Below are positions 1-64,000 of a DNA stretch of 64,000 bases, piece after piece. Both the position numbers and the translations under genes were made by a program. This DNA comes from Microbacterium halotolerans. GTDB lineage: Bacteria > Actinomycetota > Actinomycetes > Actinomycetales > Microbacteriaceae. A model generated the notes under the pieces. It was given only the letters and a program-made list of their open reading frames with translations, did no database searches and was not told where the DNA came from. The stretch is taken from contig NZ_KZ984051.1 of NCBI RefSeq assembly GCF_003569805.1, positions 807,779 to 871,778 of the forward strand, written 5' to 3'. How positions within the stretch are numbered: the stretch's first letter is position 1; the number at the start of each line of letters is the position of its first letter.

Positions 1-168
1 CTGAAGCCCGGTTCGCTCTACCTGCTCAACGACCACGACAAGCACAAGGTGCGCCCGCGCACCGAGATCAAGTGCGTGTGCGTGTTCAACCCGCCCGTCA
101 CCGGCCGGGAGGTGCACGACGAGAACGGCGTGTATCCGCTGGTCACGGAGGAGACGGCGGCGGTTTAG
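1..168 (+). CDS. ectC: L-ectoine synthase, C-terminal fragment
   Basis: This is the last 55 codons of a gene cut by the window edge. The readable protein ([18 protein letters not shown] near the start, then a [20 protein letters not shown] block) matches the C-terminal cupin part of ectoine synthase, which cyclises N-gamma-acetyl-diaminobutyrate to the compatible solute ectoine in the cytoplasm. The His in the LNDHDKH segment belongs to the conserved cupin core. The next gene on the same strand is the ectoine hydroxylase, which supports the call. A strong hairpin follows the stop codon. The start and the N-terminal half lie outside the window. Confidence 0.9.
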
Positions 169-201
169 CGCCACAGGTTCACAGACCTCACGCAAGGCGG
201 G

Positions 202-237
202 GACCTCGGCGTCCGGAGAGATCCGGACGCCGAGGTC
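202..237 (+). terminator. perfect 15-bp hairpin between ectC and ectD
   Basis: The arms at 202-216 and 223-237 are exact reverse complements, around a 6-nt loop. There is no T-run after it, as is usual for terminators in very GC-rich actinobacteria. It sits 33 bases after the ectC stop and 85 bases before the ectD start. It may end or attenuate the ectC transcript, so ectD may be expressed at a lower level or from its own promoter. Confidence 0.6.
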
Positions 238-322
238 GTCCCTTGCGCTGGTGGGCCCGCCGGAAACGACGGGCAGCGGAAAGTTCACGAGACCCGGTTC
301 TGCCGGGAGAAGGGAATTGACC

Positions 323-1222
323 ATGACCACCGCAATGATCCAGCAGGATCAGTACCCCACCCGCACGGGTGAGCAGAACGTGCCGGCGACGACGCGCACC
401 CACCCGACCGTGTGGGGCGATGCCGCGGACGGCCCGTTCGATCAGGCGGCGCTCGACGCGCACGCGAACCGCGGGTTCTCCATCTTGGAGGACTTCATCA
501 CGCAGGACGAGGTCGAGCTGTACTCGTCCGAGCTGCGGCGGCTCTCCGCAGACGAGAGCCTGCGCGGCGACCCGCGCCTGATCACGGAGAAATCGACCGG
601 AGCCGTCCGGTCGGTCTTCGCAGTGACGGGGCTGAGCGAGGCGATCGACGCCCTCAGCCGCGACCCTCGGGTGCTCGATCGCGCCAGGCAGCTGCTCGGC
701 TCCGATGTGTATCTGCACCAGACGCGGGTCAACTTCATGCCGGGGTTCACCGGCAGCGGCTTCTACTGGCACTCGGACTTCGAGACCTGGCATGCCGAAG
801 ACGGTATGCCGATCCCGCGCGCCGTGAGCTGCTCGATCGCACTCACACCCAACTACCCGTACAACGGCGGGCTGATGGTGATGCCTGGGTCGCACCGCAC
901 GTTCGAGCCCGGTGTCGGTGAGACGCCGTCGAACAACCACGCGTCCTCGTTGAAGGCGCAGGTCGTAGGCGTTCCGAGCGAAGACGCAGTGACCGGAATG
1001 GCCCATCAGTTCGGCATCGACCAGTTCACGGGGCTTGCGGGCTCGGCGCTCTGGTTCGACTCCAACATCATGCACGGCTCGGGCAACAACATCACGCCGT
1101 TCCCGCGCTCGAACGTGTTCATGGTGTTCAACTCGGTCGAGAACGCGCTGGTGGAGCCCTACGCCGCACCGGCGCCGCGCCCCGAGCACATCGCCAGCCG
1201 GGACTTCACGCCGCTGCGCTGA
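323..1222 (+). CDS. ectD: ectoine hydroxylase (Fe(II)/2-oxoglutarate dioxygenase)
   Basis: The protein has 299 residues, normal for EctD. It converts ectoine to 5-hydroxyectoine in the cytoplasm using Fe(II), O2 and 2-oxoglutarate. The EctD signature FYWHSDFETWHAEDGMP spans residues about 147-163 and carries the iron ligands His150 and Asp152. The third ligand is the His of the NIMHGSGNN block near residue 250. I chose the ATG at 323 because a purine-rich GGGAGAAGGGA site precedes it; an in-frame start 24 codons upstream lacks one and would add an unusual extension. It follows ectC after a 154-bp gap holding a strong hairpin, so it may be only partly co-transcribed with the ectoine genes. Confidence 0.95.
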   Translation: MTTAMIQQDQYPTRTGEQNVPATTRTHPTVWGDAADGPFDQAALDAHANRGFSILEDFITQDEVELYSSELRRLSADESLRGDPRLITEKSTGAVRSVFAVTGLSEAIDALSRDPRVLDRARQLLGSDVYLHQTRVNFMPGFTGSGFYWHSDFETWHAEDGMPIPRAVSCSIALTPNYPYNGGLMVMPGSHRTFEPGVGETPSNNHASSLKAQVVGVPSEDAVTGMAHQFGIDQFTGLAGSALWFDSNIMHGSGNNITPFPRSNVFMVFNSVENALVEPYAAPAPRPEHIASRDFTPLR

Positions 1223-1312
1223 TCTCGGCGCACTGCCGCTGCGCCCGTGCGAACGCGCTCGTCATTCGCACGGGCGCAGGCCGTTCGGGTCGGTCGTCGT
1301 AGCCTGGTCTGC

Positions 1313-2026
1313 ATGGAACCCCTGCTCAACTTCATCGGCAGCTACTGGTGGCTGGGCTTCATCGTCGCCGGGCCGATCGTCGGCATCGTCGGCTCGGCGA
1401 AGGGCTGGTGGCGCGAGCAGGAGGAGCTCTCCCACAAGCGCAGACTCGAGCTGATCGAGGCGAAGGCGCGGGCGCAGGCGATCTCATCAGGCGCGGAACT
1501 CACCCCGGATGAGGTCGAGAAGGCCGACGCGGTGAGCCGCTCCGACCGCATCCGGCGTCTGATGGACACGCACGACGAGGTGTCCCGGCGCTGGCTGGAC
1601 TACGAGCTCGACGTGGCGAAGCTCATCGCCTTTCCGACGATGAGCGACGGGCGCGACCCGCGCACCGCCGCGTTCCTGAGAGCCAAGAAGGTCGCAGACG
1701 GACTGCGGCCGGCGTCGCCGGAAGAGCGCGTCGATGCGGAGACCTACGCCGAGTACCGCGACGCGGTGCACGACTTCGAGGTCGCATTCGACGTCGCCGA
1801 ACAGGAGGCGCGCCGCGTGCGCGACACCGGGTTCACCGAGTCAGAGCGCCAGCGCCTCTCCCGCGCGCAGCAGCTGCTCAACGTGGCCGTCGACCAGTCG
1901 GCGACGGCTGCTGAGCGCCAGACCGCGTACCGGAGGGTGCGCGACGAACTCGAGGGGCTGATCGTGCTCTCGGATGCTGCGGAGGAAGAGCTGAAGCACC
2001 GCGTAGCCGGGGAGCTCGAAGCCTGA
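1313..2026 (+). CDS. hypothetical single-span membrane protein with coiled-coil tail
   Basis: The product has 237 residues, and I do not recognise a named family. One N-terminal hydrophobic segment (about residues 8-28, containing YWWLGFIVAGPIVGIVG) is followed by a charged, Ala/Glu/Arg-rich helical region that looks like coiled coil. The hydrophobic N-terminus followed by a basic stretch suggests one membrane span with a cytoplasmic C-terminal domain. The ATG at 1313 places the hydrophobic segment at the N-terminus; earlier in-frame starts only add a basic stretch. It is a lone gene between ectD and the convergent cydDC gene, which ends only 10 bp away. Function unknown. Confidence 0.7.
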   Translation: MEPLLNFIGSYWWLGFIVAGPIVGIVGSAKGWWREQEELSHKRRLELIEAKARAQAISSGAELTPDEVEKADAVSRSDRIRRLMDTHDEVSRRWLDYELDVAKLIAFPTMSDGRDPRTAAFLRAKKVADGLRPASPEERVDAETYAEYRDAVHDFEVAFDVAEQEARRVRDTGFTESERQRLSRAQQLLNVAVDQSATAAERQTAYRRVRDELEGLIVLSDAAEEELKHRVAGELEA

Positions 2027-2036
2027 CACCGGCGCT

Positions 2037-5000
2037 TCAGACCTCCGCGAGCCGCCCGGGCTTCTGCGTTGCCGCGGCCGGTCGCTGCAGGCCGACGATG
2101 CGGTCGCCCTCCCGGCGGTCCGCCGGACGGTGCGAGACCAGCACGGTGACCCGGTTGCGCGAGGAGCGCCGGATGTCGCCCATCATGTCTTCGGCCGTCG
2201 GTGCGTCGAGGTGCGCGCTCGGTTCGTCGAGGAGGAGCACATCGGCTCGGCTGAGCAGTGCGCGGGCGACCGCGAGCCGCTGGCGCTCGCCGCCGGAGAG
2301 CGCTGTCCCCGCGGGTCCGACGCGGGAGTCGAGTCCGTCGGGAAGTTCAGCGACCAGGCGCGCCAGGCCCGCGCGCCCCAGCGCGCGGCGGAGATCCGCA
2401 TCGGTCGGAGCATCACCGGCTCGGCGCGCGAGCAGCAGATTGCCGCGCAGCGTCGAGTCGAACACGTGCGCATCCTGTGGGCACCACGCCACCCGATCGC
2501 GCCAGTTCTCGGGTGAGAGCTCGGGCAGCGGCACGCCGTTCGCGCGCACCTCGCCGCCCTCGGGCCGCAGCGCGCCCATCAGCACCGACAGCATGGTGGA
2601 CTTGCCCGCACCGCTGGGGCCGTCGATCACGAGCCACTCGCCGATGCCGACGCGCGCGTCGATGCCGGTGAACACGTCCTGGTCCGTGCCGGGGTAGCGA
2701 GCCGTGAGACCGTCTGCCTCGATCGTCCGGATCTGGAACTCCACGTCCCGGTCGCCTGTGAGCGCTGCCGGGGTCGGGCGCAGCACGGGTGCGATGCGTC
2801 GCAGCGCCGCGCGCAGGGCGGGGAGGCGCTGGGCCGCGGCGACGAGGCCCGCGACGGGCTCGAGCGCCGCGAGGGAGAGCAGTGCGACGACGGCGGTCCG
2901 TTCGGCCGGCAGGCCGTAGGAGGCGGCGAGCGGGGCGATGACGGCGGCGAGCACACAGACGGCGAGCATCGCGACCGCCGCCCCGAGCCCTGCACCCCTC
3001 GCCGCGCGGCGCTCGGCTGTCGCGAGGCGCGCGGCGGTGGCGTCGAGCATGGACAGCGCCGCCGACGACGGGTCAGCGCCGGCGCGGGCGGCCTGGCCGG
3101 AGTTGCCGCGCAGATCGTCTGCCGCTGATGCCAGAGCAGACGTGCCGCGCACGACTTCCGCCCGTTCGGCGACGCCCGCGACGCCCGCACCCCGCTCCGC
3201 GATGACGGCGAGAACGGCGCCGATGACCGCCGCTGCGACGAGGACGGCGCCCACGAGCGGGGCGAGCGGAGGCGTCACGATCCACGTCGTGATCGTGACC
3301 CCGGCGATCGCGAGCACGCCGACCGCAATCGGTGGGAGGGTGCGCGGGAGCTGGTCGCGCAGCTCGTCGGCCTGCGTGACGAGGTAGTCGACGGGCGATC
3401 CGCCCTCCAGCAGCCGTCGGGAACCGGCGCCGCGAGCGGCGATCGCCCGCCACATCCGGATGCGCAGATCGTCGATCACGCGGAATGCCGCGGAGTGCGT
3501 GGCGAGGCGCTCGGCGTAGCGGGCGACGGATCGGCCCAACCCGAAGAAGCGCACACCGACGATCGCGACCATCAGCGCCGCGATGTACTCCTCCGTGCTG
3601 GCCCGCACGATGAGCCACCCCGACACCGCGGTGAGCGAGAGCCCGAGCGCCGTCGCGACGAGGCCGAGGGCGACCGCGCCCGCCCAGCGCCAGCCGGCGG
3701 AGCGGAGCAGGCCGGTGAGCGGGCCGCGGTCGGCGGTGACAGAACGCAGTCGATTCGAGCTGTGATCGCCGAGATCGCCGGTGCCCTGCCGGGTCGCCTG
3801 GCGGACTTCCCGCGTTGTGCTCCTGGCATCGCCGGAGCCGTGGGGCGCGCGCGGAATCGGACCGGTCGGAGCGGCGACGGCGACTCTGCGGGTGGCGAGG
3901 GCGAGGGTCTCCGGCTCGTGCGAGGCGAGCACGACGACGGCTCGGCCGACGCGGCGACGGATGGCTGCTCGCACCAGCTCGGCCGCCGCCGCATCGAGGT
4001 GGGCCGTCGGTTCGTCGAGCACCAGCAGGGTCGCTCCGGCATCGACGCGGGTCAGCGCGCGGGCGACGGCGAGCCGGCGCAGCTCCCCGGGACTGATCTC
4101 GGCCACCGACGCGTCGGCGACGTACGCCAGGCCGAGCTCATCCAGCGCCGCTTCGGCATCGCCCGCGCCGTACAGCGCGAGCTCGTCGCGCGGTGTCGTG
4201 GCGAATGCGCGCGGCGCCTGCGGTGCCCAGGCCACGCCGTGAGCACCTCGCTCCGGCGCGGAGCCGGGGTCGCCATCGGGGGCAGAGCGGTGCCGGACGC
4301 CCGTGATCGCACCAGCCACGCTCGCATCATCCGGCAGCACCCCGGCCAATGCGGCCAGCAGGGTCGATTTCCCCGATCCGCTCGGCCCGGTCACGGCAGT
4401 GATCCCTTCCAGGCCGGTGCTCAGATCGTCGATCACGGCGCGATCGCGACCGGCGTAGCGCACCGTCAGCCCCGAGACGCGGATCTCGGTCGATGCCTCG
4501 TGATCAGCGGCGCGGGGACCGCCCGAGAGCCGGCCGTGGGTGACTTCCGCGGCCATCGCGCCATGACCGCTCCGTTCATCCGGAACACGGACATCCGGAG
4601 CGGTCGGTCTCGCAAGCAGCTGCTTCACTCGTGCCAACGCCGCCAGCCCCGCCTGCGAGGAGTGGAAGGCGGTTCCCACCTCGCGCAGCGCGGAGTACAC
4701 CTCGGGCGCGAGGATCAGCGCGATCAGCGCGGCCTCGAGTGGGACCGTGCCGTACATCAGCCGCAGCCCGAGGAATACGGCCACGACCGCGACGGACAGC
4801 GTCGCGATCAGCTCGAGCGCGAGCGCCGAGAGGAACGCCGTGCGCAGCGTCGCCATCGTGCGTTCGCGATACTCGCGCTGGATCGTCTCCAGCGCCGCGG
4901 TCTGCTCCTCTACGCGGCCGAGGCCGACCAGTACGGGCAGCCCTCGCGCCAGCTCGGCGAGATGATCGGCGAGTCGGGTCAGAGCACCCGTCGCCTCCTG

Positions 5001-5534
5001 AGTCCGCTCCTGGGTGTGCCTGCCGATCAGAATCATGAACACCGGTACGAGCGGAACGGTGAGCACGACGACGACGGCGCTCACCCAGTCGGCGCCGAGG
5101 ATGCGCAGCCCGACGAGCGACGGAACGGCGACGGCGGCGATCATGGCGGGCAGGGACTGCGTGAAGTAGTCGTCCAGATCGTCGAGGCCCTCGCTCGCCA
5201 GCACGCTCGTGCCGCCGTGGCGTCCGCCGCCGCCGGCCGCGATGCGGCGCCACAGCTTCGCGCGCAGATCGGCCTTGACCTCGGTGGCGACCCGGCGCGC
5301 TGCGACCTGGGTCGCCCATCCGGCGCCCGCCCTGACCAGACCGCCGGTGACGCCCAGGGCGAGCACAGCCGTCGCATCGAGGGTTCCGTCGGCGACTCCA
5401 GCGATGCCGCGCGCGACGGCCTCGGCGACGAGCACGAGACCGAGCGCCTTCAGCGCGGCGAGGATGCCGAGCCAGAGGAGCCGGATGGGGCGCACCGGGC
5501 CGAGGTCCGGTCGCGCGATCATCGCGGTGCTCAT
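2037..5534 (-). CDS. cydDC: fused CydD-CydC ABC exporter for cytochrome bd assembly
   Basis: This 1165-residue protein joins two ABC exporter halves end to end. Each half has a membrane domain and an ATPase. In enterobacteria CydD and CydC are separate proteins forming a thiol/heme-linked exporter needed to assemble cytochrome bd. The first ATPase has Walker A GPSGSGKST and Walker B LLVLDEPTAHLD, but its signature is a degenerate ISPGELRRLA. The second has GPSGAGKST, a proper LSGGERQRLA signature and VLLLDEPSAHLD. The ATG at 5534 overlaps the cydB stop by four bases (ATGA), so translation is probably coupled. It is the last gene of cydA-cydB-cydDC. The weak first signature suggests one of the two ATP sites is impaired. 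Confidence 0.93.
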   Translation of the reverse strand: MSTAMIARPDLGPVRPIRLLWLGILAALKALGLVLVAEAVARGIAGVADGTLDATAVLALGVTGGLVRAGAGWATQVAARRVATEVKADLRAKLWRRIAAGGGGRHGGTSVLASEGLDDLDDYFTQSLPAMIAAVAVPSLVGLRILGADWVSAVVVVLTVPLVPVFMILIGRHTQERTQEATGALTRLADHLAELARGLPVLVGLGRVEEQTAALETIQREYRERTMATLRTAFLSALALELIATLSVAVVAVFLGLRLMYGTVPLEAALIALILAPEVYSALREVGTAFHSSQAGLAALARVKQLLARPTAPDVRVPDERSGHGAMAAEVTHGRLSGGPRAADHEASTEIRVSGLTVRYAGRDRAVIDDLSTGLEGITAVTGPSGSGKSTLLAALAGVLPDDASVAGAITGVRHRSAPDGDPGSAPERGAHGVAWAPQAPRAFATTPRDELALYGAGDAEAALDELGLAYVADASVAEISPGELRRLAVARALTRVDAGATLLVLDEPTAHLDAAAAELVRAAIRRRVGRAVVVLASHEPETLALATRRVAVAAPTGPIPRAPHGSGDARSTTREVRQATRQGTGDLGDHSSNRLRSVTADRGPLTGLLRSAGWRWAGAVALGLVATALGLSLTAVSGWLIVRASTEEYIAALMVAIVGVRFFGLGRSVARYAERLATHSAAFRVIDDLRIRMWRAIAARGAGSRRLLEGGSPVDYLVTQADELRDQLPRTLPPIAVGVLAIAGVTITTWIVTPPLAPLVGAVLVAAAVIGAVLAVIAERGAGVAGVAERAEVVRGTSALASAADDLRGNSGQAARAGADPSSAALSMLDATAARLATAERRAARGAGLGAAVAMLAVCVLAAVIAPLAASYGLPAERTAVVALLSLAALEPVAGLVAAAQRLPALRAALRRIAPVLRPTPAALTGDRDVEFQIRTIEADGLTARYPGTDQDVFTGIDARVGIGEWLVIDGPSGAGKSTMLSVLMGALRPEGGEVRANGVPLPELSPENWRDRVAWCPQDAHVFDSTLRGNLLLARRAGDAPTDADLRRALGRAGLARLVAELPDGLDSRVGPAGTALSGGERQRLAVARALLSRADVLLLDEPSAHLDAPTAEDMMGDIRRSSRNRVTVLVSHRPADRREGDRIVGLQRPAAATQKPGRLAEV

Positions 5535-6577
5535 ACCGGTGGCTTCTCGCGCAGGATCGCCGGCAGGAACGTGTGCGGCTCTGGCATCATGCCCGGCGTG
5601 AGGCGCTGGCGGAAGATCCAGTAGGACCACGCCTGGTACGCGATCACGATGGGGAGGCCGACGGCCGCAACAACGGTCATCACGGTCAGCGTGTAGTCGC
5701 CGCTCGATGCGTTCCACGCGGTGAGTCCGTGTGCGGGGTCGAGGGTCGACGGCAGCACGTAGGGGAACATGCCGACGAAGATCGACGCGGCACCGCAGAC
5801 GATGAACGCGGCGTACCCGGCGAATGAGAGCCCCTCGCGTCCGGCCCGTGCGGCGAGCCATCCCGCGATCGCACCCGCTGCGGCGAGAGCGACCAGCGTC
5901 CACGGGATCCATCCGCTGTCGTGCGCCAGCTGCACCCACACGGCCCACGCCACCGCGGGGGCGAGCAGCACAGGAGCCCACGTGCCGGCGAAGCGGCGGG
6001 CGCGCTGTCGGATGAGGCCGTCGGTCTTCAGCGCGAGGAAGGTTGCACTGTGCACGAGCGAGAAGCCGACCAGGCCGAGGCCGCCGAGCACGGTCGGCCA
6101 CCCCAGCCACACGAACGGGCCGCCGACGCGGTCGCCGTTCGCGTCGATCGGCAGCCCGGTCGAGGTGATCGCCAGCATCGCACCGACGCAGAACGCGGTC
6201 ACGAGCGAGCCGAGGCCGAGCGCCCATGTCCAGACGCGGCGCCAGCGGTCGTCGTGCACCTTGCCGCGGAACTCGATCGCCACGGCCCGTGCGATCAGGG
6301 CCAGCAGTGTGATCGTCAGCGGCACGTAGAGCGCGGAGAAGAGAGAGGCGTACCAGGCGGGGAAAGCCGCGAAGAGCGCGGCTCCCGCGGTGATGAGCCA
6401 CACCTCGTTGCCGTCCCACACTGGGCCGATCGTGTTGAGCATGGTGCGGCGCTCCCGCTCGTCGCGGGCGGCGAAGAGCACGCGCATGCCGACGCCGAGG
6501 TCGAAGCCCTCGAGCACGAGGAAGCCGATCCACAGCGCCGCGATCGCGACGAACCAGACGACGGGGAGAACGTCCAT
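5531..6577 (-). CDS. cydB: cytochrome bd quinol oxidase subunit II
   Basis: The protein has 348 residues and about eight or nine hydrophobic segments, matching CydB of actinobacteria. It opens with VVWFVAIAALWIGFLVLEGFDLG, the conserved first helix of the family. With CydA it forms the high-affinity terminal oxidase that reduces oxygen with menaquinol in the membrane. An AGGAGCAGGAG-type site lies before the ATG, 18 bp after the cydA stop, and its stop overlaps the cydDC start. The product should depend on CydDC for assembly. Confidence 0.95.
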   Translation of the reverse strand: MDVLPVVWFVAIAALWIGFLVLEGFDLGVGMRVLFAARDERERRTMLNTIGPVWDGNEVWLITAGAALFAAFPAWYASLFSALYVPLTITLLALIARAVAIEFRGKVHDDRWRRVWTWALGLGSLVTAFCVGAMLAITSTGLPIDANGDRVGGPFVWLGWPTVLGGLGLVGFSLVHSATFLALKTDGLIRQRARRFAGTWAPVLLAPAVAWAVWVQLAHDSGWIPWTLVALAAAGAIAGWLAARAGREGLSFAGYAAFIVCGAASIFVGMFPYVLPSTLDPAHGLTAWNASSGDYTLTVMTVVAAVGLPIVIAYQAWSYWIFRQRLTPGMMPEPHTFLPAILREKPPV

Positions 6578-6595
6578 GACTCCTGCTCCTTCCGG

Positions 6596-8197
6596 TCAGT
6601 AGGCGAAGGCGAGCACGTCGTCTCGCCGGTCATCGTCTCGGTCATCCGGATCAGGGCCCTCGGAACCGGATGACGGGGGTTCGTGGGAGAGCTCCGGCAT
6701 GGCGGCGGCGACCCCGCCCCGCACGTATTTCACGAGCAGGATGATCTCGACGATCCCGAGCACTCCGTACACCGCCGAGAGCGAGATCGTGGAGAACAGC
6801 AGCTCGCCGGCCGTCACGCCTGGCGACATCGCCGCCTGCGTGAACATGAACACGCCGTCGACGCCGGTGTGATCGGGGTTCGGGGCGACCACGAAGGGCT
6901 GACGTCCGATCTCGGTGAAGATCCATCCTGCGATGTTGGCCGCGAAGGGCGCGGCTATGCCGAGGATCGCCAGGCGCATCACCCACGGTGAGCGCGGCAC
7001 CGTTCCTCGTCGCGTCAGCCACAGTGCGATCACGGCGGCTCCCGCGACGAGGCCGCCCAGGCCGATCATGAGCCTGAACGCCCAGTAGGTGACCCACATC
7101 GGCGGCACGTACTGCACTTCGACGCCTGCATGCTCGCCGTAGATGGCCTCATCCGGGATCGCCTCGCCGTACTGATCCTGGTATCGCGTCTCGAGCTCAT
7201 TGATGCCGGCCATCTCGTGGCCCCACTCGTCCGTGGCGAGGAAGCCGAGCAGGCCGGGCACCTCGATCAGAGTGATCACGTCGTTGCAGTCGCGAGAGCC
7301 GGGGTCGCCGAGCGAGAGGATCGAGAAGGAGGAGCCGCTGTGGCACGCCGCCTCGGCTGAGGCCATCTTCATCGGCTGCTGCTCGAACATGAGCTGACCC
7401 TGGTTGTGGCCGCTGAGCGCAGTGCCGGCGAAGCCTATAATCGCGACGACGGCGCCGAGGCGCAGCGACGTCAGCCAGACGCCGTGATCCTTCTTGTCGC
7501 GGGAGGGGACATCCGGTGCCTCGCCGACGACGACGCGGCCGACCTGGTCGACCGTGTCGATGCCGTCGTGCCGCCGACGCCAGAGGTGGTACCAGCTGAT
7601 GCCGAGCAGGAACATGCCAGCGACGACGAGCGCACCCATGACGGCGTGTGTGAAAGCCGAGATCGCCGTGCTGTTGCTGAGCACGGCCCAGATGTCGGTC
7701 ATCACGGGGCGGCCGTCGTCGCCGAGCTCGACGCCGACGGGGTGCTGCATCCATGAGTTGGCGACGATGATGAAGTACGCCGACACCCAGCTGCCGATGA
7801 CAGCGCACCACAGCGCGGTCAGATGCAGTCCCTTGCGGATGCGACCCCAGCCGAAGATCCAGATTCCGAGGAACGTCGACTCCACGAAGAAGGCCAGCAG
7901 CCCCTCGAGTGCGAGCGGGGCACCGAAGACGTCTCCGACGAAGCGCGAGTACTCGCTCCACGCCATGCCGAACTGGAACTCCTGCACGAGGCCGGTGGCG
8001 ACGCCGACGATGAAGTTGATCAGGTAGAGCTTCCCCCAGAACTTCGTCATCCGCAGCCACCGCTCGTCGCCCGTGCGCAGCCATCGCGTCTGCATGATCG
8101 CGACGGTGAGGCCGAGCCCGATCGTGAGCGGGACCATCAGGAAGTGATAGACGGTGGTGATGCCGAACTGCCATCTGGCGATGTCGAGCGGGTCCAT
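6596..8197 (-). CDS. cydA: cytochrome bd quinol oxidase subunit I
   Basis: The 533-residue multi-span protein carries the CydA landmarks: an N-terminal DIARWQFGITTVYHF helix, the VPLTIGL region, and a GRQPF motif where most family members have GRQPW. The loop before GRQP (Q-loop) is short. CydA binds the hemes and oxidises quinol. The start codon lies 7 nt after a TAGAAT -10-like hexamer, with no clear ribosome site, so the transcript may be leaderless. A TTCTACG/CGTAGAA palindrome overlaps that hexamer, so the divergent BlaI-type regulator is a likely controller. Confidence 0.95.
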   Translation of the reverse strand: MDPLDIARWQFGITTVYHFLMVPLTIGLGLTVAIMQTRWLRTGDERWLRMTKFWGKLYLINFIVGVATGLVQEFQFGMAWSEYSRFVGDVFGAPLALEGLLAFFVESTFLGIWIFGWGRIRKGLHLTALWCAVIGSWVSAYFIIVANSWMQHPVGVELGDDGRPVMTDIWAVLSNSTAISAFTHAVMGALVVAGMFLLGISWYHLWRRRHDGIDTVDQVGRVVVGEAPDVPSRDKKDHGVWLTSLRLGAVVAIIGFAGTALSGHNQGQLMFEQQPMKMASAEAACHSGSSFSILSLGDPGSRDCNDVITLIEVPGLLGFLATDEWGHEMAGINELETRYQDQYGEAIPDEAIYGEHAGVEVQYVPPMWVTYWAFRLMIGLGGLVAGAAVIALWLTRRGTVPRSPWVMRLAILGIAAPFAANIAGWIFTEIGRQPFVVAPNPDHTGVDGVFMFTQAAMSPGVTAGELLFSTISLSAVYGVLGIVEIILLVKYVRGGVAAAMPELSHEPPSSGSEGPDPDDRDDDRRDDVLAFAY

Positions 8198-8205
8198 GTG
8201 TCGAA

Positions 8206-8289
8206 TTCTACGTCACGTAGAAGTATTTTGACAGCGCGTAGAAGAAATTTTTCGACTCAATGTAGAAGTTCTTCGATCTCGGGTAGAAT
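8206..8289. promoter_or_regulatory. cydA/blaI divergent promoter with four GTAGAA repeats
   Basis: A palindrome, TTCTACG-TCA-CGTAGAA, spans 8206-8222. The same heptamer recurs on the plus strand as CGTAGAA at 8237, TGTAGAA at 8261 and GGTAGAA at 8282, so the four copies start 21, 24 and 21 bp apart, about two helical turns each. On the minus strand the palindrome contains the likely cydA -10 (TAGAAT, 8210-8205). On the plus strand the last copy is a TAGAAT (8284-8289), a plausible -10 for the regulator gene. This layout fits repeated operators for the BlaI-type repressor. The binding is inferred. Confidence 0.6.
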
Positions 8290-8311
8290 GTTTCGATCGG
8301 AAGGAGGGGCG

Positions 8312-8662
8312 ATGGCACATCTGGGTGATCTGGAACGCGCCGTCATGGACGTCATCTGGGACGCAGACGGATCGCTGACCGCGTACGACGTCAAGGACGT
8401 GCTCGAGGCCGATGGTCGCGATCTTGCGGCGACCACGTTGCTGACGGTGCTCTCGCGCCTCGACAAGAAGGGGTTCGTCGCCTCCGACCGCACGGCGCGC
8501 CCGCACCGGTATCACGCACTCGGCACGCGTGAGGCGCACATGGCCGAGCTGATGCACGAGGTGCTCGGCGTCGCAGGAGACCGCTCGGCGGTGCTCGCCC
8601 GTTTCGTCGGCGGCGTCTCCCAAGAGGACCAGGCCGTCCTCCGCCGCCTCCTCGAGAGCTGA
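8312..8662 (+). CDS. BlaI/MecI/CopY-family transcriptional repressor
   Basis: The 116-residue protein has the BlaI/MecI winged-helix layout: LGDLERAVMDVIW at the N-terminus, then a helix-turn-helix with TTLLTVLSRLDKKGFV, then a dimerisation tail. Family members bind short palindromes and are inactivated by a partner metalloprotease. An AAGGAGG site ends five bases before the ATG. Its partner-type M56 peptidase gene follows. Its position divergent from cydA, with repeated GTAGAA boxes between them, suggests that it controls cytochrome bd and itself. The chosen ATG is the one with the strong ribosome site. Confidence 0.9.
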   Translation: MAHLGDLERAVMDVIWDADGSLTAYDVKDVLEADGRDLAATTLLTVLSRLDKKGFVASDRTARPHRYHALGTREAHMAELMHEVLGVAGDRSAVLARFVGGVSQEDQAVLRRLLES

Positions 8663-8717
8663 GCGCCGCTGCCGGACTGCGTATCTCGCGGGCAGCGTGC
8701 GGGCCTACGCTGGAACG

Positions 8718-9494
8718 GTGAGTGCACAGGCCTGGGACCTCGTCGTCGCGGCAGCGTGTGCGCTCGTCGCGGTGATGCTGGCATGGCCCGTTCCGATCTG
8801 GCTGTCGCGCTCCGCGTGGCCGCCGCGGCATCCGGCGCTCGCGCTCGTGCTGTGGCAGGCGATCGGCGCAGCGGGCGGTCTCACCATGATCGGTGCGCTC
8901 TGGCTGGTGACCATGGCGTTCGTTCCCAGCGCGTGGCTCGCGGGCATCCCGGCGATGGCGCTCGCCGTGTACCTGCTCGCGCACCTCGTCGCGGCGATCG
9001 TGTCGTTCGACCGGCAGCGCCGTCGCCACCTCGCCCTCGTCGAGCTGCTCTCGGTGCCTGATCCGGATCGGGCGCGCACCCGCGTTCTCGACGATGCCGC
9101 ACCCGTGGCCTACTGTCTTCCGCACGGCGTCGGATCCGTCACCGTGCTCTCGCGCGGCCTGCTCGACGCGCTGGCGCCGGATGAGCTCGCGGCCGTCACG
9201 GCGCACGAGCGCGCCCACATCGAACAGCGCCACGAGGTGCTGCTCGTGGCGTTCAAGGCGTGGCGGCGCGCGCTGCCGTGGTTCCCGATCGCGGCCAGAG
9301 CCGAAACCGAGGTCGCCGCGCTGATCGAGATGATGGCTGACGACGTCGCCCGCCGCACGCAGCCGGATGACGTGCTCGCACGGGCGATTCTGGCCGTCGC
9401 CTCGTCCGGATCGCTCGGCACGGCATCCGCAGAGCGAGCATCGACCCGCCGCGACCGGATGCACGACCGCTTCCGGAGGCTGGCCGGGGCCTGA
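8718..9494 (+). CDS. BlaR1/MecR1-like M56 family membrane metallopeptidase
   Basis: The 258-residue protein has three hydrophobic segments in its first 100 residues, then a zinc-protease motif HERAH (HExxH, about residue 162) followed by further helices. M56 peptidases paired with BlaI-type repressors cleave the repressor when a signal is sensed. There is no C-terminal penicillin-binding sensor domain, so the signal is not a beta-lactam by the classic BlaR1 route. I use the GTG at 8718, because the GTG 21 bp upstream adds only a short basic piece. It lies 55 bp after the repressor gene and is probably its co-transcribed partner. Confidence 0.85.
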   Translation: MSAQAWDLVVAAACALVAVMLAWPVPIWLSRSAWPPRHPALALVLWQAIGAAGGLTMIGALWLVTMAFVPSAWLAGIPAMALAVYLLAHLVAAIVSFDRQRRRHLALVELLSVPDPDRARTRVLDDAAPVAYCLPHGVGSVTVLSRGLLDALAPDELAAVTAHERAHIEQRHEVLLVAFKAWRRALPWFPIAARAETEVAALIEMMADDVARRTQPDDVLARAILAVASSGSLGTASAERASTRRDRMHDRFRRLAGA

Positions 9495-9536
9495 CCATCC
9501 GGCTTCGCCGCGAGGCCCGAGGCGCGATCCACTGCC

Positions 9537-9607
9537 CCGAGCCGCGTCAGAATCGCCGAGCCGCGGCACAATCCGGCGGATTCTGCCGCGAACCGAGGAT
9601 TTTGCCG
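9537..9607. repeat. four degenerate GCCGCG-CAGAATC units between convergent genes
   Basis: The gap between the M56 peptidase gene and ilvD holds two direct copies of CCGAGCCGCG (9537-9546 and 9556-9565), each followed by a CAGAATC/CACAATC-like tail. Two related units in opposite orientation follow at about 9577-9607. The mirrored layout can form imperfect hairpins and sits between two converging 3' ends, so a bidirectional terminator is the simplest role. No other repeat was seen in this 140-bp gap. Confidence 0.4.
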
Positions 9608-9634
9608 TATGTCGGAACGCCTCTGCGGCAGACC

Positions 9635-11497
9635 TCAGTCGATCTCGGGCACCAAGCGTACGGCGCCCTTGTCGGCTGACTGCGCGAACGCGGCGTAGGC
9701 GCGCAGCGCCGGCGTCACCTTGCGGTCGCGCTTCTCCTTCGGCCGGTAGCCGCCTGCGGCCTCGAGTTCAGCGCGACGGCGGGCGAGCTCGTCATCTGGT
9801 ACCTCGAGCTGCAGCTTGCGGGTGGGGATGTCGATCGAGATGATGTCGCCCTCCTCGACCAGGGCGATCGTGCCGCCCGCCGCCGCCTCGGGCGAGACGT
9901 GCCCGATCGACAGACCCGACGTGCCGCCCGAGAAGCGACCGTCGGTGATCAGCGCGCACGCCTTGCCCAGGCCGCGGCCTTTGAGGAACGACGTCGGATA
10001 GAGCATCTCCTGCATGCCGGGCCCGCCCTTCGGTCCCTCGTATCGGATGACGACGACGTCGCCCTCGGTCACTTCCTTGGCGAGGATGCGCCGGACGGCC
10101 TCATCCTGCGACTCGCACACGACGGCGGGGCCGGAGAAGGTCCAGATCGACTCGTCGACGCCCGCGGTCTTCACCACGGCGCCGTCGACGGCGATATTGC
10201 CTCGCAGCACGCCGAGGCCGCCGTCCTTCGAATACGCGTTCTCGAAGTCGTGGATGCAGCCGTTCGCGGCATCAGTGTCGAGTGACTCCCACGTCTTCGA
10301 CTGCGAGAACGCCTTCGACGAGCGCTCGCCTCCCGGCGCCGCGTGCCACAGCGCATTCGCTTCGTCGCTCGCCTTGCCGCCGCGGATGTCCCACTCGTCG
10401 AGCCAGGCGCCGAGGGTCTGGGCGTGCACTGTGTGCACGTCCTCGTTGAGCAGGCCGGCGCGGCGCAGCTCACCGAGCAGCGCGGGGATGCCGCCGGCGC
10501 GGTGCACGTCCTCCATGTAGTAGGTGCGGCCGTTGGCGACGTTCGGGGCGACCTTCGCGAGGCACGGCACACGACGTGAGACAGCGTCGATCTCCTCGAG
10601 GCCGAAGTCGACTCCCGCCTCGCTCGCGGCGGCGAGCAGGTGCAGGATCGTGTTGGTCGAGCCGCCCATCGCGATGTCGAGCGCCATCGCGTTCTCGAAC
10701 GCCTCGGGAGTGGCGATGTTGAGCGGCAGGACCGAGTCGTCGTCCTCGTCGTAGTAGCGGCGCGTGATGTCGACAACCAGCGACCCCGCCTTCTCGTACA
10801 GCGCGCGGCGCGCGGTGTGCGTGGCCAGCACCGAGCCGTTGCCCGGCAGTGACAGGCCGATCGCCTCGGTGAGGCAGTTCATCGAGTTCGCGGTGAACAT
10901 GCCGGAGCACGAGCCGCATGTCGGGCACGCTGCCTCTTCGATGCGCTGGATGTCCTCATCCGAGACCTTTTCGTTCACGGCCTCGCTGATCGCGTCGACG
11001 AGGTCGAGCGTGCGCTGGTTGCCGTTGACGAGCGTCGCGCGGCCGGACTCCATCGGGCCACCCGAGACGAAGACGGTCGGAATGTTGAGCCGCATCGCCG
11101 CCAGCAGCATGCCTGGCGTGATCTTGTCGCAGTTGGAGATGCACACCAGGGCGTCGGCGCAGTGCGCATTGGCCATGTACTCGACCGAGTCGGCGATGAG
11201 ATCGCGCGAAGGCAGTGAGTAGAGCATGCCGTCGTGGCCCATTGCGATGCCGTCGTCGACGGCGATCGTGTTGAACTCGCGGGGGATGCCGCCCGCGGCG
11301 CTGACGGCCTCGGACACGATGCGGCCGACGGGGGCGAGGTGCGTGTGGCCCGGCACGAACTCGGTGAACGAGTTGGCGACGGCGATGATCGGCTTGCGGC
11401 CGATGTCGCTTCCTTCGACACCGGATGCGCGCATCAGTGCGCGGGCGCCCGCCATATTGCGGCCGTGGGTGACAGTGCGTGAGCGAAGAGTGGGCAT
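9635..11497 (-). CDS. ilvD: dihydroxy-acid dehydratase
   Basis: The protein has 620 residues, typical of IlvD. It dehydrates 2,3-dihydroxy-3-methylbutanoate and its ethyl homologue to 2-oxo acids in valine, isoleucine and leucine synthesis. The iron-sulfur cysteines are seen in CDKITPGML and [17 protein letters not shown], and the C-terminal family motif in [21 protein letters not shown]. The ATG at 11497 gives the usual [19 protein letters not shown] start. The gene is solitary here; its neighbours are not branched-chain synthesis genes. Confidence 0.96.
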
Positions 11498-11557
11498 GAT
11501 GCCATTCTCGCCCGCCTTCTGCGCACTTCATGCACGTTCGCCGATGCGGTTGGTACC

Positions 11558-11574
11558 AGTACTGGGAGTACTAT
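11558..11574 (+). promoter_or_regulatory. AGTACT-GGG-AGTACT operator overlapping a leaderless -10
   Basis: AGTACT occurs twice at 11558-11572, separated by GGG, so the whole 15-bp element is nearly palindromic. A TACTAT -10 hexamer at 11569-11574 overlaps the second copy and ends six bases before the ATG at 11581, the usual distance to a transcription start. No ribosome site is present. This suggests a leaderless, self-repressed regulator gene. Confidence 0.5.
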
Positions 11575-11580
11575 CGGGGG

Positions 11581-12369
11581 ATGATCCGCCCGCGCACGCC
11601 TCGCCGCGAGGAGCTCGGAGCGTTCCTCGCCGATCGCCGTCGCGCCGCCCGCCGCACGGCGCTCGGGCTGCCGCCGACAGGGCGGAGGGTGCATACGGGT
11701 CTGAGCCGCGAGGAGGTCGCCACCCTCGCCGGCGTGAGCGCGAGCTGGTACACGTGGCTGGAACAGGGTCGCGACATCAACGTCTCACGGCAGGTGCTGA
11801 GCGCTGTTGCCAGGGTGCTGCGTCTCACCTCCGCGGAGACCGACTACGTGATCGGTCTCGCCGAGCGGGAGGCGGCCGTTCCCGAGATCCGGCGCGAGGC
11901 GATTCCGGAACACCTGCAGCGACTCGTCGACGCGCTGGACTTCCCCGCGTTCGTCGTGGCGACGGACTGGGCGATCGCCGGCTGGAACGCCGGATACGAG
12001 TGGCTGTACCCGCGCATCGCAACCGTCGAGGTCACAGATCGCAACCTGCTCTGGCTCGTCTACACCGATCCGGAGCTGCGCGAGATGCTGCCGGACTGGG
12101 AGCGCGAGAGCAGGAGGTTCCTCGCAGAGTTCCGCGCCGAGTCGGGAGTGCGCCTCGCCGGGCCGGGGCATCGCGCGATCGTCGACCGGCTGATGGCGGC
12201 CAGCGCGGACTTCCGCTTGCACTCCGCCGATATGGCCGTGGAACGGTTCGCGTCTCGCCGTCGCGTGTTCCGGCATCGCGAGGAGGGGCTGCTCGAGTTC
12301 GAGCACCATCGCCTCGTCCCCAGCGACGCGGTCGACCTGCACGTGGTCATGTACGTCCCCGTGCGCTGA
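11581..12369 (+). CDS. MmyB-like helix-turn-helix transcriptional regulator
   Basis: The 262-residue protein has an N-terminal XRE-type helix-turn-helix (LSREEVATLAGVSASWYTWLEQGRDINVS, residues about 39-67) and a C-terminal MmyB-like ligand-binding domain with WNAGYEWLY, WLVYTDPELREML and a closing EFEHHRL block. The name MmyB comes from methylenomycin regulation in Streptomyces; ligands are mostly unknown. The gene is divergent from ilvD and precedes a small monooxygenase-fold gene. The start is supported by a -10 six bases upstream and an overlapping AGTACT repeat. Confidence 0.88.
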   Translation: MIRPRTPRREELGAFLADRRRAARRTALGLPPTGRRVHTGLSREEVATLAGVSASWYTWLEQGRDINVSRQVLSAVARVLRLTSAETDYVIGLAEREAAVPEIRREAIPEHLQRLVDALDFPAFVVATDWAIAGWNAGYEWLYPRIATVEVTDRNLLWLVYTDPELREMLPDWERESRRFLAEFRAESGVRLAGPGHRAIVDRLMAASADFRLHSADMAVERFASRRRVFRHREEGLLEFEHHRLVPSDAVDLHVVMYVPVR

Positions 12370-12431
12370 CGGGGCTTCCGCACGCCGGATGACCTGATGC
12401 ACAACGAGCGCCGGTGGTGTGGAATGGGCCC

Positions 12432-12731
12432 ATGACTGAGAAGATCGCCGCCATCGTGCGGTTCACGTTCGTTCCGGATGCTGAAGAGCGGGTCGCGGCC
12501 GTGGTCGAGCGTACGCTGGCGATCACGCGCACCTTCGCCGGCTGCGAGCGCATCGATATACTGCGCAGTGCGGAGCGCCAGGACGAATGGACGCTCTACG
12601 AGATCTGGGCGGATGCCGACAAGGAACAGGCGTATCGTGACTTCCGCGCGAGCCCTGAGGGCGCAGATGCGGACCTCGCCGCGCTCTTGGCTGCACCGCC
12701 GACCCTGGAGCGCTTCACTCTGCGCGACTGA
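12432..12731 (+). CDS. antibiotic biosynthesis monooxygenase (ABM) fold protein
   Basis: The 99-residue protein has the ABM ferredoxin-like pattern: an opening beta strand (KIAAIVRFTFVP), a helix with EERVAAVVERTLAIT, a CERIDILRS strand and the WTLYEIWADADKEQAYRDF block. Members act on quinones or polyketides, or serve as heme or small-molecule binding dimers, so the substrate cannot be assigned. The gene lies 62 bp after the MmyB-like regulator on the same strand and could be its target. No strong ribosome site is seen; GGAATGGGCC precedes the ATG. Confidence 0.75.
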   Translation: MTEKIAAIVRFTFVPDAEERVAAVVERTLAITRTFAGCERIDILRSAERQDEWTLYEIWADADKEQAYRDFRASPEGADADLAALLAAPPTLERFTLRD

Positions 12732-12936
12732 TCAGGCGACGACGACGTGCACTGGGCGCAGCGTCCTCCCCTCCACAGCCGCGAATCTGCGGTCTTCTTC
12801 GTCCGCAGGCGCGCAGACTGCTCGCGTCCTTCTGCGAGTGTCGGCATCCGGCATGACGGCATGGACCGGGATATCCAGTACCTGATGCGCCGCGAGTACG
12901 ACCGCGGGCCCGAGTGACGCCTGCGCTGACCTTGCG

Positions 12937-14193
12937 CTAATTCTCCTGCAGCCGGTCGAACACGTATCGATCGCGCCCGACGGCGAGGCCGAGCACGAGC
13001 TGAGCGGCGCAGGAAGCGAGCAGGAACAGCAACGATGCCGTCCAACCGTTCGTCAGCGCGTGCAGCGCGCCGAAGGTGACGGGAGCGGCCCCGGCGATGA
13101 CATAGCCGACCGATTGGCCCATGCCGGAGAGCGCGGACGCGGTGTGGTGGTCGCGGGCACGGGTCGCCATCAGCGTCAGCGAACACGCAATCGAACCTCC
13201 GCTGCACAGCCCGATCAGCGAGATCCAGAGGAAGATCCCCTCGGGTGCGAGCAGCAGGCCGCTGACGCCGATCAACGAGAAGACGGGAAGCATCGCCGGC
13301 ACCCAGCGCTCCGCGCGGCCGCGCATCGTGAACGGCAGCAGCACGGAGCCGAGGACTCCGACCATCTGGAAGATCATCACGTCGTAGCCGGCCAGCACCT
13401 CGCTGTGCCCGAGTGAGCGGGCGTAGGGTGCGAGCCATGTGATCATGACGTAGAACATGATCGCCTGGGCTCCCATGTACAGCCCGACGAGCCACGCCAC
13501 AGGATCGCCCCACACGCTCGGCCCGCGTGCGGAGCCGCGCTCGATGCGCCGCCCGGAGTCGGCGCCGAATCGGCGCATGTGAAGCAGCCACAGCACGATC
13601 GCGATCGGCAGCGTCGCGGCCACGGCGACGAGCGCGAAGCGCCATCCGGCGTCCCCGCCGTTCGGCTCGACCGCGTAGGAGACGGGGACGACGACACCGG
13701 ATGCCAGGGCGCCGCACCCGGCGAACAGCGCGGTGTACATGCTGGTCACGAGCGCGACGTGCCTGCCGAACGAGCGCTTCACGACAGCGGGGAGGAGCAC
13801 ATTCGCCACGGCCAGGGCGACGCCGACGAGCGCCGTGCCGAACCAGAGCGAGAACTCCGGCCCGGGTATCGAGCGGATCAGCGTGCCGAGCGCCAGCACG
13901 ACCAGGGCGCACAGCACGATGCGGTTCATCCCGAACCGGTGCGACAGCGTGTGCGCGAACGACGACAGGATCGCCCACAGCACCACGGGCACCGACGTCA
14001 GCGAGCTCAGCAGTGCAACCGATTCGCCGGTCGAGGCGCTCATCTGCTCGAGCAGCGGTCCGACGCCGGTGATCGTGACGCGCATGTTGATGCCGATCAC
14101 GACGATCGCCGCGAGCAGCAGGCCGATCGACACCCCGCGTCCTGCGGCTGGGGCTGCAGCGGGGATCGACATCGGTGACTGCTCGTTGCTCAC
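12937..14193 (-). CDS. MFS transporter, CynX/NimT type
   Basis: The 418-residue protein has about twelve hydrophobic segments. Its first helix ends in INMRVTITGVGPLLEQM, matching the N-LR-xxxxVGPLL pattern of the CynX/NimT branch of the major facilitator superfamily. Members move cyanate, nitroimidazoles or other small molecules, and most are uncharacterised. The gene lies 64 bp downstream of pobA on the same strand, but a perfect hairpin sits in that gap. It could import an aromatic acid for PobA or be independent. Confidence 0.85.
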   Translation of the reverse strand: MSNEQSPMSIPAAAPAAGRGVSIGLLLAAIVVIGINMRVTITGVGPLLEQMSASTGESVALLSSLTSVPVVLWAILSSFAHTLSHRFGMNRIVLCALVVLALGTLIRSIPGPEFSLWFGTALVGVALAVANVLLPAVVKRSFGRHVALVTSMYTALFAGCGALASGVVVPVSYAVEPNGGDAGWRFALVAVAATLPIAIVLWLLHMRRFGADSGRRIERGSARGPSVWGDPVAWLVGLYMGAQAIMFYVMITWLAPYARSLGHSEVLAGYDVMIFQMVGVLGSVLLPFTMRGRAERWVPAMLPVFSLIGVSGLLLAPEGIFLWISLIGLCSGGSIACSLTLMATRARDHHTASALSGMGQSVGYVIAGAAPVTFGALHALTNGWTASLLFLLASCAAQLVLGLAVGRDRYVFDRLQEN

Positions 14194-14209
14194 CCGGTGA
14201 CCTTACGCC

Positions 14210-14232
14210 TGCACGGCATCGGGTGCCGTGCA
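14210..14232 (-). terminator. 9-bp perfect hairpin after pobA
   Basis: TGCACGGCA at 14210-14218 and TGCCGTGCA at 14224-14232 are exact inverted repeats with a 5-nt loop. It lies 25 bp after the pobA stop and just before the next gene on the same strand, so it could end or attenuate the pobA transcript. Confidence 0.5.
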
Positions 14233-14257
14233 ACCTCTCGTTCAGCGGCAGGCGGCA

Positions 14258-15436
14258 CTACCGCCCCAGCAGCGGCCAGCCCGTGTATGCCTCTGCCAGG
14301 TAGCGTCGGCCGGCCTCGCTGTCGGTGACGGTGCGCAGCTCGGCGATCTGGCGGTGGCGCTCGAAGTCACTCGCGCCAGGCTGCTGGTGCAGCATGCTCG
14401 TCATCCACCAGGAGAACTGCTGCGCCTTCCATGTGCGGCGCAGCGCCTCATCCGTGAAGTTCTCGAAGTCCTCGCCGTCGCCGTCGAGCAGCAGAGTCCG
14501 GATCGCGCGGTTCAGCAGGACGACATCGGCGACGGCGAGGTTCATCCCCTTGGCGCCGGTGGGCGGCACCGTGTGCGCGGCGTCTCCGACGATCACCGCG
14601 CGCCCCGACTGCATCCTGTGCGACACGAAGCTGCGGAACCTCAGCACGTCGCGCTGGAAGATCGGGCCCTCCTTCAGCTCGGTGCCGGGCGTGCGGCGCT
14701 GCAGCTCGTCCCAGATCTCGGCCTCGCTCATCGCGTTCGGATCGGCGTCGGGGTCGCACTGGAAGTACATCCGCTGCACCTCGGGGCTGCGCTGGCTGAT
14801 CAGCGCGAAGCCGTCGGGTGAGTTCGAGTAGATCAGTTCGTCCTTCGACGGCGGCGCCTCGCACAGGATGCCGAACCACGCGAACGGGTACTCGTGGAAG
14901 AAGCCGCCGTGCGATCCGGTTACGGCCTCGCGCACGACGCTGCGCGAACCGTCAGCGCCCACGACGACGTCGGCTTCGATCGTGACCTCGGTGCCGTCGG
15001 TGTCGCGCGTGATCACGCGAGGGCGAAGGGAATCGGCGTCTTCGACGCGCTCCGCGGTCACACCGAAGCGCAGGTCCTGTCCACCGGCCGAGCGCGCGGC
15101 GATCAGGTCGATCAGCACCTCGTGCTGCGGGTAGAGCCAGACGTTGCGGCCGATCAGCGCGCCGAAGTCGATGTGGTGCAGCTCGCCGTCGAAGCCGAGA
15201 TGGATGCCGGAGTGCCTGTCGCCGACGGTGTGCACGCGGTCGGAGATGCCGGTCTCCGTCAGGACCTCGACGGTGCCCTGTTCGAGGATCCCGGCGCGGA
15301 TCGTCGTCTCGATCTCCTCGCGGGTGCGGTTGTCGACCACGATCGAGTCGATTTCCGCCTCGGCGAGCAGGTGCGAGAGCAGCAGGCCGGCCGGCCCTGC
15401 CCCGATGATGGCGACCTGGGTGCGTTCTGCGGTCAT
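14258..15436 (-). CDS. pobA: 4-hydroxybenzoate 3-monooxygenase
   Basis: The 392-residue flavoprotein hydroxylates 4-hydroxybenzoate to protocatechuate with NAD(P)H and O2 in the cytoplasm. It opens with the FAD-binding IIGAGPAGLLLSHLL, continues with IRAGILEQGTVEVL and contains GDAAHTVPPTGAKGMNLAVADV, the second FAD motif of the family. Length matches PobA (about 390-395). The ATG at 15436 has an AAGGAGAC site upstream; longer in-frame starts would add a non-homologous extension. The pcaHGBDC genes elsewhere in the window consume its product, and the promoter region faces a divergent peptide importer operon. Confidence 0.93.
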   Translation of the reverse strand: MTAERTQVAIIGAGPAGLLLSHLLAEAEIDSIVVDNRTREEIETTIRAGILEQGTVEVLTETGISDRVHTVGDRHSGIHLGFDGELHHIDFGALIGRNVWLYPQHEVLIDLIAARSAGGQDLRFGVTAERVEDADSLRPRVITRDTDGTEVTIEADVVVGADGSRSVVREAVTGSHGGFFHEYPFAWFGILCEAPPSKDELIYSNSPDGFALISQRSPEVQRMYFQCDPDADPNAMSEAEIWDELQRRTPGTELKEGPIFQRDVLRFRSFVSHRMQSGRAVIVGDAAHTVPPTGAKGMNLAVADVVLLNRAIRTLLLDGDGEDFENFTDEALRRTWKAQQFSWWMTSMLHQQPGASDFERHRQIAELRTVTDSEAGRRYLAEAYTGWPLLGR

Positions 15437-15798
15437 GGCGTCTCCTTCGACGGATGCGGTGGTCTCGCCGCGTCGACGAGCTGTTGGGACGATCATCCGG
15501 GATCGAGGACCGGAGAGCTCGTCAGATGCCGTTGAACGGGCATCGGGCGGCGAGAGGGGCCGCCGGAGAACGGCAGCCCCGATGCAGAGCGCCCCGCGTG
15601 GCACGATCGTTCGTGCGCGCCGCTATGTGCGGATCACCCATCAGAACGCCGATTCCAGGGGCAGGATTCCATTAAGCCGCAGCCCCGTGATCAGTAGCGT
15701 GACCGACATGTCCGCGACAATCGCTGCTCGCCCTGCGCACTTCACCCGCCCGGTGACGGCGGTCCGCTGCGCATCCGGTGGCGCGACGAAGGGGTGAC
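15437..15798. other. intergenic region between pobA and the first importer operon
   Basis: This 362-bp gap holds no supported gene. Inverted repeats (GCATCGGG at 15540 against CCCGATGC at 15578, with GGCGGC/GCCGCC inside) lie in the pobA leader. The 17-bp element ATGTGCGGATCACCCAT is at 15625-15641, with a near-copy upstream of the HMG-CoA reductase operon. An AT-richer patch (15659-15678) could hold promoter elements, but I cannot assign clear -35 and -10 boxes. Confidence 0.5.
15625..15641 (+). promoter_or_regulatory. 17-bp shared element, copy 1
   Basis: ATGTGCGGATCACCCAT lies 157 bp before the first importer operon. A copy differing at one base is at 23719-23735, between the hydrolase/PucR pair and the HMG-CoA reductase operon, in the same orientation. 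Two long near-identical sites in intergenic DNA suggest a common regulator; the neighbouring PucR protein is the first candidate. Confidence 0.45.
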
Positions 15799-16749
15799 AT
15801 GGCTCGCTACGCCCTTTCCCGCCTCGCCTCGTCGCTGTTCGTCCTGTTCGTCCTGTCGGTGCTGGTGTTCTCGATGGTGAGGGTCATCCCCGGCGACCCG
15901 CTGGCGGCATTCGCCGACCCGTCCAATCCTGATCCGGCTGCCCTTGACGCGCTGCGACACGAGCTGGGACTCGATCGGCCGTGGTTCACTCAGTACTTCT
16001 CGTGGCTCCTCGGGGTCCTGCAGGGTGATTTCGGGAATGCGATAACTGTTCCGGGGAGCGTTTCGGGCCTGATCGCCACTCGGCTGCCGCTGAGTCTTGC
16101 TCTCGCTGGGATGGCCACGCTGTTCGGCGTCGTCATGGGCGTCCCTGCTGGGATCCTGGCTGCGGTCCGATGGCGAAAGGCATCGGACAACGTCGTCAAG
16201 GGCTTCTCTTTCGTACTTCTGGCGACCCCGCCCTTCGTGCTCGGCACTGTGCTGATCCTGCTCAACTCGCTGACGCTGAGACTGCCACTGGTCGGCTACT
16301 CCGGAGCTGCCGCGGATCCGATACGAGCAATCGGCGTGCTGGTCCTCCCCGCGTTCCTGATCGGTCTCGTGCTCGCCGCCGTCACCGCCAGGTACACCCG
16401 AGGCACTCTCCTGGACACGCTGGGGCAGGACTTCGTCCGCACCGCCAGGGCGAAGGGCGCCTCGCCTGCGCGCTTGGTGGGCAGGCACGCGCTGCGCAAT
16501 GCGCTTATCCCGGTGACTACCGTGGTCGGCATCGAACTGGCCGCACTCGTCGGCGGCACCGTCGTGATCGAAGCCGTGTTCGCCTTGCCTGGCATCGGGA
16601 CGCTGCTGCTCACCGGCATCAGGGCATCGGACTATCCGATCATTCAGGCCACCGTGCTGCTGATCGGCGCCGTCTACGTGCTGATCAACTTCGTCGTCGA
16701 TCTCCTCTATCCCCTGATCGATCCGAGAGTCAGGGTGCACACACCATGA
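15799..16749 (+). CDS. peptide-type ABC transporter permease (DppB/OppB family)
   Basis: The 316-residue permease has an N-terminal helix (LASSLFVLFVLSVLVFSM), the VIPGDPLAAF motif of DppB-type permeases and the EAA-type loop around DFVRTARAKGASPARLVGRHALRNALIP. About six membrane spans are visible. With the next permease, lipoprotein and two ATPases it forms a full importer in the order B-C-A-D-F. The ATG at 15799 was preferred over an upstream in-frame GTG. The stop overlaps the next start by four bases. The substrate may be a peptide, amide or another polar solute. Confidence 0.9.
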   Translation: MARYALSRLASSLFVLFVLSVLVFSMVRVIPGDPLAAFADPSNPDPAALDALRHELGLDRPWFTQYFSWLLGVLQGDFGNAITVPGSVSGLIATRLPLSLALAGMATLFGVVMGVPAGILAAVRWRKASDNVVKGFSFVLLATPPFVLGTVLILLNSLTLRLPLVGYSGAAADPIRAIGVLVLPAFLIGLVLAAVTARYTRGTLLDTLGQDFVRTARAKGASPARLVGRHALRNALIPVTTVVGIELAALVGGTVVIEAVFALPGIGTLLLTGIRASDYPIIQATVLLIGAVYVLINFVVDLLYPLIDPRVRVHTP

Positions 16750-17681
16750 CTGTGTCAGGCAAAGGCGTCGCGAGCCGCCGTCGACTCGGACCGGCCTTCT
16801 GGGGAGGCGCGGGCATCCTGCTGGCGATCCTGTCGGTCGCCGGTTGGATGACGCTATGGCCGCTGCACGATCCGCTGGCCAACGCAGGTCCGGCGATGGG
16901 CGGGCCCATGCCGCAGCACCCGCTCGGAACGGACAACCTCGGTAGGGACACCTTCACCAGGCTCGCGCTGGCGACACGCACCAGCCTGCTCATCTCCGGT
17001 GCTGCCGCGCTCCTCGGCGCCGTGATCGGCACCGCCTTCGGGCTCATCGCCGGTTACATCGGCGGCTGGGCGGATGCCGTCATCATGCGGGTCGTCGATG
17101 CCCTGCTCGCGCTGCCGGCGATCCTCGTGGCGCTGGTCGTCGGCGTCGTCATCGGAAACGGACCGTGGCCGCTGATCCTCGCGCTCGGCTTCATCTTCGC
17201 TCCAGGGTTCGCCCGCGTGATGCGAGCGCCGGTGATCGCGCTGCGGGAGCGGGACTTCGTGCTCGCAGCGAAGATCAGCGGAGTGCGGAGCACTCGTGTG
17301 ATGGCCGAGCATCTGCTTCCCAACGTGCTCACGCCCCTGTTCGTCCAGTTCGCGTCCGTCGCCTCGCAGATCGTGCTGATCGAAGCGGCACTGAGCTATC
17401 TCGGTCAGGGTGTCCAGGCGCCGGAGCCCTCGGCGGGCCGCATGATCAGCGAGTTCACCCGCTTCATGCAGGTGCAGCCGCTGCTGATCATCCTCCCATC
17501 ACTGGCCATCATCCTCCTGTCCGCGGCGTGGAACCTCCTGGCCGACGGCCTGCAGGACCGGCTCGCGCCGAGACGGGAGCCGGCGTTCTCGCTCGGCGCG
17601 AGCCGAAGGCGCATGGCTGCGAGCAGAACCTCTTCCCCACGCCCGGGCGACCACCGCAGCACTCCCCCGACACAGAGATGA
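16746..17681 (+). CDS. peptide-type ABC transporter permease (DppC/OppC family)
   Basis: This 311-residue inner-membrane permease carries HPLGTDNLGRDTFTRL, the DppC N-terminal hallmark, and an EAA-type loop around DFVLAAKISGVRSTRVMAEHLLPN. Five or six hydrophobic segments follow the cytoplasmic start. The ATG overlaps the dppB-like stop (ATGA), so the two are coupled. The C-terminal 35 residues are basic and low in hydrophobicity, an extension with no visible role. It works with the lipoprotein that starts 8 bp downstream. Confidence 0.9.
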   Translation: MTVSGKGVASRRRLGPAFWGGAGILLAILSVAGWMTLWPLHDPLANAGPAMGGPMPQHPLGTDNLGRDTFTRLALATRTSLLISGAAALLGAVIGTAFGLIAGYIGGWADAVIMRVVDALLALPAILVALVVGVVIGNGPWPLILALGFIFAPGFARVMRAPVIALRERDFVLAAKISGVRSTRVMAEHLLPNVLTPLFVQFASVASQIVLIEAALSYLGQGVQAPEPSAGRMISEFTRFMQVQPLLIILPSLAIILLSAAWNLLADGLQDRLAPRREPAFSLGASRRRMAASRTSSPRPGDHRSTPPTQR

Positions 17682-17688
17682 GAGAACC

Positions 17689-19257
17689 ATGAAGCAGCCG
17701 ATCACAGCGGGGGCCGTCATCGTCGCGGCCTCATTCGTCCTCGGAGGATGCGCCGCGGGCGCCCCAGCCGATCCAGGCCAGGACGAAGGCGAACCTGTCG
17801 CCGGCGGCACCCTCACCTGGGGCGTCCCCGCCGAGCCGTCCGCAGGGGGCGTCGATCCGATGGTCGGCACCGCCATCGCGACGGAGGTCATCGACTCGAT
17901 CGCGTACGACACCCTGCTCGTCAAGGACGAGGACGGCACGGTCGCGCCCGCCCTGGCGACATCGTGGGAGCAGCAGGACGAGCTGACCTGGGTGTTCGAG
18001 CTCCGCGACGACGTCACGTTCGCCGACGGGAGCGAGTTCGGTCCTGACGACGTCGTCTACTCCTTCGAGACGCGGAAGGACGGCGGCTCCAACGCGACCT
18101 ACTTGAGCAGCATGGAGAGCGTTGAGGTGACAGGCGAGAACGAGGTGACGTTCCACTTCAGCCAGCCGGACGGCACCTTCCTGGACGCCGTCTCCGCGCG
18201 GCAGACGTTCTTCATCGTCGGGGAAGAAGGGTACGGTACGGCGTCCCAGGGCGAACGCGAGACCAGGACCTTCGGCACCGGGGCCTTCCAGGTCACCGAC
18301 TGGACGAAGGGCGTGAGCGTCACGATGGAGAAGAACGACGACTACTGGGGCGATGAGCCCTACCTCGATGAGATCGTCTTCGAGCTCTACGAGGACCAGA
18401 GCACTCTGCTGGCCGCACTGCAGCAGGGCAGCGTGCAGGCTGCGGCGTTCACCGACGGCAGCATCGCAGGCCAGGCGGAGGCCGCAGGCTACACGCTCGG
18501 CGATGCCGCCTATCGCCAGAACCTGGCGGTCTACATCAACCCGGAGTCAGGACCGCTCTCCGACGTGAACGTGCGGAGGGCGTTCTCGCTCGCGCTGGAC
18601 CGCCAGGCGCTCGTCGACACTGCCCTGCTGGGCTACGCCGGTGTCTCGTTCGCGCCGCCGTCCGGCGATCCTGGTGCACCCGACGCCAGCGATCTGCCCT
18701 ACTACTCCCGAGACGTCGACGAGGCCAAGAGGCTGCTCGCCGAGGCCGGCCAGCAGAACCCGGAGATCACCCTGAGCTACATGGGAGATGTGGCACAGGC
18801 GCATCATCCTGTCTACGAGATGATGCAGCAGCAGCTCACCGAGGCCGGGATCACCCTGAAGCTCGACTCGAAACCCCTCTCGGAGATCGCGCCCGTCTTC
18901 ACCTCTGGCGAGTCATGGACGGATCTGGTCGCCATACCTGGCAGCCCCAGGGCGTCGTCCGTGTTCTACTTCGAGCCCATGCTGCTCGAAGGCGGCGTGT
19001 ACAACCACTGGGACGGCAACCCCGACGCCGAGCATGCGCGTGAGCTGCTGGTCCAGGCGAAAGCGACAGCGGACCCTGACGAGTACGCGGATCTCGTCGA
19101 CCGGCTGGCGGAGGAGGCGGCCGACCAGGTGCTCGAGTTCGTGCCCGCTGCGGTACCGGTGTACTTCGAGGTGTGGGACGGCAACGCGCTGCACGGATAT
19201 CAGAGCGACGCGTTCTACTCCCGCTACCGGCTGGACGAGAGCTGGGTGACGCAATGA
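17689..19257 (+). CDS. solute-binding lipoprotein of peptide-type ABC importer
   Basis: The 522-residue protein has a type II signal peptide with lipobox LGGC (Cys about residue 21), so it is a lipid-anchored extracellular receptor. The family-5 binding-protein fold is visible in the N-terminal GGTLTWGVPAEPS, the PALATSWEQQDELTWVFELRDDVTFADG segment and the VRRAFSLALDRQALV segment. The family binds oligopeptides, nickel, opines or other polar ligands. It sits between the permease and ATPase genes of one importer, and its stop overlaps the next start. The ligand is unknown. Confidence 0.9.
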   Translation: MKQPITAGAVIVAASFVLGGCAAGAPADPGQDEGEPVAGGTLTWGVPAEPSAGGVDPMVGTAIATEVIDSIAYDTLLVKDEDGTVAPALATSWEQQDELTWVFELRDDVTFADGSEFGPDDVVYSFETRKDGGSNATYLSSMESVEVTGENEVTFHFSQPDGTFLDAVSARQTFFIVGEEGYGTASQGERETRTFGTGAFQVTDWTKGVSVTMEKNDDYWGDEPYLDEIVFELYEDQSTLLAALQQGSVQAAAFTDGSIAGQAEAAGYTLGDAAYRQNLAVYINPESGPLSDVNVRRAFSLALDRQALVDTALLGYAGVSFAPPSGDPGAPDASDLPYYSRDVDEAKRLLAEAGQQNPEITLSYMGDVAQAHHPVYEMMQQQLTEAGITLKLDSKPLSEIAPVFTSGESWTDLVAIPGSPRASSVFYFEPMLLEGGVYNHWDGNPDAEHARELLVQAKATADPDEYADLVDRLAEEAADQVLEFVPAAVPVYFEVWDGNALHGYQSDAFYSRYRLDESWVTQ

Positions 19258-20123
19258 GCGCCGACACCGACGTTCTGCTGGCGGAGGACCTGACCATCGC
19301 ATACGGAGGGGCGCCCCCGTCGGTGTCCGGCGTCTCCCTGCGTGTGCGCCGCGGAGAGATCGTCGGTGTCATCGGGGAATCGGGCAGTGGCAAGTCCAGC
19401 GTCGCTCTGGCCGTGATGGGGCTGCTGCCGGTTTCGGCCGTCGTCTCCGCGGAGAGACTGAGCGTCGCTGGCAGTGACATGAGGGCTGCGACAGAGCGTG
19501 ACTGGGCACAGGTGCGCGGCGTGCGCGCCTCGATGGTGTTCCAGGAACCGATGTCCGCGCTCAACCCGTGCATGCGCATCGGTGCTCAGATCGCCGAGGT
19601 GCTGCGCATCCACGGGACGGTCGGCAGGAGGAGAGCCCGTGAACGCGCCATGGAGCTCCTGGAGCTGGTGCGGATGCCGGATCCGCGGCGCCGGCTGGAC
19701 TACTATCCGCACCAGCTCTCCGGAGGACAGCGACAGCGAGTGGTGATCGCGATCGCAGTCGCCGCCGACCCAGCCGTACTCGTGGCGGACGAGCCCACAA
19801 CCGCGTTGGACATGACCGTCCAGGCACAGATCCTCGACCTCATCCGGACGCTCCGCGACGAGACGGGGATGGGCGTACTGTTCATCAGTCACGACCTCGG
19901 CGTCGTCGGCCAGCTCTGCGAACGGGTGGCAGTGATGTACAGGGGGCGGACCGTCGAGTCGGGCGCGGCTGAGCGCGTGCTCGACGATCCGCACCACCCG
20001 TACACGCAGGCGCTGCTGGACAGCATTCCCCGGCCTTCGGTAGCGTCGCGCTCGCCGCTGGCGGTCATCCCCGCAGATAACGACTACGCGCACGTCCCCG
20101 CCGTGCTCGAGGAGGTCAGGTGA
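19254..20123 (+). CDS. peptide-type ABC importer ATPase (DppD-like)
   Basis: The 289-residue ATPase has Walker A GESGSGKSS, the signature LSGGQRQRVVIAIAVA and Walker B VLVADEPTTALD. It closes with the HPYTQALLDSIPRP block of DppD/OppD proteins, where an iron-sulfur or regulatory loop is found in some members. The ATG overlaps the stop of the binding-protein gene. It energises the importer with the ATPase encoded next, whose GTG overlaps its stop. Confidence 0.92.
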   Translation: MSADTDVLLAEDLTIAYGGAPPSVSGVSLRVRRGEIVGVIGESGSGKSSVALAVMGLLPVSAVVSAERLSVAGSDMRAATERDWAQVRGVRASMVFQEPMSALNPCMRIGAQIAEVLRIHGTVGRRRARERAMELLELVRMPDPRRRLDYYPHQLSGGQRQRVVIAIAVAADPAVLVADEPTTALDMTVQAQILDLIRTLRDETGMGVLFISHDLGVVGQLCERVAVMYRGRTVESGAAERVLDDPHHPYTQALLDSIPRPSVASRSPLAVIPADNDYAHVPAVLEEVR

Positions 20124-20893
20124 ACGAGCCGCTGCTGCGCGTCGACGCGGTCAGCCAGCGCTTCGGCCATGGCGCGCACGAGATCACAGCTCTCGACGAG
20201 GTCAGCATCGACGTGCGGCGTGGCGAGACGCTCGGTCTCGTCGGAGAATCCGGGTCGGGTAAGAGCACGCTCGCCCGCGCGATCCTGCTCATGCGCCGCC
20301 CGACCGCCGGGCGCATCGAGTTCGACGGCAACGACATCACGGATCTGCGCGGGCGTGCCATGCGCGCCCATCGCCGCAGAGTGCAGATGGTATTCCAGGA
20401 CCCCAACGATTCGCTCGATCCGCGCTTCACCGTCGCACGCTCGATCGCGGAGCCGCTCGCCGCTGCAGGGTACGGGCGCGTCGATCGGCGGCGACGGGTG
20501 ATCGAGGTGCTGGAACAGGTCGGCATCCCAGAAGGCGCCGTCACTCGCTATCCGCACGAGTTCTCCGGCGGGCAGAGACAGCGGATCGCGATCGCGCGTG
20601 CCATGGCGGCGGCTCCTGAGCTCGTCGTCCTCGACGAGCCGACCTCAGCGCTGGACGTCTCCGTGCAGGCGCAGGTGCTCAACCTCCTGATCCGCTTGCA
20701 GAAGGAGACCGGGGTGACCTACCTGTTCATCACCCACAACCTCTCGGTCGTGCATCACATGGCGCATCGGGTCGCCGTGATGCACGACGGCCGGATCGTA
20801 GAGGAGGGCACGGGGGAACGCGTGATGACGGCCCCGGAACATCCGTACACCCGGAGCCTGCTCGCCGCGATGCCCATCCTCTATCGGACGTGA
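20120..20893 (+). CDS. peptide-type ABC importer ATPase (DppF-like)
   Basis: The 257-residue ATPase has Walker A GESGSGKST, the signature FSGGQRQRIAIARAMA and Walker B LVVLDEPTSALDVSVQAQVLN, ending with the HPYTRSLLAAMP tail of DppF. It starts with GTG inside the stop of the DppD-like gene (GTGA overlap) and forms the second ATPase of the importer. The gene ends 13 bp before the convergent PucR regulator gene. Confidence 0.92.
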   Translation: MNEPLLRVDAVSQRFGHGAHEITALDEVSIDVRRGETLGLVGESGSGKSTLARAILLMRRPTAGRIEFDGNDITDLRGRAMRAHRRRVQMVFQDPNDSLDPRFTVARSIAEPLAAAGYGRVDRRRRVIEVLEQVGIPEGAVTRYPHEFSGGQRQRIAIARAMAAAPELVVLDEPTSALDVSVQAQVLNLLIRLQKETGVTYLFITHNLSVVHHMAHRVAVMHDGRIVEEGTGERVMTAPEHPYTRSLLAAMPILYRT

Positions 20894-20906
20894 CAGAGCG
20901 GTGGGC

Positions 20907-22820
20907 TCACTCCCGACCGTCCAGTCGCTCGCGCAGTTCGTCCAGCCGTACTGCCATGCCGATACGGAACATCCGCTCGTCCTCGCGCCATGACTTCCCC
21001 AGAACGTGATCGATCCGCTCCAGCCGCTGCAGGATTGTGTTGGTGTGGAAGTTCATCGCCCGCGCGGTGCGGGTCGGGCTGGCGTTGTTCCGCACGAAGG
21101 CTCGGAGCGTGCCCAGCAGATCGGCGCCGCGATCTGCGTCGTAGCGCCGCACTGCGCCGATGGTGTCGGAGAGGAACTGCGACAGAGCCCGTGCATCAGC
21201 GTCGAGCACGGCGGAGTACGGCAGGAAGTCGTCGGTCGTCACCGCGATGTCGGTGAGCTCGAGCGCCGCGACCAGTCGGGCAGTGCGCATCGCCGTCGTG
21301 AAGGCGGCGACGAGGTTGCTCGTACCGACCGACGGGGCGACGGCGATCACCGGATGATCGATGGCGCGCGCGATGTGCGCTCGCAGTGCTTCTGGGTCGA
21401 TCCCGTCTCCGGTCGACGAGAACGCAGCGACGACATAGCCGCGGTACTCGCCGGTGAGCGCGTGCTCGTCCAGCCGCCTGGTGAGGGCGCGCGCCGTCGC
21501 TGCCTGCTGATCGCCCGGCACCGAGAACAGCAGCAGCGAGTCGAGTTCGTCCGGCTCCACGCCGAGCCGTCGCGCTCGTCGTTCCACGTCGGGGCGCCGC
21601 TCCGGCACGTCGTCGAGCAGATCGGCGATGAGCTCGCTGCGCAGCCGGTGGTCCGCGCCGGATGCCGCCTCCTGCTGCAGCACGAGCAGCGCGGCGACCT
21701 GAGCGGCGCGCTCGATGGTGCGCACGTCCACGGATCCCAGTTCCAGATCGCCGTCGCCCAGCAGCAGCGCGCCGAAGTGCTGGGCGCCGGCGTTCAGAGC
21801 GGCCACGGCGCGCACGCCCGCCCCTGGCGCCGCGACGCAGTGACCTGACCTGCGGCTCTCAGCGATCGCCTCCCTGGTCGTCTCGTCCAGCCCCAGCATC
21901 CACTCGGGCAGCGGAAGGCCGGCCGCAGCGATGAGCTGCTCGTTGGCATCGACGATGGCCACGGCCCTGTTCAGCGCGGAGGCCAGCGTCTCAGCGACCG
22001 GCGCGAAGCCGCCCCCGGCGAGCACCGCCTGCACGAGCTCCTGATGCACCGTGTTCGCCCGATCGCGCTCTCTCAGATGCGACGTGAGCCGCTCCAGTGT
22101 GCCGCGTGATTCGTCCTCGGAATCGCGCAGGTCGCGGAGGATCTGGGTGGTCTGCAGAATCACGGAGGCGTGGTCGGCGAGCGCGGACAGCAGCGCGACC
22201 TCCTCTGGGGAGAAGTTCTTCTCCTCCCTGTTGGCGACGAAGAGCACGCCGAGCACGTCGTCGCGGCTCAGCATCGGCACGCCGAGGATCGACACGAGCC
22301 CCTCCGACGACACCGCGTCGTCGATTCCGGTGTCGTGGCGCTCCCGTGCATAGACCGAGTAGTCGGCTGCCCACTGCGCCGACCGCGATTCGACGACCGC
22401 GCTGGCCAGTCCGCGCCCAGGAGGGACCCTGATGCGCTGGAAATCGCCGCTCACCGAGCCGCTGGTCTCCCGCACGCGCAGTTCGCGGGTCACAGGGTCG
22501 AACTCGGACAGGTAGGCGAGGTCGACGCCCATCATCTCGCGCGCACGCTGCACCAGGCGGGCCAGCACGGCATCGCTGTCGCGGAGCTCCGCGAGCTCCC
22601 TGGCGCTGGAGAACAGCGCGGACAGCTCGTGCTCGCGCCTGCGCAGCCGCGACACCTCGCGCTGGGTGCGATGCACGCGATCGGTGATCTCGGCTGCGTC
22701 GGCGTCGGTGATGCCCAGCCGGCGCAGCGCATCACCGACCGCCGTCGGATCGGGAGGCTCGCTGTCGTGACCGGCTCCCAGCAGAACGGCGACCGCCTGC
22801 GCTGGGTCGTGTGGGCTCAT
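20907..22820 (-). CDS. GAF-domain PucR-family transcriptional regulator
   Basis: The 637-residue regulator has an N-terminal helical part, a GAF sensor domain (about residues 70-200, with MGVDLAYLSEFDP, SILGVPMLSRDDVLGVLFVANREEKNFSPEE) and a C-terminal PucR helix-turn-helix (LLGTLRAFVRNNASPTRTARAMNFHTNTILQRLERI). The family includes the Bacillus purine regulator PucR. It is coupled by an ATGA overlap to the hydrolase gene upstream and converges on the importer operon. It likely controls this operon, the importer and the HMG-CoA reductase operon; the shared 17-bp element is a candidate target. Ligand unknown. Confidence 0.88.
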   Translation of the reverse strand: MSPHDPAQAVAVLLGAGHDSEPPDPTAVGDALRRLGITDADAAEITDRVHRTQREVSRLRRREHELSALFSSARELAELRDSDAVLARLVQRAREMMGVDLAYLSEFDPVTRELRVRETSGSVSGDFQRIRVPPGRGLASAVVESRSAQWAADYSVYARERHDTGIDDAVSSEGLVSILGVPMLSRDDVLGVLFVANREEKNFSPEEVALLSALADHASVILQTTQILRDLRDSEDESRGTLERLTSHLRERDRANTVHQELVQAVLAGGGFAPVAETLASALNRAVAIVDANEQLIAAAGLPLPEWMLGLDETTREAIAESRRSGHCVAAPGAGVRAVAALNAGAQHFGALLLGDGDLELGSVDVRTIERAAQVAALLVLQQEAASGADHRLRSELIADLLDDVPERRPDVERRARRLGVEPDELDSLLLFSVPGDQQAATARALTRRLDEHALTGEYRGYVVAAFSSTGDGIDPEALRAHIARAIDHPVIAVAPSVGTSNLVAAFTTAMRTARLVAALELTDIAVTTDDFLPYSAVLDADARALSQFLSDTIGAVRRYDADRGADLLGTLRAFVRNNASPTRTARAMNFHTNTILQRLERIDHVLGKSWREDERMFRIGMAVRLDELRERLDGRE

Positions 22821-23665
22821 CCGGCCTCCTCGCCCCGGCGCACCGTCCGGGTGAGCGCGGCGCTGAGCTCGGGCCACAGCTCGTGCGGGGCGAGGTGGCC
22901 CATGTCGGGATGCACCTGCAGCTCCGAGGTCGCGATGGCGGCGGCCATGTCCGCGGCGGCCTGCCAATGCACGACGTCGTCCTCGCGCCCGTGGAAGATC
23001 AGCGTCGGAACCGTCACGGCTCTGAGCGCTTCGAGGCGCTCGGGCGCGCGCAGCAGCGCGGACCACTGCCGCGCGTAGCCCTCGGGGGAGTAGCCGCGGT
23101 CATAGGCGGTCGCGGTCGCGTTCAGATGCCATTCCAGCTGCGGGTCGTAGCGGCCTGGCGGCAGTGCGCGGATGGCGGCCTCGGTCGCGGCGACCGCCTG
23201 CTCCTTCGTCATGCGCACAGGTGTCGAGCGCAGCTCTGGGCGCTCCCCGTGGAGGACGTAGCGACGGTCACGGCCGGGGAGCGTGGAGAGCAGGCCGATG
23301 CTGCGCACGCGCTCCGGATGCTCGATCGCGAGCATCTGGGCCATCATTCCGCCCATCGAATGCCCTGCCACGTGCGCGGAGGCCACTCCCAGCGCGTCGA
23401 GCACGCGCACGATGTCGCCCGCCATGTCGGAGAGGCCGTACCCGCCGTCGATGTCCTCCTCACCGCCGAAGCGCTGGGAGAGGCCGGTGTCGCGGTTGTC
23501 GAACCGGACGACGCGGATGCCGGCGTCCGTGAGCAAGGCGATGAAGCGCTCATCCCACGACAGCAGCTGCGCGCCGCCTCCCGAAGCGAGCACGAGCACC
23601 GGGTCAGAGGCTCGGCCGAAGACCTCGTAGTAGATCCGGATGTCGTCGGACTCGGCATAGGGCAT
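22817..23665 (-). CDS. alpha/beta hydrolase
   Basis: This 282-residue protein has the alpha/beta-hydrolase fold: an oxyanion region near LVLASGGGAQLLSWDERF, the nucleophile elbow GHSMGG with Ser about residue 101, and the acid/base pair suggested by FHGREDD and HPDMGHLAPHEL. Such enzymes cleave esters, lactones, amides or C-C bonds, so the substrate cannot be told. A GGAGG site precedes the ATG at 23665. The gene shares an operon with the GAF-PucR regulator and sits divergent from HMG-CoA reductase, so it may open a lactone or ester in the same route. Confidence 0.85.
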   Translation of the reverse strand: MPYAESDDIRIYYEVFGRASDPVLVLASGGGAQLLSWDERFIALLTDAGIRVVRFDNRDTGLSQRFGGEEDIDGGYGLSDMAGDIVRVLDALGVASAHVAGHSMGGMMAQMLAIEHPERVRSIGLLSTLPGRDRRYVLHGERPELRSTPVRMTKEQAVAATEAAIRALPPGRYDPQLEWHLNATATAYDRGYSPEGYARQWSALLRAPERLEALRAVTVPTLIFHGREDDVVHWQAAADMAAAIATSELQVHPDMGHLAPHELWPELSAALTRTVRRGEEAG

Positions 23666-23718
23666 GGGATCCTCCTCCGCGTTTCGAGTGAGTCTACGAG
23701 CGAACCAGAGCCTGTCGC

Positions 23719-23735
23719 ATGTGCGGATCACCTAT
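23719..23735 (+). promoter_or_regulatory. 17-bp shared element, copy 2
   Basis: ATGTGCGGATCACCTAT matches the element at 15625 at 16 of 17 positions. It lies between the hydrolase/PucR operon (54 bp before its ATG) and the HMG-CoA reductase operon (118 bp before its ATG). It is a candidate operator for both divergent promoters. I see no clear -35/-10 pair next to it. Confidence 0.45.
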
Positions 23736-23852
23736 GGATTCGATGACATGACGGACTGTCCACCCATCGATCGGCGAGCCGAACGCTCATATCGTCGTGC
23801 ATGACATCGCGGCACCGAAGACCGGAACGTCGCACGCGAAGGAGGGCGGTCC

Positions 23853-25133
23853 ATGCCGATCAACAGCCGTATCAAGGGCCTGCGGGACCACACCCCTGAC
23901 GAGCGCCTGGCCATGGTCGCGCAGAGCGCCGACCTCGAACCGCACGCACTCGATGCCCTCAGACCCGAGGCCGGGCTCGGCATCGCTCAGGCCGACCACA
24001 TGATCGAGAACGTCGTCGGCCTCATCCAGATCCCCGTCGGCATCGCCGTCAACTTCACGATCGACGGCCGCGACCGCCTCGTCCCGATGGCCACGGAGGA
24101 GCCGAGCGTGGTCGCCGCCGCGTCCAACGCCGCGCGGATGGCCAGGGTGCACGGCGGCTTCACCACCTCGTACACCGGCGACGTCATGATCGCTCAGATC
24201 CAGGTGCTCGACTCCGTGAATCCCCACGGCGCGCAGTTCGCGCTGCTGGAGGCGCGCGAAGAACTGCTGGGGCTGGCGAACCAGCAGGACCCGACGCTCG
24301 TCTCGCTCGGCGGCGGGGCCTTCGATCTCACGGTGCGCGTCCTGCCCACGCGGGCCGGCGTGCAGGTCATCGCCCACCTGCACGTCGACGTGCGCGACGC
24401 GATGGGGGCGAACGCGGTGAACACGATGGCCGAGGCGATTGCGCCGCGCATCGCCGAAGTCACCGGGTCGCGCACGCTGCTGCGCATCCTGACGAACAAG
24501 GCCGAGCGGCGCCTCACCAGGGCGCGAGCCGTGTTCGACGCCGAGATGCTCGGCGGTGCCGCCGTCGTCGACGACATCGTCGCCGCCAGCGCCTTCGCCG
24601 AAGCGGACCCCTATCGCGCGGCCACGCACAACAAGGGCATCATGAACGGCATCACGGCCGTCGTCCTCGCCACGGGCAACGACACCCGCGCCGTCGAGGC
24701 CGGATGCCACTCGCACGCGGCACGCTCCGGACAGTACACGGCGCTCTCGCAGTTCGAGAAGAATGCGGACGGCGACCTCGTCGGCACGTTGGAGGTCCCC
24801 CTCGCCGTCGGCCTGGTCGGCGGCGCCACCCGGGCGCACCCGTCGGCACGCGCGGCCGTGCGGCTGCTCGGGGCGGAGACCGCGCGCGAACTGGCGAGTG
24901 TGATCGCCGCCGTCGGCCTCGCGCAGAACCTGGCGGCATGCCGCGCGCTGGCGGCGGAGGGCATCCAGCGCGGGCACATGACGCTGCACGCGCGTACGGT
25001 CGCGGCCAGTGCGGGCGCCGCCGTGGACGAGGTCGGACAGGTCGCGGAACGGATCGTCTCCGACGGCCGCATTCGCGTCGAGCACGCGCGCGAGGTGCTG
25101 GCGACGCTGCGCGCCGAGAAGGCACGAGCATGA
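23853..25133 (+). CDS. mvaA: hydroxymethylglutaryl-CoA reductase, degradative (class II)
   Basis: The 426-residue protein fits class II HMG-CoA reductase in length. Its motifs are ENVVGLIQIPVGI, the catalytic ATEEPSVVAAASNAA, the cofactor loop DAMGANAVNTMAE, the catalytic lysine in HNKGIMNGITA, ATGNDTRAVEAG and the C-terminal catalytic His in GHMTLHAR. Class II enzymes typically oxidise mevalonate to HMG-CoA when bacteria grow on mevalonate. The operon order reductase then HMG-CoA lyase matches the mvaAB arrangement of Pseudomonas mevalonii. An AAGGAGG site lies before the ATG, and the stop overlaps the lyase start. No other mevalonate-pathway biosynthesis gene is in view, which favours catabolism. 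Confidence 0.93.
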   Translation: MPINSRIKGLRDHTPDERLAMVAQSADLEPHALDALRPEAGLGIAQADHMIENVVGLIQIPVGIAVNFTIDGRDRLVPMATEEPSVVAAASNAARMARVHGGFTTSYTGDVMIAQIQVLDSVNPHGAQFALLEAREELLGLANQQDPTLVSLGGGAFDLTVRVLPTRAGVQVIAHLHVDVRDAMGANAVNTMAEAIAPRIAEVTGSRTLLRILTNKAERRLTRARAVFDAEMLGGAAVVDDIVAASAFAEADPYRAATHNKGIMNGITAVVLATGNDTRAVEAGCHSHAARSGQYTALSQFEKNADGDLVGTLEVPLAVGLVGGATRAHPSARAAVRLLGAETARELASVIAAVGLAQNLAACRALAAEGIQRGHMTLHARTVAASAGAAVDEVGQVAERIVSDGRIRVEHAREVLATLRAEKARA

Positions 25134-26071
25134 CGGCGCCGAGGACCGAACCGGAGGACGGACTGCCGACCAGCGTCACCGTGTACGAGGTCGGGCCGAG
25201 GGACGGCCTGCAGGCCGAGACCGATGTCGTGCCGACGGACGTGAAGGCCGAGCTGTGCAGGCGGCTGTACGTCGCGGGAGTGCGCGACCTCGAGCTGACC
25301 AGCTTCGTGCCGCCGACGTGGATCCCGCAGCTGACGGATGCCGCCGAGGTGGCGGCATCCGTGCGCATCCCCGACGGTGCGCGCGGCGTCGCGCTGGTGC
25401 CCAACCTGCGCGGACTCGAACGGGCGCGCGACGCGGGCATCGGCGAGATCGCGGTGGTCGTCAGCGCGACGGAGGCGTTCGCGCACGCGAATCTCAACAC
25501 CACGAAGGAGGGGGCCGTCGAGCGCGCAGAGGACGTCGTCGCCGAGGCATCCGGCATGCCGGTGCGGGGATACGTCTCGATGGCGTTCGGGGACCCGTGG
25601 GAGGGCGAGGTCGACATCGACGCGGTCGCAGCCACAGCGGCGCGGCTGTATGCCGCGGGCTGCGGCACGATCGCGCTCGGCGACACCATCGGCGTGGCAA
25701 CGCCGGGTCTCACCGCTCGCGTCGTGCGGGAGACGATCGCCGCAGGCGTTCCGGTCGAGGCCGTCGCACTGCACCTGCACGACACCTACGGCCAGGCGCT
25801 GGCGAACGTGCACGCCGCGCTCCGTCTGGGCGTGAGCGAATTCGACGCAGCGGTGGGCGGACTCGGCAGATGCCCGTACGCGAAGGGTGCGACCGGTAAC
25901 CTCGCCACCGAGGCCCTGGTGTGGATGCTGGACGGATTGGGCATCGAGACGGGGATCGATGTCGGCGCAATGGCCGCGACGACGACCTGGTTGTCACGTA
26001 TGCGGGGCGTTCGCGCGCCGTCGAACATCGCGACCGCGCTGGCCGCGGCCGCATCCAAGGAGGAATCATGA
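25130..26071 (+). CDS. mvaB: hydroxymethylglutaryl-CoA lyase
   Basis: The 313-residue enzyme cleaves HMG-CoA to acetyl-CoA and acetoacetate. The family features are the substrate motif VGPRDGLQAE near the start, the FVPPTWIPQLTDA segment, GDTIGVATPG, LHLHDTYGQALAN and the catalytic Cys in GLGRCPYAKGATGN. It closely resembles isopropylmalate-synthase-like lyases but the RDGLQ and CPYA motifs mark HMG-CoA lyase. The ATG overlaps the reductase stop, so both are co-translated. The product acetoacetate could feed the CoA-transferase at 60544-61946. Confidence 0.92.
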   Translation: MTAPRTEPEDGLPTSVTVYEVGPRDGLQAETDVVPTDVKAELCRRLYVAGVRDLELTSFVPPTWIPQLTDAAEVAASVRIPDGARGVALVPNLRGLERARDAGIGEIAVVVSATEAFAHANLNTTKEGAVERAEDVVAEASGMPVRGYVSMAFGDPWEGEVDIDAVAATAARLYAAGCGTIALGDTIGVATPGLTARVVRETIAAGVPVEAVALHLHDTYGQALANVHAALRLGVSEFDAAVGGLGRCPYAKGATGNLATEALVWMLDGLGIETGIDVGAMAATTTWLSRMRGVRAPSNIATALAAAASKEES

Positions 26072-27291
26072 CTGGTCTGCCGGCCCCCGGTGCCCTGAAC
26101 GGCATCGTCGTGCTCGATCTGTCGCGTGTGCTCGCCGGACCGTATGCCGCGCAGATGCTCGCCGACCTCGGCGCGACGGTGATCAAGATCGAGAATCCCG
26201 CCGATCCGGATGTCTCGCGCGGGTTCCCGCCCTACCTCACGGACGGCGAAGAGGAGTTCAGCGCCTACTACGCCCAGTACAACCGCGGCAAGCTCGGCGT
26301 CGGTCTCGATCTCGCCGCGCCGGAGGGCAAGGAGGTGCTGAAGGATCTGGTCCGCTCCGCCGACGTGCTGATCGAGAACTTCCGCCCCGGCACGATGGAG
26401 AAGCTCGGCGTCGGGTACGAGGTGCTCCGCGAGGTGAATCCGAAGCTCGTCTACGCCGCGATCTCCGGCTACGGTCAGACGGGATCCCGCAGTCGGCGCC
26501 CGGCCTTCGACAACACCGCGCAGGCTGCGGGCGGGCTGTGGTCGATGAACGGCTACCCCGACATGCCGCCCGTGCGCGTCGGCGTGACGATCGGCGACCT
26601 GTCGGCGACGCTGTTCGCCGTCATCGGCACCTTGGCGGCGCTCCGGCACGCCGAGGCGACCGGTGAAGGGCAGCTGGTCGACGTCGCCCAAGTGGACAGC
26701 ATCGTGGCGCTGACGGAGACCGCCGTCGTCGACTACACCGTCGACGGGAAGGTCGCAGCGCCAGCAGGGAACGAGCACGCGTGGGTGAAGCCCTACGAGC
26801 TCTTCGACTGCGCCGACGGGCAGGTGTTCTTCGGCGCATACACCGACAAGCTGTGGCGCGCGGCGTGCGAACTCTTCGGCACTGCGGAGCACGCATCGGA
26901 TCCCGAGATCGACACGATGCGCAAACGCCTCGTTCCCGAGGTGTACCAGCGCCGGGTGAAGCCGATCGTCGCGGAATGGCTGAGGGATCGGACCAGGGCA
27001 CAGCTCGAGGAGCTGGCGGGCGATGTCGTCCCGCTCACCGCCGTCAGGAACATCGGCGAGGTGGTCGACGATCCCGGCACAGCGGAGCGCGACATGATCG
27101 TCGAGGCGGATTACGGCTCGCTCGGCACCCTGCGCATGTTCGGCCAGCCGATCAAGCTCAGCGCGACGCCCAGTTCGCCCGGCAGAACGGCGAACCGGCT
27201 CGCCGAGCACGCCGACGAGGTGCTCGCCGACCTCGCAGGCTATGACGGGGAGCGCATCGCGGCTCTGCGCGACGCGGGAGTGCTGCCGTGA
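26068..27291 (+). CDS. CaiB/BaiF family CoA-transferase, first copy
   Basis: The 407-residue protein has the family III CoA-transferase layout: VVLDLSRVLAGPYAAQMLADLGA at the N-terminus, IKIENP, the large domain around GYGQTG and the catalytic Asp in AQVDSIVALTE. These enzymes move CoA between acids by a mixed anhydride on that Asp. It starts inside the HMG-CoA lyase stop (ATGA), so it most likely activates the substrate acid of this operon, for example mevalonate or HMG. The substrate is inferred from position. A second family member lies at 43400. Confidence 0.88.
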   Translation: MTGLPAPGALNGIVVLDLSRVLAGPYAAQMLADLGATVIKIENPADPDVSRGFPPYLTDGEEEFSAYYAQYNRGKLGVGLDLAAPEGKEVLKDLVRSADVLIENFRPGTMEKLGVGYEVLREVNPKLVYAAISGYGQTGSRSRRPAFDNTAQAAGGLWSMNGYPDMPPVRVGVTIGDLSATLFAVIGTLAALRHAEATGEGQLVDVAQVDSIVALTETAVVDYTVDGKVAAPAGNEHAWVKPYELFDCADGQVFFGAYTDKLWRAACELFGTAEHASDPEIDTMRKRLVPEVYQRRVKPIVAEWLRDRTRAQLEELAGDVVPLTAVRNIGEVVDDPGTAERDMIVEADYGSLGTLRMFGQPIKLSATPSSPGRTANRLAEHADEVLADLAGYDGERIAALRDAGVLP

Positions 27292-28136
27292 GCGTCGTGC
27301 GCACCGAGCCGATCGCCGCGACCGTCGCCGAGGCGTACCGCGGCACCTTCGCCGTCGGCGAGGTGCCGCTGCGTTCGGGCGACGCGCTCCCGCCGGCGTG
27401 GGAGGGCGTGTACTTCCCCTTCGAAGCCCCGCTGACGGATCTTCGGCCGGATGGGACTCCGGCCGAGGACGGGGTGCTGCCGGAGATCGACCTGCCGCGG
27501 CGGATGTACGCGGGGGAGACGACCGAGTTCCTCCGCCCGCTTCCCGTCGGAGCCGAGGCCGTCCAGACGACGTCGCTCGGCTCCGTCACCGACAAGCGCG
27601 GCTCAGGGGGCAGGCTCGTCTTCGTCGACATCGAACGCGATTACGAGGTCGACGGCGAGGTCGCGATCCGCAGCGTGTGGCACGACGTGTTCCTCGAGCA
27701 GACCGATCCTGATGCTCCGACGAAGCCGCCGCGCCGAGATCCGGACGTCGCGGCTTCTGCCGACTGGTCGGAGGAGCGGATGCTCGACGCCAGACAGCTG
27801 TTCCGCTTCTCTGCGCTCACCTTCAACACCCACCTCATCCACTACGACCGTGCGTGGGCGCGCGAGGTCGAGCACCTGCCCGACCTGCTCGTGCACGGCC
27901 CCCTCACTCGCATCCTGCTGATGGACGCCGCCCGCAGGAACGTGCCAGGCCGAATGCCGGAGCGACTCGACGTCAGGGCTGTGGCCCCCACGCTCGTCGA
28001 CCGCCCGGTCCGCTTCGCCGGGCGCACCGTCGGCGGAACCACCAGGGTGACCGCCCTCGGTGAAGACCACGCCGTGCTGGCGACAGCGGAGATCGCCTGG
28101 GCTCCGGCGGATGGACGGGAGGGCACGAACGCATGA
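27288..28136 (+). CDS. HTD2-like/MaoC-fold acyl-CoA hydratase
   Basis: The 282-residue protein matches HTD2-type dehydratases, a two-hotdog architecture used by mesaconyl-C4-CoA and itaconyl-CoA hydratases. Seen are the N-terminal hotdog with GDALPPAWEGVYF and RRMYAGETTEFLRPLPVG, the second hotdog with QLFRFSALTFNTHLIHYD and the catalytic-type LVHGPLTRILLMD. It starts with GTG overlapping the CoA-transferase stop. It would hydrate or dehydrate an acyl-CoA of the operon. The exact substrate is open; 3-methylglutaconyl-CoA or itaconyl-CoA are reasonable candidates. Confidence 0.8.
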   Translation: MSVVRTEPIAATVAEAYRGTFAVGEVPLRSGDALPPAWEGVYFPFEAPLTDLRPDGTPAEDGVLPEIDLPRRMYAGETTEFLRPLPVGAEAVQTTSLGSVTDKRGSGGRLVFVDIERDYEVDGEVAIRSVWHDVFLEQTDPDAPTKPPRRDPDVAASADWSEERMLDARQLFRFSALTFNTHLIHYDRAWAREVEHLPDLLVHGPLTRILLMDAARRNVPGRMPERLDVRAVAPTLVDRPVRFAGRTVGGTTRVTALGEDHAVLATAEIAWAPADGREGTNA

Positions 28137-28765
28137 GGCCGAACTCCGATTTCGCGCTCGAAGATGTCGAGCGGATCCGTGAGCTGGTCGAGCAGAACCC
28201 GTGGGCGACCATCGTCAGCTCGGTCCCGGAGCGCGGCCTGGTCGTCTCCCACTATCCGGTCCTGCTCGATGACGACGCAGAAGGTCTTGTGCTGCTCAGC
28301 CACGTCGGGCGTCCGGATGAGCGACTGCACGAACTCGGTGCGCACGAGTGCGTGGTGATCGTCTACGGCCCGCAGGGCTACGTCTCCCCCGGATGGTACG
28401 GGTCGTCACCGGCTGTGCCGACGTGGAACTTCGCGGTCGCCCATCTCTACGGCACCCCGGAGATCCTCGACGACGACGAGAACCTGCGAGTGCTGGAGCG
28501 ACTGGTCTCTCACTTCGAGAGTCCGATGCCCGAGCCGTTCCTGATGAACCGCACCCTCGAGAACGCCGACTACGCGGCCAGGATCGTGCACGGCACGGTC
28601 GGCTTCCGGATGAGGGTGGAGCGCTTCGAGGCGAAGGAGAAGATGAGCCAGGACAAGTCGCCGGAAGCGGTTGAGCGCGTCATCGATGCGCTGCGCAGAC
28701 AGGGGCCGTATCGGAACCCCGAGCTGGCCGACCGGATGGCGCAGGCGCAGGAGCAGCAGACATGA
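28133..28765 (+). CDS. PaiB-family FMN-binding protein
   Basis: The 210-residue protein has the PaiB FMN-binding split-barrel pattern: VEQNPWATIVSS near the start, YVSPGWYGSSPAVPTWNFAVAHLYG in the middle and a C-terminal helical tail with MSQDKSPEAVERVIDALR. Bacillus PaiB is a negative regulator of sporulation and protease genes, but most relatives are unstudied. It overlaps genes on both sides by ATGA and lies in the catabolic operon, so a role as a redox or detoxifying partner is equally possible. Confidence 0.85.
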   Translation: MRPNSDFALEDVERIRELVEQNPWATIVSSVPERGLVVSHYPVLLDDDAEGLVLLSHVGRPDERLHELGAHECVVIVYGPQGYVSPGWYGSSPAVPTWNFAVAHLYGTPEILDDDENLRVLERLVSHFESPMPEPFLMNRTLENADYAARIVHGTVGFRMRVERFEAKEKMSQDKSPEAVERVIDALRRQGPYRNPELADRMAQAQEQQT

Positions 28766-30234
28766 CGTCACCCGAGACGATCACCCTCAGCGGAGCCCGG
28801 CCCTATGGCGGAGAGCCCCTCGACGTCGTCATCAGCGACGGGACGATCTCACAGATCGCTCCTGCCGGAACCATGCCTGCGGTCGGCGAGGTCGTCGACG
28901 CCGCAGGCCGTTGGATCGGACCGGGGCTCTGGGACTCGCACGTGCACTTCACGCAGCACGTCATCCGGCGTCGGCGCATCGATCTCACGCAGACCCGCAG
29001 CGCCGGCGAGGTGCTCGACGCCGTGCGCGGGGCACTCGACCACGGAGCGCCGCTGACCGACGGCATGCTGATGGGCTACGGCTTCCGAGACGGTCTGTGG
29101 CCGGAGCCGGCCACCCTGGCCGCACTGGAGGAAGCCGTCTCCGATGTGCCCGTCGTCCTGGTCAGCGGTGATCTGCACTGCGGCTGGCTGAACAGGGCAG
29201 CCGCCGCTCGGCTCGGCGCGGAACTGGACGAGACGGGGCTGATCAGGGAGGGACCGTGGATCGGCCTGCTGCACTCGCTCGACGAAGCGTCGTCGCTTCC
29301 GCCCGACGCCTACCGTGAGGCCGCGGACGCCGCGGCTGCGCGAGGAGTCGTCGGCATCGTGGAGTTCGAGAACACCGACAACGTCGCGGAGTGGCCCGCA
29401 CGCGTCGCAGAAGGCGTGACGAGTCTCAGAGTCGAGGGTGCCGTGTGGCCTGACCGCCTCGAGCAGGCCGTCGCGGCCGGTCTGCGCACCGGCGACCGCC
29501 TCGACGATCAGGGCCTGGTCACCTTCGGGCGGCTGAAGGTGGTCGTCGACGGCTCGCTCAACACCCGCACCGCGTGGTGCTGGGATCCGTACCCCGGCCT
29601 GGACCCCGCCGGCCCGCACGCCTGCGGCATGGAGAGCGTTCCCGTCCCGGAGCTGCGCCGGCTGCTCGAACGAGCCGACGGGGCGGGCATCGGCGCCGCC
29701 GTGCACGCGATCGGCGACCGCGCGAACAGCGAAGTGCTCGACGCCTTCGCGTCCGTCGGCATGCCAGGTGTGATCGAGCACGCGCAGCTCGTCCGCGACG
29801 ACGACTTCTCCCGGTTCGCCGAGCTCGGGCTCGCCGCCAGCGTCCAGCCGGAGCACGCCATGGACGACCGCGACGTCGCAGACCACCACTGGGCGGGGCG
29901 CACAGCCCGCGCATTCGCCTTCGGCTCGCTGCACCGGTCCGGCGCCGAGCTCCGACTCGGCTCAGACGCGCCGGTCGCACCGCTGGATCCATGGGTGTCG
30001 ATTGCGGCGGCGACCGCCCGCAGCCGGGGCGGCAGGGGTGCCTGGCATCCGGAGCAGCGGCTGCCGCTGGACGCCGCGCTCGCCGCTTCGTCCCGCGGCG
30101 TGCTGGGCGTCGGCCGTCGCGCCGATCTCGTCGTGGTCGACCGCGACCCGTATGCGTGCGACCGCGACGAGCTTCGCACGATGCCCGTCGCGGCCACGCT
30201 GCTGGGCGGACGCTTCACCCGACGGGAGATCTGA
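28762..30234 (+). CDS. YtcJ-like amidohydrolase (amidohydrolase_3), first copy
   Basis: The 490-residue protein belongs to the amidohydrolase superfamily. The metal-binding HxH is in GLWDSHVHFTQ, with VVVDGSLNTRTAW, HAIGDRANSEVLDAF, the IEHAQLV His and GSDAPVAPLDPW near the C-terminus. The pattern is that of the YtcJ/NfdA group, which hydrolyses N-substituted amides and formamides. It overlaps the PaiB-like stop and is followed three bases later by a second copy. It should remove an acyl, formyl or similar group from the substrate; the preferred compound is not known. Confidence 0.88.
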   Translation: MTSPETITLSGARPYGGEPLDVVISDGTISQIAPAGTMPAVGEVVDAAGRWIGPGLWDSHVHFTQHVIRRRRIDLTQTRSAGEVLDAVRGALDHGAPLTDGMLMGYGFRDGLWPEPATLAALEEAVSDVPVVLVSGDLHCGWLNRAAAARLGAELDETGLIREGPWIGLLHSLDEASSLPPDAYREAADAAAARGVVGIVEFENTDNVAEWPARVAEGVTSLRVEGAVWPDRLEQAVAAGLRTGDRLDDQGLVTFGRLKVVVDGSLNTRTAWCWDPYPGLDPAGPHACGMESVPVPELRRLLERADGAGIGAAVHAIGDRANSEVLDAFASVGMPGVIEHAQLVRDDDFSRFAELGLAASVQPEHAMDDRDVADHHWAGRTARAFAFGSLHRSGAELRLGSDAPVAPLDPWVSIAAATARSRGGRGAWHPEQRLPLDAALAASSRGVLGVGRRADLVVVDRDPYACDRDELRTMPVAATLLGGRFTRREI

Positions 30235-30237
30235 GCG

Positions 30238-31815
30238 ATGACCACCCAGCTGTTCACGAACGCGAAGGTGTTCACAGGCGAGTCGGAGACCGGCTTCGCC
30301 TCGGCCTTCCGCACAGTCGACGGCACGATCGACTGGGTCGGCGCCGCCGAGGAGGTCGAGGGGGAGACCGCCGTCGATCTCGGAGGGCGCACGGTGCTGC
30401 CCGGACTGATCGACAGTCACACGCACCCCGCGCTGATCGCGGGCACAGCCGCCGCCGTCGAGTGCTTTCCGCCGGCGGTCGCGTCCGTCCACGAGCTGGT
30501 GGAGACCCTGCGTATGCACGCGGCGTCGACCGGCGACGACTGGGTGCTCGGCCGAGGCTTCGACGAGTCGAAGTTCCCCGAGCGGCGGATGCCGACCGCC
30601 GAGGACCTCGACCGGGTCTCGAAGGATCGACCGGTGCTGGTGTGGCGCTGCGACGCGCACTCGGCCGTATGCAACTCCGCGGCGCTGCGCATGGCGGGTA
30701 TCGACGAGAGGACGCCCGACCCGGAGGGTGCGCGCTTCGAGCGCGACGATGCCGGGCGCCCGAACGGGGTGCTGACCGAGATAGCGGCCGTCGCGGCTGT
30801 GGCGTCGGTCATCCCGGCGCCGTCCAGGGAGGAGCAGGTCCTCGCCGTCCTGAGGTTCGGCGAGGACCTCGCCTCCCGCGGCATCGTCGCCGTCTGCGAC
30901 CTGCTCTCCACGCGCATCGACGATCCGCTCGGCGTCTTCCGCGAAGCGGAAGCGCGAGGACTGCGCACCCGCGTCGCGCTCTACCCCGGTTGGGACCCGG
31001 AGCAGCCGCTCGCCGATCTCGATCCGCTCGACACCAGGGGGCGCATTCGCGTCGCGGGCGTCAAAGTGGTCATGGACGGCGCCTACTCGAACCGGACAGC
31101 ATGGGTTCACGAGCCCTACCCCGACTCCTGCGACCACGGCCTCCGACTGGTCGAAGACGAGGACGTTCTCGCAGCTGCCGACTGGGCCAGGCGCAACGGC
31201 GTGCAGCTGGCGGTGCACGCGATGGGCGATCGCACCCTCGATCGCGTGATCGAGCTGTTCGCCGACCGGGAGCCGTGGCTCGACGGCGTGCCGTCCGTGC
31301 GCATCGAGCACGCCACCCTCGTCAGTGAAGCGCGCGCCGAGCGGCTGCGCGCGGCCAGGATGTCGTTCGGCATCGCAACGCACACGGTGTTCTTCTTCGC
31401 CGAGTACGACGGATACGAGAAGGCACTGCGTGCCGAGCAGGTGCCGGACGCGTATCCGATCGCGAGGCTGTACGAGCAGATCGAGCCCCTCGCGCTGTCG
31501 TCCGATCGCCCCGCGACCGCATGGAGCGGTGCCGATGACGTGATGCTGTCGATCGCCGCCGCCGTGCGGCGCACGGCGTACGACGGAACCGAGTTCGGCA
31601 TGGAAGCCGCGGTCACGGTGCCGCAGGCCGCCATGCTGTACACGGGCCGCGCGCGGCTGCTGTCACCGCTGGAAGGCGTAGGCATACTGGCTCCCGGCCT
31701 CGACGCGAGCTTCGCGGTGCTCGACCGCGACGTCTTCACCGTGCCGGAGGACGAGATCGCGTCGGTGCGCGTCGCCGAGACCTGGATCGGCGGTCAGCGG
31801 GTGTTCATCCGCTGA
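30238..31815 (+). CDS. YtcJ-like amidohydrolase (amidohydrolase_3), second copy
   Basis: The 525-residue enzyme carries the same superfamily signs as its neighbour: DSHTHPALI, the KVVMDGAYSNRTAWVHEPY segment, HAMGDRTLDRVIE, IEHATLV and the DAMxA-like closing part. It is clearly a diverged paralogue, so the two probably act on related amides. The ATG at 30238 follows the first copy's stop by three bases and ends the seven-gene operon. It converges with the second PucR gene, ending 8 bp from it. The C-terminal LLSPLEGVGILAPGLDASFAVLD block is typical of the family. Confidence 0.88.
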   Translation: MTTQLFTNAKVFTGESETGFASAFRTVDGTIDWVGAAEEVEGETAVDLGGRTVLPGLIDSHTHPALIAGTAAAVECFPPAVASVHELVETLRMHAASTGDDWVLGRGFDESKFPERRMPTAEDLDRVSKDRPVLVWRCDAHSAVCNSAALRMAGIDERTPDPEGARFERDDAGRPNGVLTEIAAVAAVASVIPAPSREEQVLAVLRFGEDLASRGIVAVCDLLSTRIDDPLGVFREAEARGLRTRVALYPGWDPEQPLADLDPLDTRGRIRVAGVKVVMDGAYSNRTAWVHEPYPDSCDHGLRLVEDEDVLAAADWARRNGVQLAVHAMGDRTLDRVIELFADREPWLDGVPSVRIEHATLVSEARAERLRAARMSFGIATHTVFFFAEYDGYEKALRAEQVPDAYPIARLYEQIEPLALSSDRPATAWSGADDVMLSIAAAVRRTAYDGTEFGMEAAVTVPQAAMLYTGRARLLSPLEGVGILAPGLDASFAVLDRDVFTVPEDEIASVRVAETWIGGQRVFIR

Positions 31816-31823
31816 TCCCGCGA

Positions 31824-33305
31824 TCAGGACGAGCCGAGCAGCCGCACCCGGCAAGCCAGCTCTACGGCGAAGCGCACATCGGGGTCGTCGAGGTCGACGT
31901 CGAGCCTTTCGCGGATGCTTCGCATCCGGTAGCCGACGGCGTTGGGGTGCAGCATGAGCTCATGGCCGGCTCGGCTGAGCGAGTTGCGGTTGCCGAGGTA
32001 TGCGAGCAGCGTGCGCACGGCCGTGAGCGATCGCTGCGGGCCGAGCGCGTCCAGCGGGTGCAGCACGTCCTCCAGCAGGCTGCGGCTGATCGGAGAGGCG
32101 TAGAAGTCGAGCAGCACGCGGCGAAGACCGGTCACGTCCGTCGTCTCCACACCGCCGAGGCGCCCCGCGGTGATCGCCGAGTCGGCGGCCACGCGCGCCT
32201 CCGCGGCGGACTGCCTGAGGCCTGCAGGGCCGCTCTGCGGCGTGCCGAGGCCGAGCGTCCAGGTCCAGTCGTCTCCCGAGAGCGTGCCCGCGTATGCCTG
32301 CACCCGTTCGGCGACTTCTCGCAGGCGGCGCTGGTGGTCTCCTGCGCCGTGCTCCTCCGTGCAGACGACGAGCGCGCCGTCCTGGATGTGGGTGATGTGC
32401 CAGAGCTCATCGCGGTCCTCCACGAGCTGCAGTGCGAACAGCTCGATCGCGGGCTGAACGCCGCGGGGAGGCGGGGCATCCGGATCCGAGCGATGCTGCG
32501 ACCTGATCCACGCCGCCGCGTGCGACAGCTGCAGGGGCAGCCCGAGACGAGCAGCGGGGGCGACGAACACATCGACCCGCGACGCTTCGGCGAGCGTCAG
32601 CTCTGCGATCAGGTCGGCCCTGGACCGGTTCGGACCGAAGCGGTCGCGGATCTGGCGCTGGATGGAACGGGAGATGAGGGAGGAGACGACGGGGATCACC
32701 GTTCGCGTGGCGTCATCCGGATGATCCGCAGACAGCCGGGCGATGGACACCTCGCCGATGAACACCGCCGAACTGTCCGTCCATTCGGCGTGCGGGGCGT
32801 TCGACATGGTCAGCGTCACGCCGAGAGCGCCGGATGCCGCGGCCAGGATGTGCTCCGGGTCGGCGTCCTCCTCGCCTGCGGCGGCGATGGCGCGCTCCAT
32901 CGCATAGCTGGCGCGCGCCATCGATTCCGCAGCGCCTCCCACCAGCACCCTGTCGATGGCGACGGCCAGGTCCGTCGGCGACTCCTCGCTCGAGACCATG
33001 ACCGCGACCGTGCCGTTGTCCGCGAGCGCCGCCGCGGTCGCCGTGAGGCCGAAGCCCTCCGGGAACACGATTCCCGCGACGCCCAGGGCGTTCGCGCGCC
33101 GGAGAGCGACGTCGACCAGGTAGGGAGCGGGGATGTCACCGGCGATGATCGCCAGGGTTCCGCGGGGGCTCTTCGGTAGGGAGGCGAGTTCGATCACCTC
33201 GACACCGGTGACCGCTTCGGCGTCCGTGGGCCCTGCGAGCAGAGTCAGCCGGAGGCGATCGGCCTGGGCGAGCAGGTCCGCAACCTTGAACTGTGCCACA
33301 AGCAC
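31824..33305 (-). CDS. PucR-family transcriptional regulator, second copy
   Basis: This 493-residue regulator has an N-terminal PucR sensing domain (VADLLAQADRLRLTLLAG and the GVAGIVFPEGFG stretch) and the C-terminal helix-turn-helix (RTLLAYLGNRNSLSRAGHELMLHPNAVGYRMRSIRERL). It is divergent from DUF917/HyuA and likely controls it. The start is GTG at 33305 or GTG at 33299; both lie within an inverted repeat that would bind the protein, so self-regulation is likely. The gene converges with the YtcJ operon. Confidence 0.88.
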   Translation of the reverse strand: MLVAQFKVADLLAQADRLRLTLLAGPTDAEAVTGVEVIELASLPKSPRGTLAIIAGDIPAPYLVDVALRRANALGVAGIVFPEGFGLTATAAALADNGTVAVMVSSEESPTDLAVAIDRVLVGGAAESMARASYAMERAIAAAGEEDADPEHILAAASGALGVTLTMSNAPHAEWTDSSAVFIGEVSIARLSADHPDDATRTVIPVVSSLISRSIQRQIRDRFGPNRSRADLIAELTLAEASRVDVFVAPAARLGLPLQLSHAAAWIRSQHRSDPDAPPPRGVQPAIELFALQLVEDRDELWHITHIQDGALVVCTEEHGAGDHQRRLREVAERVQAYAGTLSGDDWTWTLGLGTPQSGPAGLRQSAAEARVAADSAITAGRLGGVETTDVTGLRRVLLDFYASPISRSLLEDVLHPLDALGPQRSLTAVRTLLAYLGNRNSLSRAGHELMLHPNAVGYRMRSIRERLDVDLDDPDVRFAVELACRVRLLGSS

Positions 33306-33366
33306 AATGTAGAAGATTTCTCAGTGCTTTTGGCACATTGTGGCGCTCTGGTCTCGCTTCTAGTGT
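33292..33366. promoter_or_regulatory. PucR-2/DUF917 divergent promoter with nested inverted repeats
   Basis: TGTGCCA at 33292-33298 pairs with TGGCACA at 33331-33337, and CACAATGT at 33303-33310 pairs with ACATTGTG at 33335-33342, centred 32 bp apart. On the plus strand TTGTGG (33338-33343) and TAGTGT (33361-33366) are separated by 17 bp, and the ATG at 33373 follows six bases later, giving a leaderless DUF917 promoter. The repeat overlaps the -35 and the first codons of the regulator gene. Confidence 0.55.
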
Positions 33367-33372
33367 CGATCT

Positions 33373-34485
33373 ATGGCACCCGTCACCCAGCAGACGATTC
33401 CTGACGAGCAGGTTCTCACCAGCGTTCAGCCGGAGGATGTGCCCGCGCTCGCGGCGGGCGCGGCGATCTTCGGAACCGGTGGGGGAGGCGCAGTCCACAC
33501 GGCGCAGCAGGTCGTGCAGCGCGCTCTCCTCGAACACGGCCCTGTCGAGCTCGTCGGGGTGGACGACCTCACAGCCGACGACGCGGTCATCATGATGTCG
33601 GGGGTCGGTGCGCCGACGGTCGGAATCGAGATGCTCTCGTCGACCGCGCAGGCCGAGACTCTTCTCACGGAGGCCCAGCGCGCGCTCGGGCGCCCGATCA
33701 CCACGATCATGCCGGCGGAGATCGGCGGGAGCAACGGGGTGTCGCCGATCGGATGGGCCGCGCGCCTCGGGGTCAAGGTGCTGGACGCCGACGGCATGGG
33801 CCGCGCCTTCCCCGAAGCGACCATGATCTCTCCGAACGTCGCCGGCGTTCCCTGCGAGTTCGCGGTGCAGGCCGATGTGGTCGGAAACGTCGATGTGCGC
33901 AGGACCGTCGACCTGACCTGGCTCGAGCGCCACGCGCGGGCAGGCGTGGTCGCCTCCGGCGGCATCGTCGTCGCCGCGCACTATCCGCTCACCGCGGAGA
34001 CCGCCCGAGGCGCGGTGATCCCGCGCACCATCAGCCGCGCCATCAGAGCAGGGCACGCTCTGCTGTCGTCCTCCGATCCCGTGCCGGCCATCGCGGATGA
34101 GCTCGGGGCCGAGGTGCTGATCACGGGCAAGATCGTCGACGTCGCCAGGCGCACCGAAGGCGGTTTCGTGCGAGGATCCGTCACCGTTGCGGGAACGGGG
34201 GAGAACCGCGGTCGGCTGCAGCGGATCGAGCTGCAGAACGAGAACCTCGTCGCGCTCGAGGACGGGAACGTCCTGGCCAGCGTGCCCGACCTCATCTCGA
34301 TCCTCGACTCGGAGACGGGCCACGCCATCTCCACAGAGATGATCCGGTTCGGTCAGCGCGTCGCGGTGATCGCCTGGCCGTGCGATCCGCTCTGGCGCAC
34401 ACCGCGCGGCCTGGAGTTGGCCGGCCCCGCCGCGTTCGGCTACGACCTGCCCTACGTCCCCTTCGAACGGAAGAGCATCAGATGA
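33373..34485 (+). CDS. DUF917/S-methyl thiohydantoin desulfurase family protein
   Basis: The 370-residue protein belongs to the DUF917 family, some members of which are named S-methyl thiohydantoin desulfurases. Seen are the N-terminal AAIFGTGGGGAVHTAQQ, the IMMSGVGAPTVGIE and PAEIGGSNGVSPIGWAARLG segments, DADGMGRAFPEA and, near the end, VIAWPCDPLWRTPRGL with a conserved Cys. It is the first gene of the operon and overlaps HyuA (ATGA). DUF917-HyuA pairs are common and thought to act on hydantoin-like or lactam rings. No classic ribosome site precedes it; the promoter places the start at the first base. Confidence 0.85.
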   Translation: MAPVTQQTIPDEQVLTSVQPEDVPALAAGAAIFGTGGGGAVHTAQQVVQRALLEHGPVELVGVDDLTADDAVIMMSGVGAPTVGIEMLSSTAQAETLLTEAQRALGRPITTIMPAEIGGSNGVSPIGWAARLGVKVLDADGMGRAFPEATMISPNVAGVPCEFAVQADVVGNVDVRRTVDLTWLERHARAGVVASGGIVVAAHYPLTAETARGAVIPRTISRAIRAGHALLSSSDPVPAIADELGAEVLITGKIVDVARRTEGGFVRGSVTVAGTGENRGRLQRIELQNENLVALEDGNVLASVPDLISILDSETGHAISTEMIRFGQRVAVIAWPCDPLWRTPRGLELAGPAAFGYDLPYVPFERKSIR

Positions 34486-36065
34486 CCCTGGAGAACGGCC
34501 TGTCCATCGGCGTCGACGTCGGAGGGACGAACACCGATGCCGTCGTCCTCGACGCCGAAGGCACCGTGCTGACGAGCACGAAGCAGCCGACCGCCGACGA
34601 CGTCGTCGAAGGCATCCGCGCCAGCATCGGCACGGTGCTCGACGAGATCGGCGATCGCCGTTCGCAGGTGACCAGGGTGATGCTCGGAACCACGCACGCG
34701 ACGAATGCGATCGTGGCCAGGCGAGGGCTGGCACGCGTGGCGGCGATCCGCCTCGGCGCACCCGCCGGCACCGAGTGGCCGCCCCTGGCGGGATGGCCGA
34801 CCGACCTGTCGGCCGAGATCCTGGCGGGATCGGTGATGCTCGGGGGCGGTCATATGGTCGACGGAACGCCGATCACGCGGCTGGACCGGGACGGACTGCT
34901 CCGCTTCCTCGACGAGACCGCCGACCGCTGCGACGCGATCGCGGTCACCGGAATCTTCAGCCCGTCCTTTCCCGAGCAGGAACGCGAAGTCGATGCGATC
35001 ATCCGGGCGCACCTCGGTCGCGACGCGCCGACCTTCCTGAGCCAGGACATCGGCCCGACCGGGCTGATCGAACGGGAGAACGCAACGGTGCTCAATGCGG
35101 CGCTGCATCGCGTCGCACACGACGTGACCCACGCGCTGCTCGCGGTCGTCGAAGAGCAGCGCTTGGACGCCGTGACGTTCTTCGCCCAGAACGACGGCAC
35201 GCTGATGTCGCTGGACGTCGCCGAGACGTTCCCCGTGCTCACGATCGGCTCCGGACCGGCGAACTCGATCCGCGGCGCAGCCTATCTCTCCGGCGCATCC
35301 GACGCGATCGTCGTCGATGTCGGCGGCACCACGAGCGACCTCGGCGTCGTCGCGAACGGATTCCCGCGCGAATCCACCCTCCCTCGGGAGATCGGCGGTG
35401 TGCAGACGAACTTCCGGATGCCGGACATCCTGTCGCTCAGCATCGGCGGCGGCACCGTCGTCGACGTGGCCACAGGCCGGGTCGGCCCGAGCTCGGTCGG
35501 CCACCGGATCAATCGCGAGGGGCTGCTGTTCGGCGGTTCGACGCCGACGCTCACGGATGCGGCGTCGCTGCGCCGATCTGCCGTCGCCGGCCGCCGTCTG
35601 CCGAAGCTCGACGGGGCCACCACGGCCGCGCTGGAGGCATCGATGACGGTCGTCGCCGAGCGACTGGAGGAGGCCGCCGAGCGTCTCTCGCTCGGGCGGA
35701 TGGATCTTCCGCTCGTCGTCGTCGGCGGCGGCGGATTCCTCGTGCCCGACGGGCTGAACATCGCCGGCGACGTGCTCCGCCCGGCCTATGGCGACGTCGC
35801 CAACGCGGTCGGCGCGGCGATCTCGCTCGCCGGCGGTCGCGCAGAGCACATCGCGCACATCGAAGAGCGCGCCGAGGGCATCGAAGCCGCATCCGAGGCG
35901 GCGATCGCCAAGGCCATCCAGGCGGGTGCGGACCCGCTCAGGGTCGAAGTCGTCGAGGTCCTCGAGACGCCGATCTCGTACACGTCCCACCCGACGGTGA
36001 GCATCTCCGCCAAGGCGGCGGGGCCCTTGTCCCATCTGGGCGGAGTCGTTCCCTCCCCCGCGTAG
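34482..36065 (+). CDS. hydantoinase/oxoprolinase family protein (HyuA-like, short form)
   Basis: The 527-residue protein has the ASKHA ATPase fold of hydantoinase A/oxoprolinase: GVDVGGTNTDAVVLD near the N-terminus, GTTHATNAIV, the VVDVGGTTSDLGVV phosphate loop and GGGGFLVPD near the C-terminus. The family hydrolyses hydantoins, oxoproline or related rings using ATP. It is shorter than full HyuA and no HyuB partner is present; a DUF917 protein takes that place. The ATG overlaps the DUF917 stop. It most likely opens a cyclic amide that the importer brings in. Confidence 0.88.
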   Translation: MTLENGLSIGVDVGGTNTDAVVLDAEGTVLTSTKQPTADDVVEGIRASIGTVLDEIGDRRSQVTRVMLGTTHATNAIVARRGLARVAAIRLGAPAGTEWPPLAGWPTDLSAEILAGSVMLGGGHMVDGTPITRLDRDGLLRFLDETADRCDAIAVTGIFSPSFPEQEREVDAIIRAHLGRDAPTFLSQDIGPTGLIERENATVLNAALHRVAHDVTHALLAVVEEQRLDAVTFFAQNDGTLMSLDVAETFPVLTIGSGPANSIRGAAYLSGASDAIVVDVGGTTSDLGVVANGFPRESTLPREIGGVQTNFRMPDILSLSIGGGTVVDVATGRVGPSSVGHRINREGLLFGGSTPTLTDAASLRRSAVAGRRLPKLDGATTAALEASMTVVAERLEEAAERLSLGRMDLPLVVVGGGGFLVPDGLNIAGDVLRPAYGDVANAVGAAISLAGGRAEHIAHIEERAEGIEAASEAAIAKAIQAGADPLRVEVVEVLETPISYTSHPTVSISAKAAGPLSHLGGVVPSPA

Positions 36066-36113
36066 GAGCGGCACAGTCCGCACCGCAGCAACATCCAGAA
36101 AGAGGAGAAAGCC

Positions 36114-37697
36114 ATGAAGCACAGCACTTCAGTACCGGCAGCCGCTGGCGCCGTCGTCCTCGCACTGACCCTCACCGCCTGCGGCGGTGCGGAGCCGGAT
36201 GCCGACGGCGAAGTCGTCTCCGGCGGCACCTTCCGGCATGCGATCTTCCCCGAGGTCGGCAGCATCATCCCGATGAGCGCCACCCAGCCTCAGGAGATCC
36301 AGATCATCACGTATGCCTACGAGTCTCTCGTCTACACCGACCAGGAGGGGCAGCAGATGCCGTGGCTCGCCGACTCCTGGGAGCTGTCGGACGACGGCAC
36401 CTCGGCGACCTTCGAACTCAAGGACGGAGTCACCTTTCACGACGGCACGCCGTTCGACGCCGAGGTCGCCGCGGCGAACATCAACTACCACTCCGATCCG
36501 GACAACGCGACAACGCTCGCGGACGTGCTGCCGGAGGGACTCGAGGCCAGCGGCGAGGGCGAGACACTCACGGTCACCGCCGATGTGGCCGACCCGTTCA
36601 TGGTGAGCGTGATCGGCAACATCGTCATGGTCGGCGATGCCGGCCTGCAGGATCCGGCCAGCCTCGAATCGGCCTCCAACGGCACGGGGCTGTACGAGCT
36701 CACCGGCGTCGAGGCCGACATGTACGTCTTCGACGCCAGAGACGACTACACCTGGGGGCCGGACGGACTGACCTCCGACACCGAAGGGCTGCCGGACGCG
36801 CTCGAGATCAGTGTGGTCACGGATGCCTCGACGCGGGCGAACCTGCTGCTGTCCGACGAGGTCAACGCCGCGGCCGTGGAAGGGCCGGATCAGGAGCGCA
36901 TCGACAGCGCGGGCTATGAGTTCGCCGGCACGATCAATCCGATCGGCCAGATGCTCTTCAATGAGCGGGAGGACCGCCCGACGCACGATCCGCTTGTGCG
37001 CGAGGCGCTGATCCTGGGCTTCGACCATGAAGACGCATCCGAGGTCGTCTCGAACGGGCGTCCCGTCGACCTGACCTCGTGGATCACCGATGCGCCCTTC
37101 ACGTGCTTCAACGAGGAACCGGTCTGGGAGCGTCCGGCCGCCGACGCGGCGCGCGCCGCCGAGCTGCTCGACGAAGCGGGTTGGACCGAAGGCGCGGACG
37201 GAGTCAGGGAGAAGGACGGCGAACCGCTGGAGATCGACTTCATCTACGACGCCGGATCCACCGCCCACTCCTCGGCCGCTGAGCTGTTGGCACAGGACTG
37301 GGAGGAACTGGGCATCGCGACGAACCTGATCGGGATGGACGGGGCCGGATGGTCGGAGTACCTCTACGAGACCTTCGACTACGACACCGGATGGATCCAG
37401 ATCGGCGTCGGCAGCCCCGTCACGCAGAACCTGTTCTACGGCGGAGCGTCGCCGGAGGACGGCGGCCTGAACTTCATGGGCGTCGACGACGACGAGTACA
37501 ACGCACTCGCTCAGCAGGCGGGTTCCGCCGCCGACGCGGACGAGGCGTGCGAGTACTGGTCGGAGGCCGAGAAGCTGGTCGTCGAGAAGTTCCACACCCT
37601 CCTGCTCACCGGCACCATCCGGCCGACTTACATGTCGGGAGCGGAGTTCGAGTTCACGGACTACCTCCAGCCTGTGACGATCCGCATGACCGAGTGA
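36114..37697 (+). CDS. solute-binding lipoprotein of the second peptide-type importer
   Basis: The 527-residue protein has a type II signal peptide with lipobox LTAC (Cys about residue 23). The family-5 fold shows as SGGTFRHAIFPE, PWLADSWELSDDGTSATFELKDGVTFHDGTPFDA and LVREALILGFDHEDA. It is the receptor of the second importer and comes first in the order A-B-(C-D)-F. The ribosome site AAGAGGAGAAAG precedes the ATG. It lies directly after DUF917/HyuA, so the ligand is probably the ring compound they open or its conjugate. Confidence 0.9.
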   Translation: MKHSTSVPAAAGAVVLALTLTACGGAEPDADGEVVSGGTFRHAIFPEVGSIIPMSATQPQEIQIITYAYESLVYTDQEGQQMPWLADSWELSDDGTSATFELKDGVTFHDGTPFDAEVAAANINYHSDPDNATTLADVLPEGLEASGEGETLTVTADVADPFMVSVIGNIVMVGDAGLQDPASLESASNGTGLYELTGVEADMYVFDARDDYTWGPDGLTSDTEGLPDALEISVVTDASTRANLLLSDEVNAAAVEGPDQERIDSAGYEFAGTINPIGQMLFNEREDRPTHDPLVREALILGFDHEDASEVVSNGRPVDLTSWITDAPFTCFNEEPVWERPAADAARAAELLDEAGWTEGADGVREKDGEPLEIDFIYDAGSTAHSSAAELLAQDWEELGIATNLIGMDGAGWSEYLYETFDYDTGWIQIGVGSPVTQNLFYGGASPEDGGLNFMGVDDDEYNALAQQAGSAADADEACEYWSEAEKLVVEKFHTLLLTGTIRPTYMSGAEFEFTDYLQPVTIRMTE

Positions 37698-37708
37698 GGG
37701 AACGTCAG

Positions 37709-38716
37709 ATGACAGCGACGATGACCCGGCCGGTTCGGCTCCCGCGGCTCAGACAGCTGCGAGAGCGGGTCTCGCCGCGGACCGACTTCGCGATCAGGCG
37801 GCTCGGACGGCTCGTCGTCAGCCTCGTCGTCGTCGTTCTCGCCGCGTTCTTCCTGGTGCACTTGGTGCCGGGCGACCCGGTCAGAGCCGCGCTGGGGCCG
37901 ACGGCCCCGGCGGGCCTGGTCGAGAGCACCAGGGTGGCTCTGGGCCTCGATCAGAGCATGCCGCAGCAGCTGCTGAACTACCTCTCAGGGCTGCTGCGCG
38001 GCGACCTCGGCACATCCATCCAGTCCGGGCTCTCCGTCAGCGACACCATCGCCTCCCGCTTCCCGACCACGCTGACCCTCGCCGCACTGGGCTTCGCGGT
38101 CGCCGTGGTCGGCGCGCTTCCGATCGGTATGGGGGCAGCGCTCATCGCACGGACGCGTCGGGGCAGAACCGTCAACGGCGGCATCTCGGGCTTCCTCGGC
38201 GTGCTCATCGCGATCCCCGACTTCGTGCTCGCCGTCGGACTGATCTCGGTGTTCAGCATGTGGCTGGGGCTGCTTCCGCCGGCGGGCTGGGGCGATGGGC
38301 CGGATGCGGTCCTGCCCGTACTGGCGCTGTCGCTCGGCGCGATGGCCTATCTGGCGCGGATCGTGCAGGTGGAGATGATCAAGGTGCTGGACTCCACCTA
38401 CATCACCACAGCGCGCGCCAAGCGCCTCCCGCAGCGGCTCATCCTGTTCCGCCATGCCCTGCCGAACATCGTCACAGCCACGCTCACCGTCGGCGGACTT
38501 CTGCTGTCGGGCCTGGTGGCGGGAACCGTGATCATCGAGACGGTCTTCGCCGTTCCGGGCGCGGGCAGCACGCTCGTCTCCGCTGTGGGGACGAAGGACT
38601 ATCCGATGATCCAGGGCATGGTGCTCGTCTACGCGGCCATGGTGCTCGCCGTGAACCTCGTCGTCGATCTGATCCTGATCACGATCGATCCCAGAACCAC
38701 GATCGCAGAAGGGTGA
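37709..38716 (+). CDS. peptide-type ABC transporter permease (DppB-like), second importer
   Basis: The 335-residue permease has an N-terminal cytoplasmic stretch of about 30 residues, then the helix LVVSLVVVVLAAFFLVHLVPGDPVRAAL of the DppB family. The EAA-type loop is at TYITTARAKRLPQRLILFRHALPNI. Five or six spans are visible. It starts 11 bp after the lipoprotein gene. The permease partner is fused to an ATPase in the next gene. Confidence 0.9.
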   Translation: MTATMTRPVRLPRLRQLRERVSPRTDFAIRRLGRLVVSLVVVVLAAFFLVHLVPGDPVRAALGPTAPAGLVESTRVALGLDQSMPQQLLNYLSGLLRGDLGTSIQSGLSVSDTIASRFPTTLTLAALGFAVAVVGALPIGMGAALIARTRRGRTVNGGISGFLGVLIAIPDFVLAVGLISVFSMWLGLLPPAGWGDGPDAVLPVLALSLGAMAYLARIVQVEMIKVLDSTYITTARAKRLPQRLILFRHALPNIVTATLTVGGLLLSGLVAGTVIIETVFAVPGAGSTLVSAVGTKDYPMIQGMVLVYAAMVLAVNLVVDLILITIDPRTTIAEG

Positions 38717-38726
38717 GTGACAGACG

Positions 38727-40556
38727 ATGACGGCCTCCGTCTCAGGAAAGCTGGGCACCTCGACCCCAGGCGAACCCGCTGCCAAGCAGCGCAGACGCTC
38801 CCGTTGGATCAGCTTCACCGGCATCACCGCCATGGTCGGCATCGCCGTGCTGCTGGCGATCGCTGTACTCGGACCCAGCATCTGGACCGAGGCGGCGACG
38901 GTGCGCAACATCGCCGAGCGCTGGGCGCAGGCGGGGGCGGCGCATCCGTTCGGCACTGACGACATCGGCCGCGACATCCTCGCGCGCGTCATGGTCGCCA
39001 CGCGCACATCTCTCCTGCTGACGCTCGGGGCGACGGCGATGCTCGTCGGCGGCGGGCTGATCATCGGACTCACCGCCGCCATGCTCCCGCGCACGCTCCG
39101 TCGCGCCCTCATCTGGGTGATGGACATGCTGCTGGCCTTCCCATGGCTGCTGCTGGTGCTGTTCTTCACCGTCATCTGGGATGCGACCGCAACAGGGGCG
39201 ATGCTCGCAATCGGTCTCGCCGGTATCCCGAACGTCACGCGCCTCGTCTACAACATGGCCTCGTCCGTGACCGATCAGGACTACGTTCGCGCCGCGCGGG
39301 TCGTCGGAGTCGGGCCGTACGGCATCATCACCAAGCACATCCTGCCGAACATCGCGAACCCCCTGCTCGTGCAATCGGCGGCGGCTGCCAGCACGACGCT
39401 GCTCGCCTTCGCCGGGCTCTCGTTCCTCGGGCTCGGGGTCCAGGCACCGGAGTACGACTGGGGCCGACTGCTCAACGAGGGACTGAGCCACCTCTACACG
39501 AACCCCATGGCAGCGCTGGGTCCTGGCATCGCCGTGGTCTTCTCCGGCGTCGTCTTCACGATGGTCGCCGAGACGGTCGGCGACCAGCCGGGACAGGGGC
39601 TGCGCTCGGTCGTCAGAGCGGGCCGCGGAATGGCGCTCGGCTCGCGGCAGAAGACCGCAGCCCCCGCCGCCCCCGAGCGGGACGACAGCTCCAGGCTGGC
39701 CGAAGTCCGCGATCTTCATGTCGCCTTTCCCGATGGTGAGGGCGGGCTCGTCGAGCGCGTGCGCGGCGTCGACCTGCACGTCGCGCCGGGTGAGGTGGTC
39801 GGCATCGTCGGAGAATCGGGATCGGGGAAGTCGCTGACGGCGATGGCCATGGCAGGGCTGCTGGGGAAGGAAGCCGTCGTGGCCGCCTCGGTGCACTCCT
39901 TCGACGGCATGGACATGGCAGGTCCGCTCAGCGCCGCCGATCGCTCGCGGCTCGGCGTGGAGCTCGGCATGGTGTTCCAGGATCCGCTCACCTCGCTGAA
40001 CCCGGCGCTCACGATCGGACGGCAGCTCACCGAAGTGCCGCAGGCGCATCTGCACATGAGCCGAGGGCAGGCCAAGCGGCGGGCCGCCGATGCCCTGGGC
40101 TCCGTCGGCATCGCGGACAGCGAGCGCAGGCTCCGCCAGTACCCTCACGAGTTCTCGGGAGGCATGCGTCAGCGCGCGATGATCGCCATGGCGATGACGG
40201 GCAGGCCGAAGCTGATCGTCGCCGACGAACCGACGACGGCGCTCGACGTCACCGTGCAGAAGCAGGTGATGAAGGTGCTGAAGGGAGCGCAGGAGGCGAC
40301 CGGTGCCGCGATCGTGTTCATCTCGCACGACATCGCCCTGGTGTCGGCGTTCTGCGATCGTGTGCTCGTGATGAAGGACGGCCGCGTCGTCGAGGAGCTC
40401 GATGCCGAGCGGATCCAGCAGGACGCGAAGCACCCGTACACCCGCGCGCTGATCGCCTGTCTGCCCGACATGCGCTCGGACCGGACGCGGCCGCTGCCCG
40501 TGATCTCCGAGGCGCTTCTGGCCGAGGCCGAGGCCGTCGAGGAGGTGTCGGCATGA
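38727..40556 (+). CDS. fused permease-ATPase (DppC-DppD) of the second importer
   Basis: The 609-residue protein fuses an N-terminal DppC-type permease to a C-terminal ATPase. The permease half shows AHPFGTDDIGRDILARVMVATRTSLL and an EAA-type loop with DYVRAARVVGVGPYGIITKHILPN. A 25-residue hinge rich in Ala and Pro leads to the ATPase with Walker A GESGSGKSL, the signature FSGGMRQRAMIAMAMT, Walker B LIVADEPTTALD and the closing HPYTRALIACLPD. Fused permease/ATPase proteins occur in several actinobacteria. The frame is open throughout, so the fusion is real. The stop overlaps the next ATPase start. Confidence 0.92.
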   Translation: MTASVSGKLGTSTPGEPAAKQRRRSRWISFTGITAMVGIAVLLAIAVLGPSIWTEAATVRNIAERWAQAGAAHPFGTDDIGRDILARVMVATRTSLLLTLGATAMLVGGGLIIGLTAAMLPRTLRRALIWVMDMLLAFPWLLLVLFFTVIWDATATGAMLAIGLAGIPNVTRLVYNMASSVTDQDYVRAARVVGVGPYGIITKHILPNIANPLLVQSAAAASTTLLAFAGLSFLGLGVQAPEYDWGRLLNEGLSHLYTNPMAALGPGIAVVFSGVVFTMVAETVGDQPGQGLRSVVRAGRGMALGSRQKTAAPAAPERDDSSRLAEVRDLHVAFPDGEGGLVERVRGVDLHVAPGEVVGIVGESGSGKSLTAMAMAGLLGKEAVVAASVHSFDGMDMAGPLSAADRSRLGVELGMVFQDPLTSLNPALTIGRQLTEVPQAHLHMSRGQAKRRAADALGSVGIADSERRLRQYPHEFSGGMRQRAMIAMAMTGRPKLIVADEPTTALDVTVQKQVMKVLKGAQEATGAAIVFISHDIALVSAFCDRVLVMKDGRVVEELDAERIQQDAKHPYTRALIACLPDMRSDRTRPLPVISEALLAEAEAVEEVSA

Positions 40557-41320
40557 ACGCTCTGGAGATCGAGAGCCTGCGCGTGCGCTACGGCGGCATC
40601 GACGTGGTGTCGGACGTGAGCCTCGCCGTTCCCCATGGCAGGACGGTCGCACTGGTGGGGGAATCCGGCTCCGGCAAGAGCACGATCGCCGCAGCGGCGG
40701 TCGGGCTGGTGCGTCCCGCCTCCGGCGACATCCGAGCAGACGGCGTGAGCGTGGTCGGCGCCGGGAAACAGGCGCGTGCCGCGCGCCGACGTCTGCAGCT
40801 GGTCTTCCAGGACCCGTTCTCGGCGCTCGACCCCCGGATGAGCATCGGCGATTCGATCGCGGAGGCGCTGCGTGCGACCGGTCGTCGCTGGAGTCGCGCC
40901 GAACGCGTTGCGCGCGTGCGGGAGCTGCTGCGCCGGGTGCGTCTCGACCCGGATCGCGCCGACGAGCGCCCCTCCGTCCTCTCGGGAGGGCAGAGGCAGC
41001 GGATCACGATCGCCCGTGCGCTGGCCGGTGAGCCCTCCGTGCTCATCGCCGACGAAGTCACCAGCGCACTGGACGTGTCGGTGCAGGGCGCCATCCTGAA
41101 CCTGCTGCGGGAGCTGCAGGAAGAGCTGGGGCTGTCGATGCTGTTCATCTCGCACAACCTCGCGGTGGTCCGCTACATCAGCGACTCGGTCTGCGTGATG
41201 CGCGGAGGACGCCTGATCGAGTCTGGGCGGACCGAGGAACTGCTCGATCGTCCGCAGGACCCGTACACCCAGGATCTGCTGGACGCCGTTCCCGTTCTGG
41301 GGGAGAGGATGGCCTTCTGA
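40553..41320 (+). CDS. peptide-type ABC importer ATPase (DppF-like), second importer
   Basis: The 255-residue ATPase has Walker A GESGSGKST, the signature LSGGQRQRITIARALA and Walker B VLIADEVTSALDVSVQGAILN. The Walker B motif has Val where most have Pro (DEVTSALD). The closing DPYTQDLLDAVPVL tail is of the DppF type. The start overlaps the fused gene by ATGA and the stop overlaps the following hydrolase start by one base. Confidence 0.92.
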   Translation: MNALEIESLRVRYGGIDVVSDVSLAVPHGRTVALVGESGSGKSTIAAAAVGLVRPASGDIRADGVSVVGAGKQARAARRRLQLVFQDPFSALDPRMSIGDSIAEALRATGRRWSRAERVARVRELLRRVRLDPDRADERPSVLSGGQRQRITIARALAGEPSVLIADEVTSALDVSVQGAILNLLRELQEELGLSMLFISHNLAVVRYISDSVCVMRGGRLIESGRTEELLDRPQDPYTQDLLDAVPVLGERMAF

Positions 41321-42531
41321 TGCATCGTGCCGAGCCGTATGCGGTTGGGATCGGCTCGTTCGCCGCGCAGGCGAGCGCGATGAGACCCGACCTCGTCTCC
41401 GTCCGCCGGGAACTGCACGAGCATCCGGAGCTGGGGCTGACGCTGCCGCGGACGCAGCGGGTGATTCTGCGCGAGCTGGCCGTGCTCGGCCTGGAGATCT
41501 CCACCGGCGACGAGCTCTCATCGGTGACGGCAGTGCTGCGCGGCGGCCGCGCCGGCCCGACCGTTCTCCTGCGCGCAGACATGGACGGCCTGCCGATCGA
41601 GGAGGCCACGGGGCTGTCGTTCGCCTCAGCCGACGGCACGATGCACGCCTGCGGGCACGACCTGCATATGGCGGGTCTGCTCGGTGCGGCACGGCTGCTC
41701 GTCGATCGACGCGACGAACTGCCAGGCAGCGTCGTCTTCATGTTCCAGCCGGGCGAGGAGGGGTACGCGGGCGGTCAGCTGATGATCGAGGAGGGTGTTC
41801 TCGAGGCCGCGGGCGATCGGCCGGTCGCCGCGTACGCCGCCCACGTGGAGTGCACGGTGCCTCGCGGTCAGATGGTCACCAGGAAGGGCTCGATGATGTC
41901 GAGCGTCAGCGCGATGCGGATGACGCTGCGCGGCACCGGTGGGCACGCCGCCTTCCCTCAGGCGGCGATCGATCCGGTGCCCGTCGCGGCACAGCTCATC
42001 CTGGCGGCGCAGGCCTTCGTCGCCCGTCGTCTGCCGGCCGTCGACCAAGCGGTGGTCTCGATCACGAAGCTCGCCAGCGATTCCGCCGCCGGCAACGTGC
42101 TCGCCGCCGAGGTCGGGATGGAGGCGAACATCCGGACGCTGTCCGCCTCCACGCTGGAGACCGTCCGCGAACAGCTGCCGCCGATGCTCCGCGGCATCGC
42201 AGAGGCGAACGGCTGCGCGCTGGAAGCGGAGTTCATCGAGTCGTATCCGGTGACCTACAACGATCCGAGCGAGACGGGCTTCGTGCTCGACGTGCTGGAC
42301 GAGCTGGTGGGGCCGGAACGGGTCACCCGGCTGGAGACGCCGTCGATGGCGTCCGAGGACTTCGCCTATGTGCTCGATGAGGTGCCGGGAACGCTGGTGT
42401 TCCTCGGCGCGGAGCCGGAGGGCGGGTCGGGTCCGCTGCATTCGGAGCGCGCCGTGTTCGACGACAGCGTGCTCGACCTGCAGGCATCCGTGCTCGCCGA
42501 GCTCGCGTGGCGCCGCCTCGCCCGTGACTGA
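41320..42531 (+). CDS. M20-family amidohydrolase
   Basis: The 403-residue enzyme is a peptidase M20D-type amidohydrolase. Metal ligands are seen in ADMDGLPI, MHACGHDLHMAGLLG, the QPGEEGYAGG glutamates and the AHVECTVPRGQ and SEDFAYVLDE blocks. Family members split N-acyl amino acids, indole-acetyl amino acids or hippurate. Its start overlaps the importer ATPase stop by one base, so it belongs to that operon. It probably hydrolyses an amide of the imported compound. Confidence 0.9.
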   Translation: MHRAEPYAVGIGSFAAQASAMRPDLVSVRRELHEHPELGLTLPRTQRVILRELAVLGLEISTGDELSSVTAVLRGGRAGPTVLLRADMDGLPIEEATGLSFASADGTMHACGHDLHMAGLLGAARLLVDRRDELPGSVVFMFQPGEEGYAGGQLMIEEGVLEAAGDRPVAAYAAHVECTVPRGQMVTRKGSMMSSVSAMRMTLRGTGGHAAFPQAAIDPVPVAAQLILAAQAFVARRLPAVDQAVVSITKLASDSAAGNVLAAEVGMEANIRTLSASTLETVREQLPPMLRGIAEANGCALEAEFIESYPVTYNDPSETGFVLDVLDELVGPERVTRLETPSMASEDFAYVLDEVPGTLVFLGAEPEGGSGPLHSERAVFDDSVLDLQASVLAELAWRRLARD

Positions 42532-42563
42532 GAGACCGAGGAGAGACCGAGGGAGGTCTGAGA

Positions 42564-43403
42564 ATGCACGACGGCGCTGCAGTGCCGGGCCCGGCACTGC
42601 TGTTCTGCCCGGCCGATAGGCCCGAGCGGTTCTCGAAAGCGGCCTCGTGCGCCGATGCCGTCATCCTGGACCTGGAGGACGGCGTCGCGCCGGAGGACAG
42701 CAGCGCCGCACGTGCCGCCGTCGCGTCGTCGTCGCTGAACCCGGAGACGACATTCGTGCGGATCAACCCGGCGGGCACAGCGGAGTTCGATCTCGACTTC
42801 GACGCGCTGGCCCATACTCCGTACCGCCGCGTGATGCTGGCCAAGAGCGAATCCGCGGCGCAGCTCGACGCGCTGCAGAACGCGGGCTGCGACGTCATCG
42901 CCCTGTGCGAGACAGCCGCTGGGGTTGAGAACGCCGCAGAGATCGCCCGTCACCCCGCCGTCGTGGCGCTGATGTGGGGAGCGGAGGACCTCGTGGCGGG
43001 CATGGGCGGGCGCTCCAGCCGGAGCGCTGACGGGACCTACCGTGACGCGGCTCGATATGCGCGCTCCCGTGTGCTGATCGCGGCGCGATCGGAGGGGAAG
43101 GCAGCTGTGGACGCTGTTCATCTCGACATCGCTGACGTGGAGGGGCTCAGGGAGGAGGCATCGGATGCCGCAGCCGTCGGCTTCTCGGCCACCGCCTGCA
43201 TCCATCCGAGCCAGGTCGCGGTGATCCGCGCGTCCTACGCGCCCTCTCCCGGCGAGCGGGAGTGGGCGATCGCCGTGCTCGACGAGGCGGAGACGCAGCC
43301 CGGCGTGTTCCGGTTCGGCGGTCGGATGATCGACGAACCGGTGCTTCGGCAGGCGCGAGCCGTGCTCCGTGCCGTACCGACGAAGCCCGAGGAGGAAGGA
43401 TGA
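42564..43403 (+). CDS. HpcH/HpaI-type CitE-like acyl-CoA lyase
   Basis: The 279-residue protein matches the CitE branch of the HpcH/HpaI aldolases: LLFCPADRPERFSKAASCADAVILDLED near the start, the RINPAG segment, ALCETAAGVENA, WGAEDLVAGMGGR and ATACIHPSQVAVI near the end. Relatives include (S)-citramalyl-CoA, malyl-CoA and beta-hydroxyacyl-CoA lyases. The mycobacterial CitE relative Rv2498c acts on HMG-CoA-like substrates. A GGGAGG site precedes the ATG, and the stop overlaps the next CoA-transferase start. It would cleave a CoA ester made by that enzyme. Confidence 0.88.
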   Translation: MHDGAAVPGPALLFCPADRPERFSKAASCADAVILDLEDGVAPEDSSAARAAVASSSLNPETTFVRINPAGTAEFDLDFDALAHTPYRRVMLAKSESAAQLDALQNAGCDVIALCETAAGVENAAEIARHPAVVALMWGAEDLVAGMGGRSSRSADGTYRDAARYARSRVLIAARSEGKAAVDAVHLDIADVEGLREEASDAAAVGFSATACIHPSQVAVIRASYAPSPGEREWAIAVLDEAETQPGVFRFGGRMIDEPVLRQARAVLRAVPTKPEEEG

Positions 43404-44548
43404 GCGGCCCTCTTGCCGGTCTGCGCGTGCTCGATGTCACCTCCGTGATCATGGGCCCCTACGCGACGGCGATGCTCGGCGACATGGGCGCAGACGTCAT
43501 CAAGATCGAACCGCCGACGGGCGACGTGGCCAGGCGGATCGGCCCTTCCCGCTCTGCGGGGATGAGCGCGGTCACACTGAACCTGGGGCGCAACAAGCGC
43601 AGCGCGGTGCTGGAAAGGAACAGTGACGACGACCGTCGCAGGCTCGCGGAGCTGATCGGCGGCTGCGACGTGATCGTCACGAACCTGCGGCCAGGATCGC
43701 GTCTCAGGCTCGGCCTGGACTGGGACTCCGTGCGCGAGCTCAATCCGGGGGCGATCCTGTGCACCGCGCAGGCCTTTGCCACCGGCTCTGCGAAGAGCGA
43801 GGAGCCCGCGTACGACGACGTGATCCAGGCGGCATCCGGGATGTCGGACATCTATCGCCGAGTGCACGGTGCCCCGGCATTCGCGCCGTCCGTACTGGCG
43901 GACAAGATCTGCGGCCTGATGATCGTCAACTCCGTGCTCGCCGCGCTGCACAGCAGAGCGTCGACGGAAGAGGGGCAGTGGGTCGATGTGCCGATGGCCG
44001 ACGCGATGCTGGCCTTCAACCTCGTGGAGCACCTCGGCGGCGGGACCTTCGACCCTCCCGAGGGCGGGGTCGGCTGGAACCGCACCCTCGTGCCGAACCG
44101 CGGGCCCCATCGTGCGGCGGATGGGTGGATCTGCGTGATGCCGTACACCGACGAGAACTGGGCCGACTTCTTCCGAGCCGTCGACCGGCCGGACCTCGCC
44201 GCGGATACCAGATTCTCCAGCAACGGTGCCAGGCACGAGCACAACGCCGTTCTGCAGGCCGAGCTGGCCGAGCTGGTCGCAGATCGCACCGTCGCCGAGT
44301 GGCTGGAGCAGTGCCGGCGCCTCGGCATCGCCGCGGAACCGGTGCTCGATCTCGACCGCATCGAGGAGAACCCGTACTTCGCGCAGCGTCGGGCGCTGAT
44401 CGACGCGCACCATCCGACCGAGGGCGCCTACCGGCTCATCCGATTTCCGGTGGACTTCTCTGGCACGCCGGTCACCGAATATCGACCAGCCGAGCCGCTG
44501 GGCCCTCCCCTTTCCGCAACGGGCTGGCTGGCGCAGGGGATGCCATGA
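43400..44548 (+). CDS. CaiB/BaiF family CoA-transferase, second copy
   Basis: The 382-residue protein has the family III signature: LRVLDVTSVIMGPYATAMLGDMGADVIKIEPP at the N-terminus, GRNKRSAVL, LVTNLRPGSRLRLGLDWDSV and VDVPMADAMLAFNLVEHL with the likely catalytic Asp. The ATG overlaps the CitE-like stop. It probably activates the acid that the CitE-like lyase splits, for example citramalate or itaconate, by transfer from succinyl-CoA or another donor. It is a diverged paralogue of the enzyme at 26068. Confidence 0.88.
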   Translation: MSGPLAGLRVLDVTSVIMGPYATAMLGDMGADVIKIEPPTGDVARRIGPSRSAGMSAVTLNLGRNKRSAVLERNSDDDRRRLAELIGGCDVIVTNLRPGSRLRLGLDWDSVRELNPGAILCTAQAFATGSAKSEEPAYDDVIQAASGMSDIYRRVHGAPAFAPSVLADKICGLMIVNSVLAALHSRASTEEGQWVDVPMADAMLAFNLVEHLGGGTFDPPEGGVGWNRTLVPNRGPHRAADGWICVMPYTDENWADFFRAVDRPDLAADTRFSSNGARHEHNAVLQAELAELVADRTVAEWLEQCRRLGIAAEPVLDLDRIEENPYFAQRRALIDAHHPTEGAYRLIRFPVDFSGTPVTEYRPAEPLGPPLSATGWLAQGMP

Positions 44549-44720
44549 GCGACGTCCTCCCGGCACATGGATCGCGCGCTTTCGTGTGGCTTCGACCTAT
44601 GGTTGCGCCGCCGGTCGGCGGGCACAGTGGTCCTGCGGCAGTCGTCGCAGGGAGCAGCATGCAGGGGCCCGCACGGGCGTCCTGGAGAATCCGCGGAGCA
44701 CCGCGGGATGAGGAGAGGTC

Positions 44721-45839
44721 ATGGAGTCGTTCGAGGTCGCCGTCGTCGGGATGGGCGCCATGGGCAGCGCCGCCGCCTACCACCTCGCTCGCCGCGGTGC
44801 GCGCGTCGTCGCATTCGAGCAGTACGATCTCGGCCACGTCCGCGGTGCGTCCCATGACACCTCGCGCATCGTGCGCACCTCATACGGTGCGCCGGAGTAC
44901 GTCCGCCTCGCCCAGTCGGCCTACCGGGACTGGGCGGATCTCGAGCAGGAGTCGGGCGAGCGGCTGCTGACCATCACGGGCGGCGTGGTCTTCCTTCCGG
45001 TCGACGGCCCGTACGCCGCGGCGGACTTCACCTCGGCGCTTCAGGAGTGCGGGGTGCCCTATGAGCTCCTCAACCCGGAACAGGTGCGCCAGCGCTGGCC
45101 GCAGTTCGGCGTGCCGGACGGGGTGGAGACGGTGTACACGGAGGACTCCGGCATCGCGCACGCCGCCCGCACCGTGGCGACCCTGCAGATGCGGGCGCGG
45201 GTGCACGGCGCGGACATCCGCGACAGAACGAGCGTCGAGAGCATCGTCCCCGACGGCGACGGAGCGATCGTGCGCACTTCGGGGGGAGATGTGCGCGCGG
45301 GCCGCGTCATCGTGGCGGCCGACGCATGGACGAACGCACTGCTCGAACCTCTGGGAGCTGCCATCCCCCTGGACATCATGCAGGAGCAGGTGACGTACTT
45401 CCGACCGGCCGACCCAGAGCCGCTGGGGCCCGATCGCCTCCCCGTCTGGATCTGGGAGGACGAGGAGTGCTATTACGGGTTCCCGACCTACGGCGAGCCG
45501 ACGGTCAAAGCCGGCCGCGACGTATCCGAGAACCGGATGCTTCCGCAGGAGCGCTCGTTCGTCCCCTCCGATAGTCTCTCCCGCGAACTCGCCGAGTTCG
45601 TCGGCGGGCTCATCCCCGCATCGGGCCCCGCGCTGCGCACGGTCACCTGCCAGTACGCGCTGACGCCGAACCGGCGCTTCGTGCTGGCTCCCGTGCCCCA
45701 GCACCCGGCGATCATCGTCGGCCTCACGGCCGGGCACGGCTTCAAGTTCACTCCGGCGATCGGTCGCGTGCTCGCAGAGCTCGCTCTCGACGGCGAATCG
45801 ACGGACGACGTGTCCTCGTTCGGCTTCCCCTCCCCGTGA
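44721..45839 (+). CDS. DAO-type FAD oxidase (sarcosine/N-methyltryptophan oxidase-like)
   Basis: The 372-residue flavoprotein has an N-terminal GMGAMGSAAAYHLARRG dinucleotide-binding motif, the HDTSRIVRTSYGAPEY block typical of monomeric sarcosine oxidase, and C-terminal LTAGHGFKFTPAIGRVLAEL. Sarcosine-oxidase-like enzymes oxidise N-methyl amino acids with O2 to the free amine, formaldehyde and peroxide. A GAGGAGAGG site precedes the ATG after a 172-bp gap. It may demethylate or deaminate the amine released by the amide hydrolases of the island. The substrate is not known. Confidence 0.88.
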   Translation: MESFEVAVVGMGAMGSAAAYHLARRGARVVAFEQYDLGHVRGASHDTSRIVRTSYGAPEYVRLAQSAYRDWADLEQESGERLLTITGGVVFLPVDGPYAAADFTSALQECGVPYELLNPEQVRQRWPQFGVPDGVETVYTEDSGIAHAARTVATLQMRARVHGADIRDRTSVESIVPDGDGAIVRTSGGDVRAGRVIVAADAWTNALLEPLGAAIPLDIMQEQVTYFRPADPEPLGPDRLPVWIWEDEECYYGFPTYGEPTVKAGRDVSENRMLPQERSFVPSDSLSRELAEFVGGLIPASGPALRTVTCQYALTPNRRFVLAPVPQHPAIIVGLTAGHGFKFTPAIGRVLAELALDGESTDDVSSFGFPSP

Positions 45840-45889
45840 TGCGGCGCGCTCGCTCATCACTGTCCGCAGGCTCGGAGACGTGTCAGCTC

Positions 45890-46136
45890 CGGCGAGGGGA
45901 ACTGCGGTGATCAGGTGCGGCGGGCGGTCCAGGAGAGCGAAGGTGCCGGCGCCCGTGCCGCAGCCCAGGTCGACGATGTGGTGAGGAGCGGTCCGCACAG
46001 GCACCATTGCGGTGATGGAGGCGGTGTGCTCGGCGAGGACCTCGGCATCCAGGTCGAGGATGTCCGACTGGCCGTCCGATGTGCGCTCGTGGTGATGACT
46101 GTGCGAAGTGTCGTGGCGGAGGGCATGGGTGTGCAT
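45890..46136 (-). pseudogene. 5' remnant of a class I SAM-dependent methyltransferase
   Basis: The minus strand from the ATG at 46136 encodes a His-rich start, then DILDLDAEVLAEH and the SAM-binding motif IVDLGCGTGAGTFALLDR. The frame loses family resemblance about 80 codons in (near 45896), and the remaining two-thirds of a typical 250-residue enzyme is absent. The sarcosine-oxidase-like gene ends 50 bp further. The break probably marks a recombination point. No full frame continues it. Confidence 0.65.
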
Positions 46137-46192
46137 AGCTCATGCTCTTCAGACTAGGGTGAGTATGCTCGTTAGGCATGACATGTCCCTGT

Positions 46193-46205
46193 CTGCGCAA
46201 ATTCA
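46193..46205 (-). promoter_or_regulatory. CTGCGCAAATTCA box upstream of the methyltransferase remnant
   Basis: The plus-strand sequence CTGCGCAAATTCA at 46193-46205 matches CTGCGCAAGTTCA at 46870-46882 at 12 of 13 bases. It lies 57 bp upstream of the remnant's ATG. The second copy is in the promoter region between the cupin regulator and its efflux pump. Both are candidate targets of that regulator. Confidence 0.4.
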
Positions 46206-46271
46206 TGGTCGACCTCGCTGCCTGACGCGCAATGTGCCATCGTCATGGCAGGCTGTCGCGCGGCCTCGCGG

Positions 46272-46850
46272 TCACTCGGCCGCGTCTTCGCTGTCTCCCT
46301 GGTGGCCGCGACGGGCGTCGCGGTCGAAGATGCCGAGGAGCTCGCAGGGTCCGCTTTCTGTGCCGATCGCGTGCGGCATCATCGTGGGGAACTCGGCGGC
46401 CTGGTTGGTCTCGAGACGGAAGCGGCGGTGGCCCAGCATGAGGATCGCGGTGCCGGACAGGACGACGAGCCATTCGCGCCCAGGGTGGGCGCGCATGTGC
46501 GCCGGGTTCTCCGGCGGTGGTTCGGTCATGCGCTGGCGCACCACGCTCATCCCAGGGTCGGCCTTGATGATCCAGCGCATCCGGCCGTGGGCGCTGTCGA
46601 CGGTCGGGCTGATGACGACCTCTTCGTCGGCGGTCTCTACGAGTTGATCGAGCGTGGTGTCCATTGCGCGGGCAATGGTGACCAGTTGATCCAGGGCGAG
46701 GCGGCGCTGGCCGTTCTCGATGCGGCTCAGCGAGGACTGACTGAGGTGGGCGCGGGAGGCCAGTTCTCCCAGGGACCAGCCTTGCGCGACCCGCAGTGCG
46801 CGGATGCGTTTGCGTACGAGGCTGTCCAGATCTCCATCTTCTTGCTCCAT
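46272..46850 (-). CDS. XRE-cupin transcriptional regulator
   Basis: The 192-residue regulator has an N-terminal XRE helix-turn-helix (RALRVAQGWSLGELASRAHLSQSSLSRIENGQRRL) and a C-terminal cupin domain (HMRAHPGREWLVVLSGTAILMLGHRRF). The TACACT hexamer at 46863-46858 (minus) lies seven bases before the ATG at 46850, so it may be leaderless; a longer start is possible. The gene is divergent from a DHA2 efflux pump and close to a methyltransferase remnant. It is likely their repressor. Confidence 0.85.
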   Translation of the reverse strand: MEQEDGDLDSLVRKRIRALRVAQGWSLGELASRAHLSQSSLSRIENGQRRLALDQLVTIARAMDTTLDQLVETADEEVVISPTVDSAHGRMRWIIKADPGMSVVRQRMTEPPPENPAHMRAHPGREWLVVLSGTAILMLGHRRFRLETNQAAEFPTMMPHAIGTESGPCELLGIFDRDARRGHQGDSEDAAE

Positions 46851-46869
46851 AAGCAACAGTGTATGTCTA

Positions 46870-46900
46870 CTGCGCAAGTTCACGTTAGCGTCGTGCGCAG
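46870..46900. promoter_or_regulatory. CTGCGCA inverted repeat at the regulator/efflux promoter
   Basis: CTGCGCA at 46870-46876 and TGCGCAG at 46894-46900 form an inverted repeat with a 17-bp spacer, about 20 bp upstream of the regulator gene and 145 bp upstream of the pump. The first arm continues as CTGCGCAAGTTCA, repeated at 46193. It fits an operator of the cupin regulator. Confidence 0.45.
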
Positions 46901-47044
46901 ACAGTCCGCAAGGTCCGGAACCGGGCACGACGAGTTGACCGAGAACCTGACCTTCTTCGCCCAGGGCGGCGCCTCAGCCGGCCCTTCGCTCAGCGACCGG
47001 TCATGCCCCGGTGCTGATTCAGCATGCTCTTCTGAGAGGAACCC

Positions 47045-48655
47045 ATGAGTACGAACCAGCCATCGCCAGCCACCGCAGTCAGCGGCCAGGGTGCCCCTGA
47101 CGCGCGTCAACTGCGCACGATCCTGATCACCGTCTCCATCGCCCTGATGGCGGTCATCGCCTCGGTGAGTGGGTTGAACGTCGCGCAGACCCACATGGCC
47201 GTGGAATTCTCTGCCTCCCAGAGCACGGTTCTGTGGATCATCAACATCTACACTCTCGCTCTGGCTGCGCTGCTGTTGCCGCTCGGCGCCCTGGGCGACC
47301 GCATGGGCCGCAAGCCTATGCTCGTCGTCGGATTGGGAGTCTTCGGCGTCGCCACGGTGGTCGCGGCCCTGGCTCCGACGGCCGAAGTGATGCTCGCCGC
47401 CCGCGTCGTCAGCGGCATCGGCGCTGCCATGATCATGCCGATCACCCTCGCCGTCATCACCTCCACCTTCCCCGAAGAGCAGCGCGGCAAGGCGATCGGC
47501 GTGTGGACGGGAATCGCCGGAGGCGGCGGCATCCTGGGGATGTTCCTTTCCGCGCTCCTCGTCGACGTCGCCGACTGGCGCTGGCTGTTCATCCTGCCCG
47601 CAGTGCTGGTCTTCGTGGCCCTGGCCATGACATTCAAGTCGATTCCCAACTCTCGCGAGACCTCGGCACACAGATTCGACACCGTCGGCGCGCTGGTCTC
47701 CATCGTCGCTGTGGTCTCCATCATCTTCGTCCTGCAGGAGGGCCCGGAACGGGGCTGGACCGCCCCCGCAGTACTGGTCGGTCTGGCTGTCGGCCTCGTT
47801 GCCGCAGTCGTCTTCGTGGCCTGGGCACTGCACCGCCGTGACGCCTCGCTGCTGGACGTGCGGCTGTTCCGGGAACGCGGACTATCAGGCGGCTCGATCA
47901 CGCTGCTGGTGGTCTTCGGCGTCCAGGCCGGCATCGGGGTGGTCCTCTTCCCGTTCTTCCAGGCCGTGCTCGGCTGGTCGGGTCTGCTGTCCACGGTCGC
48001 GATGATGCCCATGGCTCTCGCCATGATGATGTCCTCCGGCCTTGCGCCCATGCTGGCCGCAAGGGTCGGTGCCCGCTTGACGATGTTGGTGGGCGTCGCA
48101 CTGGCCGGCATCGGCATGGCGCTCCTGGCGCTGCTCGTCTCCGTCAGCGGCGGCTTTCTGTTCGTTCTGCCTGGCCTGCTCGCGATGGGCATCGGGATGG
48201 GCCTGTCGATGACCCCGTCCACGGCAGCCATCACCAGCTCTCTGCCGCGTGAGAAGCAGGGCGTCGCCTCCGCACTCAACGATGTCACTCGCGAACTCGG
48301 CACCGCGCTCGGCGTCGCTCTGCTCGGCGCGCTCGTGTCCGCCGGCTACCGCAATGCCATCGATGACAAGCTGCACGGCATCCCTCAAAGTGCTGCGGAC
48401 ATCGCCCGCGAGGGCGTAGCCAACGCGGTTGAAGTGGCTGGCGCCACTGGACCGCACGCACCAGACCTGCTTCACGCGGCTCAGCAGTCCTTCGTCGACG
48501 GCTGGCAGCAAGCCATGTGGGCGGGTGCCGTCATCATGGGTGTCCTGTTCATCTACATCGTCATCCGTGGCCCCAAGAACACACCTTCCGCGGCAGCGGA
48601 CGAGGCTGGTCCCGCTGAGCGTTCCTCTGGGAAGGGCTCGCATATCAAAGCGTGA
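47045..48655 (+). CDS. DHA2-family (14-helix) MFS efflux transporter
   Basis: The 536-residue protein shows about fourteen hydrophobic segments. The DHA2 motifs are LGALGDRMGRKPML (motif A) and VVSGIGAAMIMPITLAVITSTFPEEQRGKAIGVWTGIAGGGGILG (motif C region). The family exports quaternary amines, dyes and antibiotics. A GAGAGGA site precedes the ATG. It is divergent from the cupin regulator, a common efflux/regulator arrangement, and ends 4 bp before a convergent IclR gene. Confidence 0.9.
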   Translation: MSTNQPSPATAVSGQGAPDARQLRTILITVSIALMAVIASVSGLNVAQTHMAVEFSASQSTVLWIINIYTLALAALLLPLGALGDRMGRKPMLVVGLGVFGVATVVAALAPTAEVMLAARVVSGIGAAMIMPITLAVITSTFPEEQRGKAIGVWTGIAGGGGILGMFLSALLVDVADWRWLFILPAVLVFVALAMTFKSIPNSRETSAHRFDTVGALVSIVAVVSIIFVLQEGPERGWTAPAVLVGLAVGLVAAVVFVAWALHRRDASLLDVRLFRERGLSGGSITLLVVFGVQAGIGVVLFPFFQAVLGWSGLLSTVAMMPMALAMMMSSGLAPMLAARVGARLTMLVGVALAGIGMALLALLVSVSGGFLFVLPGLLAMGIGMGLSMTPSTAAITSSLPREKQGVASALNDVTRELGTALGVALLGALVSAGYRNAIDDKLHGIPQSAADIAREGVANAVEVAGATGPHAPDLLHAAQQSFVDGWQQAMWAGAVIMGVLFIYIVIRGPKNTPSAAADEAGPAERSSGKGSHIKA

Positions 48656-48659
48656 GGGC

Positions 48660-49421
48660 TCACGTCCGCGGCGGCTGAGTCAGCTGCGCCGAGATCCGGA
48701 CGGCCGCGGAGCGCAGCTCGTCGACGGCGCCGGCCGTGGGCGCGGCGCGCGGGATGACCACCGACAGTGCGGCGATCACGGGGCCGGTCCTGCCGTCGCG
48801 CACGGGTACGGCGATGCCGGTGGAGACGTCCTCGATCGAACCGGGGGCGATGGCGACTCCGTCGCGGCGGATCCGCTCGAGCGCCGTGCGCAGCTCATCC
48901 GGGTCCGTCACGGTCTCAGGGCCCACAGCGGTCAGCGGCCCGGCCAGCATGCGCTCCCGCAGCGCGTGGTCGGCGTGGGCGAGCAGCACGAGGCCGGATG
49001 AGGAGGCGTGCAGCGGCAGGCGACCCGCGATCCGCGTGATGTTCGACACTGCGCGAGGGTTCGACAGCCGCTCCAGGAACAGCGCCTCGTCCTGTTCGAG
49101 CACGGCGAGCTGGGTGTGCTCGCGCAGCCTGGCCTGCACGTGCTCCATGTGCGGAAGTGCGATCTGGCGGAGGCGCAGTGCCCGCGATCCGCGCTGGGCG
49201 AGCTCCCACAGACGCAGGCCCAGTCGGATGCGACCCGCATCGTCGCGCTCGAGCAGGCCGCTGTCGACGAGGTCGGCGACCATCCGGTGCCCCGTCGACG
49301 GCGGGAGCTCTCCGCGGCGGGAGATCTCCGCGATGGTCTGCACCGGGCGGTCGGCGTCGAACGTCTCGAGCACGCGCACGATGCGCTGCGTGACCGATTC
49401 GCCGCTCGGTGAGTTCGCCAT
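48660..49421 (-). CDS. IclR-family transcriptional regulator, first copy
   Basis: The 253-residue protein has the IclR winged-helix (VTQRIVRVLETFDADRPVQTIAEISRRGELPPSTGHRMVADL) and effector domain with GRLPLHASSSGLVLLAH, the GVAIAPGSIEDVSTGIAVPVRD pocket and a C-terminal helix. A GGAG site lies before the ATG at 49421. It is divergent from a second IclR gene, 47 bp away, which lies just ahead of the protocatechuate genes. It may control aromatic catabolism, though its target is not shown by sequence. Confidence 0.9.
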   Translation of the reverse strand: MANSPSGESVTQRIVRVLETFDADRPVQTIAEISRRGELPPSTGHRMVADLVDSGLLERDDAGRIRLGLRLWELAQRGSRALRLRQIALPHMEHVQARLREHTQLAVLEQDEALFLERLSNPRAVSNITRIAGRLPLHASSSGLVLLAHADHALRERMLAGPLTAVGPETVTDPDELRTALERIRRDGVAIAPGSIEDVSTGIAVPVRDGRTGPVIAALSVVIPRAAPTAGAVDELRSAAVRISAQLTQPPRT

Positions 49422-49456
49422 CCGGGGCCTCGTCTCCTATCCAATGGGAGAAAGTC

Positions 49457-49462
49457 TAGGAT
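49457..49462 (+). promoter_or_regulatory. -10 hexamer of a leaderless GTG start
   Basis: TAGGAT at 49457-49462 is six bases before the GTG at 49469 with no ribosome site between, the arrangement of leaderless actinobacterial genes. An inverted CTCC/GGAG pair overlaps just upstream (49434-49450). Confidence 0.4.
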
Positions 49463-49468
49463 GGCGAC

Positions 49469-50233
49469 GTGACGACGGCGAACGGCGACAGCGGAATGCT
49501 CGCTCGTGTCATGCGCATCCTCGGCTGCTTCACCGAGGATGCGCATGAGCTCGGCGCGTCGCAGCTGGCTGAGATGACGGGCCTTTCGCCTTCGACGCTG
49601 CACCGCATCACGTCGCAGATGGTCGATGTGGGGATGCTCACGCGGGTGCCGGGGCGACGCTACGCGCTGGGCGACCGGCTGTTCGAACTGGGCGAGCTCT
49701 CGCCGCTCTCGCTGCGCCTGCGCGAAACGGCGCTGCCGCACATGCAGCGCCTGTACGAGGCGACGGGGGAGAACGTGCACCTGTCGGTGCTCGATCGAAT
49801 GGAGCCGAGCGGCGCGGCGGCGCTGTTCGTCGGGCGCGTGACGGGGCACGGCTCGATCCCGACCCTGACCAGGATGGGCGGGCGCCAGGTGCTCCACGCC
49901 GTCGGAACGGGGAAGGCGATCCTGGCCGCGCAGAGCGACGACTGGATCGCGGAGTACTGTCGGTCTCCGCTGCTGCACGAGACGGTGCACACGCTGGTGA
50001 CGGAGGAGGACATCCGAGCCGATGCGGAGGCGACCAGGGTCCGCGGCTACGCCGTCGCGCGCGAGGAGATGACGCTCGGCAACGTGTCGATCGCGGCGAC
50101 CCTCGGCACGCTCCCCGGTCTGCCTCCCGCGGCGCTCGGCGTCGTGGTGCACATCGACCATGCCGATGAGCGCCGACTCGGCGGACTGGTCCGCCAGGCG
50201 GCAGCTGACCTCACCCGCGCCCTGCGCGCCTGA
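49469..50233 (+). CDS. IclR-family transcriptional regulator, second copy
   Basis: The 254-residue regulator has an IclR helix-turn-helix (ARVMRILGCFTEDAHELGASQLAEMTGLSPSTLHRITSQMVDVGML) and effector domain with GGRQVLHAVGTGKAILAA and VRGYAVAREEMTLGNVSIAATLG. It starts with GTG and a -10 hexamer six bases upstream. A strong hairpin follows its stop, and pcaH starts 96 bp later on the same strand, so it is the likely regulator of the protocatechuate operon. Confidence 0.9.
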   Translation: MTTANGDSGMLARVMRILGCFTEDAHELGASQLAEMTGLSPSTLHRITSQMVDVGMLTRVPGRRYALGDRLFELGELSPLSLRLRETALPHMQRLYEATGENVHLSVLDRMEPSGAAALFVGRVTGHGSIPTLTRMGGRQVLHAVGTGKAILAAQSDDWIAEYCRSPLLHETVHTLVTEEDIRADAEATRVRGYAVAREEMTLGNVSIAATLGTLPGLPPAALGVVVHIDHADERRLGGLVRQAAADLTRALRA

Positions 50234-50234
50234 C

Positions 50235-50271
50235 GATGCCTCATCTCCCATTCAGCGGGAGGTGAGGCATC
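50235..50271 (+). terminator. 15-bp hairpin after the IclR gene
   Basis: GATGCCTCATCTCCC (50235-50249) pairs with GGGAGGTGAGGCATC (50257-50271) around a 7-nt loop, with one T-G pair. It starts one base after the stop of the IclR gene and separates it from pcaH, so it likely ends the regulator transcript. Confidence 0.6.
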
Positions 50272-50328
50272 AGGGGGAGAGCCGGTGCGGGAACCTGGAC
50301 GGGATCGTTCCTGTCGAAGGAGACACCC

Positions 50329-51141
50329 ATGGCTGACAACCAGGCAGCGGCACCCGAGTCGCTCCTCGCGGCCCCGGATCAGGCATCCCAGAGCCAGATC
50401 ACGGAAGAGATCCGCAGCATCCACGCAGACGCCGCCGCACGCGTCGCCGCAGGCGAGAACGTGCCGACCACGCTGTACGACTTCGCGCCGTACCGCTCGA
50501 GCGTGCTGCGCCATCCCACGAAGAACCCCAAACTGGTCGATCCGGAGACGATCGAGCTGTGGAGTCCGGCGTACGGCGAGCGCGATGTCGCCGCGCTCGA
50601 GTCCGACCTCACTCTGCAGCACCGCGGTGAGCCTCAGGGCGAGCGCATCACGGTCTCGGGCCGCCTGCTCGACGGCCGGGGCCGCCCGATCGCCAACCAG
50701 CTCGTCGAGGTGTGGCAGGCGAACGCCGCTGGCCGCTACATCCACCAGCGCGACCAGCACCCCGCACCGCTCGACCCGAACTTCACGGGGGCCGGCCGCA
50801 CGGTGACGAACGCGAACGGCGAGTATCGGTTCACGACCATCAAGCCGGGGCCCTACCCGTGGAAGAACCACGTGAACGCATGGCGTCCCGCGCACATCCA
50901 CTTCTCGGTGTTCGGCTCGGGCTTCACCCAGCGCCTCATCACGCAGATGTACTTCCCGGCCGACCCGCTGTTCGCGCTCGACCCGATCTTCAACACGATC
51001 CGCGACGAGAAGGCCCGCGACCGGCTCATCTCCACGTACAACCACGACGAGACCGTTCCGGAGTTCTCGATGGGCTACAACTGGGACATCGTCGTCGACG
51101 GTCCCGACCACACGTGGTTCGAGTCGGAGGAGGAGCACTGA
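50329..51141 (+). CDS. pcaH: protocatechuate 3,4-dioxygenase beta subunit
   Basis: The 270-residue subunit cleaves protocatechuate between its hydroxyl groups to 3-carboxy-cis,cis-muconate with Fe(III). The ligand tyrosines are in NAAGRYIH and GPYPWKNH, and the histidines in WRPAHIHFSVFG. The PATHWAY marker DEKARDRLIS is also seen. An AAGGAGAC site lies before the ATG. It leads the pcaHGBDC operon with pcaG two bases after its stop. Confidence 0.95.
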   Translation: MADNQAAAPESLLAAPDQASQSQITEEIRSIHADAAARVAAGENVPTTLYDFAPYRSSVLRHPTKNPKLVDPETIELWSPAYGERDVAALESDLTLQHRGEPQGERITVSGRLLDGRGRPIANQLVEVWQANAAGRYIHQRDQHPAPLDPNFTGAGRTVTNANGEYRFTTIKPGPYPWKNHVNAWRPAHIHFSVFGSGFTQRLITQMYFPADPLFALDPIFNTIRDEKARDRLISTYNHDETVPEFSMGYNWDIVVDGPDHTWFESEEEH

Positions 51142-51143
51142 TC

Positions 51144-51701
51144 ATGGCGAACGAGAAGACCATGCAGCCCACGGGCGGCCAGACCATCGGCCCGTTCTTC
51201 CGCTTCGGCCTCGAATACGACCGGATGAACGAGATCGCGTTCCCCCACAGCGAGGGCTCCGTGGTGCTGAAGGGCACGCTGTACGACGCAGAGGGTGCGC
51301 CGATCCCCGACGGGCTGATCGAGATCTTCGGCGCCGACAGCGACGGCACCGTGCCGCGCGAACGCGGCGCCCTCGCCCGCGACGGCTTCAGCTTCACCGG
51401 ATTCGGCCGCTGCATGACCAACGACTCAGGCGAGTTCCACTTCTGGACGCGCAACCCCGGCGCGATCGACGGCAGGGCGCCGTTCTTCGCGGCGATCGTG
51501 TTCGCGCGGGGCCTGCCGAACAAGCTGCACACGCGCATCTACCTTCCGGATGACGAGAAGCTGCTCGCCGAGGACAAGCTGCTGTCGTCCCTTTCGGCCG
51601 CCGAGCGCGCCACCGTCGTGGCCGAGCGCACCGCCGACGGCCACCTGCAGCACGACATCCACCTGCAGGGAGAGCACGAGACCGTCTTCCTCGCCTACTG
51701 A
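51144..51701 (+). CDS. pcaG: protocatechuate 3,4-dioxygenase alpha subunit
   Basis: The 185-residue subunit pairs with PcaH. It carries the QTIGPFFRFGLEY N-terminus of the family, the LIEIFGADSDGTVP segment and RIYLPDDEKLLAEDKLLSSL. The alpha subunit lacks iron ligands and completes the pocket. A GGAGG site in the end of pcaH precedes the ATG. A cruciform-type hairpin separates it from pcaB. Confidence 0.93.
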   Translation: MANEKTMQPTGGQTIGPFFRFGLEYDRMNEIAFPHSEGSVVLKGTLYDAEGAPIPDGLIEIFGADSDGTVPRERGALARDGFSFTGFGRCMTNDSGEFHFWTRNPGAIDGRAPFFAAIVFARGLPNKLHTRIYLPDDEKLLAEDKLLSSLSAAERATVVAERTADGHLQHDIHLQGEHETVFLAY

Positions 51702-51708
51702 CCTGCCG

Positions 51709-51769
51709 CTCAGGTGCGGTGAACCGCCGCCATCCGGCGGTTTCAGCGGCCGTTCGCCGCACCTGAGCT
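51709..51769 (+). terminator. nested hairpin between pcaG and pcaB
   Basis: The outer arms GCTCAGGTGCGG (51709-51720) and CCGCACCTGAGC (51758-51769) are exact reverse complements. An inner stem AACCGCCG/CGGCGGTT (51723-51730 and 51736-51743) lies within the loop. It sits in the middle of the operon, so partial termination or mRNA processing between the pcaHG and pcaBDC parts is possible. Confidence 0.5.
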
Positions 51770-51820
51770 GCGGGGTGGGAGTATGGAAGCGACGGATCTC
51801 GGCGCACGGGAGGCGGCTTC

Positions 51821-53344
51821 GTGACAGTTCGCGGTAATCGACCGGTCGATGTCGGCGATGCCGGGCGTGCATCGATGCCGGACGCGTTCGACGTCGGGCT
51901 GCTGACGCCCGTGTCGGCGGGGCGCGATGCGGTCGTCTCCGACGGTGCGGTGCTGCATGCGATGGTCGAGGCGGAGGTCGCGCTGATGCGCGCGTACGCA
52001 GATGCCGTCGCGCAGACGGCGGCGCCGGAGGCGGATTCCGCCGGAGCCGAGCAGCTGCGCCGCGCGGCGAACGCCGCCGACGTGCTGCATGCCGTCACGA
52101 TCGACCCGGCGCAGCTAGCCCTCGATGCCGTCGCGGGCGGCAACCCGGTCATCCCGCTCGTCAAGGCGCTGCGCGCCGGAGCCCCGGATGACGTCAAGCC
52201 ATGGGTGCATCGGGGGGCCACCAGCCAGGACATCCTCGACACGGCACTGATGCTGGTCGCCCGTGACGCCGTCGAAGAGATGCTCGCCGCCCTCGACCGC
52301 ACAGTCGCGGCCCTGCGCGGCTTCGCCGCCCGCCATCGCGACGTCGTGGCGGCAGGCCGCACACTGACCCAGCACGCGGTGCCCACCACCATCGGCCTGC
52401 GCGCCGTGAACTGGCTCGCCGGCGTCGAGCGCGCGGCCGAGCGGCTGCGCGCGCTGCGGCTGCCCGCCCAGCTGGGCGGCGCGGGCGGCACGCTCGCCGC
52501 GACGGTGGAGTTCTTCCGCCGCAACGGGCGTGCCGATGACGCGGCGGTCTCGGATGAGTGCGATCCAGCGGACGCCGACCCGGGACATCCGGGTCGCGCT
52601 CTTCTCGATGGTTCGTACTCGGCTGGGCATGGTGCCGGAGCTGATCGCGACGCGATCGACGTCGCTCTCGCCGTGCGTGATGCCTATGCACGCGAGCTGC
52701 GGTTGGGCTCGCTGCTCGCCCCGTGGCACTCGAGCCGCTGGCCCGTCACCGAGCTGGGCGACGCGCTCGCCCAGGCTGTCGCCGCGCTCGGCAAGGTCGC
52801 CACCGACGTCGCCACCGCCAGCCGCACCGAGATCGCCGAGCTGGCAGAGCCGACGGGCGGCGGCTCGTCTGCCATGCCGCAGAAGCAGAACCCTGCCCGC
52901 TCCGTGCTCATCCGGTCCGCCGCCATCCGGGCGCCGCAGCTGGCCGCGACGCTGCACCTGGCCGCGGGCCTTGCCGCGGACGAGCGTCCCGACGGAGCAT
53001 GGCACGCTGAGTGGCCCGCGCTGCGCGACCTGCTGCGCGCCGCGCTCGGGGCCTCGTCGCAGGCCGCCGACCTGGTCGAGGGCCTGCGCGTGAACGAGGC
53101 CGGTGTCGCGCGCAACCTCGGCGCGACCGGCGGGCTCATCGTCTCCGAGCGCCTCAGCGCCGTGCTCGGCAAGGACCGCGCCGCCGAGATCGTGGCGGGC
53201 GTCGCCGCGGGCGGCGACCTCGCCGAGCTGGTCCGCGGCGCGGGGGAGGACCCCGCCGAGCTGCTCGACCCGGCGAACTACACGGGCCTGGCCGGCGAGT
53301 TCGTCGACCGGGCCGCAGACAACGAGAACAGGAGCACCGGATGA
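51821..53344 (+). CDS. pcaB: 3-carboxy-cis,cis-muconate cycloisomerase
   Basis: The 507-residue protein belongs to the fumarase/aspartase superfamily and converts 3-carboxymuconate to 4-carboxymuconolactone. Family marks are VHRGATSQDILDTALML and the C-terminal signature GGSSAMPQKQNPARSVL. A GGGAGG site precedes the GTG; the ATG at 51875 is a shorter alternative. Residues 242-278 form an extra Asp/Gly-rich segment in the loop after GGAGGTLAATVEFFRRNGRADD, which looks like a 111-bp insertion (see the separate feature). Without it the length would be 470, closer to the family. Whether the enzyme works with the insert is not clear. Confidence 0.9.
   Translation: MTVRGNRPVDVGDAGRASMPDAFDVGLLTPVSAGRDAVVSDGAVLHAMVEAEVALMRAYADAVAQTAAPEADSAGAEQLRRAANAADVLHAVTIDPAQLALDAVAGGNPVIPLVKALRAGAPDDVKPWVHRGATSQDILDTALMLVARDAVEEMLAALDRTVAALRGFAARHRDVVAAGRTLTQHAVPTTIGLRAVNWLAGVERAAERLRALRLPAQLGGAGGTLAATVEFFRRNGRADDAAVSDECDPADADPGHPGRALLDGSYSAGHGAGADRDAIDVALAVRDAYARELRLGSLLAPWHSSRWPVTELGDALAQAVAALGKVATDVATASRTEIAELAEPTGGGSSAMPQKQNPARSVLIRSAAIRAPQLAATLHLAAGLAADERPDGAWHAEWPALRDLLRAALGASSQAADLVEGLRVNEAGVARNLGATGGLIVSERLSAVLGKDRAAEIVAGVAAGGDLAELVRGAGEDPAELLDPANYTGLAGEFVDRAADNENRSTG
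52544..52654 (+). repeat. 111-bp in-frame insertion flanked by 6-bp direct repeats in pcaB
   Basis: GACGCG occurs at 52538-52543 and again at 52649-52654, exactly 111 bp (37 codons) apart and in the same reading frame. Deleting one repeat and the stretch between them restores a smooth family-like sequence, RADDAIDVALAVRDAYA. The inserted part holds an inverted repeat CGACCCGG/CCGGGTCG (52576-52596). It has no transposase and resembles a small mobile or slipped segment; origin unknown. Confidence 0.6.
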
Positions 53345-54114
53345 CCCTTCCCGACCTCGCCGTCACCGAGCCAGAAGGTGCCGACGGCGCACCCGTCGTC
53401 GTGCTGGGGCCGTCGCTCGGCACCGCGTCCGCCACCCTGTGGGAAGACGTTGTTCCCGCGCTGCAGCAGCGCTACCGGGTTGCGCTGTGGGATCTGCCAG
53501 GCCACGGCGCGTCGAAGCCGGCATCCGAGGCGTTCACCACCGAGGACATCGCCGACGCACTGGCGGAGCGGATCGCCGAGTTCGGTCCCGTGCTCTATGC
53601 CGGGGTCTCGCTCGGCGGCGCCGCTGGCCAGCAGCTCGTCATCCGGCACCCCGACCTGCTCGCGGCAGCGGCCATCGTGTGCTCCAGCCCGAAGTTCGGC
53701 ACCCCGCAAGGCTGGCACGAGCGCGCCGCCCAAGTGCGTTCGCAGGGCACGCCCGTGCTGGTGCGCGGGTCAGCCGAGCGCTGGTTCGCGCCGGGCTCGA
53801 TCGCCGCCCGCCCTGACATCACGGGGCGGCTCCTGCACAACCTCTCCGACACCGAAGACAACAGCTACGCGCTGTGCTGCGAGGCGCTCGCCGCGTTCGA
53901 TGTGCGCGAGGCGCTCAACGGTGCCACGACTCCGGTGCTGGCGATGTACGGCGAGCACGACGGCGTCTCGACGCGCGCCGACCAGGAGATCATCGCCGGC
54001 GCCGTGGCGAACGGCCGCGTGGTGCGGATCGACGGGGTCAGCCATCTCGCCCCGGCCGAGAAGCCCGCCGAGGTCGCGGGCGCACTGATCCGCTTCTTCG
54101 AGGAGAGCCGATGA
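53341..54114 (+). CDS. pcaD: 3-oxoadipate enol-lactonase
   Basis: The 257-residue alpha/beta hydrolase hydrolyses 3-oxoadipate enol-lactone to 3-oxoadipate. The nucleophile lies in GVSLGG, and WDLPGHGASKP, YGEHDGVS and IDGVSHLAPAEKP carry the oxyanion, Asp and His. It starts in the pcaB stop (ATGA) and its stop overlaps the pcaC start. PcaD and PcaC are separate here, unlike the fused PcaL of some actinobacteria. Confidence 0.93.
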   Translation: MTLPDLAVTEPEGADGAPVVVLGPSLGTASATLWEDVVPALQQRYRVALWDLPGHGASKPASEAFTTEDIADALAERIAEFGPVLYAGVSLGGAAGQQLVIRHPDLLAAAAIVCSSPKFGTPQGWHERAAQVRSQGTPVLVRGSAERWFAPGSIAARPDITGRLLHNLSDTEDNSYALCCEALAAFDVREALNGATTPVLAMYGEHDGVSTRADQEIIAGAVANGRVVRIDGVSHLAPAEKPAEVAGALIRFFEESR

Positions 54115-54533
54115 CAGAGAACGACGACCGCATCGGCGAGCGCCCTGCAGGCGGCGGGCTGGCCGACAGCGAGCGCTGGCACAACGGCATGTCCGTGCGC
54201 CGCGAGGTGCTCTCGGACGAGCACGTCGACCGTTCTATCCGGAATCAGACGGAGCTGACGGCGGACTTCCAGGACTTCATCACGCGGGTCGCGTGGGGGG
54301 ACGTCTGGCAGCGGCCAGGTCTGGGGCGCCGTGAGCGTTCGGTCGCCGTGATCACCTCGCTCATCGCACACGGCCATCACGAGGAGCTCGCCATGCACCT
54401 GCGCGCGGCGCTGCGCAACGGGCTCACCGTCGACGAGGTCAAGGAGATCATCCTGCAGTCGGCGATCTATTCCGGCGTGCCTGCGGCGAACACCGCGTTC
54501 CGCATCGCGAGCGAGGTCTACGAAGCCGACTGA
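54111..54533 (+). CDS. pcaC: 4-carboxymuconolactone decarboxylase
   Basis: The 140-residue protein matches the AhpD-like family and turns 4-carboxymuconolactone into 3-oxoadipate enol-lactone. Its RREVLSDEHVDRSIRNQTE, WGDVWQRPGLGRRERSVAVI and VKEIILQSAIYSGVPAANTAFRIA segments are those of PcaC. It starts inside the pcaD stop and is the last gene of pcaHGBDC; a 241-bp gap follows. Confidence 0.93.
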   Translation: MTENDDRIGERPAGGGLADSERWHNGMSVRREVLSDEHVDRSIRNQTELTADFQDFITRVAWGDVWQRPGLGRRERSVAVITSLIAHGHHEELAMHLRAALRNGLTVDEVKEIILQSAIYSGVPAANTAFRIASEVYEAD

Positions 54534-54676
54534 GAGCGCAACGGGCTCTGGGTTAACACGATCGTCATCGCGGTGAAACGGCGCCGGTATCCGGCGGCGA
54601 GAGGGTCGAACCGCGTCGCGTGTCGACGCGGGACGCGCGCTCGGCGGTTGTCAGTCCCGCCCGGCGTGCATTGCGA

Positions 54677-54721
54677 GCGCCCGCCCTCACCTCCTATCCA
54701 CCCCATTGGAGCGGGCGGGCG
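54677..54721 (+). terminator. GC-rich hairpin after the pca operon
   Basis: GCGCCCGCCC at 54677-54686 can pair with GGGCGGGCG at 54713-54721, with a short inner CTCC/GGAG stem. It lies between pcaC and the next gene in the same direction, 144 bp after the pcaC stop, and is a possible terminator. The rest of the 54534-54774 gap shows no clear gene. Confidence 0.45.
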
Positions 54722-54774
54722 TTCGCCCCGTGTTCATCCGTGGTTCACGTCGAGCCGATCGCCGGGTCATATCG

Positions 54775-57045
54775 ATGCCGCACGATGGCGAGGTGTCCAC
54801 TCGAACCTCCCTGCCTGCCCGACGTTCCCTTCTTGCGGTGACCGCGGTCGCCGTCCTCGGCTGCGGCCTCGTCGTCGCTGCGCCGGCCGCTGCCGCCGAC
54901 ACCGACATCCGGATCAACGAGGTCCAGTCCACGAGCGAGACCGACGCTCCCGACTTCGTAGAGCTGACGAACGTCGGTGCGGAGCCCATCGACATCTCCG
55001 GATGGATCCTGCGCGACGACAAAGACGATCACGGGGGCGCGGTCGCCGATGGCACAACCATCGCCCCTGGCGAGTTCTTCGTGATCGAGCCGAAGTCGTT
55101 CGAGGACGACTTCGGTCTCGGTAAGAACGACATGGCGCGCCTCTTCACCGCTGAAGAGCAGCTGGTCGACAGCTACGAGTGGACCGAGCATGCGGCGAGC
55201 GAGGGCAGGCTGCCCGACGGCACCGGCGACTTCGTCGAGACCGAGCCGACGCCCGGCGAGGCGAACGTCGTGCGCGAGGAGGAGCAGGACGAGCCGGACG
55301 AGCCGAGCGATGCGCCCGTCGTGATCAACGAGATCGAGTCGAACGGCGATGCCCGAGGTGACTGGGTGGAGCTGGCCAACACCGACGAGAACGACTCCGT
55401 CGACGTGTCCGGATGGACGCTGATCGACAACAAGGCGTCGCACGACCCGGTTGTGCTCGACGAGGGAACCGAGATCGAGTCAGGTGGATACCTGGGCGTT
55501 CTCACCGAGCCGAACTTCGGCCTCGGCGGCGGTGACAGCGTCACGGTGCGCGATGCCGAAGGCCTGCTCGTCGACGCGATCGAGTGGACGGAGCACGCGT
55601 CGACGACGCTGGCGCGCTGCCCCGACATGACGGGTGACTTCACCGAGTCCGGCGAGGGCACCTTCGAGCTCGCCAACAACTGCTCCGAGGTCGTTCAGCC
55701 GGAGATCGAGGTCTCGCCGTGGCCGTACAACGACGAGGTGACCGACGCGGTCGCGTCCGGCACCTGGGGCGACGACATGTCGGGCATCGACGTCGCGCCG
55801 GACGGCACGGTGTACGCGGTGAACAACGACGCGGGTGAGATCTCGCGCCTGGCCGGCGGCCCCGAGACCTACACGGTCGACGCGACCTGGCAGCCGAGCT
55901 ACCCGGACGGCACGGGCACCCCGGACGGCGAGGGCATCACGGTCGCAGACGACGCGATCTACCTCGCCACGGAGCGCAACAACGACGAAGGAGACGTGAG
56001 CCGTCCATCCGTCCTGCGCTTCGAGCTGGGCGAGCCCGGCGCCGTCGCGGCGACCGACGAATGGAACCTCGCGGAGCTCACGGGCGAGCTCGGCGCGAAC
56101 GGCGGCGCCGAGGCGATCGAGTGGATCTCCGACGCCGATGCGCTCGCGGCGGGGCTCGACTACGATCCGTCAGCATTCGGCGAGCACTTCGGCGGCATCT
56201 TCACGGTCGGCATCGAGCAGACCGGCAGCATCCACGTCGTCGTGCTCGAGGCGGATGGCGGCATCACCGAACTGCAGATGATCGCACCGAGCGAGGCCGT
56301 GGCCTCCGTGATGGGCCTGGACTGGCGCGCTGGCGGCAACCAGCTGTTCGCGCAGTGCGACGAGGAATGCGACAACCGCTCAGCGGAGTTCCGGATCGCG
56401 GACGGCGCCTTCGAGCGCATCGACGAGTACGCGGCGCCGGCCGGAATGAACCCGTCGTACACCAACGAGGGCGTCGCGATGACCTGGTGCGACCAGGCGG
56501 CGGAGACGGTGCCGACGGTGCTGTGGATGTCCGACTCCGCTCACGAGGGAGTCTCGCTGCGCACGTCGGTCGGAAGCGACTGCGCTCCGGACGGTGACGG
56601 AGACGGCGACGACGGCAACGACGACGAAGGCGGCGACGAGGACGGCGGTGACGCCGACAGCGAGCAGGACGGCGCGGTCAGCGTTCAGGCCTCGGCCGAG
56701 CGCGGCGAGACGATCAGCGTCACGGTCGTCGGTCGCGAAGGCGAAGAGGTCGCCGTCTGGCTGCACTCGGAGCCGCAGCGCCTGGTGACCGGCACGGTCG
56801 CCGCGGATGCGACGATCAAGGCGACGATCCCGGATGACGCGGAGCTCGGCGAGCACAGCATCGTCGTGCGTGCGGCCGACGGCACCACGATCGGCTCGGC
56901 GCCGATCGAGATCGTCGCGGCCTCCGACGCCGACGGCGAACTCGCCGTGACCGGAGCGGAGTTCTCGCCCGTGCTGCCCATCGCGGCCGCGGCGCTCCTG
57001 CTCCTCGGTGGCGCGCTGGTGCTGCGCCGCACGGTGCGCGCGTAA
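54775..57045 (+). CDS. LAxTG-anchored lamin-tail domain surface protein
   Basis: The 756-residue secreted protein has a signal peptide (LLAVTAVAVLGCGLVVAAPAAAA, ending near residue 41). Two lamin-tail domains follow, marked by IRINEVQSTSETDAPDFVEL and VVINEIESNGDARGDWVEL with a GW-xL-D core. A phytase/esterase-like beta-propeller region comes next (about residues 320-600), then a Gly/Asp linker. The C-terminus is LAVTG, a hydrophobic span and RRTVRA, a class E sortase signal. It should be displayed on the cell wall, where it may bind or cleave phosphate or carbohydrate compounds. I chose the ATG at 54775, since longer starts run into a hairpin. Confidence 0.85.
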   Translation: MPHDGEVSTRTSLPARRSLLAVTAVAVLGCGLVVAAPAAAADTDIRINEVQSTSETDAPDFVELTNVGAEPIDISGWILRDDKDDHGGAVADGTTIAPGEFFVIEPKSFEDDFGLGKNDMARLFTAEEQLVDSYEWTEHAASEGRLPDGTGDFVETEPTPGEANVVREEEQDEPDEPSDAPVVINEIESNGDARGDWVELANTDENDSVDVSGWTLIDNKASHDPVVLDEGTEIESGGYLGVLTEPNFGLGGGDSVTVRDAEGLLVDAIEWTEHASTTLARCPDMTGDFTESGEGTFELANNCSEVVQPEIEVSPWPYNDEVTDAVASGTWGDDMSGIDVAPDGTVYAVNNDAGEISRLAGGPETYTVDATWQPSYPDGTGTPDGEGITVADDAIYLATERNNDEGDVSRPSVLRFELGEPGAVAATDEWNLAELTGELGANGGAEAIEWISDADALAAGLDYDPSAFGEHFGGIFTVGIEQTGSIHVVVLEADGGITELQMIAPSEAVASVMGLDWRAGGNQLFAQCDEECDNRSAEFRIADGAFERIDEYAAPAGMNPSYTNEGVAMTWCDQAAETVPTVLWMSDSAHEGVSLRTSVGSDCAPDGDGDGDDGNDDEGGDEDGGDADSEQDGAVSVQASAERGETISVTVVGREGEEVAVWLHSEPQRLVTGTVAADATIKATIPDDAELGEHSIVVRAADGTTIGSAPIEIVAASDADGELAVTGAEFSPVLPIAAAALLLLGGALVLRRTVRA

Positions 57046-57060
57046 CGCGCGAATCAGATC

Positions 57061-57117
57061 CGCGGGTGCGGAGTCGTCGCAAGGGTTCGGGGGAACCGCG
57101 ACGACTCCGCACCCGCG
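57061..57117 (+). terminator. 20-bp perfect hairpin after the surface protein gene
   Basis: Arms at 57061-57080 and 57098-57117 are exact reverse complements, with a GGTTC/GAACC pair in the 17-nt loop. It lies 15 bases after the stop and 40 bases before the next gene, a strong candidate terminator. Confidence 0.65.
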
Positions 57118-57157
57118 CTGTGCACACGTGCTCCGGCGCGAGATAGGCTGACCGGAC

Positions 57158-58531
57158 ATGAGGATCACGCGACGCTCGCTGCTCGTCGGCGCCGGTTCCG
57201 GTGCCGTCGCGATGCTGCTCGCGTCCTGCGTGCCGGAAGGGTCGGACCCGGATCCCGTTCCGACAGAGCCGGACGTCACGCCGACGCCGTCGCAGGATGT
57301 GCCGGCCCCGGCCGGGTTCGTGCGCAGCGAGTGGACGACCGATCCGCTCTCGCGCGGTTCACGGGCCTTCGTGCCCGCCGGCTCGGGTGAGGCCGATAGA
57401 GCGGTCCTCGCGGAGCCGCTCCAGAATCGCGTGTTCTTCGCCGGCGACGTGCTGGGCAGCCCGATCGGCACGATGCAGGGAGCGTCGAGCGACGGCTTGC
57501 GTGCCGCGGCACTCGTCGCCGACACCGCATCGCCCGGCGAACGCGTGATGATCGTCGGAGCAGGCATCGCGGGCGCGAGGGCGGCGCGGTTCCTCGCCGA
57601 TGCCGGCCACGATGTCACCGTGATCGAGGGTCGCGACCGCACAGGCGGCCGCATCCGCACCGTCGATCTCGACGAGTGGCCCGTGGCGCCGCAGCTGGGC
57701 ACCTGGCTCACCGACTCCGATGCGGAGGCGCTGCACCAGAGCCTCGCCCAGCAGGGCATCGTCACCCGTGAGCTCGAGGGCGAGACGGCCAGAGGGCCGG
57801 AGGGCGCAGCCGACGTGCCGCCGCTAGATCCCGTGCGCGCGGCGATCGATCGGGCGGCGGAGCAGAGCGCCGATGCGGCGCTGAGCGATGCGCTCGCCGA
57901 TTCCGGGGCGGACGTCGAGAGCGCGGAGCTCGTCGCAGCGCTGGCCTACCTGACCGACAGGTCCGGCGCCGAGGCGGCCGAGCTGTCGTCTTGGTATCCG
58001 CCGACGATCCCGGATGAGCCGGTCGCGCTCTCCGGCGATCTCGGCGGCGTGGTCGACGAGGCAGTCGACGGCCTCACGGTCTCGCTCCAGACGACCGTGG
58101 TCGGCGTCGCCTACGATCGCGACGGCGTGAGCCTGCGCCTGTCGACGGGGGAGGCGCTCTCGGCCGATCGCGTCATCCTGACGACGCCGATCGGGGTGCT
58201 GCGCCACGGCTCGATCGAGTTCGAACCGGCGCTGCCGTTCCCGTACCGCACCGCAATCGATTCAGTCGGCTCCGGTGCCGTCGAGACCGTGTGGCTGAGG
58301 TTCGACGAACCGTTCTGGCAGGCGAGCGAGGCGCTGTGGCATGTCGTCGACGGCGAGGCCGCCGTGCGCACCTGGATCAACCTGCAGCCGTCGACGGGCG
58401 AGCCGATCCTCGTCGGGCTGATCGGCGGTGACGCCGCGCGTGCGTTCGCGGAGATGAGCGACGAAGAGGCCGCTCAGGCCGCCGTCGATTCTCTGGCCTT
58501 CTTCGCCGAGGCGCCTGCCGACGAGTCCTGA
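57158..58531 (+). CDS. circularly permuted flavin amine oxidase lipoprotein
   Basis: The 457-residue protein has a twin-arginine start (TRRSLLVG) and lipobox LASC (Cys24), so it is probably exported folded and lipid-anchored. Residues about 53-117 carry GFVRSEWTTDPLSRGSRAF, then NRVFFAGDVLGSPIGTMQGA and SDGLRAA, the block that ends normal amine oxidases. Only after it comes the FAD-binding VMIVGAGIAGARAARFLADAG (residues 130-150) with RTGGRI. The protein ends at PILVGLIGGDAARAFAEMSDEEA plus a short tail, exactly where the moved block would normally follow. This is a circular permutation relative to MAO/LSD1-type enzymes. Substrate unknown. Confidence 0.85.
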   Translation: MRITRRSLLVGAGSGAVAMLLASCVPEGSDPDPVPTEPDVTPTPSQDVPAPAGFVRSEWTTDPLSRGSRAFVPAGSGEADRAVLAEPLQNRVFFAGDVLGSPIGTMQGASSDGLRAAALVADTASPGERVMIVGAGIAGARAARFLADAGHDVTVIEGRDRTGGRIRTVDLDEWPVAPQLGTWLTDSDAEALHQSLAQQGIVTRELEGETARGPEGAADVPPLDPVRAAIDRAAEQSADAALSDALADSGADVESAELVAALAYLTDRSGAEAAELSSWYPPTIPDEPVALSGDLGGVVDEAVDGLTVSLQTTVVGVAYDRDGVSLRLSTGEALSADRVILTTPIGVLRHGSIEFEPALPFPYRTAIDSVGSGAVETVWLRFDEPFWQASEALWHVVDGEAAVRTWINLQPSTGEPILVGLIGGDAARAFAEMSDEEAAQAAVDSLAFFAEAPADES

Positions 58532-59202
58532 TCCGGGCTGGGTCGGCTTGCTCCATCCGGAGCGATCTGCTCATCCGGGACCGTCTGGTGCACTTTGCTG
58601 ATGCCGATCAGGCCGCTCGCGACCCCGGCGAACACCGCCAGCGCGATGAGGCTGGTGAGCAGGAACTCGCCGATGCCCGAGACCTGTCGCAGATCGAGGA
58701 AGTAGTACGGATACCAGCCGATGGAGGCGCCGCGCCACATGGTGAACAGCCCCCATGCGACGGGGAACAGCAGCACCCACGGGATCAGCCACCAGCGCGC
58801 TTCGGGGCGGCCGGGGCCGTAGATCCACGCCGCGATCGTGATCGCAGGCAGGCCGAAGTGCAGCACGACATCAGACCACGGCACCGTCATAGGTATGCCG
58901 CGCAGCCCCGCCTGCCACATCAGCAGGGCGAAGACGAGGCCTGCGGTGATCGTCCAGCTCAGCACGATGGTTCGGATGTCGGTGAGCCAGCGGGGATCGA
59001 CCGGATGACGCAGGGCGACGATGCCGGCCGTGATCGCGACGATGGTGAACGCGATGTTCGACTGGATCGTGAGATAGGCGAAGAAGTTCTGTCCGGCGAT
59101 CGTCTGCGAGCCCAGCCCCCAGAACAGGCGATGCACGAGCGCCGCGATGCAGGTCGCCGCCGCCGCGAACCTGACCGCGGCGAACCACGTGCGTGCCGCC
59201 AC
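58474..59202 (-). CDS. Pr6Pr-family membrane protein
   Basis: The 242-residue protein shows six hydrophobic segments and motifs of the Pr6Pr/FAR-17a group: NFFAYLTIQSNIAF, LRGIPMTVPWSDVVLHFGLP and GWYPYYFLDLRQVSG. The family role in bacteria is unknown. Its last 58 bp overlap the 3' end of the convergent flavin oxidase gene, and its C-terminal 35 residues are polar. It is a lone gene on this strand. Confidence 0.8.
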   Translation of the reverse strand: MAARTWFAAVRFAAAATCIAALVHRLFWGLGSQTIAGQNFFAYLTIQSNIAFTIVAITAGIVALRHPVDPRWLTDIRTIVLSWTITAGLVFALLMWQAGLRGIPMTVPWSDVVLHFGLPAITIAAWIYGPGRPEARWWLIPWVLLFPVAWGLFTMWRGASIGWYPYYFLDLRQVSGIGEFLLTSLIALAVFAGVASGLIGISKVHQTVPDEQIAPDGASRPSPDQDSSAGASAKKARESTAA

Positions 59203-59294
59203 GTCGCCTCCCTCGCGCTCCCCGACTGCCGTCGAACCGAGTCTACGGAGCGCGGGTCAGCGTGCGGTGACCTCGACGATGGTGAGGCGGCGCG

Positions 59295-60482
59295 TCAGCG
59301 CGTCAGGATGAGCGCGTCGCCCTGACCGCCTCCGCCGCAGAGCGCGACGGCGGCGGTGCCCCCGCCGCGGGCGGCCAGCTCGTGCGCCGCAGTGACGACC
59401 AGGCGCGCGCCGGATGCGCCGACCGGATGCCCGAGGGAGATGCCGCCGCCGTTCGGGTTGACGAGGTCGTCCGGCAGGCCGAGCTCGCGCTGCGACTGGG
59501 CGACCACGGCGCCGAAGGCCTCGTTGATCTCGATCAGATCGAGGTCGCTCGCGGACAGTCCCTGTCGCTCGAGCGCGGCTGCGGTGGCCCGGGCCGGCTG
59601 GGCCTGGAGCGAGTTGTCCGGGCCGGCGACCTGACCATAGGCCCCGACTGTGGCGAGCACGTTCCAGCCCTGTGCGTCGGCGTTCGTCCGTGTGGTCAGG
59701 GCGACGGCCGCCGCACCGTCGGAGATCTGCGAGGAGTTGCCCGCGGTGAGCGTGCCGCCCTCGGCGAAGGCGGGGCGCAGGCCGGAGAGCGTCTCCAGCG
59801 TCGTGCCCGGCCGGATCCCCTCATCCTGGGAGACGACGATCGGGCCGCCTTTTCGCTGCGCGATCTCGACCGGTGCGATCTCGGCGTCGAAGCGCCCTGA
59901 CGTCGTCGCCGCGGCCGCGCGCTCGTGCGACCGGACTGCGACCGCGTCCTGATCGCCGCGGGTGATGCCGAAGCGCTCGTTGTGCCGCTCGGTCGCCAGG
60001 CCCATCACCTGGTCGTCGTAGGGATCGTGAAGAGCGTCGTGCAGCAGGTGGTCGAGAACTTCGACCGAGCCGTACGCGTAGCCGCTGCGGGAGTGCGGCA
60101 GCAGGTGCGGGGCGTTCGTCATCGACTCCATGCCGCCTGCGACCACCGTCGTCGCGTCGCCGAGACGGATCATCCTGGTCGCGTCGATGATCGCCGACAG
60201 GCCGGAGAGGCAGACCTTGTTGACTCCCTGGACGGGCACGTCCCAGCCGAGCCCTGCGCCGATGGACGCCTGTCTGGTCGGGTTCTGACCGGCACCGGCT
60301 GGCAGGACCTGCCCCATCAGCACGGCGTCCACTGCCTCGGCGGTGATCCCGCCGCGCGCGAGCGCACCGGCGATCGCCGCCGATCCGAGCGCCGTCGACG
60401 ACAGCGAGGCGAGCGCTCCGCGGAAGCGGCCCTGTGCGGTGCGTGCGGCCGCGACGAGCACGACGTCGGCTCCGGATGTCAT
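59295..60482 (-). CDS. acetyl-CoA acetyltransferase / 3-oxoacyl-CoA thiolase
   Basis: The 395-residue thiolase has its nucleophile in [11 protein letters not shown], the acid/base His in [17 protein letters not shown] and the second Cys in [12 protein letters not shown]. The NKVC and HPVGASG patterns resemble acetoacetyl-CoA thiolases more than typical PcaF proteins. It follows scoAB in one operon, so it cleaves acetoacetyl-CoA, 3-oxoadipyl-CoA or both. The ATG at 60482 has an AAGAGAGGA site; a GTG two codons upstream is an alternative. Confidence 0.88.
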
Positions 60483-60543
60483 CAGCACATTCCTCTCTTG
60501 TGCGCGCAGTGCGCATCCCAGCGGACCGGTCGTCCGGCGCCGT

Positions 60544-61185
60544 TCACGATTCCACCGCCACGATCAGCGGCGGTTCTGTCGCGGCGGCGACCTCTTCCAC
60601 TGTGACACCCGGAGCGAGCTCGCGCAGCACCAGGCCATCGGCGGTGACGTCGATCACGGCGAGATCGGTGATGATCCGGTCGACCACACCGAGGCCGGTC
60701 AGCGGCAGCGAGCAGTCGTCCACGATCTTCGCCGAGCCGTCCTTGGCGACGTGGGTCATCAGCACGATCACCCGGCCCGCGCCATAGACGAGATCCATCC
60801 CGCCGCCCGGGCCCTTGACCATCTTGCCCGGGATCATCCAGTTGGCGAGGTCTCCTCGCGCCGACACCTGCATCGCGCCGAGGATCGCGGCGTCGATCTT
60901 TCCCGCCCTGATCATCGCGAAGCTCGTCGCCGAGTCGAAGAACGACGTGCCTGGCAGCGTCGTGACGGTCTCCTTGCCGGCGTTGATCAGATCCGGATCG
61001 ACGTTCTCCTCCGTCGGGTACGGCCCGACGCCCAAGATGCCGTTCTCCGACTGGAGCACGACGGTCACGTCATCCGCAACGTAGTTGGGAACGAGTGTCG
61101 GCAGGCCGATGCCGAGGTTCACGTACGAGCCGTCGGTGAGCTCGCGAGCTGCGCGGGCGGCCATCTCGTCGCGTGTCAGCGCCAT
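60544..61185 (-). CDS. scoB: 3-oxoacid CoA-transferase subunit B
   Basis: The 213-residue subunit has the catalytic Glu in [32 protein letters not shown] at the start and [34 protein letters not shown] in the middle, all of the SCOT/3-oxoacid CoA-transferase type. It may move CoA from succinyl-CoA to 3-oxoadipate or acetoacetate. The ATG at 61185 has a GGGGG run eight bases upstream; an ATG at 61191 overlaps the scoA stop. Gene order is scoA-scoB-thiolase. Confidence 0.9.
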
Positions 61186-61187
61186 GA

Positions 61188-61946
61188 TCATGCCCCCTCG
61201 GTGCGAACGGTGCGGCGTTCGATGCGCTTCTCGGTGTCGGGGCCGACCTCGATCATCCGGTGCACGTAGACGCCGGGCAGGTGGATACGGTCGGGGTCGA
61301 GTTCGCCGGGTTCGACGAGTTCCTCGACTTGCGCGATGCAGACGCGGCCGGCCATGGCGGCAAGCGGGTTGAAGTTGCGGGCGGCCTTGTTGAAGACGAG
61401 GTTGCCGTGTCGGTCGCCGCGTAGGGCGTGCACGAGTGCGAAGTCGGTGACGATCGCCTCTTCGAGCACGTAATCGCCGTCGCCGAAGGCGCGGACCTCC
61501 TTCTCCGGTGAGGCGACGGCGACCCCACCGCTGCCGTCGTAGCGGCGGGGGAGTCCGCCTGTGGCGACCTGTGTGCCGAGCCCGGTCTTGGTGAAGAACG
61601 CCGCGATGCCCGCGCCGCCCGCGCGCAGCTTCTCGGCGAGGGTGCCCTGCGGTGTCAGCTCGAGCTCGAGTTCGCCGGAGAGGAACTGTCGCTCGAACTC
61701 CTTGTTCTCGCCGACGTACGAGGCGGTCACCTTCCGGATGCGCCCGGCGCCGAGAAGGATGCCGAGCCCCCAGTCGTCGACGCCGCAGTTGTTCGAAGCG
61801 ACTGCGAGGTCGGATGTCCCCTGCGCGTAGAGCGCCTCGATCAGCGCCGTCGGGTTGCCGGAGAGGCCGAACCCTCCGACGGCGAGGCTGGCGCCGTCCG
61901 GGATGTCGGCAACGGCCTCTGCGGCCGAGCCCCACGTCTTGTCCAT
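61188..61946 (-). CDS. scoA: 3-oxoacid CoA-transferase subunit A
   Basis: The 252-residue subunit has [52 protein letters not shown] and [21 protein letters not shown], markers of the SCOT alpha chain. In actinobacterial pca clusters this pair is usually taken to activate 3-oxoadipate, yet its closest visible pattern is the acetoacetate enzyme. It is divergent from the IclR regulator at 62062, with a palindrome between them. Confidence 0.9.
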
Positions 61947-62041
61947 CGCGGTGTCACTCCGTTGTGTTCGGCGGTCGGGTCACCACAAGTGTGCGACGCC
62001 CTTCGGCAGCACGTCCAGAATCGATTGCATGGCGGATGATG

Positions 62042-62067
62042 TGGACGATAGTGTCCATAATATGGAC
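62042..62067. promoter_or_regulatory. triple TGGAC/GTCCA operator at the scoA/IclR promoter
   Basis: TGGAC (62042-62046), GTCCA (62053-62057) and TGGAC (62063-62067) alternate, and GTCCATAATATGGAC (62053-62067) is a perfect palindrome. A CATAAT or TATTAT hexamer lies in its centre. The pattern fits an IclR-type operator controlling scoA and the regulator gene itself. Confidence 0.55.
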
Positions 62068-62844
62068 GTTGACTCGCCGCGGGGCGCGCAGTCGGTGGCG
62101 CGCGCGGCGCTGCTGCTGCGACTCGTGACGGCGCAGGGAGAGCGCGGCGGGGCGCGCACCGCCGACCTGGTCGCGGAGTCCGGGCTGTCCAGGCCGACGG
62201 TGCATCGCCTGCTCACGGCGCTGAAGTTCGAGGCGCTGCTCGACCAGGACCAGGCGACCGGCCGCTGGTTCCCCGGACCGGAGCTGTTCCTGATGGGTTC
62301 GGTCGCGGCCGAGCGCTACGACGTCACCGAACGCGCTCGCGACATCGTGCACTCGCTGGCGGCGACCACGGGAGAGAGCGCGTTCCTCTCGGTTCGACGC
62401 GGCGACGAGACCGTCTGCCTCGTGCACGAGGACGGTGCCTTCCCCATCCGATCGCACGTGCTGAGCGAGGGCGTGCGCTTCCCGCTCGGCGTCGCATCGG
62501 CGGGGATCGTGATCCTCGCCCTGCTGCCGGAGGAGGAGGCGGAGGCGTATCTCGCCGCGCACGACCTCGTGCCGCGCTGGGGCGAGGAGCACGCCGCCAG
62601 GCGTCTGCGCGAGCGCCTCGCCGAGACGCGGGACCGCGGCTTCTCGGTCAATCCGGGGCTCATCGTCGAGGGGAGCTGGGGTATGGGCGCCGCCGTGCTC
62701 TCCCGTGCAGGCCGGCCCGAGTGGGCGCTGAGCATCACCGGCGTCGAGTTCCGCTTCGGCGAGGACCGCCGGGACAGGCTCGGCCGCGCGCTGCTCGGGC
62801 ATGCGCACGAGCTGAGTCAGCGGATGCAGCGCAGAGCGGGCTGA
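62062..62844 (+). CDS. IclR-family transcriptional regulator (scoAB/thiolase region)
   Basis: The 260-residue regulator has an IclR helix-turn-helix (SVARAALLLRLVTAQ, then LSRPTVHRLLTALKFEALL) and an effector domain with FPLGVASAGIVILALLP and RDRGFSVNPGLIVEGSWGMGAAVLSRAG. I start at the ATG at 62062 because family members begin about ten residues before the helix-turn-helix; the ATG at 62029 in the same frame is an alternative. The palindrome overlaps its start. It likely controls the divergent scoAB-thiolase operon, perhaps with 3-oxoadipate or protocatechuate as signal. Confidence 0.88.
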   Translation: MDVDSPRGAQSVARAALLLRLVTAQGERGGARTADLVAESGLSRPTVHRLLTALKFEALLDQDQATGRWFPGPELFLMGSVAAERYDVTERARDIVHSLAATTGESAFLSVRRGDETVCLVHEDGAFPIRSHVLSEGVRFPLGVASAGIVILALLPEEEAEAYLAAHDLVPRWGEEHAARRLRERLAETRDRGFSVNPGLIVEGSWGMGAAVLSRAGRPEWALSITGVEFRFGEDRRDRLGRALLGHAHELSQRMQRRAG

Positions 62845-63016
62845 GGCGGGGGAAGTGGTGTCGACGCTGGCGCTCGCAGGTCCGCCGAGCAGGAGGCATC
62901 GACGCAGGACGCAGCTCGGAGGTGTCAGAAGAACCGGCACTGACAGAGGGGATGCATCCCGTCTCGGCCGCTCGTGGCGCACGCGGTGCGTGCGTCGTGC
63001 CGGGGAACTCGCCTGC

Positions 63017-63433
63017 TCAGCTCCAGGGGAACGGCTCCCGTGAGATGTCCGCGTCGTCGCCGACCTCCGCGAGCGGAGTGGGGGCCGAGCGCACGCAGAT
63101 GAAACGCAGGTCGGTGGGGCTGTCCGCGTTCGCATGCACGGCCATCATGGTGTCGGGCGCGACCCGCACGGTGGTGCCCGCGGTGACATCGACGACGTCT
63201 CCGCCGAGCGCCATCCTGCCCTCGCCGCCCAGGAAGACGTAGATCTCCTCGATCTCGGCGTGCTTGTGCCAGAACGGCGAGCTGTGGCCTGCGGCGAGGC
63301 CGTTGATGCTGAGACCGGCGTTGCGGGATTCGACCAGGGGGTCGATGAAGACCTTGCCGGTCATTCCCTTCCCGCCCTCGAGCGCGTGCCACTCGTCGAC
63401 GGGACCCAGTTCGGTGATCTTGTAGTCGCTCAT
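63017..63433 (-). CDS. cupin-domain protein
   Basis: The 138-residue protein has a single cupin: GHSSPFWHKHAEIEEIYVFLGGEGRMALGG with the His-His-Glu metal ligands and TVRVAPDTMMAVHA. Small cupins of this type may be isomerases, dioxygenases or ligand-binding proteins. The ATG at 63433 follows a GGAGG site. It lies in the same direction as the ArsR gene, 76 bp from its end; no pathway partner is evident. The 172-bp gap before it shows a small CGCACGC/GCGTGCG hairpin (62978-62994) and nothing else. Confidence 0.8.
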   Translation of the reverse strand: MSDYKITELGPVDEWHALEGGKGMTGKVFIDPLVESRNAGLSINGLAAGHSSPFWHKHAEIEEIYVFLGGEGRMALGGDVVDVTAGTTVRVAPDTMMAVHANADSPTDLRFICVRSAPTPLAEVGDDADISREPFPWS

Positions 63434-63509
63434 GCCTCCACGATAGGGGTGCACCGACGTATCCGGGCTGGAGGAGAGACAGCGGCACTTCCGATCGCTG
63501 CACCGATCG

Positions 63510-63827
63510 CTAGAGCGAATCCAGCAGCTCCACCGCGGCGCGCGCATACTCTCCGATCCAGCGGTCGTGGAGGCGCTTGATCGGCAGGGGCGCAAGTGCG
63601 AGTCGACGTTCGCGGCCGACTCGGCGCCCTGTCACCAGTTCAGCGCGCTCCAGCACGCGCAGGTGCTGCAGCACGGTCGTGCGGTCGAGGTCCGGGAACT
63701 GTTCGCACAGGCGGCCGGTGCTGCACGAATTCGCTTTGAGGATGTCGAGGATGCGGCGGCGCGTCGGGGAGGCGAGAGCCTTGAAGACCAGGTCGTCGCC
63801 TTCATCCTTGTCCTCGTGCGCAGACAT
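63510..63827 (-). CDS. ArsR-family transcriptional regulator
   Basis: The 105-residue protein has an ArsR winged helix: FKALASPTRRRILDILKANSCSTGRLCEQFPDLDRTTVLQHLRVLERAELV. No metal-binding CxC in the helix is seen, so it resembles the metal-free group that pairs with AHSA1/SRPBCC proteins. It is divergent from such a gene, with only 16 bp between the start codons, so it may repress it. Confidence 0.88.
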   Translation of the reverse strand: MSAHEDKDEGDDLVFKALASPTRRRILDILKANSCSTGRLCEQFPDLDRTTVLQHLRVLERAELVTGRRVGRERRLALAPLPIKRLHDRWIGEYARAAVELLDSL

Positions 63828-63843
63828 GTTATATATTTACCAT
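63828..63843. promoter_or_regulatory. 16-bp AT-rich divergent promoter of ArsR and AHSA1 genes
   Basis: The start codons at 63827 (minus) and 63844 (plus) face away from each other across 16 bp. TATATT (63832-63837) lies six bases before the plus-strand ATG, and TAAATA on the minus strand (63839-63834) six bases before the other ATG, so both transcripts appear leaderless and their promoters overlap. No ribosome site fits. Confidence 0.55.
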
Positions 63844-64000
63844 ATGAGAGAAGCAGACAGCGAACTGAAAGAGCTGAGTTTCACGGTCTCCGGCCGAGTG
63901 GCCAGGCCGTGTGCCGACGTCTTCGAAGCGGTGGCGGACCCGGAACGGCTTTCGAAGTACTTCACCACCGGGGGTGCGAAGGGGCGCCTCGAGCCGGGCA
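63844..64000 (+). CDS. AHSA1/SRPBCC-domain protein, N-terminal fragment
   Basis: The first 52 codons are in the window. ELSFTVSGRVARPCADVFEAVADPERLSKYFTTGG is the opening of an activator of Hsp90 ATPase homologue 1-like (SRPBCC) domain, often found with an ArsR regulator. The rest is beyond the window edge. Such proteins bind hydrophobic ligands; the role here is unknown. Confidence 0.8.
   Translation, partial: MREADSELKELSFTVSGRVARPCADVFEAVADPERLSKYFTTGGAKGRLEPG

Follow-up and report, generated by a model that had tools for sequence, protein, structure and literature searches.

A predicted exported lipoprotein with a circularly permuted flavin amine oxidase fold in Microbacterium halotolerans

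A stretch of 64,000 nucleotides from Microbacterium halotolerans, referred to here as the window, encodes a protein in which, as alignments with its standard relatives show, the flavin amine oxidase fold is circularly permuted. The gene (57158..58531, + strand, ATG start) specifies 457 amino acids, beginning with a twin-arginine signal and lipobox recognised by their sequence pattern (residues 1–24, 57158..57229, +; R5-R6 and LASC ending in C24). A displaced block follows (residues 48–123, 57299..57526, +), which corresponds to the C-terminal FAD block of standard amine oxidases, and then the core (residues 124–449, 57527..58504, +), comprising the Rossmann FAD-binding and substrate parts that make up the N-terminal portion of standard proteins. 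All motifs quoted in the earlier note on this DNA are found in the 457-residue frame and in the order given there: TTDPLSRGSRAF begins at residue 60, NRVFFAGDVLGSPIG at residue 90 and SDGLRAA at residue 111, ahead of the dinucleotide-binding motif GAGIAG (residues 134–139, 57557..57574, +; GAGIAGARAARF from residue 134). Pfam family PF01593 matches the protein in three stretches with an E-value of 7e-49 and 167.7 bits against a curated cut-off of 19.8. Within an alignment of 64 sequences G134, A135, G136 and G139 are invariant, as are the GGR motif and the other nucleotide-binding residues. The genome holds a single permuted gene, the sole other match being a nucleotide-binding motif (query 126–167, E 3.3e-4), and purifying selection is indicated by a dN/dS ratio of 0.11 (dN 0.024, dS 0.215) in the one pair compared, the window gene and a 95 %-identical homologue.

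The linear order expected in PF01593, with the Rossmann part first and the FAD block carrying W..DP and FAGE last, is not the order of this protein. A phmmer comparison with human LSD2 aligns query residues 128–166, 295–446 and 45–121 in that order along the LSD2 chain (residues 337–375, 533–691 and 697–774, respectively; whole-sequence E ~3e-29), and in tblastn against the standard cyanobacterial homologue L003 query 125–446 comes first and 48–117 second. From these alignments it follows that the early block is the amine oxidase C-terminal block and that its position before the FAD-binding motif, as claimed earlier, represents a circular permutation: both parts are homologous to the standard protein, the old termini are joined and the chain is reopened elsewhere. 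The concern that the early block might be an unrelated segment proved unfounded, as it aligns to the LSD2 C-terminus and to the end block of the standard proteins. Also correct was the statement that the protein stops where the end block would normally follow, its C-terminus lying 8 residues past the end of the core profile. Of 28 distinct standard proteins, 18 have 3–5 residues between core and block (15 of them 4), the others having gaps of −1, 6, 7, 7 and 14 to 60. Outside the Microbacteriaceae branch, 22 of 25 permuted proteins end 1–5 residues past the core, with exceptions at 10, 11 and 22 residues, the last being the contig fragment L148, and those of the Microbacteriaceae branch end 2 to 34 residues past it. 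Of 95 distinct permuted proteins, 71 show by profile no residue between block and core, and the remaining ones have −3 to 3. Because of these gap lengths we place the cut in a short natural joint of the standard fold, with the old ends directly joined; the first Rossmann strand directly follows the original C-terminal helix, and the new opening precedes the W..DP strand. This change of segment order in a heavily studied flavoenzyme fold is a variant of a known fold family.

An AlphaFold2 model built from 64 sequences reached a mean pLDDT of 91.8 and a pTM of 0.87, with residues 51–130 at 92–98. VIA placed model residues 126–453 on LSD1 residues 277–738 (Z 24.5, 2.6 Å, 318 residues, 24 % identity), and the best Foldseek matches were LSD2, LSD1, polyamine oxidase and monoamine oxidase. 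Since both programs align sequentially, the superposition covers the core up to the cut and leaves the block out; the structure prediction and superposition suggested earlier as a check bear out the core. The modelled block runs strand, strand, helix, strand, long helix, which we take to be the order at the end of standard amine oxidases. Taken with the conserved family described below, the confident model and the fit of its core to LSD1 support the permuted fold that had been put forward as an inference.

A search for other proteins with the same motif order, likewise suggested earlier, returned 140 permuted proteins. They are part of the 173 frames in the collected loci that match both the block and the core profile, classified as 140 permuted, 33 standard and none ambiguous, proportions that are not a prevalence because duplicate loci are included and loci were chosen selectively. 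Across the genus sample 84 of 198 genomes gave a match at 1e-20, at least 79 of them permuted by table count, with G011, G118, G175 and G191 (standard-type matches only) and G103 (junction not spanned) set aside; for the family sample the figures are 149 of 398 genomes and at least 134 permuted by table count, with 15 genomes set aside that had weak, standard-type or fragment matches only. Both counts are lower bounds because scoring was restricted to the few best candidates of each genome. In the order sample of 396, permuted proteins occur in four genomes from outside the family (G633, G700, G701 and G775, groups f15 and f16). The junction-spanning profile A2, built from 30 sequences, yields one contiguous match to a permuted protein and separate halves with a standard one; at E ≤ 6e-34 it matched contiguously in 28 of the 394 class-sample genomes, one match being cut by a contig end, and in 8 of 296 genomes of the phylum sample. 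These two samples add f35, f37, f43, f48, f51, f54, f72, f80 and f82 to f1, f15 and f16, bringing permuted homologues to 12 family-level groups of Actinomycetota. A scan of genome contigs found two permuted relatives and one standard relative, and a plasmid search at E 1e-20 gave no match. By sequence comparison the permuted family is widespread and conserved. That the order is an artefact, arising from a misassembly that put two genes together or from an early block with only a likeness to the C-terminal motif, has a practically negligible probability, and nothing was found in its favour. The assembly error or gene fusion that had been feared is excluded because colinear permuted homologues occur in many independent assemblies across the 12 family-level groups, and a chance resemblance is countered by the 33 standard proteins, in which the block profile matches on the C-terminal side of the core. 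The record name of locus L001, Frigoribacterium sp. JB110 (95 % identical), may not fit; it shares a contig with G026, from the genus of the window.

The catalytic residues give a different picture of the Microbacteriaceae branch. Query position 377, equated with the catalytic lysine through the LSD2 alignment, is T377 in the window protein (58286..58288, +), and at the cage tyrosine position it has R69 (57362..57364, +); we take this position to be that of Y761 in LSD1, also in view of PMC3184146. Lys is found at position 377 in 26 of the 27 standard proteins and, outside the branch, in 22 of 24 permuted ones (Arg in the other two), compared with 8 of the 70 branch proteins, where this position is occupied by T 35, V 8, K 8, L 6, R 4, S 4, A 3, N 1 and Q 1. 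Similarly, position 69 is Tyr in 25/27 standard, 20/24 other permuted and 2/70 branch proteins, the four non-Tyr cases among the other permuted proteins being those that lack an evident export signal and carry Trp. The Trp at query 184 is present in 26/27 standard, 24/24 other permuted and 11/70 branch proteins. A tree of 87 rows requires 8 changes of the lysine state and 5 of the tyrosine state. R56 and R338 (both 70/70) and W379 (91 %) are fixed anew in the branch, and their conservation makes them candidates for a new function. Some enzymes of the amine oxidase fold function without the lysine. According to PMC3184146, K661A abolishes demethylation by LSD1 and K300M makes flavin reduction in maize PAO 1400-fold slower, and PMC10444793 uses K661Q together with A539E as a catalytically inactive LSD1. 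The earlier designation as a flavin amine oxidase therefore holds for the fold, whereas amine oxidation is doubtful because the window protein has neither the lysine nor the cage tyrosine of flavin amine oxidases. Classical amine oxidation by this protein appears unlikely, and the main branch is, as far as the alignment tells, mostly without the residues that amine oxidases use in catalysis; 'amine oxidase' is here the name of a fold and should not be read as an activity.

The twin-arginine signal and lipobox noted earlier were confirmed by a pattern test (twin arginine, lipobox 10–30 residues on) rather than by a trained predictor; it finds the Tat lipoprotein features of twin arginine, hydrophobic stretch and lipobox cysteine in the window protein, and the twin arginine with lipobox in all 70 distinct proteins of the Microbacteriaceae branch versus 11 of 25 other permuted ones. 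Ten of the remaining 14 have a twin-arginine pattern without lipobox, and four (L060, L061, L062 and L064) have no evident signal by eye. These four retain the lysine, have Trp at the cage tyrosine position and are apparently cytoplasmic permuted amine oxidases. Because the standard-order relative L063 also has, by eye, a twin arginine and a lipobox, export may predate the permutation.

Convergent to the permuted gene lies a gene for a Pr6Pr family membrane protein (58474..59202, − strand), the product of which matches NF038065 with 91.7 bits against a cut-off of 30, as do 23 of 23 aligned partners. The two 3′ ends overlap by 58 bases in the window and overlap in many other loci, the spacing of the pair ranging from overlap up to a 139-base gap. 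A convergent Pr6Pr gene is present in 103 of 104 permuted branch loci, duplicates included; the exception, L008, has it 5.2 kb off in its wider locus L067. Of these 103 genes 99 are less than 200 bases away, the others being those of L067, L059 (~1.1 kb), L057 and its duplicate L101. At L057 (1351–3849, −) the Pr6Pr frame is open antisense through the permuted gene, and L101 is alike. No Pr6Pr neighbour was found in 36 loci of other permuted groups, some of which have flanks of less than 1 kb. As Pr6Pr is present in 168 of 199 family genomes and single-copy in that of the window, it is the adjacency and not the presence that is informative, and since the lysine persists in 8 of 70 branch proteins, its loss is no condition for the pairing. 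With a coarse gene picker the next commonest neighbour cluster occurred in 7 of 42 regions versus 28 of 42 for Pr6Pr, and in the other permuted groups the most-shared neighbour was present at 3 of 24 loci, with none widely shared. Overlapping 3′ ends alone could keep two unrelated genes together, the variation in spacing notwithstanding; on this conserved adjacency Pr6Pr is a probable functional partner of the permuted protein.

The Pr6Pr model (pLDDT 85.8) was placed by VIA on TMEM164 with a Z of 12.5 over 184 residues (next row 8.9), which by the warning of the tool is about the level that chance helical bundles reach. Foldseek gave no match to the Pr6Pr model below E 0.08, a profile search of solved structures returned one match at E 1.4 that we took as chance, and the likeness to TMEM164 found no support from sequence profiles. 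T45 and H115 are invariant in 23 of 23 Pr6Pr partners. TMEM164 moves arachidonate between phospholipids, as described in PMC10474074; from the modelled likeness, a lipid-related role of the pair is only a lead.

How often the permutation arose is judged differently by two kinds of evidence, the common cut point across permuted groups favouring one origin and the trees leaning to several (up to four changes). On the 87-row tree the permuted/standard label needs 4 changes, and a single clade is not rejected (p-AU 0.405); on a 42-row tree 0 of 200 bootstrap trees had a single change, the AU test for a single clade gave p 0.16, and placing the main group together with the f43, f48, f51 and f54 groups was not rejected either (p 0.259). 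Since the trees nest the branch among the lysine-keeping permuted proteins L120, L121, L113, L114 and L096, the permutation probably came before the lysine loss and the Pr6Pr pairing. A fused duplicate intermediate, with two block matches and a core in one frame, was found in none of the loci examined.

The reading we consider probable, with some reserve, joins these observations in a permuted, Tat-exported and lipid-anchored FAD redox protein that has no classical amine oxidation and is paired with Pr6Pr. A Tat-exported ancestor would have been duplicated and fused, and the permuted chain would have remained once the first core and the second block were lost. The protein would take up FAD and fold in the cytoplasm, be exported folded via Tat and be held by a lipid anchor through C24 at the outer face of the membrane. 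Less certain is the step by which the Microbacteriaceae branch would still be an FAD redox protein with classical amine oxidation gone, the loss of chemistry resting on the disappearance of the lysine that holds water at flavin N5 and of the cage tyrosine, with the nucleotide-binding residues kept. Similarly less certain is joint work with the tail-to-tail encoded Pr6Pr membrane protein on a membrane-associated substrate or electron acceptor.

Were the branch a pseudoenzyme, that is a permuted lipoprotein whose binding of FAD or some other ligand serves sensing or scaffolding instead of catalysis, the variability of position 377, the cage tyrosine in only two of the 70 proteins and the eight changes of the lysine state, as though constraint were gone, would all be expected; the invariant nucleotide-binding residues and the newly fixed R56 and R338, which suggest an active new site, speak for the opposite, and we hold this alternative to be unlikely. 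An ordinary exported amine oxidase acting on an extracellular amine, in which permutation and lysine replacement are tolerated, could draw on the strong PF01593 match and on the permuted relatives outside the branch with their Lys (22/24) or Arg (2/24), but has to contend with T377 and R69 in the window protein and with the severe impairment of the LSD1 and PAO lysine mutants reported in PMC3184146, so that it seems improbable. A bolder reading, by which the large permuted family of Actinomycetota arose as the fold was reopened more than once at the same short joint, and one permuted lineage in Microbacteriaceae then lost its amine oxidase chemistry and became the lipid-anchored redox partner of Pr6Pr as a TMEM164-like membrane lipid enzyme, is speculative and in our view rather improbable.

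Compared with the PF01593 proteins (LSD1/LSD2, polyamine oxidases and MAO), among which LSD2 and LSD1 are its best solved relatives, the window protein shares the core fold and the GAG..G and GGR motifs, and differs by its permuted segments, by T377 and R69, and by a Tat lipoprotein signal fused to the former C-terminal block. L063 (G619, family f16) resembles it in Tat lipoprotein pattern, domain content and related sequence, but has the standard order and keeps the lysine. The lysine-keeping permuted relatives (L120/L121, L113/L114, L096–L099, L115–L119, L122/L123 and L060–L064) have the same permuted order and cut point; unlike the branch, they have no Pr6Pr neighbour in the 36 loci, and the lipobox in only 11 of 25 proteins. 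As standard proteins, permuted proteins with the lysine and permuted proteins without it form a graded series, it becomes testable in which order the steps of a functional change took place. A natural permutation kept in many bacterial families further offers a direct way into the purpose of chain order, be it in folding, in Tat export with bound FAD or in placing the membrane anchor. Profile annotation yields only an Amino_oxidase domain, which for the Microbacteriaceae branch is probably misleading as to activity. Within the open-licence literature, where absence is weak evidence, we found no paper on natural circular permutation in the flavin amine oxidase superfamily and none on Pr6Pr.

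The gene upstream of the permuted one (54706–57045, +) codes for a surface protein in which two lamin tail domains (PF00932) are combined with an LAVTG sortase signal (NF058582), and an inverted repeat with two 17-base arms, terminator-like in appearance, lies between the two genes at 57064–57114. Within 57140–57160 a minus-10-like TAGGCT ends 8 bases before the ATG and a Shine-Dalgarno sequence is not evident by eye, so the mRNA of the permuted gene may be leaderless. Genes of the beta-ketoadipate (protocatechuate) pathway stand on both sides, with pcaB-like, pcaD and pcaC before the permuted gene (51821–54533, +) and thiolase and pcaJ/pcaI-type CoA-transferase genes after it (59295–61946, −), next to an IclR-type regulator gene at 61855–62844. 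The pcaB-like frame is split at ~52505–52637 (+), where about 45 matchless residues separate protein residues 37–228 from 273–499, as paired compensating frameshifts or an insertion would give.
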